Origin: Methanosarcina mazei S-6
Lineage (GTDB): Archaea > Halobacteriota > Methanosarcinia > Methanosarcinales > Methanosarcinaceae
Direction of reading: 5' to 3'
Assembly: GCF_000970205.1 (NCBI RefSeq)
Contig: NZ_CP009512.1
Coordinates: forward strand, 3,534,001-3,598,000
DNA length: 64,000 nt
Below are positions 1 through 64,000 of the stretch, one piece after another. Numbering within the stretch: position 1 is the first letter of the stretch; every line of letters starts with the position of its first letter. A model generated the notes under the pieces. That model ran no database searches and was not told the DNA's origin. It saw only the letters and a program-made list of their open reading frames with translations. The position numbers were made by a program, and so were the translations under genes.

Positions 1-35
1 GGAGGATTTGACAGGACGGAGTGAGGACTGCTTGG

Positions 36-179
36 ATGAGCTGTGAAGAAGTTCGAGATTTCTGGCAGGTTATGGCAGACTAGCCCATTTTTCAGCCTGC
101 CAGCTGGGAGCACAGCGAAAATATGTTTTTTCCGGTGGAAGTGTACCACGTCACTCGTTGCGACTGGTAGACTAAGTAA
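36..179 (+). pseudogene. possible gene remnant with two in-frame amber codons
   Basis: From the ATG at 36 a frame runs to TAA at 177-179 if TAG at 81-83 and TAG at 168-170 are read through. The peptide is rich in Trp, Glu and Phe, and the codon choice between the stops looks protein-like. I do not recognise the family. A perfect 8-bp inverted repeat, CTGGCAGG at 62-69 and CCTGCCAG at 96-103, lies inside it. In the same frame there is a stop at 9-11, so at most a short fragment exists. It may be a decayed mobile-element end or chance. Confidence 0.15.
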
Positions 180-186
180 TTATTGT

Positions 187-1194
187 TTAAACCCAAAAAT
201 CTTCGGATCCAATTTTAGGAGTTATTGGTTCGTCTGCATTATCTATTTCGCCTTCTAATGTATTGTTTGTGCTGTTAAAACCATAGGTTACTTTAATTTC
301 AGTATTTAAACCTCCAGTGTTACCTTGCAATGTGTTATTTTGAGAATGATAAATTATAACTGAAAACGAATATCCACCTTTTACAATAATGTTATTAAGA
401 ACTTTATTATTATTTGAATTAATAAGACTGAGGCTGAAATAGTTATCCAGAATCGAGTTATTATTTAGCTCATTGTTAGAAGAATTAGTAAGGTTTATAC
501 CCTCCCAGTATTTTAATATAGTATTATTTATTAACCTGTTATTATTTGAATCTTCTAAACAAATTCCTCCTATTCCTCCTCCTCCATTATCTAATTTGGC
601 AATTAGTCCAAAACAGGAGAAATTATTGTTACTTACTTGGTTATTAGTAGAATTGTTTAAATAAATTCCAAAAAAGTTGTCATTTATTTCATTATTATCT
701 TGAGTATTTCTGTTTGAATTATTAATGTAAATGCCATACATATTATAACTTAATTTATTTCCAGTTATGTTACAACCAGACCCACTACAATAGATGCCAG
801 ATTTATTCTGTGATCCAGTTATATTAAAGCCACTAACCGTTACGTTGTTTGCAGTAATCTTAAATACATCTCTCTCTGGGTCTGCAGCCTGAATTATCGC
901 GTTTTCATGCTTCCTTTCCTTCGAGATTATACTCAGAGGTTTATCGATAGCCAAATTTTCTTTATATAATCCCGAGTAAACAGTAACAGTACCACCGGAA
1001 CAAACATTGTCTATTGCCTGTTGTATTGAATCTCCCGAATGTACATCAATATTTATCGAGCTATTGTTAATATTTTCAAAAGATTTTTGGGGATATATGC
1101 AATTACCATTTGTATTGAAAATATATAGCATTGAAGCAAAAAAAATTAACAATAAGACGAATGTTAGTTTTATATTGATTTTTTTAAGTGGCAT
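187..1194 (-). CDS. secreted right-handed beta-helix (NosD-like) repeat protein
   Basis: About 335 residues from the ATG at 1194, which I prefer over in-frame starts that would run into the upstream gene. The N-terminus has Lys residues followed by a hydrophobic stretch, so a signal peptide or anchor is likely. The body is a ladder of short Asn-rich repeats (NNS, NNN, GIYINNS-like turns) typical of PbH1/NosD parallel beta-helix domains. An N-terminal segment around GDSIQQAID and SGLYKENL resembles the first coils of periplasmic copper-binding NosD-like proteins. Such proteins in methanogens are extracellular and probably bind carbohydrate or other surface components. It starts 32 bp after the stop of the C39-like protease on the same strand, so the two are probably co-transcribed and both exported. 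Confidence 0.75.
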   Translation of the reverse strand: MPLKKINIKLTFVLLLIFFASMLYIFNTNGNCIYPQKSFENINNSSINIDVHSGDSIQQAIDNVCSGGTVTVYSGLYKENLAIDKPLSIISKERKHENAIIQAADPERDVFKITANNVTVSGFNITGSQNKSGIYCSGSGCNITGNKLSYNMYGIYINNSNRNTQDNNEINDNFFGIYLNNSTNNQVSNNNFSCFGLIAKLDNGGGGIGGICLEDSNNNRLINNTILKYWEGINLTNSSNNELNNNSILDNYFSLSLINSNNNKVLNNIIVKGGYSFSVIIYHSQNNTLQGNTGGLNTEIKVTYGFNSTNNTLEGEIDNADEPITPKIGSEDFWV

Positions 1195-1226
1195 AATTAT
1201 CTCTTCTTTCAAAAATAAATGGGTGA

Positions 1227-2501
1227 TTAAGGTCTCACCCATGTTGCTGTTGAACTGTTCCAATTTCCAAAAGTAATGTAATGTTCACTTGAATCCCATC
1301 CATCATGAAGGTAAGCATAAACAGTTGTACCCGAGATACCATAACCTACACATGTAACAGAATGGTTTTTATATGCACCAGTATGTCCGCTTCCAACCCC
1401 GCCACCTTGCATACTCAAGACAAATGGTCTAGTGGTATTAATTTCTGACATGAGTTCAGATTTAGTCAAGGTATAGTCATTTACAGAATTAAAGTTCGAA
1501 TATCCATGATTATCACAAACTGTATTTATACCATCATCAATTTTGGACACGGATGTACTATAGTTATAAGTTCCCATCGCTGTTGCTAACTCCGACATTA
1601 GTGTGTTACCAGTTGGAAAGTTTGGATATCCATTCCCGTCCCAATACCCCAGAACCATACCACCCGCAGTTGGAGCGCAGCCATAAGTAAGCGCGAGATA
1701 ATAAGGAACACCAGATATTTTTTTATAATAACCAACCGCTTGAGTTGAGTAAGTACTTTCTGTACTTGATACTGTTCCTATCTCATCACTTTCCTCTACC
1801 ACTTGGTCTTCTAAATAATTCCATGCTTCTTCGATTTCATCACTGTTAACAGTTTCTACTTTAACAGTTTTTACTTTATCTTTGCTGGTGTTAGAAACAT
1901 TTTCAGCACACTCGATATTTGATGTAACGAGATCTACAACAACTTTCTTTTTATTTCCGTTTTTACTATCTAGAAGACTGTATTGAGTATAGTAGAATGT
2001 TGCACCTTCATAGACAGGCACACTTTCCTCAACATTCAGTTTATTTTTGTTTGCATAGTTTTCTACTTCGTTTTCTGATTTCTCGACCATTGTAGAGATT
2101 TTAGTTGGGAGTTGCCCCTTTGAGAATTCAAGGATTGGATATTTATCTTTCGTGGCAGATGTAATTATGTAGCCATCATATTCGCTATTTTTCATCACGT
2201 CAAAGGAATATGCTGTGATATTTCCTTCCAAGTCATAAAATGTAATGTCAGGCTCAACAACTGCATTCTCCCATCCCGATAACTCAGGTATTGTTCCAGA
2301 AAGTTCTACCAGATAAAAAGCTGCAATTTCTTTTGCCATATCTATACTCAGGGTTGTAGATGTTTGTTCGTTGATACTTACTGGGAGTTCATTTGTCTCT
2401 GCATAGGCAATAGAACATGAACTTATTAATAAAATTCCCATAAGTATTATAGTTCGTGTTAATTTACTCGTATTAGATAATATTCTGCTTCTTGCTTTCA
2501 T
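1227..2501 (-). CDS. secreted C39-like cysteine protease with propeptide-like N-terminus
   Basis: 424 residues. A signal peptide is visible (positive N-terminus, hydrophobic stretch, cleavage near AYAET). Residues of roughly 45-240 resemble the inhibitory propeptide part of streptopain-like or C39-like enzymes. The C-terminal domain carries a cysteine motif (YGCAPTAGGMVLGYW), a His motif (NHSVTCVGYG) and an Asp motif (LHDGWD), matching the Cys-His-Asp order of the peptidase C39-like superfamily. The start is supported by the purine-rich AAGGTGG just upstream. The predicted role is an extracellular protease or peptidoglycan-like amidase; the substrate is unknown. The beta-helix gene follows on the same strand. 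Confidence 0.75.
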   Translation of the reverse strand: MKARSRILSNTSKLTRTIILMGILLISSCSIAYAETNELPVSINEQTSTTLSIDMAKEIAAFYLVELSGTIPELSGWENAVVEPDITFYDLEGNITAYSFDVMKNSEYDGYIITSATKDKYPILEFSKGQLPTKISTMVEKSENEVENYANKNKLNVEESVPVYEGATFYYTQYSLLDSKNGNKKKVVVDLVTSNIECAENVSNTSKDKVKTVKVETVNSDEIEEAWNYLEDQVVEESDEIGTVSSTESTYSTQAVGYYKKISGVPYYLALTYGCAPTAGGMVLGYWDGNGYPNFPTGNTLMSELATAMGTYNYSTSVSKIDDGINTVCDNHGYSNFNSVNDYTLTKSELMSEINTTRPFVLSMQGGGVGSGHTGAYKNHSVTCVGYGISGTTVYAYLHDGWDSSEHYITFGNWNSSTATWVRP

Positions 2502-3192
2502 TTCTTTCCACCTTATTTATATTCACGGAAAGGCAAGAATCAGCAAACTTTAATAGTCATGAAGTAGCATATTTCTTGCCTTCGGGTATGTGGGGTTCGG
2601 TAGAGTTTGAGACCTGTATTGAACCCCGCATAACATTCACACTTTGTGATTTTTTAGTTATTCATTATATAGTTTCTGTCCATGCTCTCAAACAATCAGC
2701 TGGCAGAAATATTTACAGATTTGTATATAGATCTGGAATGAATGCATGAAAATTAGTCGAGAGTTTGCACAAAAACTATATAAAGATCAGATAATAGATT
2801 GTTACTTTTATCGTTTTTTAACATACTTTATGCACAATATTAAATACTACATATAGTGTTTTCCAACAAAATTCACTTAAATATTGCACGAAAATAGCAT
2901 TTTTGACGTTTTGATCCTTAGCCAAATCCAAATGTAGATTGTATGTGTACACAAAGATCTGGAAAAATAATTAAAATGTTTATCCCTCAATTAGCCATTA
3001 AGTTTAACCCTTCCAGATAAATTTCACAGCGTAGTCTAATATATAAGGGAAATGAATAAGACCTCTTCATATTTTAATGAAGAATCATAAAGAAATAAAT
3101 AGAAAATCATACTGAAAAGGATAGCAAAATATATTAAAACAAGAATATTATAAAATATTTGAAATAATACAACCGGATGGAAAATAACCGGC
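2502..3192. other. AT-rich intergenic region with two inverted repeats and TATA-like boxes
   Basis: No convincing gene. It holds two inverted repeats: GGCAAGAA at 2532-2539 with TTCTTGCC at 2573-2580, and GGGGTTC at 2592-2598 with GAACCCC at 2621-2627. TATA-like boxes on the + strand lie at 2776-2785 (CTATATAAAG) and 3039-3047 (ATATATAAG); the second would give the ferredoxin gene a leader of about 120 nt. The rest is AT-rich and without visible structure. Confidence 0.4.
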
Positions 3193-3390
3193 ATGAAAAT
3201 TTATATTGATGAAGAAAAATGTACAGGTTGCGGAGCATGTAAGGCTGCATGCCCTAAAGGCCCGAGGGTTTACTCCATTGAAGAAAAAAAAGGTAAAAAG
3301 GTCTGTGTTGTAAAGGACCCTTCTTACTGTCTGGGGTGCAGGATGTGCACGACTGTCTGCATGGCAGATGCAATTACCCTTGAAAACTAA
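3193..3390 (+). CDS. small 2[4Fe-4S] ferredoxin
   Basis: 65 residues with two cluster motifs: CTGCGACKAACPKGP near the N-terminus and CLGCRMCTTVC near the C-terminus. The first motif is the classical CxxCxxCxxxCP. The protein is a cytoplasmic electron carrier of the bacterial-type ferredoxin fold; its redox partner cannot be read from the neighbourhood. A weak GGATGG-type ribosome binding site precedes the ATG. The TrmJ-like gene begins 9 bp after the stop, so the two may be co-transcribed. Confidence 0.88.
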   Translation: MKIYIDEEKCTGCGACKAACPKGPRVYSIEEKKGKKVCVVKDPSYCLGCRMCTTVCMADAITLEN

Positions 3391-3399
3391 TTCTAAAAA

Positions 3400-4179
3400 A
3401 TGCGTTCAGGATTGAGAAATTTGTCATTAAATATTCGAGTAGTGCTTGTAGAACCCATGTACCAGGGAAATGTCGGATCTGTTGCAAGAGCCATGAAAAA
3501 CTTCGGATACTCCGACCTTGTCCTGATGAACCCCTGCGAACTTGAAGGGCAGGCAAGGGCAATGTCTTCTCATGCCAGGGACGTGCTTGAAGGGGCAAGG
3601 ATCGTTTCAACCCTTGAAGAAGCCGTAAAAGGTGCAGACCTGCTTATAGGGACTACAGGAGTCTCAAGCCTGAAAACCGGAGAACATATACGCCTCCCTC
3701 TTTATACTGTAAAAGAGGTCAGAGAAAAACTTAAAGGATGCAGCGGCACTATTGCACTCCTTTTCGGGCGTGAGGACAACGGCTTCAGCAATGACGAACT
3801 GAAAGGATTTGATATGCTTGTCACGGTCCCAACTTCGGAAATATATCCGATTATGAACCTTTCCCACGCAGTTGCAATCGTGCTTTACGAGCTATCCGGA
3901 CTCGAAGGAGGAAGCAATCCTCTTGCAGACGGCTTTGACCTCCAGCTCCTTTACGGGCATCTGGACGAGCTGCTTGAAGAAATAGATTATCCGGCTCACA
4001 AAAAAGACAAAACTTCCCTGATGCTGAGGAGGATATTAGGAAGGGCAGGGCTGACTCCGAGAGAAGTACAGACTCTCAGGGGCATAATAAGGAAAAGCGA
4101 GAGAAAAATGAGGCTTGCGTCAGGAGTTGAAACCCTGCAAAAAATAGAAGATCCGGGAAGCATAGAAAAGTTCATATGA
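3400..4179 (+). CDS. TrmJ-type tRNA 2'-O-methyltransferase (SPOUT)
   Basis: 259 residues. The N-terminal half is a SpoU/TrmH-type domain: the motif after VVLVEPMYQGNVGSVARAMK (substrate loop with N and R) and the knot motifs FGREDNGFSNDE and PIMNLSHAVAIVLYE (SAM pocket) are clear. The C-terminal 80 residues are helical, as in TrmJ, and serve dimerisation and tRNA binding. Archaeal TrmJ methylates the 2'-OH of nucleotide 32 in the tRNA anticodon loop. I assign the family with confidence and the exact position by analogy only. No good ribosome binding site precedes the ATG at 3400. A T-rich stretch at about 4208-4225 may end transcription. Confidence 0.85.
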   Translation: MRSGLRNLSLNIRVVLVEPMYQGNVGSVARAMKNFGYSDLVLMNPCELEGQARAMSSHARDVLEGARIVSTLEEAVKGADLLIGTTGVSSLKTGEHIRLPLYTVKEVREKLKGCSGTIALLFGREDNGFSNDELKGFDMLVTVPTSEIYPIMNLSHAVAIVLYELSGLEGGSNPLADGFDLQLLYGHLDELLEEIDYPAHKKDKTSLMLRRILGRAGLTPREVQTLRGIIRKSERKMRLASGVETLQKIEDPGSIEKFI

Positions 4180-4305
4180 TAATAAGCTGTCTTATCAGAA
4201 CCTATTATATCTTATACGTTTTTTTACTTTTTTAAAATCGTTTTCATGTAAAAACAACCTGATCGAAGATAGAAATTTTCATAAAAGCCAACTTTTGAGA
4301 ATGTT

Positions 4306-6411
4306 ATGACTGAAACAGAAAGCAAATGGGACGAGAAATTAAAGAGATTCTTTAAAGATTATTACTGGAATGAAATCCTTCAGCTGGCAAACGAATACCC
4401 GGACCAGCGTAGCCTTGCAGTTGATTTCACGGATATAGAAAAATTTGACAGGGATCTTTCAAGGGAATTTCTTGAGCATCCCGGAGAACTTATATCCGCA
4501 GCTGAAGCCGCTCTGAAAGAAATTGACCTGCCTGTAGAAAAGAACCTTGAGCAGGCCCATGTAAGGGTCATAAAAATTCCTAACAGGATTCCTATCAGGG
4601 AACTGAGAAGCAAACACCTCACACGTTTTGTTGCTATCGAGGGCATGATAAGAAAGGCAACAGAGGTCAGGCCAAGGATCACAAAAGCTGCCTTCCAGTG
4701 TTTAAGATGTGGGCACCTGACCATAGTGGAGCAGAACAGTTTCAAGTTCGAAGAGCCTTTTGCAGGATGTGAAGAGGAGACCTGCGGGAAGAAAGGGCCA
4801 TTCAAGGTTTCAATTGAAGATTCAACTTTTATCGATGCCCAGAAACTACAGATCCAGGAGTCCCCGGAAAACCTGAAAGGAGGGTCGCAACCCCAGAGCC
4901 TGGAAGTGGACTCTGAAGATGACCTTACGGGGAATGTTACTCCGGGGGACCGTGTTATAATCAACGGAGTCCTGAAGTCAAGGCAGCGCACCCTCAAGGA
5001 CGGGAAATCCACTTTCTACGACCTTATACTGGAAGCGAATTCCATCGAGCGCCTGGACAAAGATTATGATGAGCTTGAAATATCTGCCGAAGAAGAGGAA
5101 CAGATCCTTGAGCTTTCCCGTGACCCGGCAATTTATGAAAAAATCATAAGCTCCATTGCGCCCTCTATTTACGGATACGAGGATATCAAAGAAGCCCTTG
5201 CACTCCAGTTATTTTCAGGGGTTGTGAAGAACCTTCCTGACGGCTCGAGGACGAGGGGCGATATCCACATGATGCTTGTAGGTGACCCCGGAATTGCAAA
5301 AAGCCAGCTTCTCCGTTATGTTGTCAAACTATCTCCAAGAGGCGTCTTTGCTTCAGGGAGGAGCGCGTCTGCGAGCGGTTTGACTGCGGCTGCCGTAAAA
5401 GACGACATGAACGACGGCAGGTGGACGATAGAAGGCGGAGCACTTGTCATGGCTGATATGGGAGTTGCTGCAGTTGACGAAATGGACAAGATGAGGACAG
5501 AGGACAAGAGTGCCCTCCACGAGGCAATGGAACAGCAGACCATAAGCATAGCCAAAGCAGGGATTATTGCAACTTTAAAGTCCAGGTGTGCCCTTCTTGG
5601 AGCTGCAAATCCGAAATACGGCCGCTTTGACCGGTATGAAGGGCTTGCAGATCAAATAAATATGCCTCCGGCTCTGCTTTCTCGTTTCGACCTGATCTTC
5701 GTTTTGCTCGATACCCCAAACCATTCCCTGGACAGCAGGATAGCAAACCACATTCTGCAGTCGCATTATGCGGGAGAACTCTCCGAGCAAAGGCAAAAAC
5801 TTCCAGGGTCTACAATTTCTGAAGAATTTGTTGATGCTGAAATGGAAATAATTGAGCCTGTTATTGCACCGGAATTTATGCGGAAGTATATCGCATTTGC
5901 ACGAAAAAATGTTTATCCGGTAATGGAAGAAGATACAAGACATCACCTTATTAACTTTTATACGGACCTCAGGAGAAGCGGAGAAGGCAAGAATACGCCC
6001 GTGCCCGTAACAGCCAGGCAGCTCGAAGCGCTGGTTCGCCTCTCCGAAGCCAGTGCACGTGTCCGCCTCAGTAATATAGTCACCCTTGAGGACGCAAAAC
6101 GGACCATCAGAATAGTAATGAACTGCCTTAAAAACGTAGGAGTCGATCCAGAAACAGGAGCTCTTGACGCAGACATACTTGCTTCGGGTACAAGCATGAG
6201 CCAGAGGAATAAAATAAAACTCCTCAAAGACATAATAAAAAAAGTCAGTGATAGACACCCGGGTTCCAAAGCTCCTCTTGAAGAGGTCTATGCAGAGGCT
6301 GAAAGCGAGCACGGCATAGATAGAGGACATGCAGAGGAATACATAAAGAAGATGAAACAGAGAGGCGACATTCTTTCTCCGGACCAGACCCATATCAGGC
6401 TCATTAATTAA
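4306..6411 (+). CDS. mcm: replicative DNA helicase MCM
   Basis: 701 residues, the usual size for archaeal MCM, which unwinds DNA as a hexamer at the replication fork. The N-terminal domain has a zinc motif (CLRCG at about residue 133, then two further Cys near 155-160). The AAA+ core shows Walker A GDPGIAKSQ near residue 326, Walker B VDEMDKM near 390, and the arginine-finger segment LLSRFDLIF near 457. The last 80 residues form a winged helix. The window also encodes GINS, primase and clamp-loader genes, but not next to this one. Upstream, 4200-4305 is AT-rich, with a poor ribosome binding site. Confidence 0.97.
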   Translation: MTETESKWDEKLKRFFKDYYWNEILQLANEYPDQRSLAVDFTDIEKFDRDLSREFLEHPGELISAAEAALKEIDLPVEKNLEQAHVRVIKIPNRIPIRELRSKHLTRFVAIEGMIRKATEVRPRITKAAFQCLRCGHLTIVEQNSFKFEEPFAGCEEETCGKKGPFKVSIEDSTFIDAQKLQIQESPENLKGGSQPQSLEVDSEDDLTGNVTPGDRVIINGVLKSRQRTLKDGKSTFYDLILEANSIERLDKDYDELEISAEEEEQILELSRDPAIYEKIISSIAPSIYGYEDIKEALALQLFSGVVKNLPDGSRTRGDIHMMLVGDPGIAKSQLLRYVVKLSPRGVFASGRSASASGLTAAAVKDDMNDGRWTIEGGALVMADMGVAAVDEMDKMRTEDKSALHEAMEQQTISIAKAGIIATLKSRCALLGAANPKYGRFDRYEGLADQINMPPALLSRFDLIFVLLDTPNHSLDSRIANHILQSHYAGELSEQRQKLPGSTISEEFVDAEMEIIEPVIAPEFMRKYIAFARKNVYPVMEEDTRHHLINFYTDLRRSGEGKNTPVPVTARQLEALVRLSEASARVRLSNIVTLEDAKRTIRIVMNCLKNVGVDPETGALDADILASGTSMSQRNKIKLLKDIIKKVSDRHPGSKAPLEEVYAEAESEHGIDRGHAEEYIKKMKQRGDILSPDQTHIRLIN

Positions 6412-6557
6412 GTCAAAAAACAGCGGATTCTCGCAACTGAAACTGTTACTGTACACCAGGAAGCTCCCGAAGGAAAAAACAGTGTACCCGCAAACAAAAT
6501 AATGATGGTTAAGCTGTAAATACTAAAAGGGCGAAATAGTATTCAAAAAGGGGAAAT

Positions 6558-6848
6558 ATGTATCTAAAGATCTATAAAAATGGAGAGCACGTGCTTGTTG
6601 CAGCCTGTGATGAGGAGGTGCTCGGAAAAACCCTGAAACATGGCAATACTATGGTAGAAATAAACAGAGCTTTCTATGAAGGAGAGCCTGTATCTGAGGA
6701 AGAACTGGAAAAAGCTCTGGAAGAAGCTACCACTGCAAACCTTTTCGGGGAAAAAACGATTAAATGCGCTATTAAATGCGGGCTTATCGATCCGGACTCT
6801 GTGATCGTTATAGACTGCGTACCTCATGCCCAGGTGTTTAGAGTTTAA
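6558..6848 (+). CDS. DUF424 family protein
   Basis: 96 residues, matching the size and sequence style of the archaeal DUF424 family: an N-terminal YLKIYKNGEHVLVAACDEEVLGKT segment in short form, a central FYEG segment, and a hydrophobic C-terminal strand ending HAQVFRV. The function is unknown; the family is widespread in archaea, often near translation or information-processing genes. An AAGGGGAAAT ribosome binding site lies just before the ATG. The gene lies 146 bp after mcm on the same strand. Confidence 0.75.
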   Translation: MYLKIYKNGEHVLVAACDEEVLGKTLKHGNTMVEINRAFYEGEPVSEEELEKALEEATTANLFGEKTIKCAIKCGLIDPDSVIVIDCVPHAQVFRV

Positions 6849-6978
6849 AAAGCCTTGTGACATTTAAACAGGTACTTTAACTGTTAAGAGGGTGGGCAGT
6901 CCCGGTTGAAGTCTCCGGACAGCTCTACCAGTCCAAATAAAAAAAGCCTATAAAAAGAAACTACAGAATCGTGATACT

Positions 6979-7602
6979 GTGAGCGGAAACATTGAAGAAG
7001 CCGGGATCAGAATACTGCCAGAAGGGGAACTGATCTCCAGGGTTGTAGAAAAACATAAAAAGTTTCTGGAAGAATATCGGAAAGAATTTGAAGAACTGGA
7101 CAGCAAGCTGAGCCAGTTTGAAGAAGATGCAAAAAATGCAAAGATTTCCAGAACCCGGATAGCAGAGCGAAAAGAAGTCCTGAAGGAAAAGAGACAGCAG
7201 TTTTATCATCAGGTAGAAGGACTGCTCGAAAAGGATCTCTTCCCGAAGCTGGACCCTGTAACTGCTGATAAAATAAAGGAAGACATTAAAAAACTCAAAG
7301 GACAGATCGAACCCGAAGAAGAACAGGATCTTAAGAACTCTTTTATGAAAAACCTGGGCGAACTTATCAAAGAGAAAGAGACAGGAGAAAGCCTTCTCCA
7401 GCAGGTCAACGCCAGATTGGACGAAGCCGGCAGCTCAAATATTGAGCTGAAGGAAATAAAAGAGTCTGAAAAACAGCTTGAAGAGGATGATGGAAGCAAA
7501 AGCAGCGAAATTTCCAAAAGCAAACCCCAGCACAAATGGCTCAGCACTAAAATAAAAAGTCATGAAGAAGCCCTGAGTTACTGGGAAAAACAAAAAGCAT
7601 GA
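6979..7602 (+). CDS. coiled-coil protein, partner of the next coiled-coil gene
   Basis: 207 residues from a GTG start. Almost the whole chain is charged and helical with heptad-like spacing (EEYRKEFEELDSKL and similar), so a long coiled coil is likely; no enzymatic motif or membrane segment is visible. A degenerate acidic, Ser-rich linker lies near residue 160-175. It ends 30 bp before a second coiled-coil gene on the same strand, suggesting that the two are co-expressed and may form a hetero-oligomer. Function unknown. Confidence 0.7.
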   Translation: MSGNIEEAGIRILPEGELISRVVEKHKKFLEEYRKEFEELDSKLSQFEEDAKNAKISRTRIAERKEVLKEKRQQFYHQVEGLLEKDLFPKLDPVTADKIKEDIKKLKGQIEPEEEQDLKNSFMKNLGELIKEKETGESLLQQVNARLDEAGSSNIELKEIKESEKQLEEDDGSKSSEISKSKPQHKWLSTKIKSHEEALSYWEKQKA

Positions 7603-7632
7603 ATTGTTTCGGAAACACGTGGGTGGTAAGAC

Positions 7633-8595
7633 ATGAACAACGACGTTTCAACAGCAGAAACTGCAACGGCCGACCTTTCAAACCTTAATGAACGGGAGCT
7701 CAAGGGCAAGGTTAACGAGCTCAGGAGCAGGATAGAGAAAAGCGAAAGGCAATTGGCTTCGATTTTCAAGGATCTGAAAATAAACAGAACCGATATTGAC
7801 GAACTTAAAGCAAAGAGAGACACTCTGAACCAGCAGGTAAAGGAAAGGGTTGCAAAAGCGCAGGCACTTAGAGACCGCCGGGATGAAATAAATAAACAAA
7901 TTGGGGAATACAAAGAGAAGAGAAGCGGGATCAATTCCAAAACCCAGGAACTTTTTTCAGGGATTGCGGAGCTCAAAGAGAAGCGTGATGAATGTAATAA
8001 ACTATCCCATGGAAGTGTTGAATCCCTTTCAAAAGCTTATGAAGCTGAACTTGACGCCCTGTTTAATAAAGAACTCCCCCTTGCAGTTGAGATAAAAATA
8101 ATGCAGAAGCTGGATGACCTGAGTAAACGCCTTGATGCCGCAACGAAGGCTAACGAGCTTCATTCGCAGATCCAGGAGAGTTATAAGGAATCCAAAGGTA
8201 TTCATAAAGAAGGGGACGAGTTCCACGAAAAAATCCAGGCACTTTCGGATGAGTCTCAGGCGTGCCACCTGGAAATGCTTGAAAATTTTAAGGCAGCAGA
8301 TGAGATCCGAAAAGAAGCAAATATGTACCATGCCCAGCTTACCGACAAAATTGCAAATATAAATTCCATTAAAGAAAAAATCGACCCCCTCAAGAACAAT
8401 ATTGCTAACAGTCGGAAAGAACTTTCATTATATCTCGATAAATTAAAAGATCTCCAGTTAACAAAAGATGAGCACAAAGTAAGCCAGAAACACAGCGATG
8501 CACGTGAAAAGCTTCAGAAAAATGCTCGCCTCAGCCTGGAAGACCTCAAACTCCTTATAGAAAAAGGAGACGTAAAATTCTCCACAAATGAATAA
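7633..8595 (+). CDS. archaeal coiled-coil protein (COG1340-like)
   Basis: 320 residues, nearly all predicted coiled coil (ELKAKRDTLNQQVKERV and related heptads). It resembles the conserved archaeal coiled-coil family sometimes misannotated as phosphoserine phosphatase; no HAD motif is present, so I reject that name. A GGGTGG ribosome binding site lies 6-10 nt before the ATG. An IS66-type element sits at its end: the 8-bp target duplication starts at the second base of the TAA stop, so the insertion left the reading frame intact. The original downstream sequence continues at 10131. Confidence 0.75.
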   Translation: MNNDVSTAETATADLSNLNERELKGKVNELRSRIEKSERQLASIFKDLKINRTDIDELKAKRDTLNQQVKERVAKAQALRDRRDEINKQIGEYKEKRSGINSKTQELFSGIAELKEKRDECNKLSHGSVESLSKAYEAELDALFNKELPLAVEIKIMQKLDDLSKRLDAATKANELHSQIQESYKESKGIHKEGDEFHEKIQALSDESQACHLEMLENFKAADEIRKEANMYHAQLTDKIANINSIKEKIDPLKNNIANSRKELSLYLDKLKDLQLTKDEHKVSQKHSDAREKLQKNARLSLEDLKLLIEKGDVKFSTNE

Positions 8596-8609
8596 GAATT
8601 GGTAACTGC

Positions 8610-10043
8610 TCAGAGTATAGTTAACGGCGCTCCTATGAGCGCCGCACGAATACCCTCTAAAACAGGTAAACCGTTCTTTTTTCCTGTAGAAATGTACGCC
8701 CTAATTCTGCAGAAAGCTTGCGCTCCCATTGCTTTTCTGAAAGTTCCCGATATTTTCTGCTGTAGTTTCATCATCCTGATATCTCTTTCTGCCTGATTAT
8801 TATCAAATGGAACTTTCAAATCTGTCAGGAATCTCAGAATCTTTTCTTTGTGTTCTATAAACCTATCCAGCAGATTCCTTGATTTTGTTTTTGGATTTTT
8901 ACCGCGTTTTCCCTGTTTTTCAGGATTTAGAGAATGCGGATTTTCTTCAAGCGCTCTAATGATAATTGCATCAAACCTTTCTTCCAATGCTTTAATTTGC
9001 TCAAAATCAGGTTCTCTTAATTGCTCTTTACACTCATCAGTGTATTTCTTCATCTCAGTGAGCAGTTCATTCATCTCTTTAGCCCATGTCTGTTTATAGT
9101 TCTCTTCAATTCCTGTAAGTTCTCTCTGTAAATGAGCGTTACACAGAGCATGATCACAATCATAAACGTTGTAAGGTTTCCATCCATCATGAACTGCTAC
9201 TCCCTTAAACTTCGGAAGAATTCCCATAGCATCTATTGCTTCTGCTCCTCTTTTTGTATGAGCAAAATAACATGTGTATTTTTCATTAGAAGCTACATGA
9301 AGCCAGTGTCTTTTTCCTTCAATCTTCATACCAGTTTCATCAAAATTGATTACAGGCGAGGCTAATAACTTCTCTCTAATAACGTTTTCAAATTCCTCTA
9401 AATTCTGGAAACATTCTCTTTCTGCTCTAATTATCGTAGCAGGACAGATTTTTATTCCCATAATGTCTTCAAATAACTCAGAAATTCTATCATAAGGAAC
9501 AAACTGGTAATTTTTACAGTAAATAGCTGAAGCTAAAATATTAGGGCCATACTGAACCGGATATTTCACTGATTCGGGAAAAACGGCTTTATTCAACTTT
9601 CCACAACAAGGACAGGTTTTAATCTGACTTTTATGTTCTGTAACAATTAGATTTACGGGAGGAATGTCAAAGACCTGTCTTCTCTCATAAGCTTCAACTT
9701 CAACATTCTCAAGGGTAGATCCGCATTCTTTGCAGCAGGTCAAAGAATGTTCTATTACCTACTCAGGATGATCAACCATATCAAGAGTCGTGCCTGGATG
9801 ACCTTCCTGACCTCCAGGTTTCTTCCCGCTTGGTTTACGCAGACTCTTGGGATTAGGTTTCTCTTTGACAAAATAATCAGTAGAAGGAGGTCGACTGCTG
9901 TTACGACTGTTTTGATTTAAACGAGATTCTAAGGCTACAAGTCTTTCAGTGAGTTCTTTAACTTGAGATTCTAAACTCTCAATGTAAGCTACAATAATTT
10001 CAGGATTTGAAGCACAGTAAGAAAGAATCTCATCACGTTTCAT
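8610..10043 (-). CDS. IS66-family transposase with one in-frame UAG (possible pyrrolysine)
   Basis: 477 codons if the TAG at 9759-9761 is read as an amino acid (codon 95). Before it lies the usual N-terminal coiled coil and a Pro/Lys-rich segment (KKPGGQEGHPGTT). After it, in the same frame, come the zinc-finger-like CCKECGSTL, then the DDE core: NFDETG, VHDGW and NNQAERDIR. No other stop or frameshift is present. In Methanosarcina UAG can be decoded as pyrrolysine, and transposases with in-frame UAG are known there, so full-length protein is plausible. The alternative is a nonsense mutation; restart at the TTG at 9743 would give only the catalytic part. Confidence 0.88.
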
Positions 10044-10073
10044 AAAGCTAAAAAGGAATCATTTTATATCCAA

Positions 10074-10117
10074 TTTTTCCTCGGAACGAGGAAAAATGTG
10101 TAGCCTCGTTAAGGCTA
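10074..10117. promoter_or_regulatory. two hairpins between IS66 terminal repeat and transposase start
   Basis: A perfect 10-bp stem (TTTTTCCTCG, loop GAA, CGAGGAAAAA) spans 10074-10096, and a second one (TAGCCT, loop, AGGCTA) spans 10101-10117. They lie between the terminal repeat and the transposase start. A hairpin here could block read-through transcription from outside, a common way for insertion sequences to limit transposase expression; this role is inferred. Confidence 0.5.
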
Positions 10118-10284
10118 CCTGAATAGTTACAAGAATTGAAAAGAAAGCACGAAAAAGCATTGAAAAAGCAGATTTTAAAGTCTTAAAAGGGCTTTTCTTC
10201 TTACAGGGAACTTTAGTCCGGGACTCGAGTTCCCAGAAAAATAGATTTATTTTATATGTTTTGACTCGATATAGCTGCTGGTTT

Positions 10285-10332
10285 CTTTTAACATAACTTT
10301 TAACATAACTTTTAACATAACTGTTAACATAA
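10285..10332. repeat. 12-bp tandem repeat, four units
   Basis: Four consecutive copies of CTTTTAACATAA, the last with T to G at position 3, in the non-coding gap between the IS66 element and the S-layer-like gene. No open frame uses it. Slippage or local duplication is the simplest origin. Confidence 0.8.
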
Positions 10333-10380
10333 TTAGATATTCTATCCGATTTACAGAATTACGAATCATATAACTTACTA

Positions 10381-10570
10381 CATAGATTTCATCAACATAG
10401 ATTTCATCAACATAGATTTCATCAACATAGATTTCATCAACATAGATTTCATCAACATAGATTTCATCAACATAGATTTCATCAACATAGATTTCATCAA
10501 CATAGATTTCATCAACATAGATTTCATCAACATAGATTTCATCAACATAGATTTCATCAACATAGATTTC
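10381..10570. repeat. 15-bp minisatellite, 12.7 units
   Basis: Twelve identical copies of CATAGATTTCATCAA plus a 10-bp partial copy, without spacers. Because 15 is a multiple of 3, the - strand reads as an endless MLMKS peptide, but there is no upstream start signal or non-repeat coding sequence, so I treat it as non-coding. The identity between copies points to recent expansion. It lies about 100 bp beyond the 3' end of the S-layer-like gene. Confidence 0.92.
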
Positions 10571-10677
10571 GATTACTTATTACAGAATCGGCTTTTCTTA
10601 CATATTCTTCTATACTAATCGATTTTTCATCCACATATTCTACTATTACTGATCAGTTTTTTTCATATAATCTACTA
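10571..10677. repeat. degenerate ~32-bp repeats after the S-layer-like stop codon
   Basis: On the - strand, starting at the TAA stop (10678-10680), the motif AGTAATAGTAGA followed by a TATATG and GAAAAA stretch recurs two to three times with decay. The first copy overlaps the stop codon. This resembles, less clearly, the stop-anchored repeats found elsewhere in the window. Confidence 0.4.
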
Positions 10678-11298
10678 TTACTTTTTCTTATAAATTCCTG
10701 CAAAAATCCCGCTTACCAGAAGAACAGCCCCCATGCTCAGAAGTAAAATGGGCATGTCAAAACCTTTTGCCTGATTTTCAAATACCGGAGGAGGAGAAGA
10801 ATTATTGTTGGAGTGGTTATCAGGTGTAGTTACCGGTGTCTGAGGCATGGGAAGTCGGGGGTTAAGGTACTGATATACAGGAGAGAACTTTACCAGCACT
10901 CCATCCGCTCCGCCGTATATTTTCTCCACTGTGAGGTTCAAAATCTCCGTAGAATTATTAGAATATATAAAAGTGTCACCCTCGCCGACAATAGCGTCTT
11001 CAATAGAAGTGTCGTCTCTGCACAGTTCGATCCATACCCTGTTGCCTTCAGAATTAGCGCCTTTTACGTGGAGCTGATAATCCTGCAACAAAGAGTAATA
11101 GTCACCTGAGCGTACATAAATCTCGTCCCCATCAATTAGAATAATCGAAAGCCTCCCATTAGATGCTCCTGCGGTGGGAGAGACTGCACAGGCAATGAGA
11201 ATTGAAAATATAAAAATGACCGGGATTGAAAAAAAAAGAGCTGAAATGAATTTCATTCCTTTACTGCTCTTTTTTTCGCATTTATTTGGGACGCGCAT
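10678..11298 (-). CDS. small S-layer-domain-like protein with C-terminal membrane anchor
   Basis: About 206 residues. I chose the ATG at 11298, which has AGGTAG about 8 nt upstream; the ATG at 11256 is another choice. An N-terminal hydrophobic signal segment (ALFFSIPVIFIFSILIACAV) precedes one domain of roughly 90 residues (RSGDYYSLLQDYQLHV, then DTSIEDAIVGEGDTF) resembling the Methanosarcina S-layer family duplication domain. A Pro/Asn/Ser-rich linker with N-glycosylation sites follows, then a C-terminal transmembrane helix and a KKK tail. It overlaps the end of birA by 17 bp. It may be a minor surface-layer or envelope protein. Confidence 0.65.
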   Translation of the reverse strand: MRVPNKCEKKSSKGMKFISALFFSIPVIFIFSILIACAVSPTAGASNGRLSIILIDGDEIYVRSGDYYSLLQDYQLHVKGANSEGNRVWIELCRDDTSIEDAIVGEGDTFIYSNNSTEILNLTVEKIYGGADGVLVKFSPVYQYLNPRLPMPQTPVTTPDNHSNNNSSPPPVFENQAKGFDMPILLLSMGAVLLVSGIFAGIYKKK

Positions 11299-12259
11299 AA
11301 ATGCATCTACCTGCAATAATTTCTTCCTTAGTATTATCTGCCTTCCTTATGATAAGGGCTCCGTCAGGAGTTACTCCAACCGCCCTTCCCTCTATAATCC
11401 TGGAAGGCGTGGTGACTTTTACCTCCCTACCAATTGTATCCGAGAGGGCGAGCCAGTCATTGAGAATATGAGAGAACGGCTGGGTTTTGAAGCTTATGTA
11501 CTGCTGCTCAAGCTCGAAAAGGAAATCCTGAAGGAAAGAAACCCTCCTGATGTGTTTTCCGAGTTCCACTTTAAGGGTGGTCGAGCCTGCACGGAAAGAT
11601 TCGGGGATGTCTTTTAAATCCATATTTACATTGATTCCTATACCGAGGACAACATAATCCACCCTGTCTACTTCAGCCTTTGCTTCGGTAAGGATTCCGC
11701 ATACTTTTTTCCCGTTTATACGGACATCGTTTGGCCACTTGATACGGGCATCGAGCCCCATATCACGGATAACATTTGCAACTGCAAGCCCGGCAACAAG
11801 GGTCAGCCTTGAGGCATGCCTGAGAGGGATCCCAGGCTTAAGTATTACTGACATCCATATTCCGCCGTGAGGGGAGACCCATTCCCTGCCCATGCGGCCC
11901 CTGCCTCCTTTCTGTATCTCGGCAATGACAAGAGCTCCTTCTTCTTCGGAAGCTGCGATCTCTTTCGCAACACTGTTGGTGGAGCTTACCTCCTCGAAGT
12001 AATGAATTTTTTTACCCAGGAGAGTTGTTTTGAGCCCCATCTGAATCTCATCAGGGTACAGGAGTTGAGGAACGGATTTCAGGACATATCCTCTTTTCGG
12101 AGATGACTCTATTTCGTATCCATCAGCCTGGAGGGATTTAATGTATTTCCATACCATTGTCCTGGAAATTCCAAGCTTGAGCCCCAGCTCTTCTCCAGAA
12201 ACCGGAGTCTTTTGCGCATCTTTAAGTGCCTTAATAATTCGAGACCTTTTATCTCCCAT
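11282..12259 (-). CDS. birA: biotin-[acetyl-CoA-carboxylase] ligase with HTH domain (BirA type)
   Basis: 325 residues. Residues 1-65 form a winged helix-turn-helix (SGEELGLKLGISRTMVWKYIK), followed by the biotin-ligase catalytic domain with the biotinyl-AMP loop GRGRMGREW, then KWPNDVRINGKKVCGIL and a C-terminal SH3-like cap. It joins biotin to a lysine of PycB; no other biotin acceptor is visible here. The HTH suggests it may also repress transcription, as in bacterial bifunctional BirA. It follows pycB and pycA on the same strand, 117 bp after pycA. Confidence 0.93.
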   Translation of the reverse strand: MGDKRSRIIKALKDAQKTPVSGEELGLKLGISRTMVWKYIKSLQADGYEIESSPKRGYVLKSVPQLLYPDEIQMGLKTTLLGKKIHYFEEVSSTNSVAKEIAASEEEGALVIAEIQKGGRGRMGREWVSPHGGIWMSVILKPGIPLRHASRLTLVAGLAVANVIRDMGLDARIKWPNDVRINGKKVCGILTEAKAEVDRVDYVVLGIGINVNMDLKDIPESFRAGSTTLKVELGKHIRRVSFLQDFLFELEQQYISFKTQPFSHILNDWLALSDTIGREVKVTTPSRIIEGRAVGVTPDGALIIRKADNTKEEIIAGRCIYARPK

Positions 12260-12376
12260 CCGTGCACCCCATACAAATGTATATGTTCCACCGTATATAT
12301 TCTCTTAGTCCAGACATATGGTCATACCCTGATAAGCCGGAAAATCTTTTTCCTCTTTTCCGAAGAGTGAAAAGCA

Positions 12377-13858
12377 TCACCGCTGTGTTTTCTGGGCCAT
12401 GTTAACATAGGCATGTACAGCGGCCGTGATTGCTGCAACTTTCTTGTCCTTAGCCTCAAGGGCCGAAGCCAGAGTAGCACCTTTCTCACTGTCAGCCTTA
12501 ACGACGTGTTCCACAGCCTCAAGGATATTCTCCTCTTCGATAAAGCTGGTTGTCATGTCGCCTCTGCGGAATGCAGGGTTCCTCATAACAGCTTTATGGA
12601 AAGGGATATTGGTTTTTACTCCAACGACCACATACTCGTAGAGTGCCCTGTCCATCCTGGCGATAGCCTCTTCTCTTTTTCTGGACCAGACACAGAGCTT
12701 GGAAATCATGGAGTCATAATAAGGAGAGATTGTATAGCCTGTATGAACTCCGCTGTCCACCCTTACTCCGGGCCCTCCTGCAGAACGGTACCTCCGGATC
12801 TTTCCAGGGGAAGGAGCAAAATCATTCAGGGGATCTTCGGCATTTATTCTGCATTCGATTGCATGCCCGTCAATAACTATATCTTCCTGTTCAAAATCGA
12901 GTTTGTCTCCCCAGGCGATCCTGATCTGTTCCCTGACAATATCAATTCCGGTTACCATTTCGGTAATTCCATGTTCCACCTGAAGGCGAGTATTGACTTC
13001 AAGGAAATAGAAATTCCCTTTAGAGTAAAGGAACTCGACGGTCCCTGCGTTTACATAACCAATTGCTTTTGCAACCTTTACGGCAGCCTCCCCCATCTGC
13101 TTCCTGAGTTCCGGAGTCATTATAGGGGAAGGAGCTTCTTCAATCAGCTTCTGGTGCCTTCTCTGGATTGAGCATTCCCTGTCTGAGAGGTAGACCATAT
13201 TACCATGAGAGTCAGCAAGGATCTGGATCTCTATATGCCTTGGCTCTTCCACGTACTTTTCGATAAATACGGAAGAATCCCCGAAAGCGGAACCTGCCAT
13301 CTGCCTTGTAGAGCTTAAGGATGTGGCAAGCTCTTCCCTGGAGTGGACAACCTTCATCCCTATTCCACCGCCTCCGGCAGACGCTTTGATAAGGACAGGA
13401 TAGCCGATCTTTTCTGCAATTTCCATGGCTTCTTCAGGGTCCTCAACTGCGTCCTTTGTTCCGGGAACTACAGGGACTCCGGCTTTCATCATGAGGTGCC
13501 TTGCTCTGATTTTGCTTCCCATTTCGGCAATTACATTGCTTGGAGGGCCTATGAAAATAATGCCTTCTTCCTCACAGCGCTTTGCAAAAGCAGGGTTTTC
13601 GGAAAGAAAACCGTAGCCGGGGTGGATTGCCTCAGCTCCGGTGTTTTTTGCAACCTCAATGATAGCTTCCATATTCAGGTAGCTCTGGCTTGAAGGGGCA
13701 GGCCCTATCAGATAGGCTTCATCAGCATACTTGGCAAAAAGGGCGCTTTTGTCAGCCTCGGAACAGACAGCAACTGTTGAAATCCCGAGCTCCCTGCAGG
13801 CACGCATAACCCTGATTGCTATTTCACCGCGGTTTGCAACGAGTACTTTTTTGAACAT
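12377..13858 (-). CDS. pycA: pyruvate carboxylase subunit A (biotin carboxylase)
   Basis: 493 residues from the ATG at 13858, which is preceded by AGGTGGAAGGT; the upstream in-frame GTG lies inside that site. The protein has the biotin carboxylase layout: N-terminal Rossmann-like domain ([19 protein letters not shown]), ATP-grasp domain with the glycine-rich loop [10 protein letters not shown] near residue 165, and the carboxylation segment [20 protein letters not shown]. It carboxylates biotin on PycB using ATP and bicarbonate. Together they convert pyruvate to oxaloacetate for the incomplete TCA cycle of methanogens. The gene lies 22 bp after pycB. Confidence 0.96.
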
Positions 13859-13880
13859 GATACCTTCCACCTTTCCCGAT

Positions 13881-15602
13881 TTACTCGATTGAAAGGATGA
13901 TATCTCCGGGCGCGACGGTGTCCCCTTCGGCTACAAAGATTTCCTTAACTATTCCCGAGCGTGGGGCATGAACCGCATTCTCCATCTTCATGGCTTCGAT
14001 AACAGCTACGGTGTCTCCTTCCCGGACGGTATCTTCTACTTTAACCTTAAGGGAAAGTACCATGCCCTGCATTGAGCTGGTAACCCCTCCTTTAACGGAT
14101 TCTGCGCTTGGCTTTTTAGGCGACGCTTCAGAGATGGAAACTCCGCCGCCTAGAGGCTCGACCCTGACTTCGTAGACCTCATCGTCCACCTCAACCTTGA
14201 AGTGTGTAGGAATTGTGTATTCCTGAGGAGTCGCCGGGGCAGGGGTGATAACAGCCAGGGCTTCTTCTTCCATTTCCCCTTTCAGGAACTTGGGAGCAAT
14301 TGCCGGATAGAGTATGTATGTAAGGATATCTTCTTCAGAATTTGCAATGCCCATTTCTTCTGCTTCTTTTTTTCTCTTCTCATACTCAGGCTTGAGAAGG
14401 TCTGCAGGGCGGCAGTGAATCGGTTCTTCATCGCCTATGATCTTTCCTATGATCTCAGGGCTGATCGGGGCTGGAGAACGTCCGTAGAGTCCGCGTACGT
14501 AGTCCTTTACCTCTTTCGGGATGACCTTGTAGCGTTCTCCCATGAGAACATTGAGCACAGCCTGTGTGCCTACGATCTGGCTTGTGGGAGTAACAAGAGG
14601 AGGATAACCGAGCTCTTCTCTGACCTTTGGCATCTCTTGAAGCACTGCCCCGTATTTATCGAGGGCATTCTGCTCTTTCAACTGAGAAACAAGATTGGAG
14701 AGCATTCCTCCCGGGATCTGGTAGATAAGAACATTGGTGTCAATCTGCTCGGAAATAGGATCGAGGATTCCTCTGTACTTTTCTTTCAGGTCTTTGAAGT
14801 ACCTGACAGCCTCTTCAAAAGCCCCAAGGTCAAGTCCTGTATCATAGGGGGTTCCCTGAAGAGCTGCAACAACGGTCTCGGTAGGAGGCTGGGAGGTCCC
14901 CCATGCCAGAGGGGAGAGTGCCGTATCCAGAACATCCACTCCGGCAGGGCAGGCTGCCATATAGCTCATAGGAGCCATTCCCGAAGTACAGTGACAGTGG
15001 AGAGAAATAGGGATAGAAACCTCTTTTTTCATGGCACTGATTATTTTTGCCGCTTCATTTGGAGAAAGAAGGCCTGCCATATCTTTGATACAGAGCGAAT
15101 CACATTCCAGCTCTTCAAGCTGTTTTGCGAGTCCTACATACTTTTCTACTGTATGTACAGGACTTATAGTGTAGCAGACCGTGCCCTGGACATGAGCTCC
15201 CAGCCTTTTTGCCACTTTTATGGAAAGCTCCATGTTCCTGACATCATTTACAGCGTCAAAAACCCGGAATATATCAATGCCGTTTTCATAGGACTTGGTT
15301 ACGAACTTTTCAACCACATCGTCCGAATAATGCCTGTATCCTACGAGGTTCTGGCCGCGGAGAAGCATCTGAGCATATGTGTTGTCCATATTTTTCTTAA
15401 GGTCCCTGAGGCGCTGCCAGGGGTCTTCGTTAAGATAGCGAATACAGGAGTCGAAAGTGGCACCTCCCCACATCTCGAGGGAAAAATACCCAATCTGGTC
15501 CAGTTGTTCAACCACTTCGAGCATATCCCTTGTCCGCATTCTGGTTGCCAGGAGGGACTGGTGTGCGTCCCGGAGGACGGTTTCAGTAATTTTTACACGC
15601 AT
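13881..15602 (-). CDS. pycB: pyruvate carboxylase subunit B (carboxyltransferase plus biotin carrier)
   Basis: 573 residues. The N-terminal TIM-barrel carboxyltransferase begins with [16 protein letters not shown]; the metal- and carbamyl-lysine segment CIKDMAGLL is near residue 170 and SLHCHCTSG follows. A conserved PYC-like domain lies in the middle. The C-terminal 75 residues form a biotinyl domain with EAMKME; the biotinylated lysine is about residue 539. It transfers the carboxyl group from biotin to pyruvate. It is the first gene of pycB-pycA-birA, with a TATA box about 55 bp upstream. Confidence 0.96.
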
Positions 15603-16107
15603 GGATGAGCCTCTTAAATCGGATCAAAAAACAGAATTTATTGAAACATGCGTCTATATATTCTCCAGAAAACTGTCCAGTTTTCAGGGCATACAGAGCC
15701 TGTTTGAGCCTGTTTTTTGATCCGGTTCTGTCAAAGCATAAAATCTCCTGACAGCGGTTTATTGCAGAAACCTGCAGTTTACCTGGAGGGGAATTTATCC
15801 GGCATTGTAGGACCGAATCTGAGTTACCGCTTAAATTAACAGGAGAAAACTGATATTAATGGTATATACCGCAAAACTTACCTGTCCTGCGTTGATACGA
15901 ATATTTTTATTAATACCATTGTTAACAAGTAAATACTTTTCGCTGCCGTTAACATTAGGTATACTCTTTTGAAAAGGAGAATCAAGGACTGAAAAAATAG
16001 TTGTAATACAACAATAAGAAAGTTCCGGATTCCGATTTAAAAAAGGAAAAAAAGAAAATAAAACAAAAGAAATTCCTATTAAAATTAAATCTCCATTAAG
16101 AGTTACT
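15603..16107. promoter_or_regulatory. pycB upstream region with TATA box on the - strand
   Basis: On the - strand, AATATATAG at about 15654-15662 is a good archaeal TATA box; transcription would start near 15630 and give pycB a leader of about 30 nt with a GAGG ribosome binding site. The remainder up to 16107 is AT-rich, with TTAACA-type motifs near 15920-15960. No gene is visible. Confidence 0.5.
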
Positions 16108-17073
16108 TTATGTGGATGTATTTTTTTGTCTTCGCCCTACAAAGAGCCACTGATCATAAGCACCTTCTGAATCCGTATTATCCACAATTTCTCCGTCTAC
16201 ACCTGCCCTGAAAAGGGCATCTGCAAGTATTTCAATCTCGGGTTTGCTGCTTACGGTAAAGAGCAGGACTGCGCCATCAGCTGCAACGGAAACAGCTTCT
16301 CTTACAATACGGACCCAGAGCCCTTTGTTAAATTCGTAGACGAGCCCCAGCATAAAACCCATTACAGCATCAAAACTTCCCGGCTCAAAGTATCTTGACA
16401 CGGCTGCTGCATCCATAACCATAACTCTCTGAGGGTTAAGGACCCCCTGTTCGAGCCCCTGGCAGATAGTACATTTGTTTATTTCTATTGCAAGGGGGTC
16501 AAGCCCGGATCTGTAAAGTGCGAGTGTTGACATTCCATTCCCACAGCAGACCTCAAGCAGCCTGCCTTCGGGGTAATAACCTTTTTTTCGGAGAAGTTCA
16601 AGGATTTCGGCAACCCTTTTTATGCGGTTTTCCGAAAAAACATTGCCATAGGACTCAGGTTTTACTGAGCAGCTGGTGCAGAGGTTCCGGTTAACAAGCA
16701 TAAGTGAGTAATATTCGTTTACTGCGTTAAACCATGTTTCGTGGAGGAGTTCAATGTCCTTTTCAGGAGAGGTGAGGTTGAGAAGGGAATCTGCAAGAGT
16801 TTCAAATTTCTCTTTCAGGGCAGGCTGGGCAAAAGCTCCGGTAAATACCGACCAGAAATCTACAGGAACGTCCTCGTCTGCAGGATTGAAAAACAGCAGT
16901 CCGGTTGTGTGACCTGCCTGCCTTACTCTTATAATCCTGATATTCTCAATATCTGGAAAATTTAAAAATCTGTTAAGATATTGAAGGGTAAGTTCAGGGT
17001 TTCTCTGGGAGGTGTAACTTTCTTCTATAAGATAGATATCTTCGTCTATTCCAAGGAGTTCCTGTAAGAGCAT
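16108..17073 (-). CDS. class I SAM-dependent methyltransferase, family unassigned
   Basis: 321 residues. The C-terminal half has motif I (LLEVCCGNGMSTLAL, near residue 190), an acidic residue after the second strand (LAIEINK), and a motif-IV-like FDAVMGFMLG, so it is a Rossmann-fold methyltransferase. The N-terminal 180 residues are not recognisable; they contain a CTSC pair near residue 137. The substrate is unknown. It stands alone: downstream is the pycB promoter region and upstream a 355-bp gap. Confidence 0.7.
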   Translation of the reverse strand: MLLQELLGIDEDIYLIEESYTSQRNPELTLQYLNRFLNFPDIENIRIIRVRQAGHTTGLLFFNPADEDVPVDFWSVFTGAFAQPALKEKFETLADSLLNLTSPEKDIELLHETWFNAVNEYYSLMLVNRNLCTSCSVKPESYGNVFSENRIKRVAEILELLRKKGYYPEGRLLEVCCGNGMSTLALYRSGLDPLAIEINKCTICQGLEQGVLNPQRVMVMDAAAVSRYFEPGSFDAVMGFMLGLVYEFNKGLWVRIVREAVSVAADGAVLLFTVSSKPEIEILADALFRAGVDGEIVDNTDSEGAYDQWLFVGRRQKNTST

Positions 17074-17428
17074 GTTTGATTAGATTCGAATAATCCGATA
17101 TCAAGATTTCGAAAAAGAGACTCAAAACAGAGAGGCAGGTATTCGGAAGAGAACAGACTAAGAAAAATTAAGAGAGTAAGAAATTGGGAGAATCTTGTAT
17201 AAAAAACTTCCCAGAGTTGACAGTTAGTTAGAAATCTCCATAAAAATAATTAGGAATAAAAAAAGATAAAAATAGGCTTTACAAAGTAAATAGAGGGGAA
17301 AAAGAGCATTAAAGGCTGAATAAGATGGAAAGGAAACTCCGATATAAGCAAAAGTATTTATAGAATCTAAATACAAAAACAGAGATTAGAAGGAATTTAT
17401 ATTAAATAAAAGAAGCTTGGAGGATAAT
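17074..17428 (+). promoter_or_regulatory. AT-rich gap with histone promoter
   Basis: This A-rich stretch separates the methyltransferase start from the histone gene. The TATA box TATTTATAG lies at 17355-17363, giving a start near 17385 and a leader of about 44 nt, and GGAGG lies at 17419-17423, five bases before the histone ATG. Nothing else is visible. Confidence 0.6.
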
Positions 17429-17641
17429 ATGGCAGCAAAAGTTATACCGTTCGCACCAATCGAGCGTTTAATAAGGACAGCGGGTGCTCACAGAGTGAGC
17501 GAGAGTGCAGGAATGGCTCTTACGGAGATTCTGGAAGAATACGGGCTTCAAATATCAAAAGAGGCTATAAAGCTTGCAGAGCATGCGGGCAGGAAGACCG
17601 TAAAGGCTGAAGACATAAAACTAGCTAAAGAAATGCTGTAA
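17429..17641 (+). CDS. archaeal histone (HMf-like)
   Basis: 70 residues, the classical length of a single histone-fold protein that wraps DNA as a dimer or larger assembly. Motifs: PFAPIERLIRTAGAHRVSES at the N-terminus with the DNA-contacting Arg residues, and RKTVKAEDIKLAKEML at the C-terminus. I start at the ATG at 17429 because GGAGG sits five bases upstream; the longer TTG start at 17417 would overlap that site. Confidence 0.95.
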   Translation: MAAKVIPFAPIERLIRTAGAHRVSESAGMALTEILEEYGLQISKEAIKLAEHAGRKTVKAEDIKLAKEML

Positions 17642-17716
17642 ATAATTCTGCTGGATAATAAAAAGAACTGAAAAATGCTGAAAAACAGCATTTTACCTAT
17701 TTTTACCTGAGACTGG

Positions 17717-17980
17717 TTATGCAGTTGCGGCTTCAACCTCAACTACTGCGAGGGATTCCACAGGACAATTCTTTGAGCAAGCCCCGCAGCGGATGCAGAT
17801 TTCGTCATCAATTATTGCCATTCCATCAATGATCCGGAGTGCAAGTTCGGCAGTTTCGGGATCAAAGTCATCGCTTTTCATTGCTTTTGCGTTCACAGGG
17901 CAGACGGAATAGCATATCCCGCACCCAATACACTTTTCAGACTGAACTATCTTTTTGTTTTTTTTATCTGCCTTTGCCAT
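17717..17980 (-). CDS. 2[4Fe-4S] ferredoxin
   Basis: 87 residues from the ATG at 17980, which has GAGGTGA five bases before it; the upstream GTG lies inside that site. Two cluster motifs are present: CIGCGICYSVCPVNAK and CIRCGACSKNCP. About 30 residues separate the two motifs, more than in clostridial ferredoxins. It is a cytoplasmic electron carrier; partner unknown. It is transcribed towards the histone gene. Confidence 0.9.
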   Translation of the reverse strand: MAKADKKNKKIVQSEKCIGCGICYSVCPVNAKAMKSDDFDPETAELALRIIDGMAIIDDEICIRCGACSKNCPVESLAVVEVEAATA

Positions 17981-18130
17981 TAGAGTCACCTCAAAAATAC
18001 GATAGAATTGCCAGACAACGGGGAATAAGCCGTATGAGAAGCTGTAAAAACAGGGCTGGCTGCAAATATAAAGAGAAATTTATATTTGTTCTGTCTATGC
18101 TATATTTGATATTTTTAAGATATATGAATA

Positions 18131-18198
18131 TTTCGAAAGCCTGACCTGAAGGTCATGCCAGCGAAAAGGTTTCGAAAGCCTGACCTGAAGGTCATGCC
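18131..18198. repeat. two copies of a 29-bp palindrome-bearing repeat at a stop codon
   Basis: Identical 29-bp copies lie at 18131-18159 and 18170-18198, with a period of 39 bp. Each contains the inverted repeat TGACCT / AGGTCA and could fold into a hairpin. The TGA stop codon of the Sm_multidrug_ex gene (18192-18194) is the start of one hairpin, so one copy straddles the gene end. They may act as a double terminator or RNA 3' end, but no T run follows. Confidence 0.85.
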
Positions 18199-18704
18199 CC
18201 TAAAATAAGTTCAAACAGGCTCATTCCTGTCATGGTAACAGCGGTTACAATAATTCCTGCGATCAATATGCCTGCAGCAATTGCAGGAAATGAATTCCTG
18301 AACTTTATTCCAAACACAAAAGCTGCTGCGCATCCCGTCCACGCCCCGGTAACAGGCAGAGGAATGGCAACGAAGAGCGTCAGGGCGAGTAGCCCGTATT
18401 TCTCAAAATTCTCAGTATGGTTCCTGCGGGTTCTTGAAAAGAGCCACGTAAAGAATATATCAAAGATACGGTAGCGACGCAGGTAATTCGAAACCGGCTC
18501 AAGGAAGAGAAGGAGTGGGATTACAGGGAGAAGATTTCCGAGAACCGAAAGGAAATAAGCCTCAAGAGGTTCCATGTGGTAGATACCCATTGCAACAGGG
18601 ATTGCACCTCTTAATTCCGAAACAGGAATAGCTCCAATAAGCAGAACTGCAAGCCAGTGAGGCACAGAAGCCAGCATTTCTACCAGTAAATTTTCAACGG
18701 ACAT
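18192..18704 (-). CDS. small multidrug export-like membrane protein (Sm_multidrug_ex, COG2426)
   Basis: 170 residues with about four to five hydrophobic segments. The segment PVSELRGAIPVAMGIY near the N-terminus and FVAIPLPVTGAWTGCAAAFVFG are the conserved signatures of the Sm_multidrug_ex family. Despite the name, transport has not been broadly shown for this family; it is best called a conserved membrane protein. The stop codon lies inside a repeated hairpin. It is transcribed alone. Confidence 0.8.
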   Translation of the reverse strand: MSVENLLVEMLASVPHWLAVLLIGAIPVSELRGAIPVAMGIYHMEPLEAYFLSVLGNLLPVIPLLLFLEPVSNYLRRYRIFDIFFTWLFSRTRRNHTENFEKYGLLALTLFVAIPLPVTGAWTGCAAAFVFGIKFRNSFPAIAAGILIAGIIVTAVTMTGMSLFELILGA

Positions 18705-18855
18705 GATGATCAGGAGTGGTAATTATAATCTTTTAAAAGAAAAGGCTCTTTTGAACGGCCTTTTCCATTTACTTTTCAGAGATCTGGAAATAGAATTGAA
18801 GTATTGATATAAATACCGCATGTGAAATATATTTTTTAGAATTACGGATTATTTC

Positions 18856-18959
18856 ACAACTTATTTTTTCACAACTTATTTTTTCACAACTTATTTTTTC
18901 ACAACTTATTTTTTCATAACTTATTTTTTCATAACTTATTTTTTCATAACTTACTTTCA
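18856..18959. repeat. 15-bp tandem repeat starting at the rfcS stop codon
   Basis: Read on the - strand, the unit is TGAAAAAATAAGTTA (or ...GTTG). About seven copies follow each other, and the first, shortened by two bases, begins exactly with the TGA stop codon of rfcS (18957-18959). In frame they would encode a repeated SYEKI peptide, but they lie after the stop. Confidence 0.88.
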
Positions 18960-19961
18960 TTCTTCTCTCGATAGAGCAAAATGTGCAAGCAGGGCTTCCA
19001 GCTGGATTTTTTCGCTTGCTCCTTCAGTCAGTCTGAAGTCTGTTTCCCCGATAATATCCACAAGTCCGACAATATCCCTTTCCGAAAGCCCGAGGTCCAG
19101 AATCATGAGGTTATCCATTTCGGAAACCACCCTGTATATCTGCCCCACGATATCTTCTCCGGAAAGCCCTTCTTCATAAAGAAGCCTGTTAAGCTCTTTT
19201 CTGGCAACCCTGAAGTTTCCGCGCAAAGCGGTTTCAATCAGGTTTTTAATCTCCTCAGGGTTCGCAGTTGCCGTGGTCCTGTAAATGGTTTCCCTGGAGA
19301 TAGGTTTTTCGACATCAATGAAAGCGGCAGCCTGGAGAGAGTTGACAGCTTTACGCATATCCCCCTGAGCTACATAAATCAGGGCTTCATACCCACCATC
19401 TGTGATGGACAGGTCCTGTTCTTTAGCAATATACTCAAGACGTTCTCTGATGGCCTTATCGGAAAGCCTCCTGAACCTGTAAACCGCACATCTGGACTGG
19501 ATAGGCTCAATGATCTTGGAGGAATAGTTACAGGAAAGAATAAAACGGCAATTGCTGCTGAATTTTTCCATCGTCCTGCGGAGTGCGGACTGGGCATCCG
19601 AGGTGAGGGCATCAGCTTCATCAAGGAAAATGATTTTGAAAGGGGCTCCGCCCATAGGAGCGGTTTTTGCAAAGTTTTTGATTTTATTTCGGACAATATC
19701 AATACCCCTTTCATCGGAGGCATTGAGTTCCGTAAAATTTTCCCGCCATAAATCTTCTCCGAAGATCTCCCTTGCTATTGAAACTGCAGAAGCTGTTTTT
19801 CCTACACCGGGAGGGCCGGAAAAGAGGAGGTGAGGAAGGTTTTTAGTTGCCACATAAGACATCAGGCGCTCGATTGTTTCTTCCTGTCCTGCTACCTGAT
19901 TAAGCCTGACAGGCCTGTATTTTTCAATCCAGATCTCTTCTTTAATCTTAAAGTCCTCCAT
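18957..19961 (-). CDS. rfcS: replication factor C small subunit (clamp loader ATPase)
   Basis: 334 residues from the ATG at 19961, with AAGGTG nine bases upstream; a GTG overlapping that site would add four residues. An AAA+ clamp loader that opens PCNA and places it on primed DNA. Walker A GPPGVGKT is at residues 49-56, Walker B FLDEADAL near 111-118, sensor 1 ILSCNYSSKI, and SRC (IQSRCAVYRF) with the arginine finger. The C-terminal third is the oligomerisation collar. No large subunit gene is in this window. Confidence 0.97.
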   Translation of the reverse strand: MEDFKIKEEIWIEKYRPVRLNQVAGQEETIERLMSYVATKNLPHLLFSGPPGVGKTASAVSIAREIFGEDLWRENFTELNASDERGIDIVRNKIKNFAKTAPMGGAPFKIIFLDEADALTSDAQSALRRTMEKFSSNCRFILSCNYSSKIIEPIQSRCAVYRFRRLSDKAIRERLEYIAKEQDLSITDGGYEALIYVAQGDMRKAVNSLQAAAFIDVEKPISRETIYRTTATANPEEIKNLIETALRGNFRVARKELNRLLYEEGLSGEDIVGQIYRVVSEMDNLMILDLGLSERDIVGLVDIIGETDFRLTEGASEKIQLEALLAHFALSREE

Positions 19962-20293
19962 TTGTGCTTGCACCTTAATTAGAGAAGATAATATTTAAAC
20001 TTTCGAATGTTTTCGATATTTCTGGCATATCGACCGCATTTCGAAAGAAGAATACTAAAGAGAACGCCATCCCGGATATATAATTTTGGGATTGCCTGCC
20101 AGGGTACAGAATCAGGAATAACAGATAGAAGATTACATCATTAAATTTAGACAGTTGAGGGTTTGAGATATTCCATTATTTTAGCACTCTCAGGTTTTAT
20201 GAGACAATAATTATCAGAACACAGAAAAAGACTGACAGGTAGAAAAGAACCGGTCAGAGCTGAAAGGGCGGTTAAATTTCCTAAAAAAGTTAA
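19962..20293 (-). promoter_or_regulatory. rfcS promoter region
   Basis: On the - strand the TATA box TTTAAATATT covers about 19988-19998, giving a start only a few bases ahead of the rfcS ATG, so its leader is short. The remaining bases to 20293 show no gene; some A- and T-rich runs only. Confidence 0.5.
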
Positions 20294-20851
20294 TCAGTCA
20301 AGGTATACCGTATGCAGAGTCTCATAGATAGGACCTTCAGGAGTAAGAGTACTTTTTTTAAGAAGAACTTTGTTCACCTGCATACTTCCAATCTCGATAT
20401 TCTTTAATTCTTTAAGGATATTTATAAAAGAATTTTTTTGATCTTTATTTAGAGATTTTACCCTTGCAAGAGTTGCATGGGCAGTAAAACCTCTTTCGTC
20501 CTCTTTGAACCCGAAGAGTTTCAGTACTGTTTCCACATCATTGTGAAGAGTTTCAAAGTTTCCTTCTGCTCCCAGCCACAGGACTTTAGGGTTTGAAGGC
20601 TTAGGAAAAACCCCGAGACCCACGATTTTTGCTTCGAAAGGCTCGCACATAATGGAATCAAGAGCTGCAGCAATGGATGGAACCTTTGATTCTTTAATAT
20701 CGCCCAGAAACTTCAGGGTTATATGAACAATTTCGGGGTTAACAAACTTCAGGTCAAACTCTGAAAACCTTTCCTGAACCTGGCGGATTTTCCCCCCGAA
20801 ACCAGGGTCAAGCTCCACTGCGATAAATGTCCTTATCAACGCTTTCACCAT
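20294..20851 (-). CDS. thpR: RNA 2',3'-cyclic phosphodiesterase ThpR (LigT family)
   Basis: 185 residues as given. The 2H phosphoesterase motifs are visible: HITLKFLG near residue 43 and HATLARVK near residue 125, each with the catalytic His and Thr. The enzyme opens 2',3'-cyclic phosphates on RNA ends; its physiological substrate in archaea is unsettled. A TTG start at 20839, with GGTGA five bases upstream, would give MIRTFIAVEL, the more usual family N-terminus, and is quite likely the true start. It stands alone between rfcS and the IS1 element. Confidence 0.9.
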   Translation of the reverse strand: MVKALIRTFIAVELDPGFGGKIRQVQERFSEFDLKFVNPEIVHITLKFLGDIKESKVPSIAAALDSIMCEPFEAKIVGLGVFPKPSNPKVLWLGAEGNFETLHNDVETVLKLFGFKEDERGFTAHATLARVKSLNKDQKNSFINILKELKNIEIGSMQVNKVLLKKSTLTPEGPIYETLHTVYLD

Positions 20852-20925
20852 TATAAATTAGAAAGAAGAAACAGAAAAACGTTTCTATGGGTTTATATTT
20901 CCGAAAAAACAGATCCGGAATATAG

Positions 20926-22124
20926 GGTCGTGTCCTCAAATCATTGACTTAGTTTTATATAATCTTGAATCTATTATTATTTGGGGGCATCTTAATCACT
21001 TCTGAAATCGATTTTTCACAATTTTTTTGCTGGAACAAAGACTGCACTGATTATGGAATTAAAAATCAAGGGAATATAGTCCTTAAAGAAAGATATGGTA
21101 AAAATAACCATGCTCTTTTTAAATGTAAAACTTGTAAAAAATGTTTTAGTGAAACCAAAGGTACAATATTTTTCGAATTAAACACTCCAGATGAAGAAGT
21201 TCTAAGGACAATAGCTATGCTTCCTGAAAAAGGCAGTATTCGTGGAGTTGCAAGAGCTACTGGACATAGTAAAGACACTATTTGTAGATGGCTTGAGATT
21301 GCAGGAACCCATGCAGAAGAAGTTACAACTTATTTCCTCAAAAATCTTAATCTTACGAGAGTAGAGGTTGATGAGATCTGGTCATATATAAAAAAAAGCA
21401 AAAAAATGTGACTGACGAGGATTCTGAAGAGTGTGGGGATGTGTATTCACTTACAGCAATCAAAAGTGACACAAGATTGCTCCTTTCTCATCATGAAGGA
21501 AAACGTAGTGCTGAGGATGCTATAGAGTTATTTAAAGAAGTTGAGAAGATGCGTTCCACATCTTCTCCTATTCCTGTATTTACCTCAGATGATTGGGATG
21601 CCTTTGAAGAAGCACTTATAAACGTTTATGGTAAAATCGAGTTGCCACAATACAAAGGTATCGGAAGAAAACCGCTACCTAAACTGGTTCCACCTGATGA
21701 TTTAAAATATGTCAAAGTATTGAAGAAAAAGGTAAAAAATTATGTAGTTGAAACAGTTCAACGTATCATCTTTGGAGATCCTGATGAGATATTCGAAATG
21801 CTTGGAGCTGATGCGGATAGTTATATTGGAACTTCTTATGCAGAAAGGATTAACCTTACGATAAGGACATCTCTTGCAAGATTTATAAGAAAAGGAATGA
21901 ATTTCAGTAAAACCAAAAGGATGCATCAGAAAGCTATTGATTTATTCCAGGCATGGTATAACTTTATAAAACCTCATAAGTCTCTAAGGCTAAAAATAGA
22001 TTCTGGAAACAGAAAATGGTTTCAAAGGACTCCAGCTATGGCAGAAGGAATAACTGATCACATATGGAGTTTAAAGGAACTATTAACATTTAGAGTTCCT
22101 GTTCAATAATATGAGGACACGACC
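20926..22124. mobile_element. IS1-family insertion sequence
   Basis: 1199 bp. Ends are GGTCGTGTCCTCA (20926-20938) and its exact reverse complement (22112-22124); similarity continues about 10 bp further in. It is flanked by a perfect 8-bp duplication GAATATAG at 20918-20925 and 22125-22132, which fits IS1. It carries two overlapping reading frames joined by a run of seven A, the usual architecture of IS1 with a -1 frameshift. It lies between thpR and dacZ and breaks no recognisable gene. Confidence 0.93.
20965..22109 (+). CDS. IS1-family transposase made by -1 frameshift (orfA 20965-21411, orfB 21408-22109)
   Basis: The first frame (148 codons, TTG start) has a zinc finger (CxxD...CKTCKKC) and an HTH (GVARATGHSKDTICRWLEIAG), then the first catalytic Asp in VEVDEIW. 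The second frame begins within it and holds the second Asp (FTSDDWDAFEEAL) and Glu (SYAERINL). A slippery A AAA AAA at 21400-21406 is in the right phase: slipping back one base after codon AAA at 21403-21405 joins the frames and gives about 381 residues. This matches IS1 InsA/InsB-type expression. The alternative is a simple frameshift mutation; the intact inverted repeats and target duplication argue against long decay. Confidence 0.85.
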
Positions 22125-22480
22125 GAATATAGATACCCTGAAGAATTGTAAACTCGTGTGAACATAATAACAAATAGAAAAAGAAAAGAAAAGAAAATAA
22201 GTATCTGAAGTTGAGAAAAAGATAGTAAAGAAAAAGAGAAAAATGGGGTCAAACACAGAACAATTATAATATATCAGATATTACACTAGGAAATAAACAG
22301 GCTTATTAAGTATGCAGTTACCGTTAATGTTAACTGCAAGAAATAATGTTAACCGGTGGAAATAACACTTATCCACAGAAACAATAATTAACTTAAAAAT
22401 CCAACACCAGATTATAAAAATAAACTTAGAGTAAAAAAAGCAGGACTTATAAAATGATTGCGTAAAAAGGGGTGAGTGAC
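22125..22480 (+). other. AT-rich gap before dacZ
   Basis: The IS1 target duplication occupies 22125-22132. The rest is A-rich and without a gene. A TTAATGTTAAC-type palindromic stretch lies at about 22324-22352. The dacZ ribosome binding site GGGGTGA is at 22469-22475. Confidence 0.4.
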
Positions 22481-23356
22481 ATGGAAAGAGCACGTGTAAT
22501 TGCAGAAGCGGCAGCCCATATTTCCCGGGAACTCGGTGCTGCCGCAATTATGGTCTCCGGAGATTTGAATTTTGAAGGGATTGAAACCGGAGAAATTCCT
22601 GTATATTATATTTCCATGCGCCCTAAAAGCATAATAGACCACCTCGTAGCAACCAGCAAAGATGGAAAAAGTCCTGTAAAAGAACTGGGTGATCAGCTCA
22701 CCAGGGAAGCTTCGGGAAATGTTGAATACGTGCAGCATGCCGCAGCTATAGAATACGCACTTGAAGGCCCCAAAAACGGGATTGTGGTAGGGGTTATTGA
22801 AACCCGCGGGTCCAGCTCCATTATAGTCCATAACCTGGATGACAACCCTCTCATAAAAGCTATGAAAGAATGTGAAGAGAGAGTCAACCCTGAAGTAATG
22901 AATGCAGTCCTGAAAATCGCTTTTGATATCGCCCTTACGGGCAGGGAAGGAAAAAAAATAGGGGCTGCCTTTATTGTGGGTGACTCCGAAGAAGTCCTTA
23001 AACGCTCTCACCAGATAATCCTTAACCCTTATGAAGGCCATGAGGAAGCCCACAGAAACATACTCGACAGAAGAAACTGGGAGTCTATAAAGGAGTTTGC
23101 CCTGCTTGACGGGGTTTTTGTAATAGACGAGACTGGCATTGTCCGTGCAGCAGGGAGATACCTTGACGTGGACGGAAAAAATATAGATATTGAAAAAGGG
23201 CTTGGTGGACGTCATGTCTCAGCAGCTGCCATCAGCAGGGATACGGTAGCAATTTCAGTTACAGTTTCAGAGTCAGGTGGAGTCCTCAGAGTATATAAAG
23301 ACGCAAAAGAAACCATTTGCATGGAGTCCTTACAACCTGCATCCAGATACGTATGA
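22481..23356 (+). CDS. dacZ: archaeal diadenylate cyclase DacZ (c-di-AMP synthase)
   Basis: 291 residues from the ATG at 22481, preceded by GGGGTGA; a GTG at 22472 lies within that site. The N-terminal half is the family's pyruvate-kinase-like domain. The C-terminal DAC domain shows LLDGVFVIDETG, the GRYLD segment and GLGGRHVSAAAISRDT, matching the DGA and RHR motif positions of DisA_N-type cyclases. It joins two ATP into c-di-AMP, a second messenger linked to osmotic and potassium homeostasis in archaea. A DUF1614 membrane protein follows 160 bp downstream. Confidence 0.92.
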   Translation: MERARVIAEAAAHISRELGAAAIMVSGDLNFEGIETGEIPVYYISMRPKSIIDHLVATSKDGKSPVKELGDQLTREASGNVEYVQHAAAIEYALEGPKNGIVVGVIETRGSSSIIVHNLDDNPLIKAMKECEERVNPEVMNAVLKIAFDIALTGREGKKIGAAFIVGDSEEVLKRSHQIILNPYEGHEEAHRNILDRRNWESIKEFALLDGVFVIDETGIVRAAGRYLDVDGKNIDIEKGLGGRHVSAAAISRDTVAISVTVSESGGVLRVYKDAKETICMESLQPASRYV

Positions 23357-23516
23357 ACCTGGAGTGCAGAAAAAATTAACTGATTTTTAATTCCCTGACT
23401 ATTATTTCCGGTTCTATGGTTTTTCTCACAGTTATGAAAAGCCCGGGATATTCATTAATAAAGAGAAAGCACATACCTTTTAATATGCAAAAAACCGGAA
23501 AACAGAGAGTAGTCCC

Positions 23517-24236
23517 ATGAGCAGACAGATTTTTTACATGCCTTTCAGCCTGAGATTCCTTTTCTTATTAATAATCATAACAATCTTCGGACTGGGTTCT
23601 CTGTTTCTGGGAGTCATAGTTTCTGCTTTCATGAAAATAGGATTTTCCGCAGAGGACGCCCTCTTAATTCTCTTCCTGTCTCTCCTTGGAAGCGGAATCA
23701 ATATCCCGCTGACAACTCTGAAATCCGATATTCCGGTCGTCAAGGATAATTATATAAAGTTCTTCGGGATTTCCTACAGGATTCCTACCCGCCAGATTGT
23801 CAGGAATGAAACCTTACTTGCTATCAATGTGGGAGGAGCGGTTATCCCTGTCCTGATTTCCGCTTACCTTCTTACGCAATTCCCTTCTTCTCTCCTTCTT
23901 GCAGGAGCCGGTGTGGCGATTGTTGCAATTGTGACTCATTCCGTAGCAAGACCGATCAAAGGAGTGGGTATTGCAACCCCTGCTCTGATCCCACCCCTTA
24001 CATCTGTCCTTTCCGCAGTCCTGCTCACCTCGATAGTCCATATTCCAGGCTGCCCTGCAGAACCGTGCCGTGTTATTATTGCCTACACCGGAGGAGTACT
24101 CGGGACCCTCATAGGAGCTGACCTGCTTAACCTGGGAAAAATTAAGAACCTTGGAGCTCCGGTTGCAAGCATAGGAGGAGCAGGCACCTTTGATGGGATA
24201 TTTTTAAGCGGGTTTATCGCCCTTCTCCTGATCTGA
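23517..24236 (+). CDS. DUF1614 integral membrane protein
   Basis: 239 residues with about six to seven hydrophobic segments (FLFLLIIITIFGLGSLFLG at the N-terminus). The polar motif GSGINIPL, the segment GGAVIPVLISAYLL, and a C-terminal GGVLGTLIGADLLNLG with GGAGTFDGIFLSG match the DUF1614 family of archaeal and bacterial membrane proteins. Function unknown; no transport mechanism can be assigned. The last codons (CTC CTG ATC TGA) resemble the tandem repeat that begins at its stop codon. It may be linked to dacZ by position. Confidence 0.8.
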   Translation: MSRQIFYMPFSLRFLFLLIIITIFGLGSLFLGVIVSAFMKIGFSAEDALLILFLSLLGSGINIPLTTLKSDIPVVKDNYIKFFGISYRIPTRQIVRNETLLAINVGGAVIPVLISAYLLTQFPSSLLLAGAGVAIVAIVTHSVARPIKGVGIATPALIPPLTSVLSAVLLTSIVHIPGCPAEPCRVIIAYTGGVLGTLIGADLLNLGKIKNLGAPVASIGGAGTFDGIFLSGFIALLLI

Positions 24237-24469
24237 AAAAATCCTCCTGACCTGAGAAAATCCTCCTGACCTGAGAAAATCCTCCTGACCTGAGAAAATC
24301 CTCCTGACCTGAGAAAATCCTCCTGACCTGAGAAAATCCTCCTGACCTGAGAAAATCCTCCTGACCTGAGAAAATCCTCCTGACCTGAGAAAATCCTCCT
24401 GACCTGAGAAAATCCTCCTGACCTGAGAAAATCCTCCTGACCTGAGAAAATCCTCCTGATCTGAAAAAA
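24234..24469. repeat. 19-bp tandem repeat, 12 units, starting at the DUF1614 stop codon
   Basis: The unit is TGAGAAAATCCTCCTGACC. The first copy (TGAAAAAATCC...) begins with the TGA stop codon at 24234, and twelve copies run with near-perfect identity to 24461. The final copy has CTGATC, the same as the gene's own last bases, and a partial copy follows. The pattern suggests the array grew from the gene's 3' end by repeated duplication. 19 bp is not a codon multiple, so it is not coding. Confidence 0.93.
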
Positions 24470-24860
24470 GCAGTCTCTAAGTAACTGGCATATCCATTTC
24501 AGAACATGGAGAAATACCTTATCTGTCCCCCTGAACCGCACTGTATCCTTTAGTGTCAGTCAGGCTAAGATCTTTCATAATCATGACCGTGTTTAAATAA
24601 AAAAATCTGTAGTGACCTTCATCGGAATTGTGGTCTTGCAAAAACGGATAGTGTTGCGACACAATTGCAACTACAAAAAGTAATAAGGTTTCCTGTCCCG
24701 AGGCGCAACTCGAGAAAGAAACCCTAAAAATTCAAAAAAGATAGGAGAGATAATTCTCAAAGAGAACAGGCTTCTAAGAGAATAATACTCCATTATATTT
24801 CTTACCTGATATTTCTTACCTGATATTCCTCACCTGATATTCCTCATATGGAATAACAGA
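24470..24860. other. intergenic region with a palindromic motif and 14-bp repeats
   Basis: No gene is visible. It holds a GTTGC / GCAAC inverted repeat near 24652-24670, the motif TCCCGAGGCGCAACTCGAG at 24696-24714 (reverse complement of the GC-rich motif repeated near 30.0 kb), and three to four copies of a 14-bp unit, on the - strand TGAGGAATATCAGG, at about 24798-24847, a few bases after the S-layer gene's stop codon. Confidence 0.6.
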
Positions 24861-26138
24861 TTAGCTCTTTCTTCTGAGAGCCAGACACATCATAACCCCG
24901 ATAATTCCGGAGATGATTCCAAATCCCGGAAGCTTTGTAGAGGAACCCTCCGCAGCTTCTTCAGGGTGACTTTCCTTATCTTCCATGCCTGCTGTTCCAG
25001 AAGATGGAGCTGTCCTGTGATCTGCTGAGACATTTTCAGACTCGTTTGATTCTGAGGTTATATTAGTCTCCTCTGTGGAATTAGCTATCGGCACGGTGGC
25101 ATTTTTGTCTTCAACAACCACATCTGTCGCAGGATAGATGATGTACCCTTCAGGGGAAATGCTGCCTTTTCCTTTATCCGAGGTCTGGAAGTACCAGGAG
25201 TCGGTGAAGTAGTTCTTTTTATCCTTATCAAGGTTCAGGGTAATACACTTTGAATTTTCAAGGACAATTCCGTCTTTGGAAGTTTCTATTACCTCAAATC
25301 CCTGGTATTCATCCCCGTTTTTGATAATAAGGATGTCATCTTTGTCAATAAGCCAGGTATACTTGAAAACTGCAAAGGAATCGGTAGCGCTCATGAAAAC
25401 CGAGTCAACATAGGTGATGAAGTAAAGCTGGTCAGTCCCGTCTCCGAAGTCAGCAGTTGCGGTAAAGATCTGGTTTTCTACAGTCCCGTTTGCGTTCACA
25501 ATTCCGGACTCGAGTTCTTCACCGTTTTTGGATAAGGAGAACCATACCTTGTCACCCTCAACATCTACCTGGTTTACGGTCAAAGAGTAGCCTTTGCCAA
25601 GGTCCCAGACATCACCCGATTTAAGAACTTTTTTATCACTGCTGCCCTGGGTAATGACGATATTTGCAAGCTGACTTGCATCATTTTCAACCGTAACATA
25701 TGGTTTTCCGAACCAGGGAAGTTTGTAGTAGAACATCCCGCCAAGTTCGGGAGGAATTGTACTGGCAGTAAGCCCAAGATCGGAAACAAGGTCGTATTTG
25801 TTTGAGAACTGCCTTGTAGAATACAGAAGCTCTCCTTCGCCTATAACATGGTTTCCGGGGTTGTTTACACCTAGTTCGTCCTGCCCGTCTTTATCAACGT
25901 ACTGAAGGCGTTCTCCCCACCAGTTTTCAGAAGCTACAAAGTCCTTGTGTTTGTTTACAGGGTAGTTAAAGCCTCCAAAAGTGGTTGCATTCCAGCAAAA
26001 ACCATCGGATGAAGTAGCATTTGTATCAAAAGGAGCCCCGCAAATAGACGGACCCGCCAGACCCGGTACAGGGAGCATCAAACAGATTGTTAACGCTATC
26101 AAAAGCGCATGCAAAAATCTCTTAATACCGAAATTCAT
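24861..26138 (-). CDS. S-layer protein, single S-layer domain with PGF-CTERM-like tail
   Basis: About 425 residues. A signal peptide (ALLIALTICLMLPVPGLA) precedes the body, which resembles the Methanosarcina S-layer family: WNATTFGGFNYPVNKHK near the N-terminus and a repeated domain after GEGELLYSTRQF. Only about one domain copy is visible, shorter than the main two-domain S-layer protein, so it is probably a minor paralogue. A Ser/Thr/Glu-rich linker with glycosylation sites follows. The end is LPGFGIISGIIGVMMCLALRRKS-like, a PGF-CTERM-type sorting signal (PGF, hydrophobic helix, RR). Two longer starts (26147, 26150) exist; I chose the ATG after GGTG. Confidence 0.85.
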   Translation of the reverse strand: MNFGIKRFLHALLIALTICLMLPVPGLAGPSICGAPFDTNATSSDGFCWNATTFGGFNYPVNKHKDFVASENWWGERLQYVDKDGQDELGVNNPGNHVIGEGELLYSTRQFSNKYDLVSDLGLTASTIPPELGGMFYYKLPWFGKPYVTVENDASQLANIVITQGSSDKKVLKSGDVWDLGKGYSLTVNQVDVEGDKVWFSLSKNGEELESGIVNANGTVENQIFTATADFGDGTDQLYFITYVDSVFMSATDSFAVFKYTWLIDKDDILIIKNGDEYQGFEVIETSKDGIVLENSKCITLNLDKDKKNYFTDSWYFQTSDKGKGSISPEGYIIYPATDVVVEDKNATVPIANSTEETNITSESNESENVSADHRTAPSSGTAGMEDKESHPEEAAEGSSTKLPGFGIISGIIGVMMCLALRRKS

Positions 26139-26534
26139 AAACACCATCACTCATTTTAATATAAATTTAATAATTAATTCAACGGAGGAATTAATTATAA
26201 GCAAATATTATTATAAACAAATCTAAAAGTAACAACAAATAAAGAAGAGTAGTTAATAAATTTTACGAATTTGAATCAAAAATAAGAAAGATAACACTGA
26301 AACAGGACATAAAAAATAAAAGAGCTGCTTCCCTCTCCTCAATGTCAGGGGGAAAGGAATTAACATTAGAAAGAAAACAAAAATAAGAAAATAAAATAAC
26401 GAAAAAATAAAAAACAAAAATACAAAAAATGAATGAAAATTTAAGTAAATAATAGACAGTTAACGGCTGAATATTAACAGGCCTGCACAGGATCTTAACA
26501 GGTCTGCACAGGGTCTTAACAGGTCTGCACAGGG
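26139..26534 (-). promoter_or_regulatory. S-layer gene upstream region
   Basis: About 395 bp of very AT-rich sequence between pelota's stop and the S-layer gene. TATA-like stretches on the - strand occur at about 26195-26225, where the S-layer promoter would be expected. The interval 26475-26537 is a tandem repeat described separately. Confidence 0.4.
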
Positions 26535-26537
26535 TCA
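26475..26537. repeat. 21-bp tandem repeat, three units, starting at the pelota stop codon
   Basis: On the - strand three copies of a 21-bp unit, beginning GACCCTGTGCAG and ending CTGTTAA, follow one another. The first starts at the second base of the pelota TGA stop codon (26535-26537), the last has two changes. The pattern repeats what is seen at rfcS and the DUF1614 gene with a different sequence. Confidence 0.88.
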
Positions 26538-27587
26538 GCCTGTTACTTTGAAACGGAGCAAAGCTGCAATTCCTCCAAGTTTGTGAAGTTTTTCTCCGGG
26601 CTCAAAGGCCGTGCTGAACACAACAACTTTTCCCTGAGCCTGTTCGACCTCCATAAGTAGTTTATCTATATCCTCACCTTTTTCCCGCCCTTCACGCAGC
26701 GTTTCGTCAGCTATGAGCAGGGTTTCAACAGCCCCGTAACCAAGAGCATTTTTCACATCTGCAAAACCGTAAGCTGCTTTTCCGTCCATAGAGATTTCCC
26801 TGATAAGGTCTTCCATGAGAGAGGATTCCCGGGCTATTCGGGACTCCTGCATGATCCGGTCCACCGCTCCTCTGCGGAGCACCTCCTGAAACCCGGACAT
26901 ACCTATCATGGACGTATCTTCAGTCAATGCCTTAGAAGCCATTTCAGACTCAGTTTCATTAAAATATTTCAGGAAATCTTCTTTGGTGAAACCGGGCCCT
27001 GCAATCACTATGGAAGCGTCTTCAGGAACTGCGTGCCTGAGCTGTTCAACAATTTCCCTGAAAAACTCATTCCTGAGCCCGGTCTCCCGCTTCCCGGAGG
27101 ACTGCCTGATATGAGAATAGACTTCGATTCCATAGTGGCGCACAAACCCGATATCTGCGTCACCCTCCTCAACCGCTACAATAACAACTTTTGGGCGCTT
27201 TCCTGCTTCTTCGGCGTCCTGAATGCGCTGGAGCTGGTCGTTCTTCCAGTGCTCCTTAATGATGGAAATATTGGTCCCTATTTCCACATTGAGTGTGTGA
27301 TAGGAGCCTGTGTCCATTCCGTGCTCAATCGGCCCGTGTATTCTCAGCCTGTTTGCAAATTTATGGAACTCCAGTTCTTCAACCCTTATCCCCAGCCTTA
27401 CCTTTACCTTCTCAACCTTTTCCGGGCGGAGTTTGTCGCTTGCAGAATCGGCTTTCCTTCTGGTCAGAGCAAAGACCATGTCACCTTTTTCAATAATATA
27501 CTTCAGGTGCCAGAGATCGTCAAGAGTCTCGGCTGTTACGGCAATTTCCCCTTCCCGGCCTTTTAGAGAACGGTTTGTAACCCTCAT
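26535..27587 (-). CDS. pelA: mRNA surveillance protein pelota (Dom34)
   Basis: 350 residues, the normal archaeal length. Features include the N-terminal Sm-like domain (MRVTNRSLKGREGEIAVTAE), a central RNase-H-like eRF1 domain 2 (VVIVAVEEGDADIGFVRHYG), and a C-terminal eRF1_3 domain (VETLLIADETLREG). Unlike eRF1 it has no GGQ motif. It enters stalled ribosomes with aEF1A and ABCE1 to split them. The start codon overlaps the stop of rqcH (ATGA), so the two are translated together. Confidence 0.96.
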   Translation of the reverse strand: MRVTNRSLKGREGEIAVTAETLDDLWHLKYIIEKGDMVFALTRRKADSASDKLRPEKVEKVKVRLGIRVEELEFHKFANRLRIHGPIEHGMDTGSYHTLNVEIGTNISIIKEHWKNDQLQRIQDAEEAGKRPKVVIVAVEEGDADIGFVRHYGIEVYSHIRQSSGKRETGLRNEFFREIVEQLRHAVPEDASIVIAGPGFTKEDFLKYFNETESEMASKALTEDTSMIGMSGFQEVLRRGAVDRIMQESRIARESSLMEDLIREISMDGKAAYGFADVKNALGYGAVETLLIADETLREGREKGEDIDKLLMEVEQAQGKVVVFSTAFEPGEKLHKLGGIAALLRFKVTG

Positions 27588-29923
27588 TCCTTTTTCACTC
27601 CGCGCATTTCAATTATTTCTTCATTTCCCTCTCTGGCTTCAGCTTTAACTTTTACTTCACTGCCTTCCCCTATTTCTTCTGCAAATTCTTCATCTGCGAA
27701 CTCTTCTCCTGCATTTTCTCCAGATTCTTCATCAATTTCACCTTTAAGGTCTTCAAATCCGGCTTCCATTTCAGGGGTTTCGTATCCTTCACCCTCAGGC
27801 CCGAAACCCTGACCTTTCTTTTCCGGCTTCTGGTTCCTCAGATCTGATTCTCCGGCGGGGATCATCATGGCAATCTGGTCAGGAGATGCAATTTGCTTCA
27901 CAAAACGAGGGTCATTGAGTTCATCTGCATAAATCCTGTAGATCTTTTTTGAAATATCATTCTGATTGAATTTGCCGGGAATAATTTCAAGAATATAGTC
28001 TCCGTGCTTCCTGACCGAAGAAGCAGGCCCTCCAATAATCCTTGTCTCGCCTTTAAGCTCAAGACCAACTGCAATGCCAAGAGGGACGTCTTTGAAGTAA
28101 TTGCGCTCACCGCGGATAACAAATGCCCCTTTTTTCAGGTACTCTCCGGATTCCGGGGTCTTTGTCACCTGTTCAGATTTAATCCAGTAACAGTCACCGC
28201 TGAACTGTCCGGCTTTCCAGAGACTCGAATAAGAAACCGCAAACTGTGCAACTTCCTGAAGCGTGGAATCCGGAACCTCCTTCCCCCCAGTCTTTACAAC
28301 CGTGAGAGGAGCGCCCGGTGTCTGTGTATGAAAAACGATATCTCTTTTTTCCATGTATTTTTTGAAAATTTCTTCGTTTGTATCGGCATCCCTGCCGCCC
28401 ACGACCAGGAAGCCGTCTGAAGACACAAACCACCTGAACCGGTCATACCAGTGCTTTTTCCGGGAAGCCTGCAGCTTCCTGCCAGCTTTTGCAGATTTTG
28501 TAGCAGCCTTTTTCTCCATAGCTTTTTTAGTGTCCTCAATAGCCCGGATAGCTCCGTCCTTCTTTTTAGTGAACTTTTTAACCTTTTCATAATATTCCTG
28601 GGCATTCTGAGGCACAGTCTTCCGGATATCAAGATTTATGCTCTTTCCGTCGAGATTGACAGTTACAGTTCCGGTTTTCTGGTCAATATTAGTAATTGTC
28701 TGGGCTGCAGGAACGGTCTTTTTTGCCTGTTTCAGGATGGAGCGAATTTCATCCCAGGAATAACCTTTTGCCCTTGCTCCGTTAAGTACTGAAAAAAGCT
28801 CTTCGATAATCTGGTAATTGGCATATACGGTTTCTGCAAGGGCATTGTTTTTCTCAATTTCCTTTTCGAACTTTGCAAGGCTATCTTCCTGCTGCATGAG
28901 CCGCCTTTCAAAGACCCCAAGGGTTTTTTCCTTCTTTTCGGCTTCCTTTACCTCTGCGACCTGCTCAAGAGCCTTTTTCCCGAAAAACTCGTCAAGTGCA
29001 GTATTAAAGGAATCGAAATATTCTTTTTCGTATTCTGAATAACGGTTAAGGTCAAAAGGAACTACATCGAAGGTTTCCATTTTCCCATTAATTTCCTGCT
29101 TTATATGCTGAGGCCTGAGCCCCGGAATAAGAGGTCCGGTTTCTGCTCCGGGCCTGTCTTCAATTTCAGCACCGCCTTCAGGCTCGCCTTCAGTTCTGGC
29201 AGCGTCCCTCGCTCTGAATAGAGGGGAAAAAAGGTCCTGAAGCGCCTCACGCAGCTTTTCAGCATCCTCTACTGTAGCTTCTTTTGCAGGCCTGGACTTG
29301 TTTATTCCTGCGCGTGCACAGGCTTCTTCTGCCAGGACTCCTCCGAGGTTGAACCTTGTAGCAATAGTCCGGACTATATCAGCCGTTGATTTAGAAAATG
29401 CGTCCATAAGGTCGGAAACCTTAGCCTCGATGGGGCTCAACTGCGCCTCCGGAAGCTCGTAAATTTCTCCGCTCCTGAGCCTGCGGTCCTTGAGGGTTAC
29501 GGGGTTCATGGGCAGGATGATTTTGTTTTCCGAATCCACTATCAGGACATTGCCGCGCGCAAACAGTTCAACAATGAGTGTGCTTCTAACTCCAGCTCTC
29601 TCAATCCCTATTTTTATGATCCTGTCGAAGTCATGCTGCTCGACGGATACGATCCTGCCTCCCATCAGGTATTTTCTCAGAAGCATGGGGAAAGCCTGAG
29701 GAAGAGTGGGGCTTGGCCGGATGTGTTTTGTCATATGGAGGCGCTTTCCCGCCTCAATAACCAGGTTGTCCCTTCCCTGGTGAAAAACGTAAAGGTTGAT
29801 GCGTATCTCCTCGCTGGCTGGCTGGTAGATCTTTCCGATCTTCGCATCAATAATAGACCTGGGACCTGCTGACAGTTCGGCAACAACCGCAGCAACGTCT
29901 GCACTTGACATATCCTGTTTCAT
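27584..29923 (-). CDS. rqcH: ribosome quality control protein RqcH (NEMF/Rqc2, NFACT)
   Basis: 779 residues. NFACT-N domain at the N-terminus (starting near MSSADVAAVVAELS), helix-hairpin-helix region with the coiled coil in the middle, NFACT-R domain with the sequence WYDRFRWFVSSDGFLVVGGRDADTN cut short here, and an acidic C-terminal tail. This protein binds split 50S subunits with peptidyl-tRNA and, in bacteria and probably archaea, adds alanine tails. It is encoded immediately before pelA with a 4-bp overlap, coupling ribosome splitting with nascent-chain handling. A later ATG at 29911 is possible. Confidence 0.95.
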   Translation of the reverse strand: MKQDMSSADVAAVVAELSAGPRSIIDAKIGKIYQPASEEIRINLYVFHQGRDNLVIEAGKRLHMTKHIRPSPTLPQAFPMLLRKYLMGGRIVSVEQHDFDRIIKIGIERAGVRSTLIVELFARGNVLIVDSENKIILPMNPVTLKDRRLRSGEIYELPEAQLSPIEAKVSDLMDAFSKSTADIVRTIATRFNLGGVLAEEACARAGINKSRPAKEATVEDAEKLREALQDLFSPLFRARDAARTEGEPEGGAEIEDRPGAETGPLIPGLRPQHIKQEINGKMETFDVVPFDLNRYSEYEKEYFDSFNTALDEFFGKKALEQVAEVKEAEKKEKTLGVFERRLMQQEDSLAKFEKEIEKNNALAETVYANYQIIEELFSVLNGARAKGYSWDEIRSILKQAKKTVPAAQTITNIDQKTGTVTVNLDGKSINLDIRKTVPQNAQEYYEKVKKFTKKKDGAIRAIEDTKKAMEKKAATKSAKAGRKLQASRKKHWYDRFRWFVSSDGFLVVGGRDADTNEEIFKKYMEKRDIVFHTQTPGAPLTVVKTGGKEVPDSTLQEVAQFAVSYSSLWKAGQFSGDCYWIKSEQVTKTPESGEYLKKGAFVIRGERNYFKDVPLGIAVGLELKGETRIIGGPASSVRKHGDYILEIIPGKFNQNDISKKIYRIYADELNDPRFVKQIASPDQIAMMIPAGESDLRNQKPEKKGQGFGPEGEGYETPEMEAGFEDLKGEIDEESGENAGEEFADEEFAEEIGEGSEVKVKAEAREGNEEIIEMRGVKKE

Positions 29924-29999
29924 GAAGTGGATATAATAGAGGACTCATGTATAAGCATTACTGTAGAATTCTTTTTACAGTAGTCAGATTTTAATCGCC

Positions 30000-30120
30000 C
30001 GAGTTGCGCCACCCGAGTTCCGTCTCGGGAGTACGCGGTCCTTCCCGAATTGCGCCTCGGGAGTACGCGGTCCTTCCCGAATTGCGCCTCGGGAGTACGC
30101 GGTCCTTTTCGGTCGCTTCG
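30000..30120. repeat. GC-rich 32-bp tandem repeats with inner palindromes
   Basis: Three copies, the first partial, of a 32-bp unit ending AGTACGCGGTCC at about 30013-30041, 30042-30073 and 30074-30105. Each carries CCCGA and TCGGG arms that could form a hairpin. A related motif lies at 24696-24714. GC content stands out from the AT-rich surroundings. It lies upstream of rqcH, so it could fold in the leader; a mobile palindromic (REP-like) origin is possible. Confidence 0.75.
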
Positions 30121-30230
30121 CTTCCTCAAGAGGACTAAGCTTTGTTTATTTAATAGTGATCTAAATTCAGAGGGTTGCGTCAGGATAGTGATAAGAACCC
30201 GGGAAAGCTGAGTGATAAAAACCAGTTAGA

Positions 30231-31899
30231 CAGGTTGTCTCAAAACCATTTTTAATTCTACAATTGGGTAATGCCCTTTCAATTTTTATTTCATTTCAAC
30301 AAGAAAAAGTAAATTTTCATAGCTCAACATAGCGTATTTGTCATTCTTGCTTGAATTCTCCTCTTATTCCATCCTTTACTTTCTCCTCCAACTATCATTT
30401 TCAGCATTTCTTTCAGGTTTTTCCCTTGTCTTTTTATGAAATCTGCTATTTTCTTTATATTGTGTACGGTACATATCATAACAAATTCAATTCCTGTTTT
30501 CCTTATTCCTCTCAACAGAAATTCCCTAAACCCTCTATCCTGTTTCATTTGACCAAACACAGGTTCTACGGTAGACATTCTTTTCTGATACTTTTCCGTA
30601 CCTTTTTCTGGTGTTCAGTTTAGCCCTCATATCCTCCATTAAATGTTCTCGAGGATCTCTTGTAATCGTCCTTTTTCCACTCTCAGTACATGCATTTTTC
30701 AACACACACTGAGAACAATAACTACAGACATAATACCTTAAATCAGGTTCACCTTTCCTCTTTTGTATTCTTGAAAAGGGAATTTCAAAAGCAGCAGGAC
30801 AATAATAGCAGTCTTTTTCTTCGTCGTATTTAAAAAGAGACTTTCTGAACTTCCTGGTTTTTCCTTCTTTTTCAGCTTTATAGAAGTTGTCAGGAATATA
30901 AGCATCAATTCCTTCTTTCTGTAAAAATTCCAGATTCTCATATGAAAAATAACCTGCATCTGCAAGCACGATTGTTGGTTTATATCCCAGTGTATTTTTT
31001 ACATTCTGTATCATTGGTTCTACTTGATGCAGGTCGTTTTCTTCGTTGACAACGTCTGCTGCAACGATAATTTGTTCCTTTTCGTCAACAGCAACCTGAC
31101 AGTTGTATGAAGGTTTCTTGCTCCCATCTTTATATTTCATAATTCGAGCATCGTTGTCTGTGATGTTTACTTTTTTCAGCTTTTCTTCATCAAGCTTCTT
31201 TTTAGCGTTTTTAATCTTCTCTAATCTTTTCTTCTTGTCAACTAGCTCTTCTGAATCTGATATGGTGTTGAGTCACCATAAATTTCATCTTCATACTTAT
31301 CTGTCTCAATACTCTCTTTTAGTATCCGATCTATTTCTTTTTCGAGAGAATCCGAATTCTTGCTTTGTCTTGATGAAGCATTTGCCTTGATCTTTGTTCC
31401 GTCAATCGAGATACTGGAACCAATCATATCCATTTCTTTACAAAAAGTGACAACCTGGGAAAATATCTCTTTAATAGGGCCAAGGTGAGTTGAACGGAAT
31501 CGACAAATAGTATGAAAATCAGGTTTTTGCATGGCTGCCAGATACATAAATGCAGTATCAGTTTGAGTCATTTGTTGCAGTTTACGTGAACTTCTAATGC
31601 CTATAAGATAACCATAAAGTAATATTTTTAAAAGAATTATTGGATGATAGGCTGGGCAGCCTTCCTTAGAATAAGTGGATTCAATAGCAGTGATATCAAC
31701 GACATCTACGATGTCGTTTAGTACTCGGGCGAGATGATTTTCAGGAACAAAATCTTCCAGGTTTAATGGAAGTAAAAACTGCTGCTTTTGATCGTATTTT
31801 CTAAACATGGGAAACACTGGAATTTAGTTTTGTAAAAAAGATAAAGATTACGGGTTTCTGACCCAAATGTGCGATCAGGTATAGTTTTGAGACAACCTG
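30231..31899. mobile_element. IS1182-family insertion sequence, decayed
   Basis: 1669 bp. Perfect 16-bp inverted ends CAGGTTGTCTCAAAAC (30231-30246) and GTTTTGAGACAACCTG (31884-31899), flanked by a 4-bp duplication TAGA at 30227-30230 and 31900-31903. The inner transposase gene, on the - strand, is split into three frames. The ends are intact, so it could still move if a transposase is supplied. It lies 40 bp beyond the end of the FGE-like gene. Confidence 0.9.
30324..31817 (-). pseudogene. IS1182-type DDE transposase broken by two frameshifts
   Basis: Three pieces: 31242-31817 (N-terminus, DUF772-like domain, first Asp in SIDGTKIKANAS), 30535-31140 and its in-frame upstream extension (second Asp in LADAGYFSYENL), and 30324-30578 (Glu in STVEPVFGQMKQDRGFRE). 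The first break is near 31245-31260, the second near 30575-30590, where one base shifts GTATCAGAAAAG between frames. The frames of the first and third pieces are equal, so the two lesions compensate. No slippery run with proper phase is obvious at either point, hence I treat them as mutations rather than recoding. Confidence 0.85.
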
Positions 31900-31939
31900 T
31901 AGAGAAGTCTTTGAGGAATATAAAAAGAAGAAGAGAAAA

Positions 31940-32767
31940 TTACAACTCTTTCACAAGCCGAAATCCAAGGTTGGCTAAATGTTTCTCAGGTTCACGGCTG
32001 AAACGGGAAGCTGAGCGGCAGGAATTGGTAGAGCAGTACCAGCTTCCCCCACGAGAGACACGATTGGAGCTGTTTCCGTCTTCCCATGCGCTTCCGTCAG
32101 AAGGAGCCCCATTATAGTCTTCGTGCCAGCTGTCCTGAACCCATTCCCAGACATTACCGCACATATCATAAAGGCCCCAGCGGTTAGGTTTTTTTCTGCC
32201 AGCAGGATGGGTTTTACGGCCTGCATTCCTGGCGTACCATGCATAGTCGCCAAGTTTGGATTCATCTTCACCAAAAAAGTACCTGCTCTGCTTACCTGCT
32301 CTGCATGCATACTCCCACTCGGCTTCGGAAGGAAGGCGGTATTTTGTGGTGTTTTCCATTGCGTTCAGTTTTCCAATAAATTCCTGAACATCTTCCCAGG
32401 AAACCAGCTCAACAGGGCGGAAATCTTCATTAAAATTCGACGGACTGGTCCCCATTATAGTTTTCCATTGTTTTTGAGTAACCTGATATTTGCCGATGTA
32501 AAACGGATTTTTAATCGTAACCCTGTGGACCGGAGATTCGGAGTATGACCTGCCTATCTCTTCGGGAGAGGACCCCATTAAAAATTCACCGGCAGGTGCC
32601 ATTATGAATTCCATACCTGTAGACGGACTGATAAATATTTCAAAAGCCTCCGTGCTTTCAGGTTCTGTCGCACCGGCAGGGTCTTCAACCCGGTCTTCAA
32701 CTTCGTTCTTTTTCAGATAGTACCGGATTGTATTAATATGATTCATAATACTGATTTTACTTCCCAC
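31940..32767 (-). CDS. formylglycine-generating enzyme (FGE/SUMF1) family protein
   Basis: 275 residues from the GTG at 32767, with AGGGGT seven bases upstream. The domain starts around MEFIMAPAGEFLMGS and ends NLGFRLVKEL, matching the FGE-sulfatase fold: ESPVHRV, QVTQKQW, LPSEAEWEYACRAG, GLYDMCGNVWEW and RGGSWYCSTNSCR. The spacing of the two cysteines in the last motif (C, four residues, C) is that of the copper-binding active-site cysteines of true FGE, while many SUMF1 relatives keep only the second. A sulfatase substrate is not encoded nearby, so the substrate is unknown. Confidence 0.85.
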   Translation of the reverse strand: MGSKISIMNHINTIRYYLKKNEVEDRVEDPAGATEPESTEAFEIFISPSTGMEFIMAPAGEFLMGSSPEEIGRSYSESPVHRVTIKNPFYIGKYQVTQKQWKTIMGTSPSNFNEDFRPVELVSWEDVQEFIGKLNAMENTTKYRLPSEAEWEYACRAGKQSRYFFGEDESKLGDYAWYARNAGRKTHPAGRKKPNRWGLYDMCGNVWEWVQDSWHEDYNGAPSDGSAWEDGNSSNRVSRGGSWYCSTNSCRSASRFSREPEKHLANLGFRLVKEL

Positions 32768-33111
32768 AGAATTTACCCCTAGAAGTTCTTACTCTCCATT
32801 ATGTTCTACAGGTTCTCAGATCCCATAATCATTGAAAAGGATAATTATATGGAAATAATATATATTAGTAGGAATCATTCCTAAGTCTCTTATTGATTTT
32901 ATACTTATTGCAGATGGTCTCTTTTCTATGAATTCCTTCTCATCCATAACAGGAATTTTTCCATTACAGCCTTTCTTTAAACTGTTTTTAAAGAGGCCGG
33001 AAAAGCAGGCAAACTATTTTAAAAAAGCCTCATATAAACAAAAGTAAAATATGAGTTATTCTATCATAAGAGACCCCTAACCAAGATCCAAAAACCCTGA
33101 ACCCCGAAACC
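32768..33111 (+). promoter_or_regulatory. divergent gap with priS promoter
   Basis: The FGE-like gene starts at one end and priS at the other, so promoters face away from each other. A TATA-like CATATAAAC lies near 33031-33039, about 75 bp before the priS ATG. An ATTATATGGAAATAATATATATTAG stretch in part near 32845-32870 could serve the other side. No gene is seen. Confidence 0.4.
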
Positions 33112-34356
33112 ATGGACAGCAGAACAACCCGTTATTTAAAATCCTGTTTTCAAAAATACTATAAAACCGCTGAGATAGGCCTCCCTGACCACCTGCCTAA
33201 CAGAGAGTGGGCTTTCATCTTTTATGACGATATGCCGGAAAAAATGATGCACAGGCACAAGTCTTTCGGCTCGCCGGGAGAAGCTCTGGATTACCTTTAC
33301 GGCATGGCTCCTGCACATGTTTACAACTCTACTGCTTATTACGAATACCCTGACGCACGAAAAATGAATGAGAAAAACTGGCTTGGGGCAGAGCTAATTT
33401 TTGACCTTGACGCGGACCACCTGCCTAATGCCCCGAGAAATTATGCAGACATGCTTGAGCTTGTAAAGAAAGAGACCCTCAAGCTCATGGATTTTCTTCT
33501 GGATGATTTTGGATTCTCAGAACAGGATATCGAACTCGTATTTTCCGGAGGAAGAGGATACCATTTCCATATTACCAGCCCTAAAGTCCTGACACTCGGG
33601 AGTTCCGAGAGGAGGGAAATCGTGAACTATCTCAGCGGGAGGGATATTGATTTTAAGTATTTTTTCAGGGAAGTCTCAATGGACGGGGATTTCGGTACCG
33701 GTTCGAAGTCGTTCAAAGGGATCAAAAACCTTCCAGTAAAGTGCACGCTTGTGGGATACGACAGCGGGTGGGGAAAGAGAGTTGCACTTTACCTTACTGA
33801 CTACATGAAAGCAGAGTGCGGAAAAAAATACAAAAAAGATATGTTTCCCGAGCTCCGAAGGCATGAGAAAGTAGGGGATACCACAATCAAAAAACTGATT
33901 AATATTACTAACAGTGAAAACGGCTTAAAAGATATTCTGGAGAGAGGAAGGCTGGATTTCGGCGTAAGAAATTTTAAGGAGATTGCCGCATATTTCATGC
34001 AGGAATCTATGGAAAATTTCCTTAACCGTTTTGGAGCCAGTGTTGATGAACCCGTGACTGCCGACATCAAAAGACTTATCCGTGTCCCCGGGTCCCTTCA
34101 CGGAGGCTCAGGGATGCTGGTCAAAAAACTTGCTTTATGCGAACTGGAAAAGTTTAACCCGCTGAATGACGCAGTTGTTTTTGGTGAAAGACCGGTAAAA
34201 ATAACCGTTTCAAAGCCTTTCTCAGTACAGTTAAAAGGCAAGGATTTAAGAATAGAGGAAGGCATACAGGAAGTTCCGGAATATGCAGCCGTATATCTGA
34301 TTTGTAGAGGTGTTGCTGAGTATGGATATAGAAGGAATCAGCCAGACGCTGTATAA
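33112..34356 (+). CDS. priS: DNA primase small (catalytic) subunit PriS
   Basis: 414 residues, typical for the euryarchaeal catalytic primase. The metal-binding acidic motif IFDLDADHL lies near residue 95-103, SGGRGYHFHI (nucleotide-binding) near 145-154, and RLIRVPGSLHGGSGM near 325-339, all signature parts of the AEP primase fold. It makes RNA/DNA primers with the PriL subunit, which is not in this window. It overlaps the GINS gene by 35 bp, a common archaeal pairing. Confidence 0.96.
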   Translation: MDSRTTRYLKSCFQKYYKTAEIGLPDHLPNREWAFIFYDDMPEKMMHRHKSFGSPGEALDYLYGMAPAHVYNSTAYYEYPDARKMNEKNWLGAELIFDLDADHLPNAPRNYADMLELVKKETLKLMDFLLDDFGFSEQDIELVFSGGRGYHFHITSPKVLTLGSSERREIVNYLSGRDIDFKYFFREVSMDGDFGTGSKSFKGIKNLPVKCTLVGYDSGWGKRVALYLTDYMKAECGKKYKKDMFPELRRHEKVGDTTIKKLINITNSENGLKDILERGRLDFGVRNFKEIAAYFMQESMENFLNRFGASVDEPVTADIKRLIRVPGSLHGGSGMLVKKLALCELEKFNPLNDAVVFGERPVKITVSKPFSVQLKGKDLRIEEGIQEVPEYAAVYLICRGVAEYGYRRNQPDAV

Positions 34357-35047
34357 AGAAAAAAACCAGACCTTAAAAACAATTCCGGCTGATTTTTATC
34401 GGGAAGCCGAAAAATATATCCGGGAACTCGAGAAAGAAATAAGCAAAATAAACAATCCCCGTTCTCCGGAATCAAAGATGCTCAATGACGAGCATGAAAG
34501 GGCACTTTCCGACCTTGAGACCATTTTTATGAAGAGAATAGGGAAGGTTATTACCAGGGCAACGATCCAGTCTCACGCTGATAAACCTATCTCAAAGGAT
34601 ATTGAAAAGCTGCTTCCTGCGGAAAAATTGCTGTATGACCTCGTGCTTCAGGGTATCGAAGCTGCAAAAGTCGAGCTTTTAGGACCTATTCTTTATCCGG
34701 ATTCAGGAAAGACTGCTAGATGGCCCTGTGTATGGTCATCAAAACAGGCCCCTGCCCCGGACCATCCGGAAGCAAAGAAAGGAGAAGAAATAACCGCATC
34801 TGCAGAGGGAAAGGAAAACGGGATAGATACGGGCAAAAATAATATAAACGAAGAATATGTTGTTGTCCGGGTACTGAAGGATCTACCTACCTTCACAGGT
34901 GCAGACGGCCGGAATTATACGGTCAACGCTGAAGATGTTGTTGTTTTGCCGCAACTGAATGCAACCGGGCTGATAAAACGAAATGCAGCAAAACTGATTG
35001 CTGCCGGGGATAAAAGCTCAGAAGAAAAAATTTCCGAAAAGAATTGA
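34322..35047 (+). CDS. GINS complex subunit (Gins51/Gins15 type)
   Basis: 241 residues from the ATG at 34322 (GAGGTG nine bases upstream; the TTG at 34310 would add four residues). The helical A-domain comes first (SQTLYKEKNQTLKTIPADFY), then a variable acidic linker with KGEEITAS, and the small B-domain with YVVVRVLKDLPTFTGADGRNYTVN at the C-terminus; this A-B order is that of Gins51. GINS links MCM to other replisome parts. It overlaps priS and probably is its partner in expression. Confidence 0.88.
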   Translation: MDIEGISQTLYKEKNQTLKTIPADFYREAEKYIRELEKEISKINNPRSPESKMLNDEHERALSDLETIFMKRIGKVITRATIQSHADKPISKDIEKLLPAEKLLYDLVLQGIEAAKVELLGPILYPDSGKTARWPCVWSSKQAPAPDHPEAKKGEEITASAEGKENGIDTGKNNINEEYVVVRVLKDLPTFTGADGRNYTVNAEDVVVLPQLNATGLIKRNAAKLIAAGDKSSEEKISEKN

Positions 35048-35908
<861 letters not shown>

Positions 35909-35980
35909 CCGGACAGGTAAAAGCACTGCACAGGAGTACAGTTGAGAGTAATAAAAGACAAAAATTGAGAAGTGGTACGA

Positions 35981-36787
35981 ATGGGAAACGATAACTGGCC
36001 TGAAGTCGGAGAGTTTGTTGTCTGTACGGTGAAGAATGTAACTGATTTCGGAGCCTACGTCGAGCTTGAAGAATTCGGAGGAAGGGAAGGTTTCATCCAT
36101 ATCTCCGAAATTAAAGCAGGCTGGGTCAAGTACGTCAGGGACTACGTAAGGGAAGGGCAGAAGATTGTCTGCAAGGTTCTGAACGTGGACCCTTCCCGCG
36201 GCCACATAGACCTTTCATTGAAAGACGTGAACGAGCACCAGCGGCGGGCTAAAATCCAGGAATGGAAGAATGAGCAGAAAGCCGCCAAGTGGCTCCAGTT
36301 CGTGGCCGAAGAAACCAAGACAGATGAAAACGGCCTGCAGGCTCTTCACGAGAGACTTGTTGAAGATTTCGGAAGCGCATATTCAGCCTTTGAAGAAGCA
36401 GCTATCGAAGGGGAGAGGGCTTTTAAAGGGCTCAAAGTCAACAAGAAATACCTGAAGAGCATAGTCAAAATCGCAGGAGAAAACATCAAACTGCCCTTCG
36501 TGGATATCGCAGGGTATGTTGATCTGACCTGTAATCTTCCAAACGGCATAGAGGTCATAAAACAATCCCTCAATGCTGCCAATTCCATCAGCGATGTGGA
36601 TGGAAAAGATATCAGGCTCGAAATAACTTACACAGGAGCCCCAAGATACAGAATCAAGGTAATAGCTCCTGATTATAAGAAAGCCGAATCAGTCCTTAAG
36701 AAATCCGCCCAGACGGCAGTAGACACTATTTCCAAACTTGGCGGACATGGGATCTTCAAACGGCATATCGAATCGGCAAAGGCGTGA
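35981..36787 (+). CDS. translation initiation factor 2 subunit alpha
   Basis: 268 residues from the ATG at 35981; a GTG nine bases earlier is the alternative. The N-terminal S1 domain (PEVGEFVVCTVKNVTDFGAY, then EGFIHISEI) is followed by a helical middle and a C-terminal alpha-beta domain (RYRIKVIAPDYKKAE). aIF2 brings Met-tRNAi to the 30S subunit; beta and gamma subunits are not in this window. The stop codon sits just before nop10. Confidence 0.96.
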   Translation: MGNDNWPEVGEFVVCTVKNVTDFGAYVELEEFGGREGFIHISEIKAGWVKYVRDYVREGQKIVCKVLNVDPSRGHIDLSLKDVNEHQRRAKIQEWKNEQKAAKWLQFVAEETKTDENGLQALHERLVEDFGSAYSAFEEAAIEGERAFKGLKVNKKYLKSIVKIAGENIKLPFVDIAGYVDLTCNLPNGIEVIKQSLNAANSISDVDGKDIRLEITYTGAPRYRIKVIAPDYKKAESVLKKSAQTAVDTISKLGGHGIFKRHIESAKA

Positions 36788-36793
36788 TACCCT

Positions 36794-36949
36794 TTGGGAC
36801 AAAAGATCCGCAAATGCAAAAATTGCGGCAGGTACACTTTAAGGGAAAAATGTCCGGTTTGCGGGGAAGTAACTTTACCCGCTATTCCGGCTCGCTTTTC
36901 TCCTCAGGACCCTTACGGTAAGTACCGCAGACTGGCAAAGAAAGGATAA
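36794..36949 (+). CDS. nop10: Nop10, H/ACA ribonucleoprotein component
   Basis: 51 residues from a TTG start at 36794, preceded by GTGAT; too short for most ORF finders. The chain reads MGQKIRKCKNCGRYTL with a zinc ribbon CKNC...CPVC, then the conserved PARFSPQDPYGKYRR segment. Nop10 binds Cbf5 in H/ACA particles that make pseudouridine in rRNA. It begins six bases after the aIF2-alpha stop and nine bases before the PAC2 gene, the conserved archaeal order. Confidence 0.95.
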   Translation: MGQKIRKCKNCGRYTLREKCPVCGEVTLPAIPARFSPQDPYGKYRRLAKKG

Positions 36950-36957
36950 GGATTTTT

Positions 36958-37728
36958 ATGCAACAAAGTACACTTGTCCGCCTGAAAGAAAAACTTACAC
37001 TGAAAAACCCCATAATGGTAGTAGGACTTCCCGGTGTAGGACTTGTTGGCAAGCTGGTAGCAGAACATCTGGTAGACGAACTCGCAGCTGAAAGGATTAT
37101 GGAGGTTTATTCCCCGCACTTTCCGCCCCAGGTTCTCGTCAACAAAGATTGTACTGTCCGCCCTGTAAGCAACACCATATACCTTGGGAAAGCAAACGAA
37201 ACTGATGTTCTTTTTCTAGTAGGAGATCACCAGAGCACTACTGCTCAGGGGCATTACGAACTCTGTTCTCTTTACCTGGACATTGCAGAGGAACTGAAAG
37301 TCCCCAGGATATACACTCTTGGAGGCTACCCGACAGGTAAACTTACTTATGAAGATACGGTTCTTGGAGTTGCCAACAGCACAGAATTGATAGAGGAAAT
37401 TAAACAGTACGGTGTAGAGTTCAGGGAATCCGAGCCAAGCGGAGGAATCGTAGGAGCTTCCGGCCTGCTTGTGGCTTTCAGCGGGATGAGGGGCATAGAT
37501 GCCGCCTGTCTTATGGGGATGACTCCCGGATACCTGATGGACCCTAAAAGCGCCCAGTCTCTTTTGAAAGTGCTGTGCAATATCTTCGGAATCGAGGTAA
37601 ATACTGATTCTCTTAAGAAAAAAGCTGAAGAGATGGAAAACATCCTCGAAAAGCTGAAAGAAAAAGAAGAACAACAGAATCTTCCCGAAGTTAAACCCAC
37701 GGAAGAAGACCTTCGGTATATAGGGTAA
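36958..37728 (+). CDS. PAC2-type proteasome assembly chaperone family protein
   Basis: 256 residues with the PAC2 motifs PIMVVGLPGVGLVGKLVAEHL near residue 20 and GGYPTGKL, and GIVGASGLLVAFSGMRG in the middle. A charged coiled-coil C-terminus follows. Archaeal members of this family (PbaB-like) are linked to proteasome activation or assembly; I assign the family only. It is the last gene of the ribosomal operon, and its neighbours are conserved across archaea. Confidence 0.9.
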   Translation: MQQSTLVRLKEKLTLKNPIMVVGLPGVGLVGKLVAEHLVDELAAERIMEVYSPHFPPQVLVNKDCTVRPVSNTIYLGKANETDVLFLVGDHQSTTAQGHYELCSLYLDIAEELKVPRIYTLGGYPTGKLTYEDTVLGVANSTELIEEIKQYGVEFRESEPSGGIVGASGLLVAFSGMRGIDAACLMGMTPGYLMDPKSAQSLLKVLCNIFGIEVNTDSLKKKAEEMENILEKLKEKEEQQNLPEVKPTEEDLRYIG

Positions 37729-37831
37729 ATATACGGTTTTGTAAGTTCAGGAAGAAAGTAAGGATAAAAGGCCCGGATAGGCAGCATATAGAGAACCTGA
37801 TAATTAAAAACGCCTGACGAAAGGTTCGGAA

Positions 37832-39235
37832 ATGAAAGCCAATGCAGACCTCCATCTCCACTCGAAGTACTCCATGGCATGTTCCTCAAAAATGGAACTG
37901 CCCACAATCGCAAGCGAAGCTGCAAGAAAAGGGATGGAACTTATAGGCACAGGGGACTGCACCCATCCGAAATGGCTTGAAGATATTAAAAAAGCAGCCA
38001 TTTCAGACGAGGAAATCCGGATAGGAGATATATTTTTTATCCCGACTACCGAAATCGAAGATATCGACCGTGTACACCACCTCCTGATTTTGCCTTCCAT
38101 TTCAAAAGCCGAAGAGCTGGCAGAGAGGATTTCCTCTTTCGGAAACCTTGAAGCAGACGGAAGGCCCACAGTTAAGCTGGACGGTTGTGAGATTGCTGAG
38201 ATTGCAAAAGACATAGGAGCTCTAATCGGCCCCTGCCACGCTTTTACTCCCTGGACTGCTCTTTACGGCTACCATGACAGCCTTGAAAGCTGCTATGGGA
38301 GCATGACAGGTTACATTTCTTTTGTTGAACTTGGTCTGAGCGCGGACAGTGATTATGCTGACAGGATTGAAGAACTGCACAGGCTGACTTTCCTTACAAA
38401 TTCTGATGCCCATTCCCCTTCTACCAATAAACTGGCAAGAGAATTTACTCAGTTCAACCTGCCTGACATGACTTTTGACGGGCTCAAAAAAGCCATTTTG
38501 AGAGAGCAGGGCTACGGGGCGACCCTGAATGTCGGCTTCTTCCCTGAAGAAGGAAAGTACAACCGCTCCGCCTGCATCAAATGTTTTACTCAATATACCC
38601 TTACCGAAGCCGAAGCTATCAAATGGCGCTGTTCAGTATGCGGAGGCATTATAAAAAAAGGTGTGGAAGACCGGATCAACGAACTTGCGGACTTTGAAGT
38701 ACCAAGGCACCCTGCCTACCGTCCCCCTTACCTTCATCTTATGCCTCTTGCAGAAGTCATACAGATGGCACTTGGCCATGCAAGCGTCCAGACCAAAGGT
38801 GTAAAAACGGCATGGGAAACCCTCGTAGAGTATTTCGGAAACGAGGTTGAAGCCCTGATCTATGCAGAACCCGAAGCCCTGAAAATAGTTGACGAGAAAA
38901 TAGTAAACTCAATCCTCGCCTTCAGGAACGGCGATGTTATAATCCACCCTGGAGGAGGCGGCAAGTACGGCTGGCTTGAGCTCCCTGAACACCTGAAAGC
39001 GGACAAAGCTGAACCTGCAGGAAAAGCCGGCGAAGCAAAGAAAAGAGCCAGGAAGGAGACAAAAAAAGAAAGGGAAAAAACAGAGAACCAGTTCTCGTTC
39101 TCTGATTTCGAAGGAAAAAAAGAAGAGGACACATTAAAGATTGATTCAGGAGAGGCAAAGGAAGCAGAATCAGGGAACTCAGAAGAAGAAAGTGAAGAAA
39201 AAACTGCAGCCCAGAAGTCTCTTTTTGACTTCTAA
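37832..39235 (+). CDS. PHP-domain phosphoesterase with zinc ribbon and C-terminal PIP-like motif
   Basis: 467 residues, the TIGR00375/COG1379 type. The N-terminal PHP metal site is visible as NADLHLHSKYS and GTGDCTHP, then HLLILPS and NSDAHSPS. A zinc ribbon (CIKC... CSVCGG) lies around 250-272, and a helix-hairpin-like segment (NSILAFRNGDVIIHPGGGGKYG) follows. The last 80 residues are charged and disordered and end in QKSLFDF, which fits the core of a PCNA-interacting (PIP) box. The family is thought to act in DNA or RNA repair; the enzyme activity is not established. Confidence 0.82.
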   Translation: MKANADLHLHSKYSMACSSKMELPTIASEAARKGMELIGTGDCTHPKWLEDIKKAAISDEEIRIGDIFFIPTTEIEDIDRVHHLLILPSISKAEELAERISSFGNLEADGRPTVKLDGCEIAEIAKDIGALIGPCHAFTPWTALYGYHDSLESCYGSMTGYISFVELGLSADSDYADRIEELHRLTFLTNSDAHSPSTNKLAREFTQFNLPDMTFDGLKKAILREQGYGATLNVGFFPEEGKYNRSACIKCFTQYTLTEAEAIKWRCSVCGGIIKKGVEDRINELADFEVPRHPAYRPPYLHLMPLAEVIQMALGHASVQTKGVKTAWETLVEYFGNEVEALIYAEPEALKIVDEKIVNSILAFRNGDVIIHPGGGGKYGWLELPEHLKADKAEPAGKAGEAKKRARKETKKEREKTENQFSFSDFEGKKEEDTLKIDSGEAKEAESGNSEEESEEKTAAQKSLFDF

Positions 39236-39301
39236 AATCCTGACCCGCTGAGAATAAAATATATAAGATAGAAAGTGTATTCACTTAACTCTGCACCAGA
39301 A

Positions 39302-39319
39302 ACGCCGGGCGATGCCCGG
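39302..39319. other. GC-rich hairpin upstream of tRNA-Ser
   Basis: CCGGGC-GAT-GCCCGG lies at about 39304-39319, a perfect six-base stem in an AT-rich gap between the PHP gene and tRNA-Ser. It is not followed by T residues. A TATA-like AAATATATAAG is at about 39257-39267, so this hairpin could be in the leader of the tRNA precursor. Confidence 0.4.
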
Positions 39320-39356
39320 AAACTTCCTCATCGCGAAAAAACTTTTTAATCAAAAT

Positions 39357-39436
39357 GCCCAGGTCGTCTAGCGGTATGGCGACGGTCTCGAAAACCGTTC
39401 CCCTTGGGATCGCAGGTTCGAATCCTGCCCTGGGCG
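39357..39436 (+). tRNA. tRNA-Ser (CGA)
   Basis: Acceptor arms GCCCAGG and CCTGGGC pair, with discriminator G. The D-arm is GTC / GGC; the anticodon stem is ACGGT / ACCGT, with loop CTCGAAA and anticodon CGA. A long variable arm with a CCC/GGG stem identifies a class II serine tRNA. T-arm GCAGG-TTCGAAT-CCTGC. No intron. No CCA is encoded. Confidence 0.95.
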
Positions 39437-39533
39437 TAATTTTCAGGATAAAAAACCTTCTCTACACTTTTCTCAAAGATTTCAGGTCAATATCTCGACC
39501 ACATTCCTTTTAATCACACCTTAAAAACCCATC

Positions 39534-39582
39534 ACGTTTTAAAAATCTATTACGTTTTAAAAATCTATTACGTTTTAAAAAC
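39534..39582. repeat. 18-bp tandem repeat, about 2.7 units
   Basis: The unit ACGTTTTAAAAATCTATT appears twice in full, with a partial third copy. It lies between tRNA-Ser and the rubrerythrin promoter repeats. TTTTAAAA looks TATA-like in each copy. Confidence 0.75.
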
Positions 39583-39630
39583 CTTCTTTTCTTCAAACAT
39601 TCCTTAAAAAAGTTTGCAGATTTTCCAGCC

Positions 39631-39690
39631 CCCATAATATATTGATATCACCCATAATATATTGATATCACCCATAATATATTGAGATTA
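39631..39690 (+). promoter_or_regulatory. three 20-bp repeats carrying TATA-like boxes, upstream of rubrerythrin
   Basis: CCCATAATATATTGATATCA occurs at 39631-39650 and 39651-39670, and a third copy with two changes at 39671-39690. Each holds a TATA-like ATAATATATTG. The array ends 77 bp before the rubrerythrin ATG. A nearer TATA-like sequence (TAAAATAATAAATATG) lies at about 39705-39720. Multiple promoter copies or operator sites are both possible. Confidence 0.55.
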
Positions 39691-39766
39691 GACTTTCTGA
39701 GCGTTAAAATAATAAATATGACCTGATAATAAGGTGAAAAAGAATTTCAAAACAGGGGAGAGAAAT

Positions 39767-40258
39767 ATGAGTTCCAAAGACAACCTTAAAGCTGCATTTA
39801 CCGGCGAATCGATGGCAAACAGGACATACCTGGCATTTGCGAAAAAAGCTGATGAAGAAGGTTATCACCAGATAGCAAAGCTCTTTAGAGCTGCTGCTGC
39901 TGCGGAAACGATCCACGCCCATAACCACCTTCAGCGTATGGGTGGAATCGGAACCACAATGGACAACCTGAAGGAAGCCATTGAAGGGGAAACATACGAA
40001 TTTACCAAAATGTACCCCGAGTTTATAGAGGAAGCAAGGGCAGAAGGGGACAAAAGGGCTCTCTGGAGCTTCGAAGTGGCAAATAAGGTAGAAAAAGTCC
40101 ATGCCATGCTGTACGAAAAAGCACTGCAAGAAATTGGAAATAATAAAGAAATTGATTATTACGTCTGCGCTGTCTGCGGGCATACCATAGAAGGGGAGCC
40201 TGAAGGCAACTGTCCTATCTGCGGGGCAGCCGCGTCAAAGTTCAACAAAATCGACTGA
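39767..40258 (+). CDS. rubrerythrin
   Basis: 163 residues from the ATG at 39767, which has GGGGAG before it; an upstream GTG at 39734 would add 11 residues without family similarity. The N-terminal ferritin-like domain (FTGESMANRTYLAFAKKADEEG and EEARAEGDKRA) holds the diiron ligands, and the C-terminal rubredoxin-like domain has CAVCG... CPICGA. It reduces hydrogen peroxide in the cytoplasm of anaerobes. A strong hairpin terminator follows. Confidence 0.96.
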   Translation: MSSKDNLKAAFTGESMANRTYLAFAKKADEEGYHQIAKLFRAAAAAETIHAHNHLQRMGGIGTTMDNLKEAIEGETYEFTKMYPEFIEEARAEGDKRALWSFEVANKVEKVHAMLYEKALQEIGNNKEIDYYVCAVCGHTIEGEPEGNCPICGAAASKFNKID

Positions 40259-40296
40259 AAAAAACACAATTAAGTCGTTACTTTTAGGCGGCTAGC

Positions 40297-40339
40297 GGAC
40301 CAGGAGAGCTAATAGAAAAAGCTCCCGGTCTACTTTTTT
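40297..40339 (+). terminator. hairpin plus T run after rubrerythrin
   Basis: GGACCAGGAGAGCT (40297-40310) pairs with AGCTCCCGGTC (40320-40330) with a small bulge; TTTTTTG follows at 40334. It sits 40 bp after the rubrerythrin stop. It looks like an intrinsic-type terminator, with the reservation that archaea often stop at T runs alone. Confidence 0.65.
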
Positions 40340-40450
40340 GTTTATAGATCAGCGTTTTTCCTGCTTGAAATTTACTTTGAGCTAATCTGCCGGGAAAAAA
40401 TGGATAAATTTTGGAAACATTTTTCAAAATCATTATTTCCTGCCGTTAAC

Positions 40451-40460
40451 TATTTAAAAT
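40451..40460 (+). promoter_or_regulatory. TATA box for tRNA-Trp
   Basis: TATTTAAAAT ends 38 bp before the mature tRNA 5' end, giving a start near 40482 and a short leader. Confidence 0.6.
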
Positions 40461-40498
40461 AGAAAGGATATGTCAGTATCCTTGTTAATCAACATTAA

Positions 40499-40690
40499 GG
40501 GGCTGTGGCCTAGCCCGGCATGGCGATGGGCTCCAGCGGATAAATGATGAACAACGGGTCTACCGAGTCTTTCCCGACGGGGCAGGACAATGAGGAACCG
40601 TTGGAGCACTGATAGATGCTCACCAGAAAACTGTAAAAGCAGTTGTTCGGAGATACCCGTCGATCGTGAGTTCGAATCTCACCAGCCCCA
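40499..40690 (+). tRNA. tRNA-Trp (CCA) with intron 40537-40654
   Basis: Exons 40499-40536 and 40655-40690. Acceptor GGGGCTG / CAGCCCC with discriminator A; anticodon stem ATGGG / CCCGT; loop CT-CCA-G then, after the intron, A at position 38. T-arm GTGAG-TTCGAAT-CTCAC. The intron lies between positions 37 and 38, the usual archaeal site, flanked by a possible bulge-helix-bulge (CTCC and GGAG strands). The intron is itself a box C/D guide, described separately. TATA box at 40451. Confidence 0.95.
40537..40654 (+). ncRNA. tRNA-Trp intron, box C/D guide RNA for positions 34 and 39
   Basis: 118 nt. Box C ATGATGA is at 40544-40550, box D' CCGA at 40563-40566, box C' TGAGGA at 40591-40596 and box D CTGA at 40609-40612. 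The guide before box D (TTGGAGCA) pairs with GCTCCA of the anticodon loop, and its fifth base from the box (G at 40604) faces C34. The guide before D' (ACGGGT) pairs with ACCCGT (38-43), and the fifth base (G at 40558) faces C39. This follows the known pre-tRNA-Trp guide of Haloferax, which directs 2'-O-methylation of C34 and U39; here position 39 is C. Confidence 0.85.
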
Positions 40691-40927
40691 CGTTTTTATT
40701 CTTTTCTTTAATTTTGTTATATTCTTTTGTTAACACTTTTTCTGCATATTCTGGACTTAATCTGTCAAGTTTAGAGAAAGGAATATAGAAAAACAGAAAA
40801 AACAGAAAACGGCAGTTTTTAAGATAATTACTTTCAGACAGCTCCCCCAACAGTTATTACCTTCTAAGTACAATTTTCTCCTGAGATACTTATTTTCTAT
40901 ATTCATTTAAACGACCGAGGTTCTCCT

Positions 40928-41752
40928 TTGAGGCGGGAAAAAGAAAAAATAGCAGTCCTTGTCAGAGCTGTCCCGGAAAAAGGAAAAAGGAACGGGGAAG
41001 GGCACGCTGTTGGAGTCACCGGAATCAATGAAGACGGAGAGCTCCTCAGGCTTTACCCCTTCAGGTTCAGGTACGGCGAAGGGCTGGTGGATTTCAAAAA
41101 GAATGACCTGCTTGAGGTTACGGTCACCAGGCCTGAGAACGGCACGAGGTGGGAGAGCAGGAAAGTCCTTGATTACGTTAACCTTGGGAAGCCTGCAAAG
41201 GACAGGGAGATAAAAGAGCTCATTCTGCCGCTTGTGACTTCACTGGAAAAGCTGAATGTAGAAAGGGCAAGTCTTGGAGTGGTAAAACCTGAGCTTCTGG
41301 ACATCGAGGTTAAGATAAACAGCCTTGAAATCTTTGATCGGCAGCAGTATTTTGACATGATGGGAGATTTTCTGGAAAAAGGGGAAAAAGCCGGGATGCC
41401 TGTCGAAATAAAGTATATTTTCAGGTGCGAGGGAGAGGAAGCCTGCAGAGGGCATAAAATTGTTCTGCTTGACTGGGAACTCAATGAAGCCGTGAGGAAT
41501 ATTGTAAGGGGAGAAAAAGAATCCCTGGCTGTGAAAAGAAAAATAAGAGAACAGCTCTTTGACCATTTAAAAGGAAAAGAGCTTTACTTCATCATGGGAA
41601 CCCATTTCATATACGGGACGTGGTTGATTACAGGGGTATTCTGCCCTGAAAAAGAAAGCGTAAATCAGAGAAGCATCTTTGATTTCAGGCAGAAAAGAAC
41701 TGTCACTGAAATGAATAAAGGGCAGCAGGAACAGCCAGCATTAAACAGATAA
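40928..41752 (+). CDS. uncharacterised protein with a PIP-like motif near the C-terminus
   Basis: 274 residues from a TTG start at 40928 (no strong ribosome binding site; other starts are possible). The N-terminus is a beta-rich domain (IAVLVRAVPEKGKRNGEGHAVGVTGI), and the middle has a CxxxxxC pair (FRCEGEEACRGHK) followed by KIVLLDWELNEAVR. The C-terminal part contains YFIMGTHFIYGTWLITGVF, then QRSIFDF, which fits a PCNA-box core. I do not recognise the family. The rest is highly charged. The T-rich tRNA-Trp end lies upstream. Confidence 0.65.
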   Translation: MRREKEKIAVLVRAVPEKGKRNGEGHAVGVTGINEDGELLRLYPFRFRYGEGLVDFKKNDLLEVTVTRPENGTRWESRKVLDYVNLGKPAKDREIKELILPLVTSLEKLNVERASLGVVKPELLDIEVKINSLEIFDRQQYFDMMGDFLEKGEKAGMPVEIKYIFRCEGEEACRGHKIVLLDWELNEAVRNIVRGEKESLAVKRKIREQLFDHLKGKELYFIMGTHFIYGTWLITGVFCPEKESVNQRSIFDFRQKRTVTEMNKGQQEQPALNR

Positions 41753-41907
41753 AGCCACTCGAATTATCGCTGAACTGACCAGAAAAACATTAAAAAACAG
41801 TTAGAAAAAACAATTCGAGAAGAGCACTAAAAAAACAATTAGAAAAAAATTAGAAAAAATTAGAAAAATTAATAAACAGAAAGTGTCCGCTGCCAGATCC
41901 GAAAAAC

Positions 41908-43092
41908 TTACCCTTCAAGCTCTTTTTCCAGAAAAGCTTCCAGGCGGTCCATTCCTTCTGTAATATTTTCCAGGCTGTTGGCATAGGAAAAACGCAGGTA
42001 GCCCTCTGCCCCGTTCCCGAAGTCTATTCCCGGGGTTACAGCCACACCTGCCTCATTGAGTATCCTGCGGCTCAGTTCAAGGGAGTCACTGCAGTATTTT
42101 CGGGCATCAGCAAGGACATAAAAAGCTCCCATTGGCTCTTTGCGTACATCAAGCCCCATACCGATAAGCCTTTTCAGCATATACTGCCGGCGCACATTAT
42201 AGGTCTGGACCATCTCAGTGACATGTTCCTGAGGACCTTTCAGGGCCGCGATTCCTGCCTCCTGCACAAAAGAGTTGGCGCAGATAAAGAAGTTCTGGTG
42301 AATCTTCTGAAGTGCACGCACGCATCCGGGGGGACAGATAATATAGCCCAACCTCCAGCCTGTCATCGCATACAGCTTGGAAAACCCGTTAAGGACAAAG
42401 GCGTTTTTTGTGTATTCAAGGATGCTGTGTTCTTCACCGCTGTAAATCAGGCCCTGGTAGATCTCGTCAGAAACGATAGGAATTCCCCGTTCATCAGCTA
42501 TCGCTGCAAGTCCCTGCAGGTTTTCAGGGGACATAACATGCCCTCCCGGATTTGAAGGGCTGTTGATAAGGATAGCTTTCGTATTGGGGCTCAGGCGCTG
42601 CCTTACTGTTTCCGGCTCAAGGGCAAATCCGTTTGTTTCGTTCGTATAAACAAAAACAGGCGTCCCGCCGAGGTGTTTTACAAAATTCGGATAACAGGAG
42701 TAGTGAGGGTTAGACATAATTACTTCATCCCTCTTTTCAAGCAGAGCCATGAAAACCATCAGGAGAGCCGGGCTTGTCCCCGAGGTAACGATAACCTGAC
42801 CCGGGTCCAGGTCCACTCCAAACTTCTGATAATAAGACTCAACTATCGCCTCTCTGAGAGCAAGCAACCCCTGGCTATGAGTGTACTTTGTCAGTCCCCT
42901 GCCAATAGCAGCGCAGGCGGCTTCACAGATATGTGGAGCGGTAGGAAAATCGGGCTCTCCTACCTCGAGGTGGATTATGTGCCTGCCCTGAGCTTCCAGA
43001 GCCTGGGCACTTTCCAGGACTTCCATCACATAGAAAGGGGGGATATCCTCTGATTTTTTTGATATGACGCATTCGGAGTTTATCGAAAACAT
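41908..43092 (-). CDS. class I/II PLP-dependent aminotransferase
   Basis: 394 residues of the aspartate-aminotransferase fold. Signatures: LEVGEPDFPTAP near the N-terminus, YTHSQGLLALREAI, NSPSNPGGHVMSPE, VSDEIYQGLIYSG and NGFSKLYAMTGWRLGY with the PLP lysine around residue 240. It moves amino groups between amino acids and 2-oxo acids; the specificity (Asp, Ala or another) cannot be read from sequence. A GAAGGT ribosome binding site precedes the ATG. Confidence 0.9.
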   Translation of the reverse strand: MFSINSECVISKKSEDIPPFYVMEVLESAQALEAQGRHIIHLEVGEPDFPTAPHICEAACAAIGRGLTKYTHSQGLLALREAIVESYYQKFGVDLDPGQVIVTSGTSPALLMVFMALLEKRDEVIMSNPHYSCYPNFVKHLGGTPVFVYTNETNGFALEPETVRQRLSPNTKAILINSPSNPGGHVMSPENLQGLAAIADERGIPIVSDEIYQGLIYSGEEHSILEYTKNAFVLNGFSKLYAMTGWRLGYIICPPGCVRALQKIHQNFFICANSFVQEAGIAALKGPQEHVTEMVQTYNVRRQYMLKRLIGMGLDVRKEPMGAFYVLADARKYCSDSLELSRRILNEAGVAVTPGIDFGNGAEGYLRFSYANSLENITEGMDRLEAFLEKELEG

Positions 43093-43303
43093 GAAAGACC
43101 TTCTGAAAAATGATCACTATAAAAGCCATAAGCTGGAAGCAAATAATACCACAGAGTATGTACCTGAGACTGCGTATGCTTTCAAGATTTAAAAATCCTG
43201 TGGGGAAAATAAAAAGTCAGTAAGGATGTTATAAAAGAAAAAAATTAAAGCCTGGAAAAAACGGAAGGAAATAATTTCTCTGGGAGGGCTGGTTTATGGG
43301 AAC

Positions 43304-43945
43304 TTAATCCTTCGGCATAATTTTTTCAATAACTTCTACATCCTGCCCGTCCCATTCCTGATCTTCGAGCATCTTTACAAAATCACGCTGAAAAGCCTGG
43401 AATTTTTCAACGGCTTCAGGGACAATATTAAGGAAATCGTAGTCTCCGTAAGCTCCCGTAAAGAAAGAGGCAACCGTTTCTTCAAATTTTTCCTCTATCC
43501 TCTGCGGATACCAGAACCCGTATTGAGAAAGTAAAACGAAATTAGGATCAGGCACAGGAGTTTCTCCGGAATAGGTATAAAAACCTATAAACACTTCTTC
43601 TCCGGACTTTGCAATAACCAGTTTCTTTTCAAATTCCGGCTTCTGAAGCTTGAGAAACCATTCCCCCTTTAAAAGGTCTTCGGGCTCTTTAATGACTTTA
43701 TAGGCTTTCAGAATCTTTTCAGCTGCCTGCTGGATCTCCAGAAGCATGGTTTTACGCTGCTCTTCAGGCATATTCAGGCAGGAGATACAGAACTCTTCTG
43801 AGGGAGGTCCTGACCGAATATCAGGCTCTTTTCCCTGCTTCTCCTGCTCCTCATCTTTTTTTTCATAGTTTTTCCCGGGCTTATCTTCACTATTCTGATT
43901 TTCTTTACTGACAGGCGGTATTTCGATCTCAGGATATTCTACCAT
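43304..43945 (-). CDS. conserved hypothetical protein
   Basis: 213 residues from the ATG at 43945, with GGGGGT upstream; the longer start at 43987 has no support. The first 50 residues are acidic and lysine-rich, probably disordered. A CISC pair near residue 57 precedes a folded alpha-beta part with KLVIAKSGEEVFIGFYTYSG and a C-terminal helix. I do not recognise the family. No membrane segment is evident. It stands alone between the aminotransferase and the transporter gene. Confidence 0.6.
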   Translation of the reverse strand: MVEYPEIEIPPVSKENQNSEDKPGKNYEKKDEEQEKQGKEPDIRSGPPSEEFCISCLNMPEEQRKTMLLEIQQAAEKILKAYKVIKEPEDLLKGEWFLKLQKPEFEKKLVIAKSGEEVFIGFYTYSGETPVPDPNFVLLSQYGFWYPQRIEEKFEETVASFFTGAYGDYDFLNIVPEAVEKFQAFQRDFVKMLEDQEWDGQDVEVIEKIMPKD

Positions 43946-44050
43946 GATTGGAACCCCCGTTAATGTATATAGGAGGGGGATGCCCATAAGCGTTGGGATA
44001 GATCAGAGTAATAATCATTGAAATCGGGCATTTCGGAATTCAATTTAAGT

Positions 44051-44770
44051 CTACAATCCTGATCGGTTTAAGGAGCCGGGGGTCTCCTGACCTTTAACTA
44101 TTCCTGTCTCTCTGCCCTCATCAGGATGCAGGTTCTCTTTTTCCTCTCCGGAAGCGAGCCATTTTACTCCAAGGTATACAAATGGAGTATCAAGAAGGGC
44201 AAAGATCACCTTAAGAATCCAGAGCGGCAAAATCATGGAGAATATAGCAGCTGCGCCCATCTCAGGACCTGCATGATAGAAAGCGATAAACATAAAAACG
44301 GTAGAGTCGAGAAGCTGGGAAACAATTGTTGAAAGATTATTCCTGAGCCACAGGCATCTCCCATTTGTTTTTTTCTTCCAGAAATTAAAAGCCCAGATGT
44401 CGTGGTACTGGCTTATGAGAAAAGCTATCATGCTTGCCAGGATAATTCTCAGGGAACCTGAAAAAACGTGATTATAAGCTTCATTATGAGGATATAGAGG
44501 GGAAGGGGGAAGGCCTGTGCTAACAAATATGAAAAATAGGGCTATGCAAAGTGAAAGAAAACCTGCATGCACGAAAATTTTTGTCACTTCTCTTCCTTTT
44601 ACCTCTTCTACGATATCCGTAATAAGAAAGGTAGGCGGGTATCCGAAAAGGCCGACAGAGGTTACGATTCCAAAGATCTCGACCAGCTTGCCCCCCAGGA
44701 GGTTTCCGAGGAGCAGAGAACTGATGAAAATTGTCAGCAAAATCTGGATTTTATAATCTATGGGTTTCAT
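44051..44770 (-). CDS. queuosine/archaeosine precursor transporter (VUT family, YhhQ)
   Basis: 239 residues with about six hydrophobic segments. VUT signatures: TFLITDIVEEVKG near residue 45, RIILASMIAFLISQYHDIWAFNFWK, and NNLSTIVSQLLDSTVFMFIAF. Bacterial members import 7-deazaguanine precursors of queuosine; in archaea the likely use is for archaeosine. The last 30 residues are hydrophilic. A G-rich repeat tract begins ten bases before the start codon. Confidence 0.9.
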   Translation of the reverse strand: MKPIDYKIQILLTIFISSLLLGNLLGGKLVEIFGIVTSVGLFGYPPTFLITDIVEEVKGREVTKIFVHAGFLSLCIALFFIFVSTGLPPSPLYPHNEAYNHVFSGSLRIILASMIAFLISQYHDIWAFNFWKKKTNGRCLWLRNNLSTIVSQLLDSTVFMFIAFYHAGPEMGAAAIFSMILPLWILKVIFALLDTPFVYLGVKWLASGEEKENLHPDEGRETGIVKGQETPGSLNRSGL

Positions 44771-44779
44771 GGATTCTCA

Positions 44780-44832
44780 GGGTTTTTGGGTGGGGTTTGG
44801 GGTTGTTTGGGGTTGTTTGGGGTTGTTGGGGA
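44780..44832 (+). repeat. G-rich tract of GGGG-TTGTTT repeats (G-quadruplex motif)
   Basis: On the + strand seven runs of three or four G, separated by TTG, TTTTT, T and TTGTTT loops, follow each other just upstream of the transporter start on the - strand. The transcript of that gene would be C-rich; the G strand is the template strand. The spacing fits a stable DNA quadruplex. It is the most G-rich tract in the window. Confidence 0.8.
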
Positions 44833-44849
44833 ATGAATAATACTGTAAG

Positions 44850-44990
44850 CAAAACTAATAATTTAAGTGGAATAGTGTAAGTGAAATTAATTATGCGAGT
44901 GAGATTAATAATGTAAGAGAAATTAAATATGTAAGAGAAATTAATTATATAAGTGAAATTATTGTAAGTGAAATTCTGTAATTTTCATAA
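44850..44990. repeat. imperfect ~18-bp repeat, about 6 units
   Basis: Units such as TAAGTGAAATTAATTATG, with changes, recur from about 44865 to 44985. The tract is AT-rich, non-coding, and lies between the G-rich tract and the RNase H-like gene end. Confidence 0.6.
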
Positions 44991-45047
44991 ATACCTGTTT
45001 ATCCTGTTCCAGAAAGAATCGAGAGTAGAGATCGAGAGTGAAGAAAA

Positions 45048-45875
45048 TCACCTGAAACGCTCTGCTCTTTTGAAAAGATTTTGAGGCGACCGGTCCACCT
45101 CATCGCATATGATTTTATGTGGGATGGAAGGGGGAAGTATAGAGCAGGCCTGGCTGTCCGTGCCCCGCAGCCCCCATGTCTCATCCGTGAGCAGGAAGTA
45201 GGAATTTTCAAGCCTGATACCTTTCGATTTCAGGGAAGAGAGGACCTCAGGGTTTGAGAGGTCTTTCCTGATCTCTTCAGCAGCTTTTACCTGAGTTCCC
45301 GGACCTCCTTTTTTTATAGTATAAAACCTGTCATCAGAAAGGATTTTTTCCATGGTTCGGACTACCAGCCTGTAGCAGGTTTTTTTATTTGAAGACATTT
45401 CCGGCACTTTTTCAAGATAAAAAACACTGCTTTTATTGCGGGTAATGTCAGAGAGAATGTCTTCACGTCTTGAAAAGGATTCCACACTACACATAGCTGT
45501 ACTTGAGAAAAAAACAGGAAACTTTTTGGACAGGCTGTCTGCGGCTGCCTGATACATCTTTTCACGTGGGATATACTCAAAGCTAATCCCGGACCCTGAA
45601 AACTCCTGTTCTGCACCCTCAGCCTTTCCCTGAAAATTTTTTACGGCTTCTGTAGAATCATTATAAACAACTATTTCTTTATCGCCTTTGGAAAAAATCC
45701 TGACAAGGGAAATGGCAAAATCGAGAGCATCAAGTTCGCAATCAAGATTATTACGAGGATTATCCCGGACTTCGGTCGTTGACTGATGGATCTGCCTGCC
45801 TTCCCGCAGCACCACGCAGCCTATATAGGAATCTCCATTTTCATTATAAGATGAGTCGCAGTAGACTTCAAGCAT
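45048..45875 (-). CDS. RNase H-like protein with uncharacterised C-terminal half
   Basis: 275 residues from the ATG at 45875 (AAGGTG nine bases before; the GTG inside that site would add four residues). The first 135 residues look like RNase HI: D in VYCDSSYN, E in DCELDALDFAISL, D in VYNDSTEAVKNF, and D in AADSLSKKF, in the right order. The second half (from about residue 140) has no recognised domain but includes VVRTMEKILSDDRF and EKVPEM segments. It may cut the RNA strand of RNA-DNA hybrids, or the second part may change specificity. It stands alone. Confidence 0.65.
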   Translation of the reverse strand: MLEVYCDSSYNENGDSYIGCVVLREGRQIHQSTTEVRDNPRNNLDCELDALDFAISLVRIFSKGDKEIVVYNDSTEAVKNFQGKAEGAEQEFSGSGISFEYIPREKMYQAAADSLSKKFPVFFSSTAMCSVESFSRREDILSDITRNKSSVFYLEKVPEMSSNKKTCYRLVVRTMEKILSDDRFYTIKKGGPGTQVKAAEEIRKDLSNPEVLSSLKSKGIRLENSYFLLTDETWGLRGTDSQACSILPPSIPHKIICDEVDRSPQNLFKRAERFR

Positions 45876-46140
45876 TTTTAATTGCACCTTTCTGAAGATA
45901 AAGCAAGATAAATTTCAGGGATAAAACAGATTGAGTATAGATCAACAGTTATGAACGTGGGAATTAAGCTATCACAAAAGTATTACGCTAATGAGAGAAA
46001 AAGATTTTCAACCTACGCCAGATTAAAAAAGAAAAAAGAAGAAAAATAGAGAAAGAGTAAAGATAAAAGAAAAAAATAGAGAAAAAAGGAGAAAGAATAA
46101 AGAAGGAAGAAATTGAGAGGAAAAAAAGGAAAAAATACAA
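45876..46140. other. A-rich gap between RNase H-like gene and groEL
   Basis: Strongly A-rich with GAAAAAA runs from 46020 onward. No gene is seen; it could contain the groEL terminator on the - strand. Confidence 0.3.
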
Positions 46141-47751
<1,611 letters not shown>

Positions 47752-47898
47752 CTATATTCACCTGAATTAAGATCAAATATTTTTATTGAATTAATTCATG
47801 ATTTATCGAAATCATTGTCTGACATTCATCGGATTCATGATTTACTTAAATTCGTCATATGACTGATGCAATACTTTCAGAAAAGGCCTCATTCAACA

Positions 47899-48177
47899 TT
47901 ATTCTTCAACAACTGTTGCCAGGATATCCTTGAAATCGACAAAAATATATTTTTCATCATCGATTTCAATCTCATCAGCCTGATATCCCCCGTAAATTAC
48001 ATGGTCATCCTTCTTAAGGGGAAGTTCTTTCCCATCTTCAAATGTCCCCACAGCGACAACAATTCCTTCTTTCTTTTCCTGCCTTGCTGATTCAGGGATA
48101 TAGATCCCGCCTTTAGTGACTTCTTCTTTCTTCTGGTGCTTGAGTAATACACGTTCGCCAATAGGTTTGACAATCAT
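47899..48177 (-). CDS. groES: co-chaperonin GroES
   Basis: 92 residues: VKPIGERVLLKHQKKEEVTKGGIYIP with the mobile-loop region, and VIYGGYQADEIEIDDEKY near the C-terminus. It caps GroEL. AGGAGGAAC lies upstream of the ATG. A TATA box on the - strand at about 48305-48316 would give a leader of about 100 nt. The interval to groEL (47752-47898) holds two copies of an ATTCATGATTTA motif. Confidence 0.96.
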   Translation of the reverse strand: MIVKPIGERVLLKHQKKEEVTKGGIYIPESARQEKKEGIVVAVGTFEDGKELPLKKDDHVIYGGYQADEIEIDDEKYIFVDFKDILATVVEE

Positions 48178-48433
48178 TTTTGTTCCTCCTATGTGTAAGC
48201 GACCTTAATATTAGCTGAAGGTTAACTTGCTGCTGTAAGTCAGCATAAAATTGGTGAATAATTGAGCTGTTTAAAGCCCAACTATCTGCATATAATGCAA
48301 AACTTATATTTAAAAATTACCCGCCTTTCTGAAAAAACATATCAATAAAATGGTCATAATCTAAGTAAAATAGATATGATATCCACAAATCTAAATAAAA
48401 TTTATATATTTGAATCTCTAAAATGATACACAG
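48178..48433. promoter_or_regulatory. divergent promoter region of groES and the HTH gene
   Basis: On the - strand TTTAAATATAAG (48305-48316) is a TATA box for groES. On the + strand, TTTATATAT (about 48401-48409) is a TATA box for the regulator with an almost leaderless start. A direct repeat AATCTAAGTAAAAT / AATCTAAATAAAAT at 48358-48371 and 48388-48401, 30 bp apart, lies between the two and could be an operator. Confidence 0.5.
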
Positions 48434-48841
48434 ATGGTTCAGCAAATTATCCTCAGAAACCTTGAAAAACCCAGGATTAAAAGCCTTGAGGAAGACCTTA
48501 TATGGTTCTGTGACAGCTTTGGCTTTTCTTCTGGGAGGGACACGGAAAATACAGCTAACAGGATAATTTTCAGTTTGCTTGAAAAGCTTTCAAATGACAG
48601 GGAAAGCTCATCCGAAGACCTGGCTGAAGATCTGGATATGAAAATTTCAAGAATCAACCACCATCTCCGAAACCTCAATGAGTCCGGGCTCCTGTACAGG
48701 AAAAAACGCCTGATTTATCTGAGGGGGGGCAGCCTTAAAGCTGCAGTAAGGGAGATGAGAAAGGACTCGGAAAGGATACTGGATGAGCTGGAAAGCGTAG
48801 CTGAAGAGATCGACCTGATGATGGGCCTTAAAAACAGATAA
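48434..48841 (+). CDS. winged helix-turn-helix regulator, divergent to groES
   Basis: 135 residues. A winged-helix motif covers about residues 45-95 (SSEDLAEDLDMKISRINHHLRNLNESGLLYRKK), and the C-terminal 40 residues form a helical dimerisation-like segment. The size and fold resemble ArsR-type or heat-shock repressors of archaea (Phr-like) but the family is not certain. Its position head-to-head with groES suggests a role in regulating the chaperonin genes or itself. Confidence 0.65.
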   Translation: MVQQIILRNLEKPRIKSLEEDLIWFCDSFGFSSGRDTENTANRIIFSLLEKLSNDRESSSEDLAEDLDMKISRINHHLRNLNESGLLYRKKRLIYLRGGSLKAAVREMRKDSERILDELESVAEEIDLMMGLKNR

Positions 48842-48957
48842 AAATAGATTGATGAGTTTTAAAAAAGGGAAAGCGGTTAAAAATAACATATGGATAAAAA
48901 CGACACCGCGAATGAAACCGGAAAAGAATTAATAATTACCCTCATTTATTTAAAGCA

Positions 48958-50097
48958 ATGAATAAAGTCTCCATAGTTCCCTGTTCTGATTATTCCAGCG
49001 CAAAAGAAGCAATAGCCAGAGCTCTGGACCTTCTGGGCGGTCTTGAAAATGTAATCGGCAAGGGAGACAGCGTACTCCTGAAGCCAAATATCCTTGCAGC
49101 AAGCCCCCCCGAAGCCGCCGCAACTACCCACCCGGCTGTGGTCGCGGCGATGTGCGAGTTCGTTATCAATGCAGGAGGGAAGCCAGTGGTAGGGGACGGA
49201 GCCGGGATCTCAAGACCTGGGGCTACTGCAAAAGCCCTGAAAACCTCAGGGATAGAAGAAGCTGCCTTAAGAGCAGGAGCCAGGGTTGTGAACTTTGAGA
49301 CTGCAGGTTTTAGCCTTGTAGAAGTCCCGGAACCTCTTCAATTCAGGAAACTGTATATTGCAAAACCTGTCCTTGAAGCCGATGTTATAATATCCCTCCC
49401 AAAACTGAAAACGCATGAGCTCACCTATTATACAGGCGCGGTTAAGAACTTCTTTGGCGCTCTTCCCCTCAGGTGCCGGAAAGAGACTCACCTCCTCGGG
49501 GAGAGGGATCTTTTTGGAGAGGCAGTTGCAGATTTATATTCTGTCATCCGGCCCGATTTTGCAGTAATGGATGGAATTGTGGGTATGGAGGGAAACGGGC
49601 CATCCCATGGGAAACCCATAAACTCAGGAGTAATTCTGGCAAGCAGGGACTGTGTTTCCCTGGATATTGTCGCGGCAGAGATGATAGGATTTGACCCTCT
49701 GAAAATCCCCACGACCGCGGGTGTCCTGAAGAAAGGCTTTGGAAACCAGTGCCCTGTTGTGGTCGGAACACCATTAAAAGAAGTCAAAAAGAAATTCAAG
49801 CCATCAAGCGGTGGAGTCAGTAAAGTTCCTCCTTTTCTGACGCGCCGCCTCGGAAAATATTATACCGCTTACCCGAGAATTAACCAGAGGAAATGCACCC
49901 GCTGCTCTGCGTGCTACAATAACTGTTCTCCTCATGCTGTAGAGCGCCTTGCGGACGGGAGTTTCAGGATAAATAAGGATAAATGTATTTTATGTTATTG
50001 CTGCCGTGAACTCTGCCCCAATAATGCGGTTGAGATTAAAAAATCGCTGCTGGCAACTCTTTTGACAGCAAGAGAAAGTATATTCCAGAAAACATGA
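48958..50097 (+). CDS. DUF362 domain protein with two [4Fe-4S] motifs
   Basis: 379 residues. The N-terminal DUF362 domain shows VLLKPNILAASPPEAAATTHP, KTHELTYYTGAVKNFFGALP and MDGIVGMEGNGPSHG. The C-terminal ferredoxin part has CTRCSACYNNCSP and CILCYCCRELCP. DUF362 proteins are iron-sulfur proteins of unknown function in archaea and anaerobes. The start codon has no good ribosome binding site. Monocistronic in appearance. Confidence 0.9.
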   Translation: MNKVSIVPCSDYSSAKEAIARALDLLGGLENVIGKGDSVLLKPNILAASPPEAAATTHPAVVAAMCEFVINAGGKPVVGDGAGISRPGATAKALKTSGIEEAALRAGARVVNFETAGFSLVEVPEPLQFRKLYIAKPVLEADVIISLPKLKTHELTYYTGAVKNFFGALPLRCRKETHLLGERDLFGEAVADLYSVIRPDFAVMDGIVGMEGNGPSHGKPINSGVILASRDCVSLDIVAAEMIGFDPLKIPTTAGVLKKGFGNQCPVVVGTPLKEVKKKFKPSSGGVSKVPPFLTRRLGKYYTAYPRINQRKCTRCSACYNNCSPHAVERLADGSFRINKDKCILCYCCRELCPNNAVEIKKSLLATLLTARESIFQKT

Positions 50098-50175
50098 CCG
50101 GTAAAATGTAAAAAAGAAAAAAAGATAGAAAAAATTGAATTCAGGGAGATAGATAATGCCTCCCCGGATCCTTTA

Positions 50176-52731
50176 TTACTGATATTTCTTCTCCCTTCTT
50201 TCTGCTACCGTGCGTTCCCTTTCCAGGCGTTCAAGTTTCTCTTTATCTGTCTCGGTCTCCTCCATTCTTTTAATTCTTTCTTTATCCTGCTGTGCCATTT
50301 TTTCCTCTGCGGTTTTTAGCTGCCCGTGGCTTTCGCTTTGAGCCCGTCTCTCCATTCTTGCCGGCTCTCTTTCCCTGGGACTTTCGGCAGTCTCCCCTGT
50401 CACTCCGGTTACTTCAGCCGTTTCTCTTTTCTGCCAGTACGGCTGGTATCCATAGTAGGTATAGGTCCTGAATAGGCTGTCACGGGTTAAGGGCCATCTG
50501 TCCTTATCAAAGCCTTCTGCATCCTTCAGGACATCTTTAGGAATATTAAGGACAAAGGCGTGTTCGTGAACCTTCAAAGAAAGTGCCTTCCAGGGGATGG
50601 CAAACAGTTTGTCTCCCATGCCAAGGAATCCGCCAAAGGACAGTACAGCATATCCCACTCTTCCATCATCAAGGTCGATCATCAATTCTTCAATCTTTCC
50701 AAGGTCCTCCCCTTCCGTATTGATGACTTTATCCCCTTTGATAGTGCCTGCTGAAAGGAATTCCGGACTTTCTCTGCCCGCTGTAACATCTTTTCCGGAA
50801 ACCCTTTCTGAGCCTATCTCTCCGGGAAGCCCTGTCCTTTCAGTCGCCTCTCTCTGCCAGTAAGGTTCGTGTCCGTAGTAATTGTAGGTCTGCGAGAGAC
50901 TCTCACGGGTAGTTACAGGCCAGTTGTCCTTATCAAAACCTTCTGCTTTTTCAAGTGTTTCTTTAGGAACGTCAAGTACGAAGGAATGCTCGTGTACTCT
51001 CAATGATAGAGAGTTCCAGGGAATAGAAAATAACTTGTCGCCCAGACCGAGGAATCCGCCAAAAGACAGTACAGCATATCCTATTCTTCCTTCATCAAGG
51101 TCGATCATTAATTCTTCTATCTTTCCAAGGTCCTCGCCGGCTGTATTGACAACCTTGTTCCCTTTTATAGTGCTTGCCGATAAGAATTCAGGGCCTTCCC
51201 TTCCTGCTATTCCTTCAGTCCTTGCCATTTTTGCATATCCTGTTTCCGCTCCTTTTGCTGCCATTACACCCCCTGTTCCTAACCCGGCAAGCCTTTCCTT
51301 CTCGGTCTCATGGCGCTTTTCTGCTTCCGTTCTCTCTTTTTCAAGCCTGGCAAGCCTCTCCTGCTCGGTCTCTACTTTTCTTTCAGCTTCCATCCTCTCC
51401 TTTTCCAGGCGGGCAAGCCGTTCTTTCTCACTTTCTTCACGCCTCTCGGCTTCCATCCTCTCTTTTTCAAGCCTGGCGAGCCTCTCTTTTTCGGTCTCTT
51501 CCAGCTTCCCCACTCTTGCACGCTCACTCTCCAGCTGTGCCAGTCTCTCTCTGCGGGACTGTTCCTGCCCCTGTAAAAGATTCACCTCTTTCTCAAGCCT
51601 GGATACTTTTTCAGTCTCTTCGAGCCTGATAGATTCCTGAAGTTCTTTTTCCAGCCCTGCAAGCTTCTCTTTCTCAACCCGTGACTGATTTTCAAGTTCC
51701 ATCTGTTCTTTTTCCAGGCGCGAGAGTCTTTCTCGTTCAGTTTCTGTCTGCCTCTCCCGTTCCATACGTTCCTGTTCCAGACGGGAGATTTTTTCTTCCT
51801 GCGTCTCTTTTAACCCTTCAAGTCTTTCCCTTTCCTGTCTTGCCTTTAACTCTTCATCTGTTTTTACCAACCCTTTCCTCTCTCTTTCCATCCGGGACAT
51901 CTTTTCTGCTTCAGTCTCACCCATGACTCCTGCCGAAACGCCTGCCCCCACTGCCGCTGCCTGCCAGTAAGGTTCAAACCCATAGTGCGTGAAAGTCCCG
52001 GAAAGTTCCTGACGGGTTAGAGGCCAGTGACTCTTGTCGAAACCTTCTGCCTTATCAAAGGTCTCTTCAGGAATGTCAAGTATGAAGGCATTATCACGGA
52101 TTCTAAGGGAAAAAGCCTTCCAGGGAATAGCAAACAATTTGCTGCCTATACCAAGGATCCCGCCATGTGATACTGCGGCATATGCCACATTTCCATCCTG
52201 CAGATCGATCATTATTTCGTCGATCTTTCCAATATCATTCCCATCCCTATTGACAACTTTATTTCCTTTTATGGAATCTGCTGACAGGAATATGGGGTTC
52301 TCGCTGGCTGATTCTCTTGATAACCTTTCTGCACCTACCTCGCCCCGTATTTCGGTCTGCTCCTCTGCCCTTCTTTGCCAGTATGGCTGGTATCCGTAGT
52401 AAGTGTAAGTATCGGAGAGCCATTCACGGTCAGCTGCAGGCCAGTTGTCCTTATCAAAGCCTTCCGCTCTCTCAAGTGTTTCTTTAGGAATATCAAGTAA
52501 GAAGGTATGTTCGTGAAGCCTGAGTTTTAAAGCCTGCCAGGGAATGGCAAATAGTTTGTTTCCCATACCCAGGAACCCGCCAAAAGACAATGCCGCATAC
52601 GCTATTCTTCCGTCATCGACGTCGATCATCAATTCTTCAATCTTTCCAAGGTCTTCTCCAGCAGTATTGACGACCTTGTCCCCTTTTATAGTGCTTGCCG
52701 ATAAAAATTCTGGATTATCTCTATGTGCCAT
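50176..52731 (-). CDS. large protein with four PRC-barrel domains and a coiled coil
   Basis: 851 residues. Four PRC-barrel repeats of about 90 residues each begin with a signature FLSA(S/D/G)TIKG(D/N)KVVN and GKIEELMIDV, at roughly 10-100, 145-240, 525-615 and 660-750. Between domains 2 and 3 lies a long charged segment (MERERQTETERERLSRLE-like units) that is probably a coiled coil of over 200 residues. The last 80 residues are also charged. PRC-barrels occur in RNA processing and photosynthetic proteins; in methanogens their function is unknown. A one-domain paralogue follows upstream at 52887. GGGAG precedes the ATG. Confidence 0.85.
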   Translation of the reverse strand: MAHRDNPEFLSASTIKGDKVVNTAGEDLGKIEELMIDVDDGRIAYAALSFGGFLGMGNKLFAIPWQALKLRLHEHTFLLDIPKETLERAEGFDKDNWPAADREWLSDTYTYYGYQPYWQRRAEEQTEIRGEVGAERLSRESASENPIFLSADSIKGNKVVNRDGNDIGKIDEIMIDLQDGNVAYAAVSHGGILGIGSKLFAIPWKAFSLRIRDNAFILDIPEETFDKAEGFDKSHWPLTRQELSGTFTHYGFEPYWQAAAVGAGVSAGVMGETEAEKMSRMERERKGLVKTDEELKARQERERLEGLKETQEEKISRLEQERMERERQTETERERLSRLEKEQMELENQSRVEKEKLAGLEKELQESIRLEETEKVSRLEKEVNLLQGQEQSRRERLAQLESERARVGKLEETEKERLARLEKERMEAERREESEKERLARLEKERMEAERKVETEQERLARLEKERTEAEKRHETEKERLAGLGTGGVMAAKGAETGYAKMARTEGIAGREGPEFLSASTIKGNKVVNTAGEDLGKIEELMIDLDEGRIGYAVLSFGGFLGLGDKLFSIPWNSLSLRVHEHSFVLDVPKETLEKAEGFDKDNWPVTTRESLSQTYNYYGHEPYWQREATERTGLPGEIGSERVSGKDVTAGRESPEFLSAGTIKGDKVINTEGEDLGKIEELMIDLDDGRVGYAVLSFGGFLGMGDKLFAIPWKALSLKVHEHAFVLNIPKDVLKDAEGFDKDRWPLTRDSLFRTYTYYGYQPYWQKRETAEVTGVTGETAESPREREPARMERRAQSESHGQLKTAEEKMAQQDKERIKRMEETETDKEKLERLERERTVAERREKKYQ

Positions 52732-52886
52732 AGTTCCAACTCCCTAAATTAAAAAGATGTTCTAAAGTACACGTATTCTGAAAAAAACATAAAACGTATA
52801 TCGGATCTACTTCATCCTGACTTTTCAGACTTTTCATATGCCAGTAAGATGAGACCTGCGCCTTTCCTGTCCGCCCATACAGGTTT

Positions 52887-53279
52887 TTAAATATTTCCCG
52901 GCCTATTTTCCAGCATTTCTGTCTGCCAGTATGGCTGATATCCATAATAGCTGTACATAGAGGAAAGCCATTCACGGTTAGTTACAGGCCAGTTATCTTT
53001 ATCAAAGCCTTCCGCTTTTTCAAGGACTTCTTTAGGAATATCGAGGACAAAGGCATGCTCGTGCACTCTTAACGAAAGGGCACTCCAGGGAATTGCAAAT
53101 AACTTATTGCCCAGACCAAGGAACCCACCAAATGAGAGTACAGCATACGCTATTCTTCCATCACGGAGGTCAAGCATCAGCTCTTCAATTTTCCCCAGGT
53201 CCTCTCCAGCGGTATTGATGACCTTATCCCCTTTTATAGTGCTTGCTGACAAAAACTCAGGATTATCTTTATGCGCCAT
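52887..53279 (-). CDS. single PRC-barrel domain protein
   Basis: 130 residues from the ATG at 53279, with GGGAGC upstream; a TTG at 53294 would only add five residues. One PRC-barrel (KDNPEFLSASTIKGDKVINT, IEELMLDLRDGRIAYAVLSFGG) and a short tail ending EMLENRPGNI. It is a close paralogue of the repeats of the 851-residue protein, and its leader is similar too, pointing to local duplication. The two are separated by about 155 bp. Confidence 0.85.
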   Translation of the reverse strand: MAHKDNPEFLSASTIKGDKVINTAGEDLGKIEELMLDLRDGRIAYAVLSFGGFLGLGNKLFAIPWSALSLRVHEHAFVLDIPKEVLEKAEGFDKDNWPVTNREWLSSMYSYYGYQPYWQTEMLENRPGNI

Positions 53280-53866
53280 AGTTCCAGCTCCCAAAATTAA
53301 GGAGATTTATTTTAAAGTCAGCGTCCCCCAAGACGCAAAACTAAAACCTCTCCCCTAATGATTATTATTTTTTTAATGTTACTTAAAACTACCGGAATCA
53401 TTTAAAATAATATTTTATGTTACTGAAAGAAAAATATATAAATAAAATTTAGTAAGAAATTGAAGAAAGGAAGATATTTATTATCAAAAGTCCTCCTTTA
53501 AATCCTGGAATTGTAGATTGGAAAAAAAGTCCTGGATAAAGAGGAAAACAGGTATTGCTAATTGAAAATCGATAGAACAGAACAATAAAAACTAATAAGC
53601 ATTAAAAAAATTATTCATCAGGTTAAAAGTTAAATTTTTACGTACTTTCGTCATTCCTTAAGGTATATTTCAGGCATAAAGAAGATTTAAAGGTTTAAAG
53701 CGAAAAAAAAGGCAGAAGGAAGACGGAAATCTGTCGTACATTATAACACTTTCCATTTTATCTTTTTGCAAGATTTTTTAACCTAGGACGCCGAAAATAC
53801 GTAGTAAAAGAATCTTCTGTAAAACCAGATTACCCTGTGCTCATGAATAAAGAAGGTGTTGGTTAG
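53280..53866. other. AT-rich region with no visible gene
   Basis: About 590 bp. Contains the promoter for the single-domain PRC gene on the - strand (TATA-like ATATATAAATAAAAT near 53430-53446) and the start of the zinc-protein gene on the + strand with GGTGTTGG before its ATG. No tandem repeat, tRNA or coding region is seen. Confidence 0.4.
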
Positions 53867-54085
53867 ATGGTCTATACCTACGTGGATACGGAGTATGCTC
53901 CGGAAAGATGCTCGCTATGCGATGGAACCGGGCATTCTGAAGGCGGAATCTGTGAGGCTTGCGGAGGACAGGGGAACGTTCTCGTTGCCCAGCCTGCTAT
54001 TACATGCCCGCTTTGTAACGGGTCAGGGAACCTTGAAACAGGGACCTGCAAAGCCTGCGGAGGAAGCGGATGGGCTCTTTTCTGA
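53867..54085 (+). CDS. small DnaJ-type zinc-finger protein
   Basis: 72 residues with four CxxCxGxG-type motifs: CSLCDGTG, CEACGGQG, CPLCNGSG and CKACGGSG. This is the DnaJ central zinc domain without J-domain or substrate-binding domain. Two zinc ions should be bound. Similar stand-alone proteins serve as chaperone-like factors or disulfide-related proteins in other lineages; here the role is unknown. GGTGTTGG provides the ribosome binding site. Confidence 0.8.
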   Translation: MVYTYVDTEYAPERCSLCDGTGHSEGGICEACGGQGNVLVAQPAITCPLCNGSGNLETGTCKACGGSGWALF

Positions 54086-54207
54086 AAGAAAACAGGTAAT
54101 GATTTCGAATAGCCTTTTTTGTTCCTTTTTTGTTCTCATTAATAATCCTGAATAAAACCTCATTTCCGGGCAAAGGATCTGTCAAAAAGGTCCTCCATGC
54201 CCTAAAA

Positions 54208-54819
54208 TCAACTCTTTTTTTCATTTTGCCTTGCCAGAATATCTTTCTTTTTTTCTTCAGGAAGGCAGTCAAAGCAGGTTTCATATCTTGAAGACTTATA
54301 CCTTTTCCTGCATCTGGGACAGATTTCCATACCTTTCATGCTTGCAAAATGGCAGCTCTTGCAAAGCATAATCGCATGCTCAAAAGATGCGGATTCTTCC
54401 TCTGCTTTTTTAATCTCCTCTTCAATAAGTTCTTCAATTCCGTTTTCTGCAAGCCATTCATGATAGAGCTGCTTAAAGTTTCCTTCTCCCCTGTCTTCGA
54501 TAAGCCTCTCAATTATCTGTTCTTCAAGGTCACTATGATCAGGTTCGATCTTATGTATTGTTGAAGCCCTGTGCCATGCAGGATGGCTTTTATGGCGGTG
54601 TTTGCCTGTCAGAATATACTCAAATTGCTGGTACTTCTCCCTGTAAACTTCTTTAAACCTGGTATAAGCAAGATTGTAAATACCTGAGCGGATTTCTGCC
54701 GGAGAGGAGACTCCGGGAGTGCAAACACACAGACGGCCCGGAGAACTGCACCAGGCGCAAACCTTGCCTTTAACAAATTCAGCCCTTTTCTGCTTCCATT
54801 CCGTGGAGGTTCGTTTCAT
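54208..54819 (-). CDS. HNH-like zinc protein, function unknown
   Basis: 203 residues. CAWCSS near residue 21 and CVC near 31 form one Cys pair; IHKIEPDHSD (His and Asp spacing of an HNH motif) is near 88, and AIMLCKSCHFA (CxxCH) near 152. A second zinc pair, CPRC ... CFDC, is at the C-terminus. The arrangement resembles an HNH endonuclease with a long insert, but key Asn is not clear. The rest is charged and helical. RBS AGGT lies upstream. Confidence 0.55.
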   Translation of the reverse strand: MKRTSTEWKQKRAEFVKGKVCAWCSSPGRLCVCTPGVSSPAEIRSGIYNLAYTRFKEVYREKYQQFEYILTGKHRHKSHPAWHRASTIHKIEPDHSDLEEQIIERLIEDRGEGNFKQLYHEWLAENGIEELIEEEIKKAEEESASFEHAIMLCKSCHFASMKGMEICPRCRKRYKSSRYETCFDCLPEEKKKDILARQNEKKS

Positions 54820-54902
54820 GCGGATACCTGCAAGACCTTTTGCCGTAAAAGATATTTAAAGCTGGGTGCCCCGTGCTCCTGGACCAGTAATATCTTTTTG
54901 CT

Positions 54903-55745
54903 CTACTTCAGGTTAGATAAACCACCGTTAGCATCAGGGAAAGGGCGTGGAGAATCCATTGAAAGGACATTCTCTGACCGATCCCGGTAATATTCAAAAA
55001 GTTCTTTACCCCAGGCAAGGGAAAGGGGCTCAAAATTAAGAAGGTACTGCCCTTCAAATCTCCCCTTTTTATTGAATAAACCGAGAAGTAACGCATTATC
55101 CGAAACCGCAATCAGTGCAGGTATTTCGAGTGGTCCTCCTTCGTAAATAAAAATCGAAGCATTACCCTTTGCCATGATCTTCTCTCCAGTATCATGAAAA
55201 TCCCCTGAAAGCCTGTCAAATGAGTCCCTGCTAAAGATGAGTTGTGCCTGAACATTCTTTTTTGCAAGCTCCAGAGAAAAAGATGGAATCAGGGGATGAA
55301 AAAAAGAAAAAAGGAGCATAACCTTTGAAGAATCGGTAAAATTGTCTATCAGCTCAGGAAAAAGGTCAAAGCCGTGAGTTAGCCCTGGTTCGAGTAGCTG
55401 GCTTCCTTTAAGGTCCCCTATGCGCTTTAACAGATGAGGAGGAATGGAATCAAGCTTCCTGTAGCCCCAGTAAGAATCATTGTCTTCAAATATGCCGGCT
55501 GAATTCAGCAAAGGCCTGGCTTTTCTGACCAGTATCTCACCTGTGGTGGAAAGGGAATATACGTCTCCGTTCTGGAGAATTAAACCCTTTTCCTTTAATT
55601 TTTTGATATGGGGAAGAAGAGAAATTCTGGAAATCTGAAGCAGATCCGGAATTTCATCAATATTCCTGGGCTCTTCTGCCAGCAATAACAATAAATTTTT
55701 TCTTTTCTCAGAAAATAAAAGAAGATTTACAAGCTGTAACTTCAT
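54903..55745 (-). CDS. winged-HTH regulator with FilR1 (DUF1724) domain
   Basis: 280 residues. N-terminal winged HTH (FSEKRKNLLLLLAEEPRNIDEI, then QISRISLLPHIKKLKEKGLI) and a C-terminal FilR1/DUF1724 domain with SFFHPLIPSFSLELAKKNVQAQLIFS and FIYEGGPLEIPALIAVSDNALLLGLF. Such regulators are abundant in Methanosarcina and control methanogenesis-pathway genes (MreA type). The target here is unknown; the lipoprotein is divergent. GAAGGCGC precedes the ATG. Confidence 0.85.
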   Translation of the reverse strand: MKLQLVNLLLFSEKRKNLLLLLAEEPRNIDEIPDLLQISRISLLPHIKKLKEKGLILQNGDVYSLSTTGEILVRKARPLLNSAGIFEDNDSYWGYRKLDSIPPHLLKRIGDLKGSQLLEPGLTHGFDLFPELIDNFTDSSKVMLLFSFFHPLIPSFSLELAKKNVQAQLIFSRDSFDRLSGDFHDTGEKIMAKGNASIFIYEGGPLEIPALIAVSDNALLLGLFNKKGRFEGQYLLNFEPLSLAWGKELFEYYRDRSENVLSMDSPRPFPDANGGLSNLK

Positions 55746-55824
55746 CTGGTCTGCGCCTTCTAACGTAAATCAGCATACAATAAGCAGATGCAATTGTATG
55801 AAAATTTCAAATAAATATGACAGT

Positions 55825-55866
55825 GATATAATCATTAGTATATGGATATATAATCATTAGTATATG
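55825..55866. repeat. two direct repeats in the regulator-lipoprotein divergent promoter
   Basis: GATATAATCATTAGTATATG (55825-55844) is followed by a near copy with two more bases (55845-55866). The pair lies between the HTH regulator (- strand) and lipoprotein (+ strand) genes and could be operator sites or duplicated promoter elements. The rest of the 310-bp gap is AT-rich and gene-free. Confidence 0.6.
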
Positions 55867-56055
55867 GATATAAATGTTATTTAAAATATAATACAAAAAA
55901 ACCAGAAAGTCAGGTGAAAAAACAGAGAACACCAATTTCAAATTGTCATCTGGTTGAAACCAGGGTAAAAAACATATTTAAAAAATACTATATTAACAGG
56001 GAACTTTTAATTTGAAATTATCCCTGAATCGAAAGCCTGGTAAGAGGAGGAGATA

Positions 56056-57150
56056 TTGATTAACAGAACATTTCCTGTACTGCTGATATTACTGTTAATT
56101 TTTATATCCGGATGTACTGAGAAACAGGCAGATAACCCGGAGAATCAAACGGACGTATCAGAGAATGCTACCATAACCCACAAAACATACGGAGCCTTCA
56201 CGCTCCCGGAAATGCAGCTGCAGGAGTTAACAGTGAACAGCACAGCAGTTGTGTTTACTACTTCGGATAACGAAGGCAATTTCAGGAAAACATATGAAAA
56301 GCCATTCAATGAAACTGCTTTCAGAGACCTTATCAATCTTTTCGAAGAAAAGCGTTTCCTCCAGATGGAAGAACGCTATGTCCCTCAGGAAGGCCAGCCT
56401 TTAGTTACGGATGTCGGGACTCTGGAAATTAGCCTGGAAGATGAAGTACATACAAAAACCGTAACTGTAGACCCTTATTATTCCGAATACATGCCAGAAG
56501 GCCTTCAGGAAATAGATTCCGCACTTGTTGAACTGAGAGCTTACACCCTTTCCACCTCTCGGGAAGAAGCTGAACAGATAGCCGAAGCCTGGATAGAGAA
56601 CGCACCCACATACGGTTATGACGGTTTTGACTTGAAACTGGAAGACCATGAAGTTCTTGAGACGTACCCTGAACAGCACTTTCTGAACTATATATTTACC
56701 AGCAGGCACGGAGGGTATGGAAACAGGACAGACCAGATAGTAACCGAAGCTCTCACCCCTCACAGTATAGAAATTGCTGTTTCTGAAAGAGAAGTAAGGT
56801 CTGCCGTAATAGATGGAGAATGGGATGAAATTGCCCAGAAGCCCCTTGAAAAAGAGCCGCACAATGATGACAGCACTGAAGTAGTTTCAGGAGCTGAAGA
56901 GGATCTTCTGGAGATGAAATATCCTGTATCCGAAGAAAAGACTCCATGGGATCAATGGTATGAAGAAGGGAACATCCAGTTTATTAAAGCCCCCAATGAG
57001 CCGGAATTGATAACAGCATATTACGGGACTGTGTACGGAATAGAGGTCTTCGATATAAGAAGTGATGAGCCCTTTCACACAGGTAAAGTAAAAGAAAGCG
57101 ACTCTGAACAGATGAGAGACCTTGGATGGACAGATTTGGAAGAAGAATAA
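56056..57150 (+). CDS. membrane-anchored lipoprotein, function unknown
   Basis: 364 residues from a TTG start at 56056, with AGGAGG five bases before it, a very good ribosome binding site. The signal segment ILLLIFISGC ends in a lipobox-like SGC, so the Cys may be lipidated. The exported part is acidic with few Cys and no recognisable domain; it includes a SREEAEQIAEAWIEN helix and several aromatic YYG-type turns. It may bind or sense something at the surface, controlled by the divergent regulator. A hairpin terminator follows. Confidence 0.7.
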   Translation: MINRTFPVLLILLLIFISGCTEKQADNPENQTDVSENATITHKTYGAFTLPEMQLQELTVNSTAVVFTTSDNEGNFRKTYEKPFNETAFRDLINLFEEKRFLQMEERYVPQEGQPLVTDVGTLEISLEDEVHTKTVTVDPYYSEYMPEGLQEIDSALVELRAYTLSTSREEAEQIAEAWIENAPTYGYDGFDLKLEDHEVLETYPEQHFLNYIFTSRHGGYGNRTDQIVTEALTPHSIEIAVSEREVRSAVIDGEWDEIAQKPLEKEPHNDDSTEVVSGAEEDLLEMKYPVSEEKTPWDQWYEEGNIQFIKAPNEPELITAYYGTVYGIEVFDIRSDEPFHTGKVKESDSEQMRDLGWTDLEEE

Positions 57151-57201
57151 GCCCTGAAAAAATATCAGAATAGAAGAGGCAAAAATTAAAAAAAGGATAA
57201 A

Positions 57202-57240
57202 AAAGCACCTTTTTTTATTAAGGTGCTTTACGTTTATTTT
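57202..57240 (+). terminator. hairpin terminator after the lipoprotein gene
   Basis: AAAGCACCTT at 57202-57211 pairs with AAGGTGCTTT at 57220-57229; TTTATTTT follows. A near copy of the second arm (AAGGTGCCTTACGTTTATT) repeats at 57245-57263, so the strand downstream was duplicated. Confidence 0.7.
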
Positions 57241-57337
57241 TTTTAAGGTGCCTTACGTTTATTATTCCAATTCAGTCAAATAAAAGTATTAAGATCCTGG
57301 AAAAATTACTTTCCTGAAAAATCGCTTTCCTGGAAAA

Positions 57338-58195
57338 TCAGTCATCATTACTGGTGTCAGCGCTTCTTGAAGTATTCAGGAGAGGCGCGGAAAAACATTG
57401 AGCAAGGGTTTTATAGACATACTGAGTAGGAGCCATCCAGACAATTCCCGTACCTTCAAAGGTCTGAAGTGCTCCCTCGCCGCTGGTGAAATTGCCGACA
57501 AAATTCTTTGCAGACCTCCCGACCGTAAAGTTAAGGGAAGCAGTCCTCAGGAACACAAAGTTTCCATCAACCTGCAATCTCTCATTCTTGAGTTCATACT
57601 TCAGGACCTCAGCCGGAGGCACGGGAATTGCAAGCACACAAAGCCCAGTTCCGCTGATTTTTGTCTGGAACCAGCCTTCTCCTCCAAAAAGCCCTGAAGA
57701 AAGGTTTTTCTGGGCTGAAACTTCTACACTGATCCCGTTTTCACAGCAGTAGAACATTCCCCTGTCTACAATAATGGCCTCGTTCTTCAGTTCCAGCAGT
57801 ATATAATGGTTGAAACCCGGCTCAAGAAAAATCTCGCCTGTGCCTGAGTACGTAGGAGTAAAAGTGGATTCACTGGTCAGCCTGTTTTTAATCAGTTTTT
57901 TCGCAAGCCCCCCAACTCCTCCTGTTTCGCATTCAGCAGCGATGTTCCCTTTATGGAAATACAGGGCTCCCCTTTCGGTTGTTACTGCACTGTTATTGAG
58001 AGTGATTTTTATCTGTTTGAGGCTCATGCCGGCTTTTTCAAGATAATACAGGTTTTCTGCAAGGCATACGTCCCTGAGGCCTCGAAGGGTTTTGTACTCA
58101 AGGATCTCGATTTTTATTCCGTCTTTTTCAATGCATTCAAGGACATTGATGTTGTCATAGAAGTTTTTCTCGATAATAGACTCGCCACCTTTCAT
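57338..58195 (-). CDS. AIM24 family protein
   Basis: 285 residues. AIM24 signatures include EAGMSLKQIKITLNNSAVTTERGALYFHKG, GLFGGEGWFQTKISGTGLCVLAI and TFEGTGIVWMAPTQ. The fold is a double beta-sandwich similar to tryptophan-RNA-binding attenuation protein folds; the family function is unknown. An internal repeat structure (two similar halves) is suggested. The C-terminal tail is short and polar. Confidence 0.8.
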   Translation of the reverse strand: MKGGESIIEKNFYDNINVLECIEKDGIKIEILEYKTLRGLRDVCLAENLYYLEKAGMSLKQIKITLNNSAVTTERGALYFHKGNIAAECETGGVGGLAKKLIKNRLTSESTFTPTYSGTGEIFLEPGFNHYILLELKNEAIIVDRGMFYCCENGISVEVSAQKNLSSGLFGGEGWFQTKISGTGLCVLAIPVPPAEVLKYELKNERLQVDGNFVFLRTASLNFTVGRSAKNFVGNFTSGEGALQTFEGTGIVWMAPTQYVYKTLAQCFSAPLLNTSRSADTSNDD

Positions 58196-58566
58196 TTTTT
58201 ACGAAATGGTCTCACATACTCATTTATGAATCCAGTAAATCCTTTCTGGGCTCAGATCTTATTATAAGTAAATATATTAATAAGTATATTATAAAATTTT
58301 TGTACAGTTCTGTAAAGACAGTTACCCGGAGAGAGAAACTGCAAAAATGCAGGAAAAATACTACAAAAAACAGAAAAAACTACAAAAAAACAGAAAGAAA
58401 CTACAAAATGAGAAAAAAGCTACAAAAAATAACGATCAATTAATAATTATGTTTAAATAGTATAAAAATACAGGAAATATTTAAAAAAGAAAGGCGAGAT
58501 ACTTAATGCAGCGGAAAAAGAAAACAAATAAAAACCGGAAATAGAGGGGGTCGTGAAATAACCCCG
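58196..58566. other. AT-rich gap with A-rich repeats
   Basis: From 58355 to 58430 a loose ACTACAAAAAACAGAAAAA-type unit recurs. A TATA-like TATTATAAAAT lies near 58280-58292 for the AIM24 gene on the - strand. Nothing else is visible. Confidence 0.4.
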
Positions 58567-59991
58567 TCATTTCCGGCCAAAATATAAAAGCCCTAATCCG
58601 CTCCAGAAAAGCATCACGACAGCTGTGAATATAAGAACGGGAACAGGTCCGAAATTAAAGATTAAAGGGACGGAAGTGGCTGTGAAAAGTCCCCCTCCAA
58701 CAACTGGTTCAAACATGAGCTGTTTGTATCCAAAGCTTTCAAGCGCAGGAGACCTGTTTTCAGGGTCTGCTATTTTCATTAGCAGAAGCCCGCTTGCAGT
58801 CATACCCATAGACTGCCCGAAATCTCCCATGCCCCTTTCAAACCAGTATGAAGGGATCATTCTGGGTGCGAGCAAAAGAAAGGCTGCTACATTCCAGAAA
58901 ATCCCCACGATGCTCAGGATAAGAAAAGGTGCCAGATTTCCGCCTATTGCTTCAAGAGAAAGAGTGGCGATGGCACTAACTATCAAAATATCCAGAGAAA
59001 GCCCCTGTATCCTCATCATCAGGTTTCTATCAAGCGTTTTGTATGTATCAAACCTGTCAAGAAACATCTCAAGAATAATCCCGCCAATCATTGCAAGTGG
59101 AAAAAGGGGCATGTGTTCCAGAAGGTGGATGCCTGTTGTCCTGCCCCAGGCCAGCTCCTCTATCAACTGGAGGATTTGAAGGATAATGTAACCTATTCCT
59201 ATAGCAACTCCTACATAAGCAAAATGCATTGATAGGGGTTCTATGGATTCGGGCCTTGTTGTTATTTTGCCTGCACATTCCCGTGCATCGAAATCAACAA
59301 CCCCCGCCTGTTCACTTTTTTTAAGGGAGATTTCATCCGGCACTTTTAGAATGGAAGATTTTCCAGTCCTTACACCGTAGTTTAAGAGCAAAATTCCAAG
59401 GATCACACTGAAGAGTAAGCCTACAGTAGCCAGGCCGATTGACAGGTCTGCACCTTCAGGGAATCCGGCCTCTGCAAAAGTAGAAGCCATACCTGCTGCA
59501 GTCCCGTGGCCTCCTTCAAATCCTATCTCTATAAGTGCACCTGCTATAGGATTAATCCCGAAGTAGGGAGTGAGTATAAGGACAGTTACCAGTATTCCGA
59601 AAACATACTGCCCCCAGGCTACCGTCTGGCCAAATGAGACCTGAGGACCTGCTATGTTCCAGATCTCCCTAATTCCGGGAAGTTTTTTTCCCAGAAAAAG
59701 GGTGGCAAAAATGATATTTATGAAGAGTCCCGGAAGGGAAGCCCATATAGCGAGCATATCTTCAGGAAATATTCCGCCGGCAAGCATGGAAAATGCAGCG
59801 TTTTCATATTCCAGCCCCTCAACCAGGTTGCCCAGGACCTGTGGTCCGAGAATGAGGGCCAGAAATCCGCCGATTAAAGAGCTGGGGATAAAGAGTTTCT
59901 GAAGATTGGGAGTTATTACCCGTATCCACTTTCCAAGTAGCAGAATTATTCCCAGAACCAGAAAACTCATTCCTACCATGGAGGGTGACAT
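58567..59991 (-). CDS. sodium/glutamate symporter GltS-type transporter
   Basis: 474 residues with 10-12 membrane segments. GltS signatures: the GGHGTAAGMASTF motif after the first half (near residue 180), and GMGDFGQSMGMTASGLLLMKIADP in the second half. This family carries out Na+-coupled glutamate uptake; use for glutamate in Methanosarcina is likely but inferred. GGAGTAATC is the ribosome binding site. Upstream (59992-60247) is a short AT-rich gap. Confidence 0.88.
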   Translation of the reverse strand: MSPSMVGMSFLVLGIILLLGKWIRVITPNLQKLFIPSSLIGGFLALILGPQVLGNLVEGLEYENAAFSMLAGGIFPEDMLAIWASLPGLFINIIFATLFLGKKLPGIREIWNIAGPQVSFGQTVAWGQYVFGILVTVLILTPYFGINPIAGALIEIGFEGGHGTAAGMASTFAEAGFPEGADLSIGLATVGLLFSVILGILLLNYGVRTGKSSILKVPDEISLKKSEQAGVVDFDARECAGKITTRPESIEPLSMHFAYVGVAIGIGYIILQILQLIEELAWGRTTGIHLLEHMPLFPLAMIGGIILEMFLDRFDTYKTLDRNLMMRIQGLSLDILIVSAIATLSLEAIGGNLAPFLILSIVGIFWNVAAFLLLAPRMIPSYWFERGMGDFGQSMGMTASGLLLMKIADPENRSPALESFGYKQLMFEPVVGGGLFTATSVPLIFNFGPVPVLIFTAVVMLFWSGLGLLYFGRK

Positions 59992-60247
59992 CGTGATTAC
60001 TCCGTATTCGTTATTAGAATATATTATAAAATGATACTCGATTAATAGGGAGGATGTTACTTAGTTGACCGTATTCAGTTCCTTTTTAAATTATATAATA
60101 TTTATTCAACTGCAAATAATGAAGAAATAAGAATTTAATCCGGTTATGAAAAAAATTAAAAAAATTAAAAAAATTCAAATTTCGAAACTTTCACCTGTTT
60201 GTCTGAAGATATCAAACTTATATTCAGGCCTTTTCAGAATTATTTCC

Positions 60248-62212
60248 TTAATCATTAAACCGGAGAGTGAACTCAGTCCCCTGATCCCTCTTAAGCTCAA
60301 TGCTGCCGTCTATCTGGTCAATAAGAATCGTTATGAGCTGAAGTCCAAGAGAGTCAGTGGTCCGGAAATCGATATCATCAGGAATCCCTTTCCCATTATC
60401 TGAAACAGTCAATATGTAATGGAAATTACTGTTCTCCGGAGAATCCGGAACCGAATCGAAAATTTCATTTTCAAATTCAGGCTTTTCTTCATTTCTGAGG
60501 CTTATACAGATTTCTCCTTCATTTATACCTGGAAAAGCGTGTTTCAGGGAATTGGATACCAGTTCATTGACAATAATTCCAAGAGGGATTGCAGTATCCA
60601 TGCCAAGACGGACACTTTCAAGTTCAAGTGTGAGATTTATTCCGTCCTTACCTACACGGTACGAATTGAAAAGGTCCGAAGTTAGTTTCTGCAGATATCC
60701 CGCAAAATCCAGAGAGTCCGGACTTTCTCCACCATGAAGCTCTTCGTGTATCATGGCTATGGATGCAACGCGGTTCTGGCTTTCCCTGAAAGCTTCAATA
60801 ACTTCCCTATCATCAAATTTTTCTGCCTGCAAACTGAGCAGGGATGAGATCACCTGCAGGTTATTTTTTATCCTGTGGTGGACTTCTTTTATGCGGATGC
60901 GCTCTATTTTTTCAAGCGCTTCTTCAGCCATTTTACGTTCAGTGATATCATAAGCCAGGCCCTGGAAGTTTCCTGAGCCTTCAGGAGCACTCTCGATTCC
61001 CCGGATAATTTTCCTGACCCATTTTGTCTCTCCGTTTTTTTTGCGGATTCGAAGTTCATTCTCGATTACAAGTCTGGGGTTAGATTTCAATTTTTTCCTG
61101 TTTTCAAAAACAGAGGGCTGATCTTCAGGAACGACCAGTTCCGTCAAAGTTATTTTTCCAGAAAGGATTTCGTCCTTCCCGTATCCTGATACTTCCTCAA
61201 CCGGGCCTTCTATTGATACGGGCATAAAGTTCTCGTCCAGCTGGAACCAGACCCCTGGGAAATGATCTGAAAATGGATGATAGTTTTCCTGAACTCTTTC
61301 TTTATCAGAACTTTTGTTTTGAGGTTCAGAAGTCCTGTTTGCCCCTATCATCCTGCATATGAGGTGATACTCGTCCCCGAGGAAAATGGCTTTTTGCCTG
61401 AACTCTTCTTCCCTGTGTTTAAGTTCCCTGAAAAGGAGGCTGCACGGCTCTTCAAATCCGATACCCACAACTGCCTGGTATATAAAATAAAAAGATAGCA
61501 GTTTAAGGAAATGACCTGTGATATTGGGGAATTCACCGATGTGAGAATACAGAGCGAAGGATAAATCTCCCAGAGCTGCAAGTGCTATGGAAGCTGCAAG
61601 CAGATTGAAAACCTTGCTTTCAAAGTGATCCCTTTTCACATAAAGCGCTATCAGTGAGCAAAAGAGAATAAAAGAGATAATGTATTCGCTCAGAATTTTG
61701 AAAGTGGTAATTCCCGAACCTTCAATATAGGCAGCCGGAAAGTTCCTGAAAAAGAAGATAGAAAGCAGGCATAAAATCGTAATTGCTGCATAAACAAGAA
61801 AAACATTCCAGGCAAAAGCTGAGCTATCAGGAGATATTATGTATCTTTTTTCAACATCCGGGTTTACGTCCTCTTTTCTTTTAATAAGGAACAGCGGAGC
61901 AAGCAGAAAGGTAATGCTTTCCAGGTATCTTGCAGCTATCCAGAGCTGGACGGTCAGGTTAATACCCGAGCCAGGAAACAGTTCCATTCCCCTGAATGTG
62001 AAGGTATGCAGGAAATCAATGCTTCCGATGAAAAAAAAGGCAACCCCTATGAATATAAGGTATCCGTTTTCCAGTCGGGATCTCGATTTCCATACTATAA
62101 GAAATATCACATATGCTACATAAACGCTGAAGAGTTCTACCACGGTATGAAAGAGAAGGTAATTTCCAAGGCTGATAAGGTAAAGCAAGCCAATTATCGC
62201 AACCCATAACAC
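60248..62212 (-). CDS. sensor histidine kinase with MASE3, PAS, HisKA_2 and HATPase domains
   Basis: 654 residues. The N-terminal 270 residues have about 7-8 membrane helices of the MASE3 type (IGSIDFLHTFTFRGMELFPG is conserved). A PAS domain with PAC segment (WVRKIIRGIESAPEGSGNFQG) lies at about 315-430; the histidine box is VHHRIKNNLQVISSLLSLQA near 450; and HATPase motifs NELVSNSLKHAF, VSDNGKGIPDD and QGTEFTLRF follow. The start is a GTG; the frame is open for a few codons upstream. No response regulator is adjacent, so the partner is unknown. Confidence 0.88.
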   Translation of the reverse strand: MLWVAIIGLLYLISLGNYLLFHTVVELFSVYVAYVIFLIVWKSRSRLENGYLIFIGVAFFFIGSIDFLHTFTFRGMELFPGSGINLTVQLWIAARYLESITFLLAPLFLIKRKEDVNPDVEKRYIISPDSSAFAWNVFLVYAAITILCLLSIFFFRNFPAAYIEGSGITTFKILSEYIISFILFCSLIALYVKRDHFESKVFNLLAASIALAALGDLSFALYSHIGEFPNITGHFLKLLSFYFIYQAVVGIGFEEPCSLLFRELKHREEEFRQKAIFLGDEYHLICRMIGANRTSEPQNKSSDKERVQENYHPFSDHFPGVWFQLDENFMPVSIEGPVEEVSGYGKDEILSGKITLTELVVPEDQPSVFENRKKLKSNPRLVIENELRIRKKNGETKWVRKIIRGIESAPEGSGNFQGLAYDITERKMAEEALEKIERIRIKEVHHRIKNNLQVISSLLSLQAEKFDDREVIEAFRESQNRVASIAMIHEELHGGESPDSLDFAGYLQKLTSDLFNSYRVGKDGINLTLELESVRLGMDTAIPLGIIVNELVSNSLKHAFPGINEGEICISLRNEEKPEFENEIFDSVPDSPENSNFHYILTVSDNGKGIPDDIDFRTTDSLGLQLITILIDQIDGSIELKRDQGTEFTLRFND

Positions 62213-62989
62213 TGCTTCATAAAAACCTGGTTTAAACGTATTCCTGCTGATGTATGATATATGCAGTTGCCCCCCGTATGCTACTAACCAGATAATTAAT
62301 CGATTTCATAGAATAAAACCGCATTGGAATGCATCCGTGAAATGATAAAGGGGCAGAAGCCCCCGATTTCGTACATTGCAATACAAAACTATGGAAAGAG
62401 AAAAACAGTAAAATCAAAAATAAGAAGAAGCCCGGAGAAGTCATGTCCTTTTACTGGACTCCCCAATACAGCAGCTCCGGCAATATACTCTCAAGCATAC
62501 CTATCCGGAGCAGGACCAATGCCCTCCAGGCAGTTCTTTACTCATTTTTCATACCCGCTAACTTCCTAACTCCACAAATATAACATTATATCATTACTAT
62601 TTTAAATTAATTAGCAGAAAAATTTCTTCCAATAAAAAAATAGTTTTATGTAGAAAATTTCAAAGTAATCATAAAATCAGAGTATCTCTTTAAAATTCGC
62701 TGCTTTTCCTGTAATCCGGACTCAGAATAACATAATGGTTTGAATTTATAATAACCTATACAGGAGTTACGCGGCTATGATCTATACAGAAATTACGCGG
62801 CTGGACTGAAAAATAGACAGCATTTAATCTTCAACTGTATAAACACTGACTCCATAATAATACCGGTTGTGCTTGATTTTGTATTTCAAGTGCGTAAGTC
62901 CTACTATACATTTAAGGGTTCAGACATAGATACTATAAATCAACATAGATCGTCTTATGAATTAATCAAGCCAACAGGGGTTGAAGGGA
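62213..62989. other. long intergenic region, hairpin and direct repeat
   Basis: About 775 bp. A hairpin GGGGC-AGAA-GCCCC lies at 62350-62363. An 81-codon frame at 62324-62569 on the + strand has no recognisable product; it looks like a remnant. A 21-bp direct repeat, 19 of 21 identical, is at 62756-62776 and 62782-62802 and carries TTACGCGGCT. No other feature is supported. Confidence 0.45.
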
Positions 62990-63646
62990 ATGACGGCACA
63001 CTTTAAAGATAGAGCAGACGCAGGAAAACGGCTGGCTAAAGAACTTTCAAAATATTCAAACAGCCCGGACGTGCTGATACTGGCACTTCCTCGGGGAGGA
63101 GTTCCCGTAGCTTTTGAAGTCGCAAAAGAACTGAAAGTAAAAATGGATGTTTTCATAGTGCGAAAGCTGGGAGTTCCTGGAAATGAAGAACTGGCAATGG
63201 GAGCAATTGCATCTGAAGATGTCCGTGTTTTGAATGAAAATATTATAAAATCCTATAAAATACCTGACAGAGTAATTGCTACGGTGGCTGCAAACGAACT
63301 CAGGGAACTGGAACGCAGAGAGCGCAAATATCGTGGAAGCCGCCCAAAGCCGGATATGGAAGGTATGACTGTAATCCTGATAGATGACGGACTTGCAACC
63401 GGAGCAACGATGCATGCAGCAGTTGAAGCCCTCAAGACCAAACGCCCGGCTAAGCTGGTAGTTGCGGTCCCGACCGCTTCCCCTGATATGTGCAAATTCT
63501 TTAAAAAAATAGTGGATGAAATGATCTGTGCTACCACTCCCGAGCCATTTTATGCTGTGGGTGCATGGTATGAGGATTTCAGCCAGACAACAGATGAAGA
63601 AGTCTGTGAGCTGCTGAAGAAAGCACACAGCTTTCCGGCAGAATGA
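62990..63646 (+). CDS. phosphoribosyltransferase-domain protein
   Basis: 218 residues from the ATG at 62990; a TTG nine bases earlier adds three residues. The PRTase fold is shown by VLILALPRGGVPVAFEVAKEL near residue 30 and the PRPP loop VILIDDGLATGATMHAAVEAL near 128. In many bacteria this family is fused to, or next to, a dienelactone-hydrolase-like protein, as is the case here. The substrate is not known. The start is followed by 32 bp to the hydrolase gene from its stop. Confidence 0.85.
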   Translation: MTAHFKDRADAGKRLAKELSKYSNSPDVLILALPRGGVPVAFEVAKELKVKMDVFIVRKLGVPGNEELAMGAIASEDVRVLNENIIKSYKIPDRVIATVAANELRELERRERKYRGSRPKPDMEGMTVILIDDGLATGATMHAAVEALKTKRPAKLVVAVPTASPDMCKFFKKIVDEMICATTPEPFYAVGAWYEDFSQTTDEEVCELLKKAHSFPAE

Positions 63647-63677
63647 GTTTACAGGTAAAGAATTCAAAGGGAGAAGC

Positions 63678-64000
63678 ATGAACTCGTCATCGGATAATTA
63701 TAAAAGGGATATTGAAGTCCGGATCCCTGTAGACTCCATAAATCTTGAAGGCAACCTGAATATCCCGGAAGGAGCCAGAGGAATTGTTATTTTCGTTCAC
63801 GGAAGCGGGAGCAGCCGCCACAGCCCGCGAAACCAGTACGTTGCAGACGAACTCCGGAGGGCAGGCCTTGGAACACTTTTGTTTGACCTTCTGACAATCG
63901 AAGAAGAGAGAATTGATATGATGACTCGCCACCTCCGCTTCGATATTGAGCTCCTTTCAAAGCGCCTGATTGATGTAACCGGATGGGTCTTGAACAGACC
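63678..64000 (+). CDS. alpha/beta hydrolase (dienelactone hydrolase-like), partial at window end
   Basis: The frame is open from the ATG at 63678 to the last base, 107 codons. GGGAGA precedes the start. The chain contains IVIFVHGSGSSRHSPRNQYVA, whose HGSGSS forms the oxyanion region of alpha/beta hydrolases, and FDLLTIEEERID. The catalytic Ser, Asp and His are beyond the window. It is downstream of the phosphoribosyltransferase, probably in the same operon. Confidence 0.85.
   Translation, partial: MNSSSDNYKRDIEVRIPVDSINLEGNLNIPEGARGIVIFVHGSGSSRHSPRNQYVADELRRAGLGTLLFDLLTIEEERIDMMTRHLRFDIELLSKRLIDVTGWVLNR

Follow-up and report, generated by a model that had tools for sequence, protein, structure and literature searches.

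In Methanosarcina mazei S-6, the gene of an archaeal RqcH/NEMF-Rqc2 homologue, rqcH, runs into the gene of Pelota (Dom34), pelA, through a shared ATGA. This raises the question of whether the junction marks a functional partnership in ribosome rescue and how far across the archaea such a partnership reaches. The initial annotation of the 64-kb window, by which we mean the whole stretch of DNA analysed, had read the overlap as translational coupling at a fixed ratio within a single archaeal ribosome-rescue unit. Section 13 of PMC6514570 treats it as open whether archaeal Rqc2 takes part in rescue, and we found no report of alanine tailing in archaea among open-licence PubMed Central papers.

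The rqcH-pelA pair of M. mazei S-6

Both genes lie on the minus strand and begin with ATG; rqcH (27584..29923) encodes 779 residues and pelA (26535..27587) encodes 350. The ATGA (27584..27587, minus strand) was read directly from the sequence: the rqcH stop codon TGA at 27586-27584 shares letters with the pelA start codon at 27587-27585. The pair and its 4-bp overlap were thus exactly as annotated in coordinates, strand and motif. Both products match their equivalog models over the full length, RqcH with 792 bits against NF041120 (RqcH_arch, cut-off 400) and Pelota with 343 bits against TIGR00111 (cut-off 178). The pelA product reached 81 bits with the aRF1 model, below the cut-off of 235. It consists of the three eRF1-like domains PF03463, PF03464 and PF03465 (eRF1_1, _2 and _3), and the GGQ hydrolysis motif, which Pelota lacks in general, is absent from its 350 residues. 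Dom34 is described as catalytically inactive in a passage of PMC6514570.

RqcH carries the NFACT-N and middle regions at residues 8-474 (PF05833, 289 bits) and NFACT-R at residues 496-605 (PF05670, 112 bits), with the coiled-coil/middle part between NFACT-N and NFACT-R as in the domain order of RqcH/NEMF. Residues 306-400 and 437-493 are predicted to be helical in an AlphaFold model that was built on 12 alignment rows (mean pLDDT only 63, pTM 0.34) and serves as a basis for the disorder of the tail only. The pair D100-R101 (29621..29626, minus strand) aligns with D97-R98 of Bacillus subtilis RqcH and is invariant in 12 aligned archaeal RqcH rows. According to a part of PMC8373112, D97-R98 is involved in the recognition of tRNA-Ala in B. 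subtilis.

The C-terminus of RqcH is an acidic tail of 84 residues (27587..27838, minus strand) with 28 D+E and 11 K+R. It starts after PAGESDL, the point at which RqcH ends in those tested relatives that belong neither to Methanosarcina nor to genus g7; one locus (L185) does not enter this comparison, as an internal anchor had been picked and its value of 285 residues was not used. Residues 705-779 are predicted to be disordered (pLDDT about 27). The tail evolves fast in Methanosarcina, and its last codons (reading RGVKKE) contain GGAGTGA (27595..27601, minus strand), a Shine-Dalgarno-like site that is kept across Methanosarcina loci and is the putative ribosome-binding site of pelA. No Rfam element was found at the gathering threshold between positions 21000 and 34500.

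Linkage of rqcH and pelA across archaea

The partnership of the two genes exceeds chance. Counted by species, which are not independent events, 92 of 196 genomes of the phylum have pelA as the immediate downstream neighbour of rqcH, including one pelA fragment at a contig end (G154), and in a further 26 it follows downstream within 7 kb, whereas two unlinked single-copy genes would be expected to meet in about one of the 196 (14 kb/about 2.5 Mb). pelA was near rqcH in no other arrangement in any of these genomes; it is far away in 17, on another contig in 60, broken assemblies among them, and was not found in one (G229, the only genome in which pelA is not determined). Gene positions were set by HMM search over all frames, and a greedy longest-ORF gene call, which left 8 of 60 loci without rqcH (GC-rich loci), served only to find conserved neighbours. 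Since the link is present in 21 of 28 families, the pair is not confined to Methanosarcina.

The picture differs in other lineages. With flanks of 0-6 kb searched, rqcH was not found near pelA in loci of Thermococci, Hadarchaea, Methanobrevibacter/Methanobacteriaceae and Methanothermococcus; in many cases the contig breaks off within 6 kb, and strong negatives come from loci with full flanks only. These lineages led us to drop the view that the linkage is Euryarchaeota-wide. RqcH itself is encoded in 14 of 15 named genomes checked, including Thermococcus, Methanobrevibacter and Hadarchaea. Given these lineages and the seven families of the phylum without the link, linkage is dispensable for function. 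For the same reason, the proposed single archaeal unit holds as a unit of gene context far beyond the genus but is too wide a description for all archaea.

The ATGA junction

The overlap is not special in itself. A start codon (ATG or GTG) at -4 is on offer in 14 of 62 closely spaced same-strand gene pairs in 464 kb of the M. mazei genome (the window and 20 further stretches of 20 kb each). Among adjacent rqcH-pelA loci, chosen as one or a few per family and not as a random draw, the exact 4-bp overlap occurs in 36 of 62 measured, or 37 if L190 is counted, whose conserved start is an ATG at +11 in spite of a GTG at -4. A comparison across other families revealed -4 again in f9, f13, f15, f17, f20, f22, f26 and f32 (labels f1-f32 are survey numbers and not taxon names). 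Other families showed spacings of -11, -8, -1 and +3, and in the sister genera of Methanosarcina rqcH stops 2-84 nt before pelA; no start was obtained for L161 and L162. Two Methanosarcina loci (L181 and L128) have lost the overlap, and one of these losses comes down to a single-base gap, for which a sequencing error could be responsible.

A strict coupling device that sets the RqcH:Pelota ratio could explain why exactly -4 recurs in several other families and why the overlap of Methanosarcina, judging from the spacers of its sister genera, was apparently gained anew through the lengthening of RqcH. However, the same overlap is common in the genome, other families do without it, and in L181 and L128 it was not kept whereas the site GGAG(T)GAAAAAGG before pelA has hardly changed, which indicates that pelA is able to start independently. 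A stable RNA structure at the junction, to be opened by the translation of rqcH, was also rejected, as the region is less stable than its shuffles (z = +1.5). We consider strict coupling unlikely, and the fixed ratio deduced from ATGA is not supported. Overlap and orientation suggest that rqcH and pelA may be co-transcribed and coupled: ATGA would be a compact operon junction at which ribosomes finishing rqcH may start pelA. Overall, the overlap probably helps co-expression and is neither unusual nor indispensable.

The abce1 and emc6 neighbourhood and known rescue systems

ABCE1 is the ribosome-splitting ATPase that partners Pelota. In 52 of 196 genomes its gene is no more than 7 kb away from rqcH, 44 times divergent and 8 times co-directional; it is on another contig in 81, broken assemblies among them, and is not determined in eight. 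Only open frames of more than 400 residues were counted, since PF04068 also matches a second protein of about 160-260 residues, presumably TSR3. The ABCE1 of one locus (L077) scored 906 bits with NF009945 and contains PF04068 and two PF00005 stretches, corresponding to the RLI ferredoxin-like and the two ABC ATPase domains. A gene for a small EMC6-like membrane protein adjoins abce1 in all 36 closely read loci with abce1 and rqcH (16/16 and 20/20). Two EMC6-like rows match EMC6_arch (PF19094) with 102 and 106 bits, and further EMC6-like genes were found by a model from 12 such rows, which themselves match by construction. All four genes together with ATGA occur in a Methanocellales MAG (L146) and in Methanosarcinales Met33H (L155). 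In M. mazei, emc6-abce1 is located away from rqcH-pelA (abce1 at C1:1041746-1043555, L200), and rqcH-pelA stands without emc6-abce1 in all 32 genomes of the window's family.

With a probability of roughly two thirds, we regard rqcH-pelA of Methanosarcina as the remnant of a rescue island of the phylum that comprised the two pairs emc6-abce1 and rqcH-pelA, in most cases back to back and in one family all co-directional, and whose genes were kept for successive steps of rescue. Alternatively, the order might simply be frozen, a legacy of the phylum's ancestor that persists for no functional reason. The 118 linked genomes come from a single phylum, many of them from the same genera, and hence amount to far fewer independent events. 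Still, the other neighbours of the pair differ between families while the rescue set stays. In family f9, emc6-abce1 has been turned round and placed downstream of pelA, giving rqcH-pelA-emc6-abce1 in one direction in 7 of 7 loci of one set and in L069 (L068 is divergent). Methanoperedens-like loci carry both genes on one strand with pelA placed upstream, within about 2.6-6 kb of rqcH, and in one Thermococcus MAG pelA directly precedes abce1. That the f9 set was rearranged but remained together favours selection, and we think that a frozen order is improbable.

In the rescue island as we picture it, Pelota would enter the vacant A site of a ribosome that has stalled and split this ribosome together with ABCE1, RqcH would take over the 50S subunit still holding peptidyl-tRNA, and, given its conserved D-R pair, RqcH may recruit tRNA-Ala and extend or tag the chain that is stuck. 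The action of RqcH after Pelota and the tailing of chains are drawn by analogy from bacteria and eukaryotes. Linkage would be kept because the products handle the same particle in succession and are needed at the same time. Gene context suggests that Pelota, RqcH, ABCE1 and the EMC6-like protein work as one rescue machine, in which the EMC6-like protein may have a part.

The company of ABCE1 is, however, not specific to rescue, because ABCE1 also serves normal termination. The island could alternatively serve normal ribosome recycling and membrane-protein insertion, with ABCE1 beside an EMC6/YidC-type insertase and rqcH-pelA as a passenger. This would agree with emc6 staying by abce1 far from rqcH (of 20 such loci, directly adjacent in 14, about 1.7 kb off in one, absent in five). 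However, rqcH-pelA forms a unit without emc6-abce1, at least in part, in 66 of 118 linked genomes, and to our knowledge neither Pelota nor RqcH has a part in normal recycling. In a portion of PMC8675477, archaeal EMC6-like proteins are proposed as partners of archaeal YidC, which would suit an insertion role, but on balance we hold the passenger explanation to be very unlikely. It is about as doubtful that the four proteins form a membrane-side machine for ribosomes stalled while feeding an insertase, with splitting and tailing coupled to clearing of the insertase. If this were true, the linkage would provide the first genetic sign that archaea have an RQC pathway with a branch dedicated to the membrane. 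The emc6 gene beside abce1 is in any case an unexpected lead connecting ribosome splitting with membrane insertion. The tie of RqcH to Pelota and ABCE1 across many families is strong context evidence for its action directly downstream of splitting, and Methanosarcina, with its simple rqcH-pelA pair, is a tractable host.

The proposed rescue island resembles known systems in several respects. RqcH of M. mazei shares NFACT-N, middle and NFACT-R domains and the aligned D-R pair with the RqcH of the B. subtilis RqcH/RqcP pathway; in contrast to the latter, rqcH is linked here to the genes of Pelota and ABCE1, the splitting factors of archaea and eukaryotes, and RqcH of Methanosarcina ends in an acidic tail. 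Pelota of M. mazei matches chain A of the archaeal Pelota-ABCE1 complex from Pyrococcus furiosus (3j15_A of 3J15, 302 bits), although pelA and rqcH are not neighbours in those loci of Thermococci that were examined. The best PDB match of RqcH is eukaryotic NEMF (9gy4_Z, 190 bits). In eukaryotes, Pelota(Dom34)-Hbs1-ABCE1 is followed by NEMF/Rqc2 with CAT tailing, and the same three activities, Pelota, ABCE1 and a NEMF homologue, are encoded here, but by genes that are physically linked in archaea.

The rqcH-pelA pair in Methanosarcina mazei S-6

On the minus strand of the window, rqcH (27584-29923), encoding the archaeal homologue of NEMF/Rqc2, is followed by the Pelota/Dom34 gene pelA (26535-27587). 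RqcH (779 aa) matches NF041120 with 792 bits (cut-off 400) and Pelota (350 aa) matches TIGR00111 with 343 bits (cut-off 178). Read directly, the letters ATGA are common to the rqcH stop TGA and the pelA start ATG, confirming the initial annotation of a 4-bp overlapping pair in its junction and in both family identities. Both proteins contain the expected Pfam domains, a GGQ motif is absent from Pelota, and both are ordinary members of their respective families. D100-R101 of RqcH aligns with D97-R98 of Bacillus subtilis RqcH, so that the D-R pair of the tRNA-Ala site is kept. According to PMC8373112, the double exchange of D97-R98 in the B. subtilis protein led to loss of tRNA-Ala specificity. 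The 4.14-Mb source genome consists of one contig and encodes a single RqcH, and a single Pelota that scores above the family cut-off.

Upstream of rqcH, at the expected promoter place, there are three direct repeats of 32 bp (CCCGAATTGCGCCTCGGGAGTACGCGGTCCTT; 30012-30107). Three repeats of 21 bp (TTAACAGGTCTGCACAGGGTC; 26474-26536) cover the extreme end of pelA and the DNA immediately after it. Transposase-like gene pieces in two frames (minus-strand ORFs 30535-31140 and 31242-31817) seemingly represent a broken insertion element (30535-31817) between rqcH and an FGE-sulfatase gene. Just after a DUF1614 gene there is a tandem array (24225-24469; 19-bp unit, 12.9 copies, 98% match), whose minus-strand ORF for a repeated peptide is probably not a gene. 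The window also encodes a DacZ-type diadenylate cyclase (22472-23356; PF21754 and PF02457). In six neighbour-clustered loci, all of them Methanosarcinaceae-like, a gene of this type (cluster C8) lies on the opposite strand downstream of the rqcH-pelA pair.

Linkage of rqcH and pelA within and beyond the phylum

The places of the RqcH, Pelota and ABCE1 genes were compared in 196 genomes from the phylum of the source organism, each at least 90% complete. In 92 of them, pelA follows rqcH on the same strand after no more than 400 nt, and in 26 further ones it is found downstream within 7 kb; otherwise it lies far off on the rqcH contig (17/196) or on a different contig (60/196), with one place not assigned. 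Any other arrangement of pelA near rqcH was found in none of these 196 genomes. The link occurs in all 32 genomes of the window's own family and in 21 of the 28 families surveyed, f2, f6, f8, f10, f11, f21 and f28 being those in which it was not found, and this gene context supports part of the earlier interpretation, namely the rescue unit that had been proposed from the overlap. A survey of the class revealed pelA a few kb upstream of rqcH on the same strand in several f3 genomes, and the Methanoperedens-like loci L113, L120 and L157, named or uncultured, have the same order. Behind pelA, the f3 locus L061 carries a DUF434/DUF5616 gene and a RimK-type ligase gene (6515-8061 and 8060-9170), the latter near MptN (347.7 bits, cut-off 350), then one more ORF and rqcH.

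Beyond the phylum, a set of 80 named pelA loci includes members of Thermococci, Hadarchaea, Methanobrevibacter, one Methanobacteriaceae and one Methanothermococcus, and rqcH was not seen within the available flanks (0-6 kb) of any of these. RqcH is nevertheless encoded in 14 of the 15 named genomes examined; it was not found in the Methanothermococcus MAG. The link is therefore a trait of the phylum, as far as sampled, and to call the unit archaeal was too wide. In the Thermococcus MAG locus L082 (5934-8934), pelA is directly followed on the same strand by abce1 (840 bits), the gene of the ribosome-splitting ATPase ABCE1/RLI. This is apparently a separate linkage, and the adjacency was not found in seven other Thermococci loci scanned alongside.

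The overlap and the RqcH tail

As a baseline, 200 consecutive same-strand ORF pairs were taken from the window and from 20 further 20-kb stretches of this genome. Among the 62 closely spaced pairs, 14 offer an ATG or GTG at -4, i.e. a start overlapping the preceding stop by 4 bp. Such an overlap is thus the normal form of a tight junction in this genome, and we rejected it as special in itself. The junction RNA folds less than shuffled sequences (z +1.5), leaving no hairpin for rqcH translation to open.

Among 62 chosen adjacent rqcH-pelA loci, pelA starts exactly at -4 in 37 (L190 among these is doubtful) and at most 20 nt from the rqcH stop in 52. The -4 overlap is standard in families f9 (9/9), f17 (6/6) and f20 (3/3) and was also seen in f13, f15, f22, f26, f32 and Methanosarcina. 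In the neighbouring genera that were sampled, 2 to 84 nt separate the two genes, and in the sister genera the RqcH terminus is mostly GESD(I/F)-K plus one or a few residues. Methanosarcina and genus g7 have an acidic RqcH tail extending 22-118 aa past GESDL, with an identity among Methanosarcina rows of 0.47-0.56 compared to 0.82-0.89 in the core; residues 705-779 of the window's RqcH are predicted to be disordered (pLDDT about 27). The putative pelA site GGAGTGAAAAAGG lies within the last tail codons, RGVKK. In locus L181 (5430-5590), the sequence encoding the RqcH tail has a gap of one base compared with L182; the resulting frameshift places the rqcH stop 67 nt before pelA, while the DNA past this early stop, including the pelA site, is almost unchanged. 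The gap may have arisen naturally, with loss of the overlap, or be an error of sequencing. In M. spelaei (L128), the rqcH stop lies 211 nt ahead of pelA, and the pelA site contains one change. The simplest reading of these sequences is that the Methanosarcina overlap was gained anew as RqcH extended into the pelA leader, that the pelA start site would constrain the DNA of the tail end and that pelA can probably start without overlap. Given this and the frequent -4 starts in the genome, the fixed RqcH:Pelota ratio deduced from translational coupling was too strong a claim.

A larger island with abce1 and emc6

Clustering of the neighbours around rqcH yielded two recurrent genes upstream on the opposite strand, encoding ABCE1/RLI (NF009945, 906 bits) and an EMC6-like membrane protein (emc6; PF19094, 102 and 106 bits), so that the content first claimed for the unit was too small. 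In 52 of the 196 genomes, from 12 families, abce1 lies within 7 kb of rqcH (44 divergent, 8 co-directional); its place was not assigned in 8 genomes. Wherever both abce1 and rqcH were read in one locus, emc6 adjoins abce1 (16/16 and 20/20 in two locus sets). In the second set, abce1-emc6 on the left and rqcH-pelA on the right stand back to back in 13 of 20 loci, as against the one-direction order rqcH-pelA-emc6-abce1 in seven, all from f9; L069 shares this order and the f9 locus L068 is divergent. That the four genes were rearranged yet kept together argues for selection. Named examples of the island are L146 (Methanocellales MAG) and L155 (Methanosarcinales Met33H). In the source genome, abce1 is located on C1 near 1.04 Mb, at a distance of 2.5 Mb from the window, and is again immediately preceded by emc6 (L200). 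Where abce1 is away from rqcH (20 loci), emc6 directly adjoins it in 14, lies about 1.7 kb off in one and was not found nearby in five. Thus emc6-abce1 and rqcH-pelA each form a conserved pair, and some members of the phylum have the two pairs together.

No description of this island was found among the open-licence papers listed for archaeal RqcH/NEMF and Pelota, NFACT neighbourhoods, EMC6 and ABCE1, or archaeal Rqc2. Pelota and ABCE1 split stalled ribosomes, and NEMF, Rqc2 and RqcH act on the large subunit that retains peptidyl-tRNA. RqcH may tail chains in archaea, the island may be co-expressed and EMC6 may have a role in it. Archaeal EMC6-like proteins have been proposed as YidC partners (PMC8675477, which mentions neither ABCE1 nor an operon). 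The role of archaeal Rqc2 is treated as an open question in section 13 of PMC6514570. In eukaryotes, splitting by Pelota/ABCE1 is followed by NEMF/Rqc2 on the large subunit (PMC8373112), and it is exactly Pelota and ABCE1 to which gene context connects archaeal RqcH.
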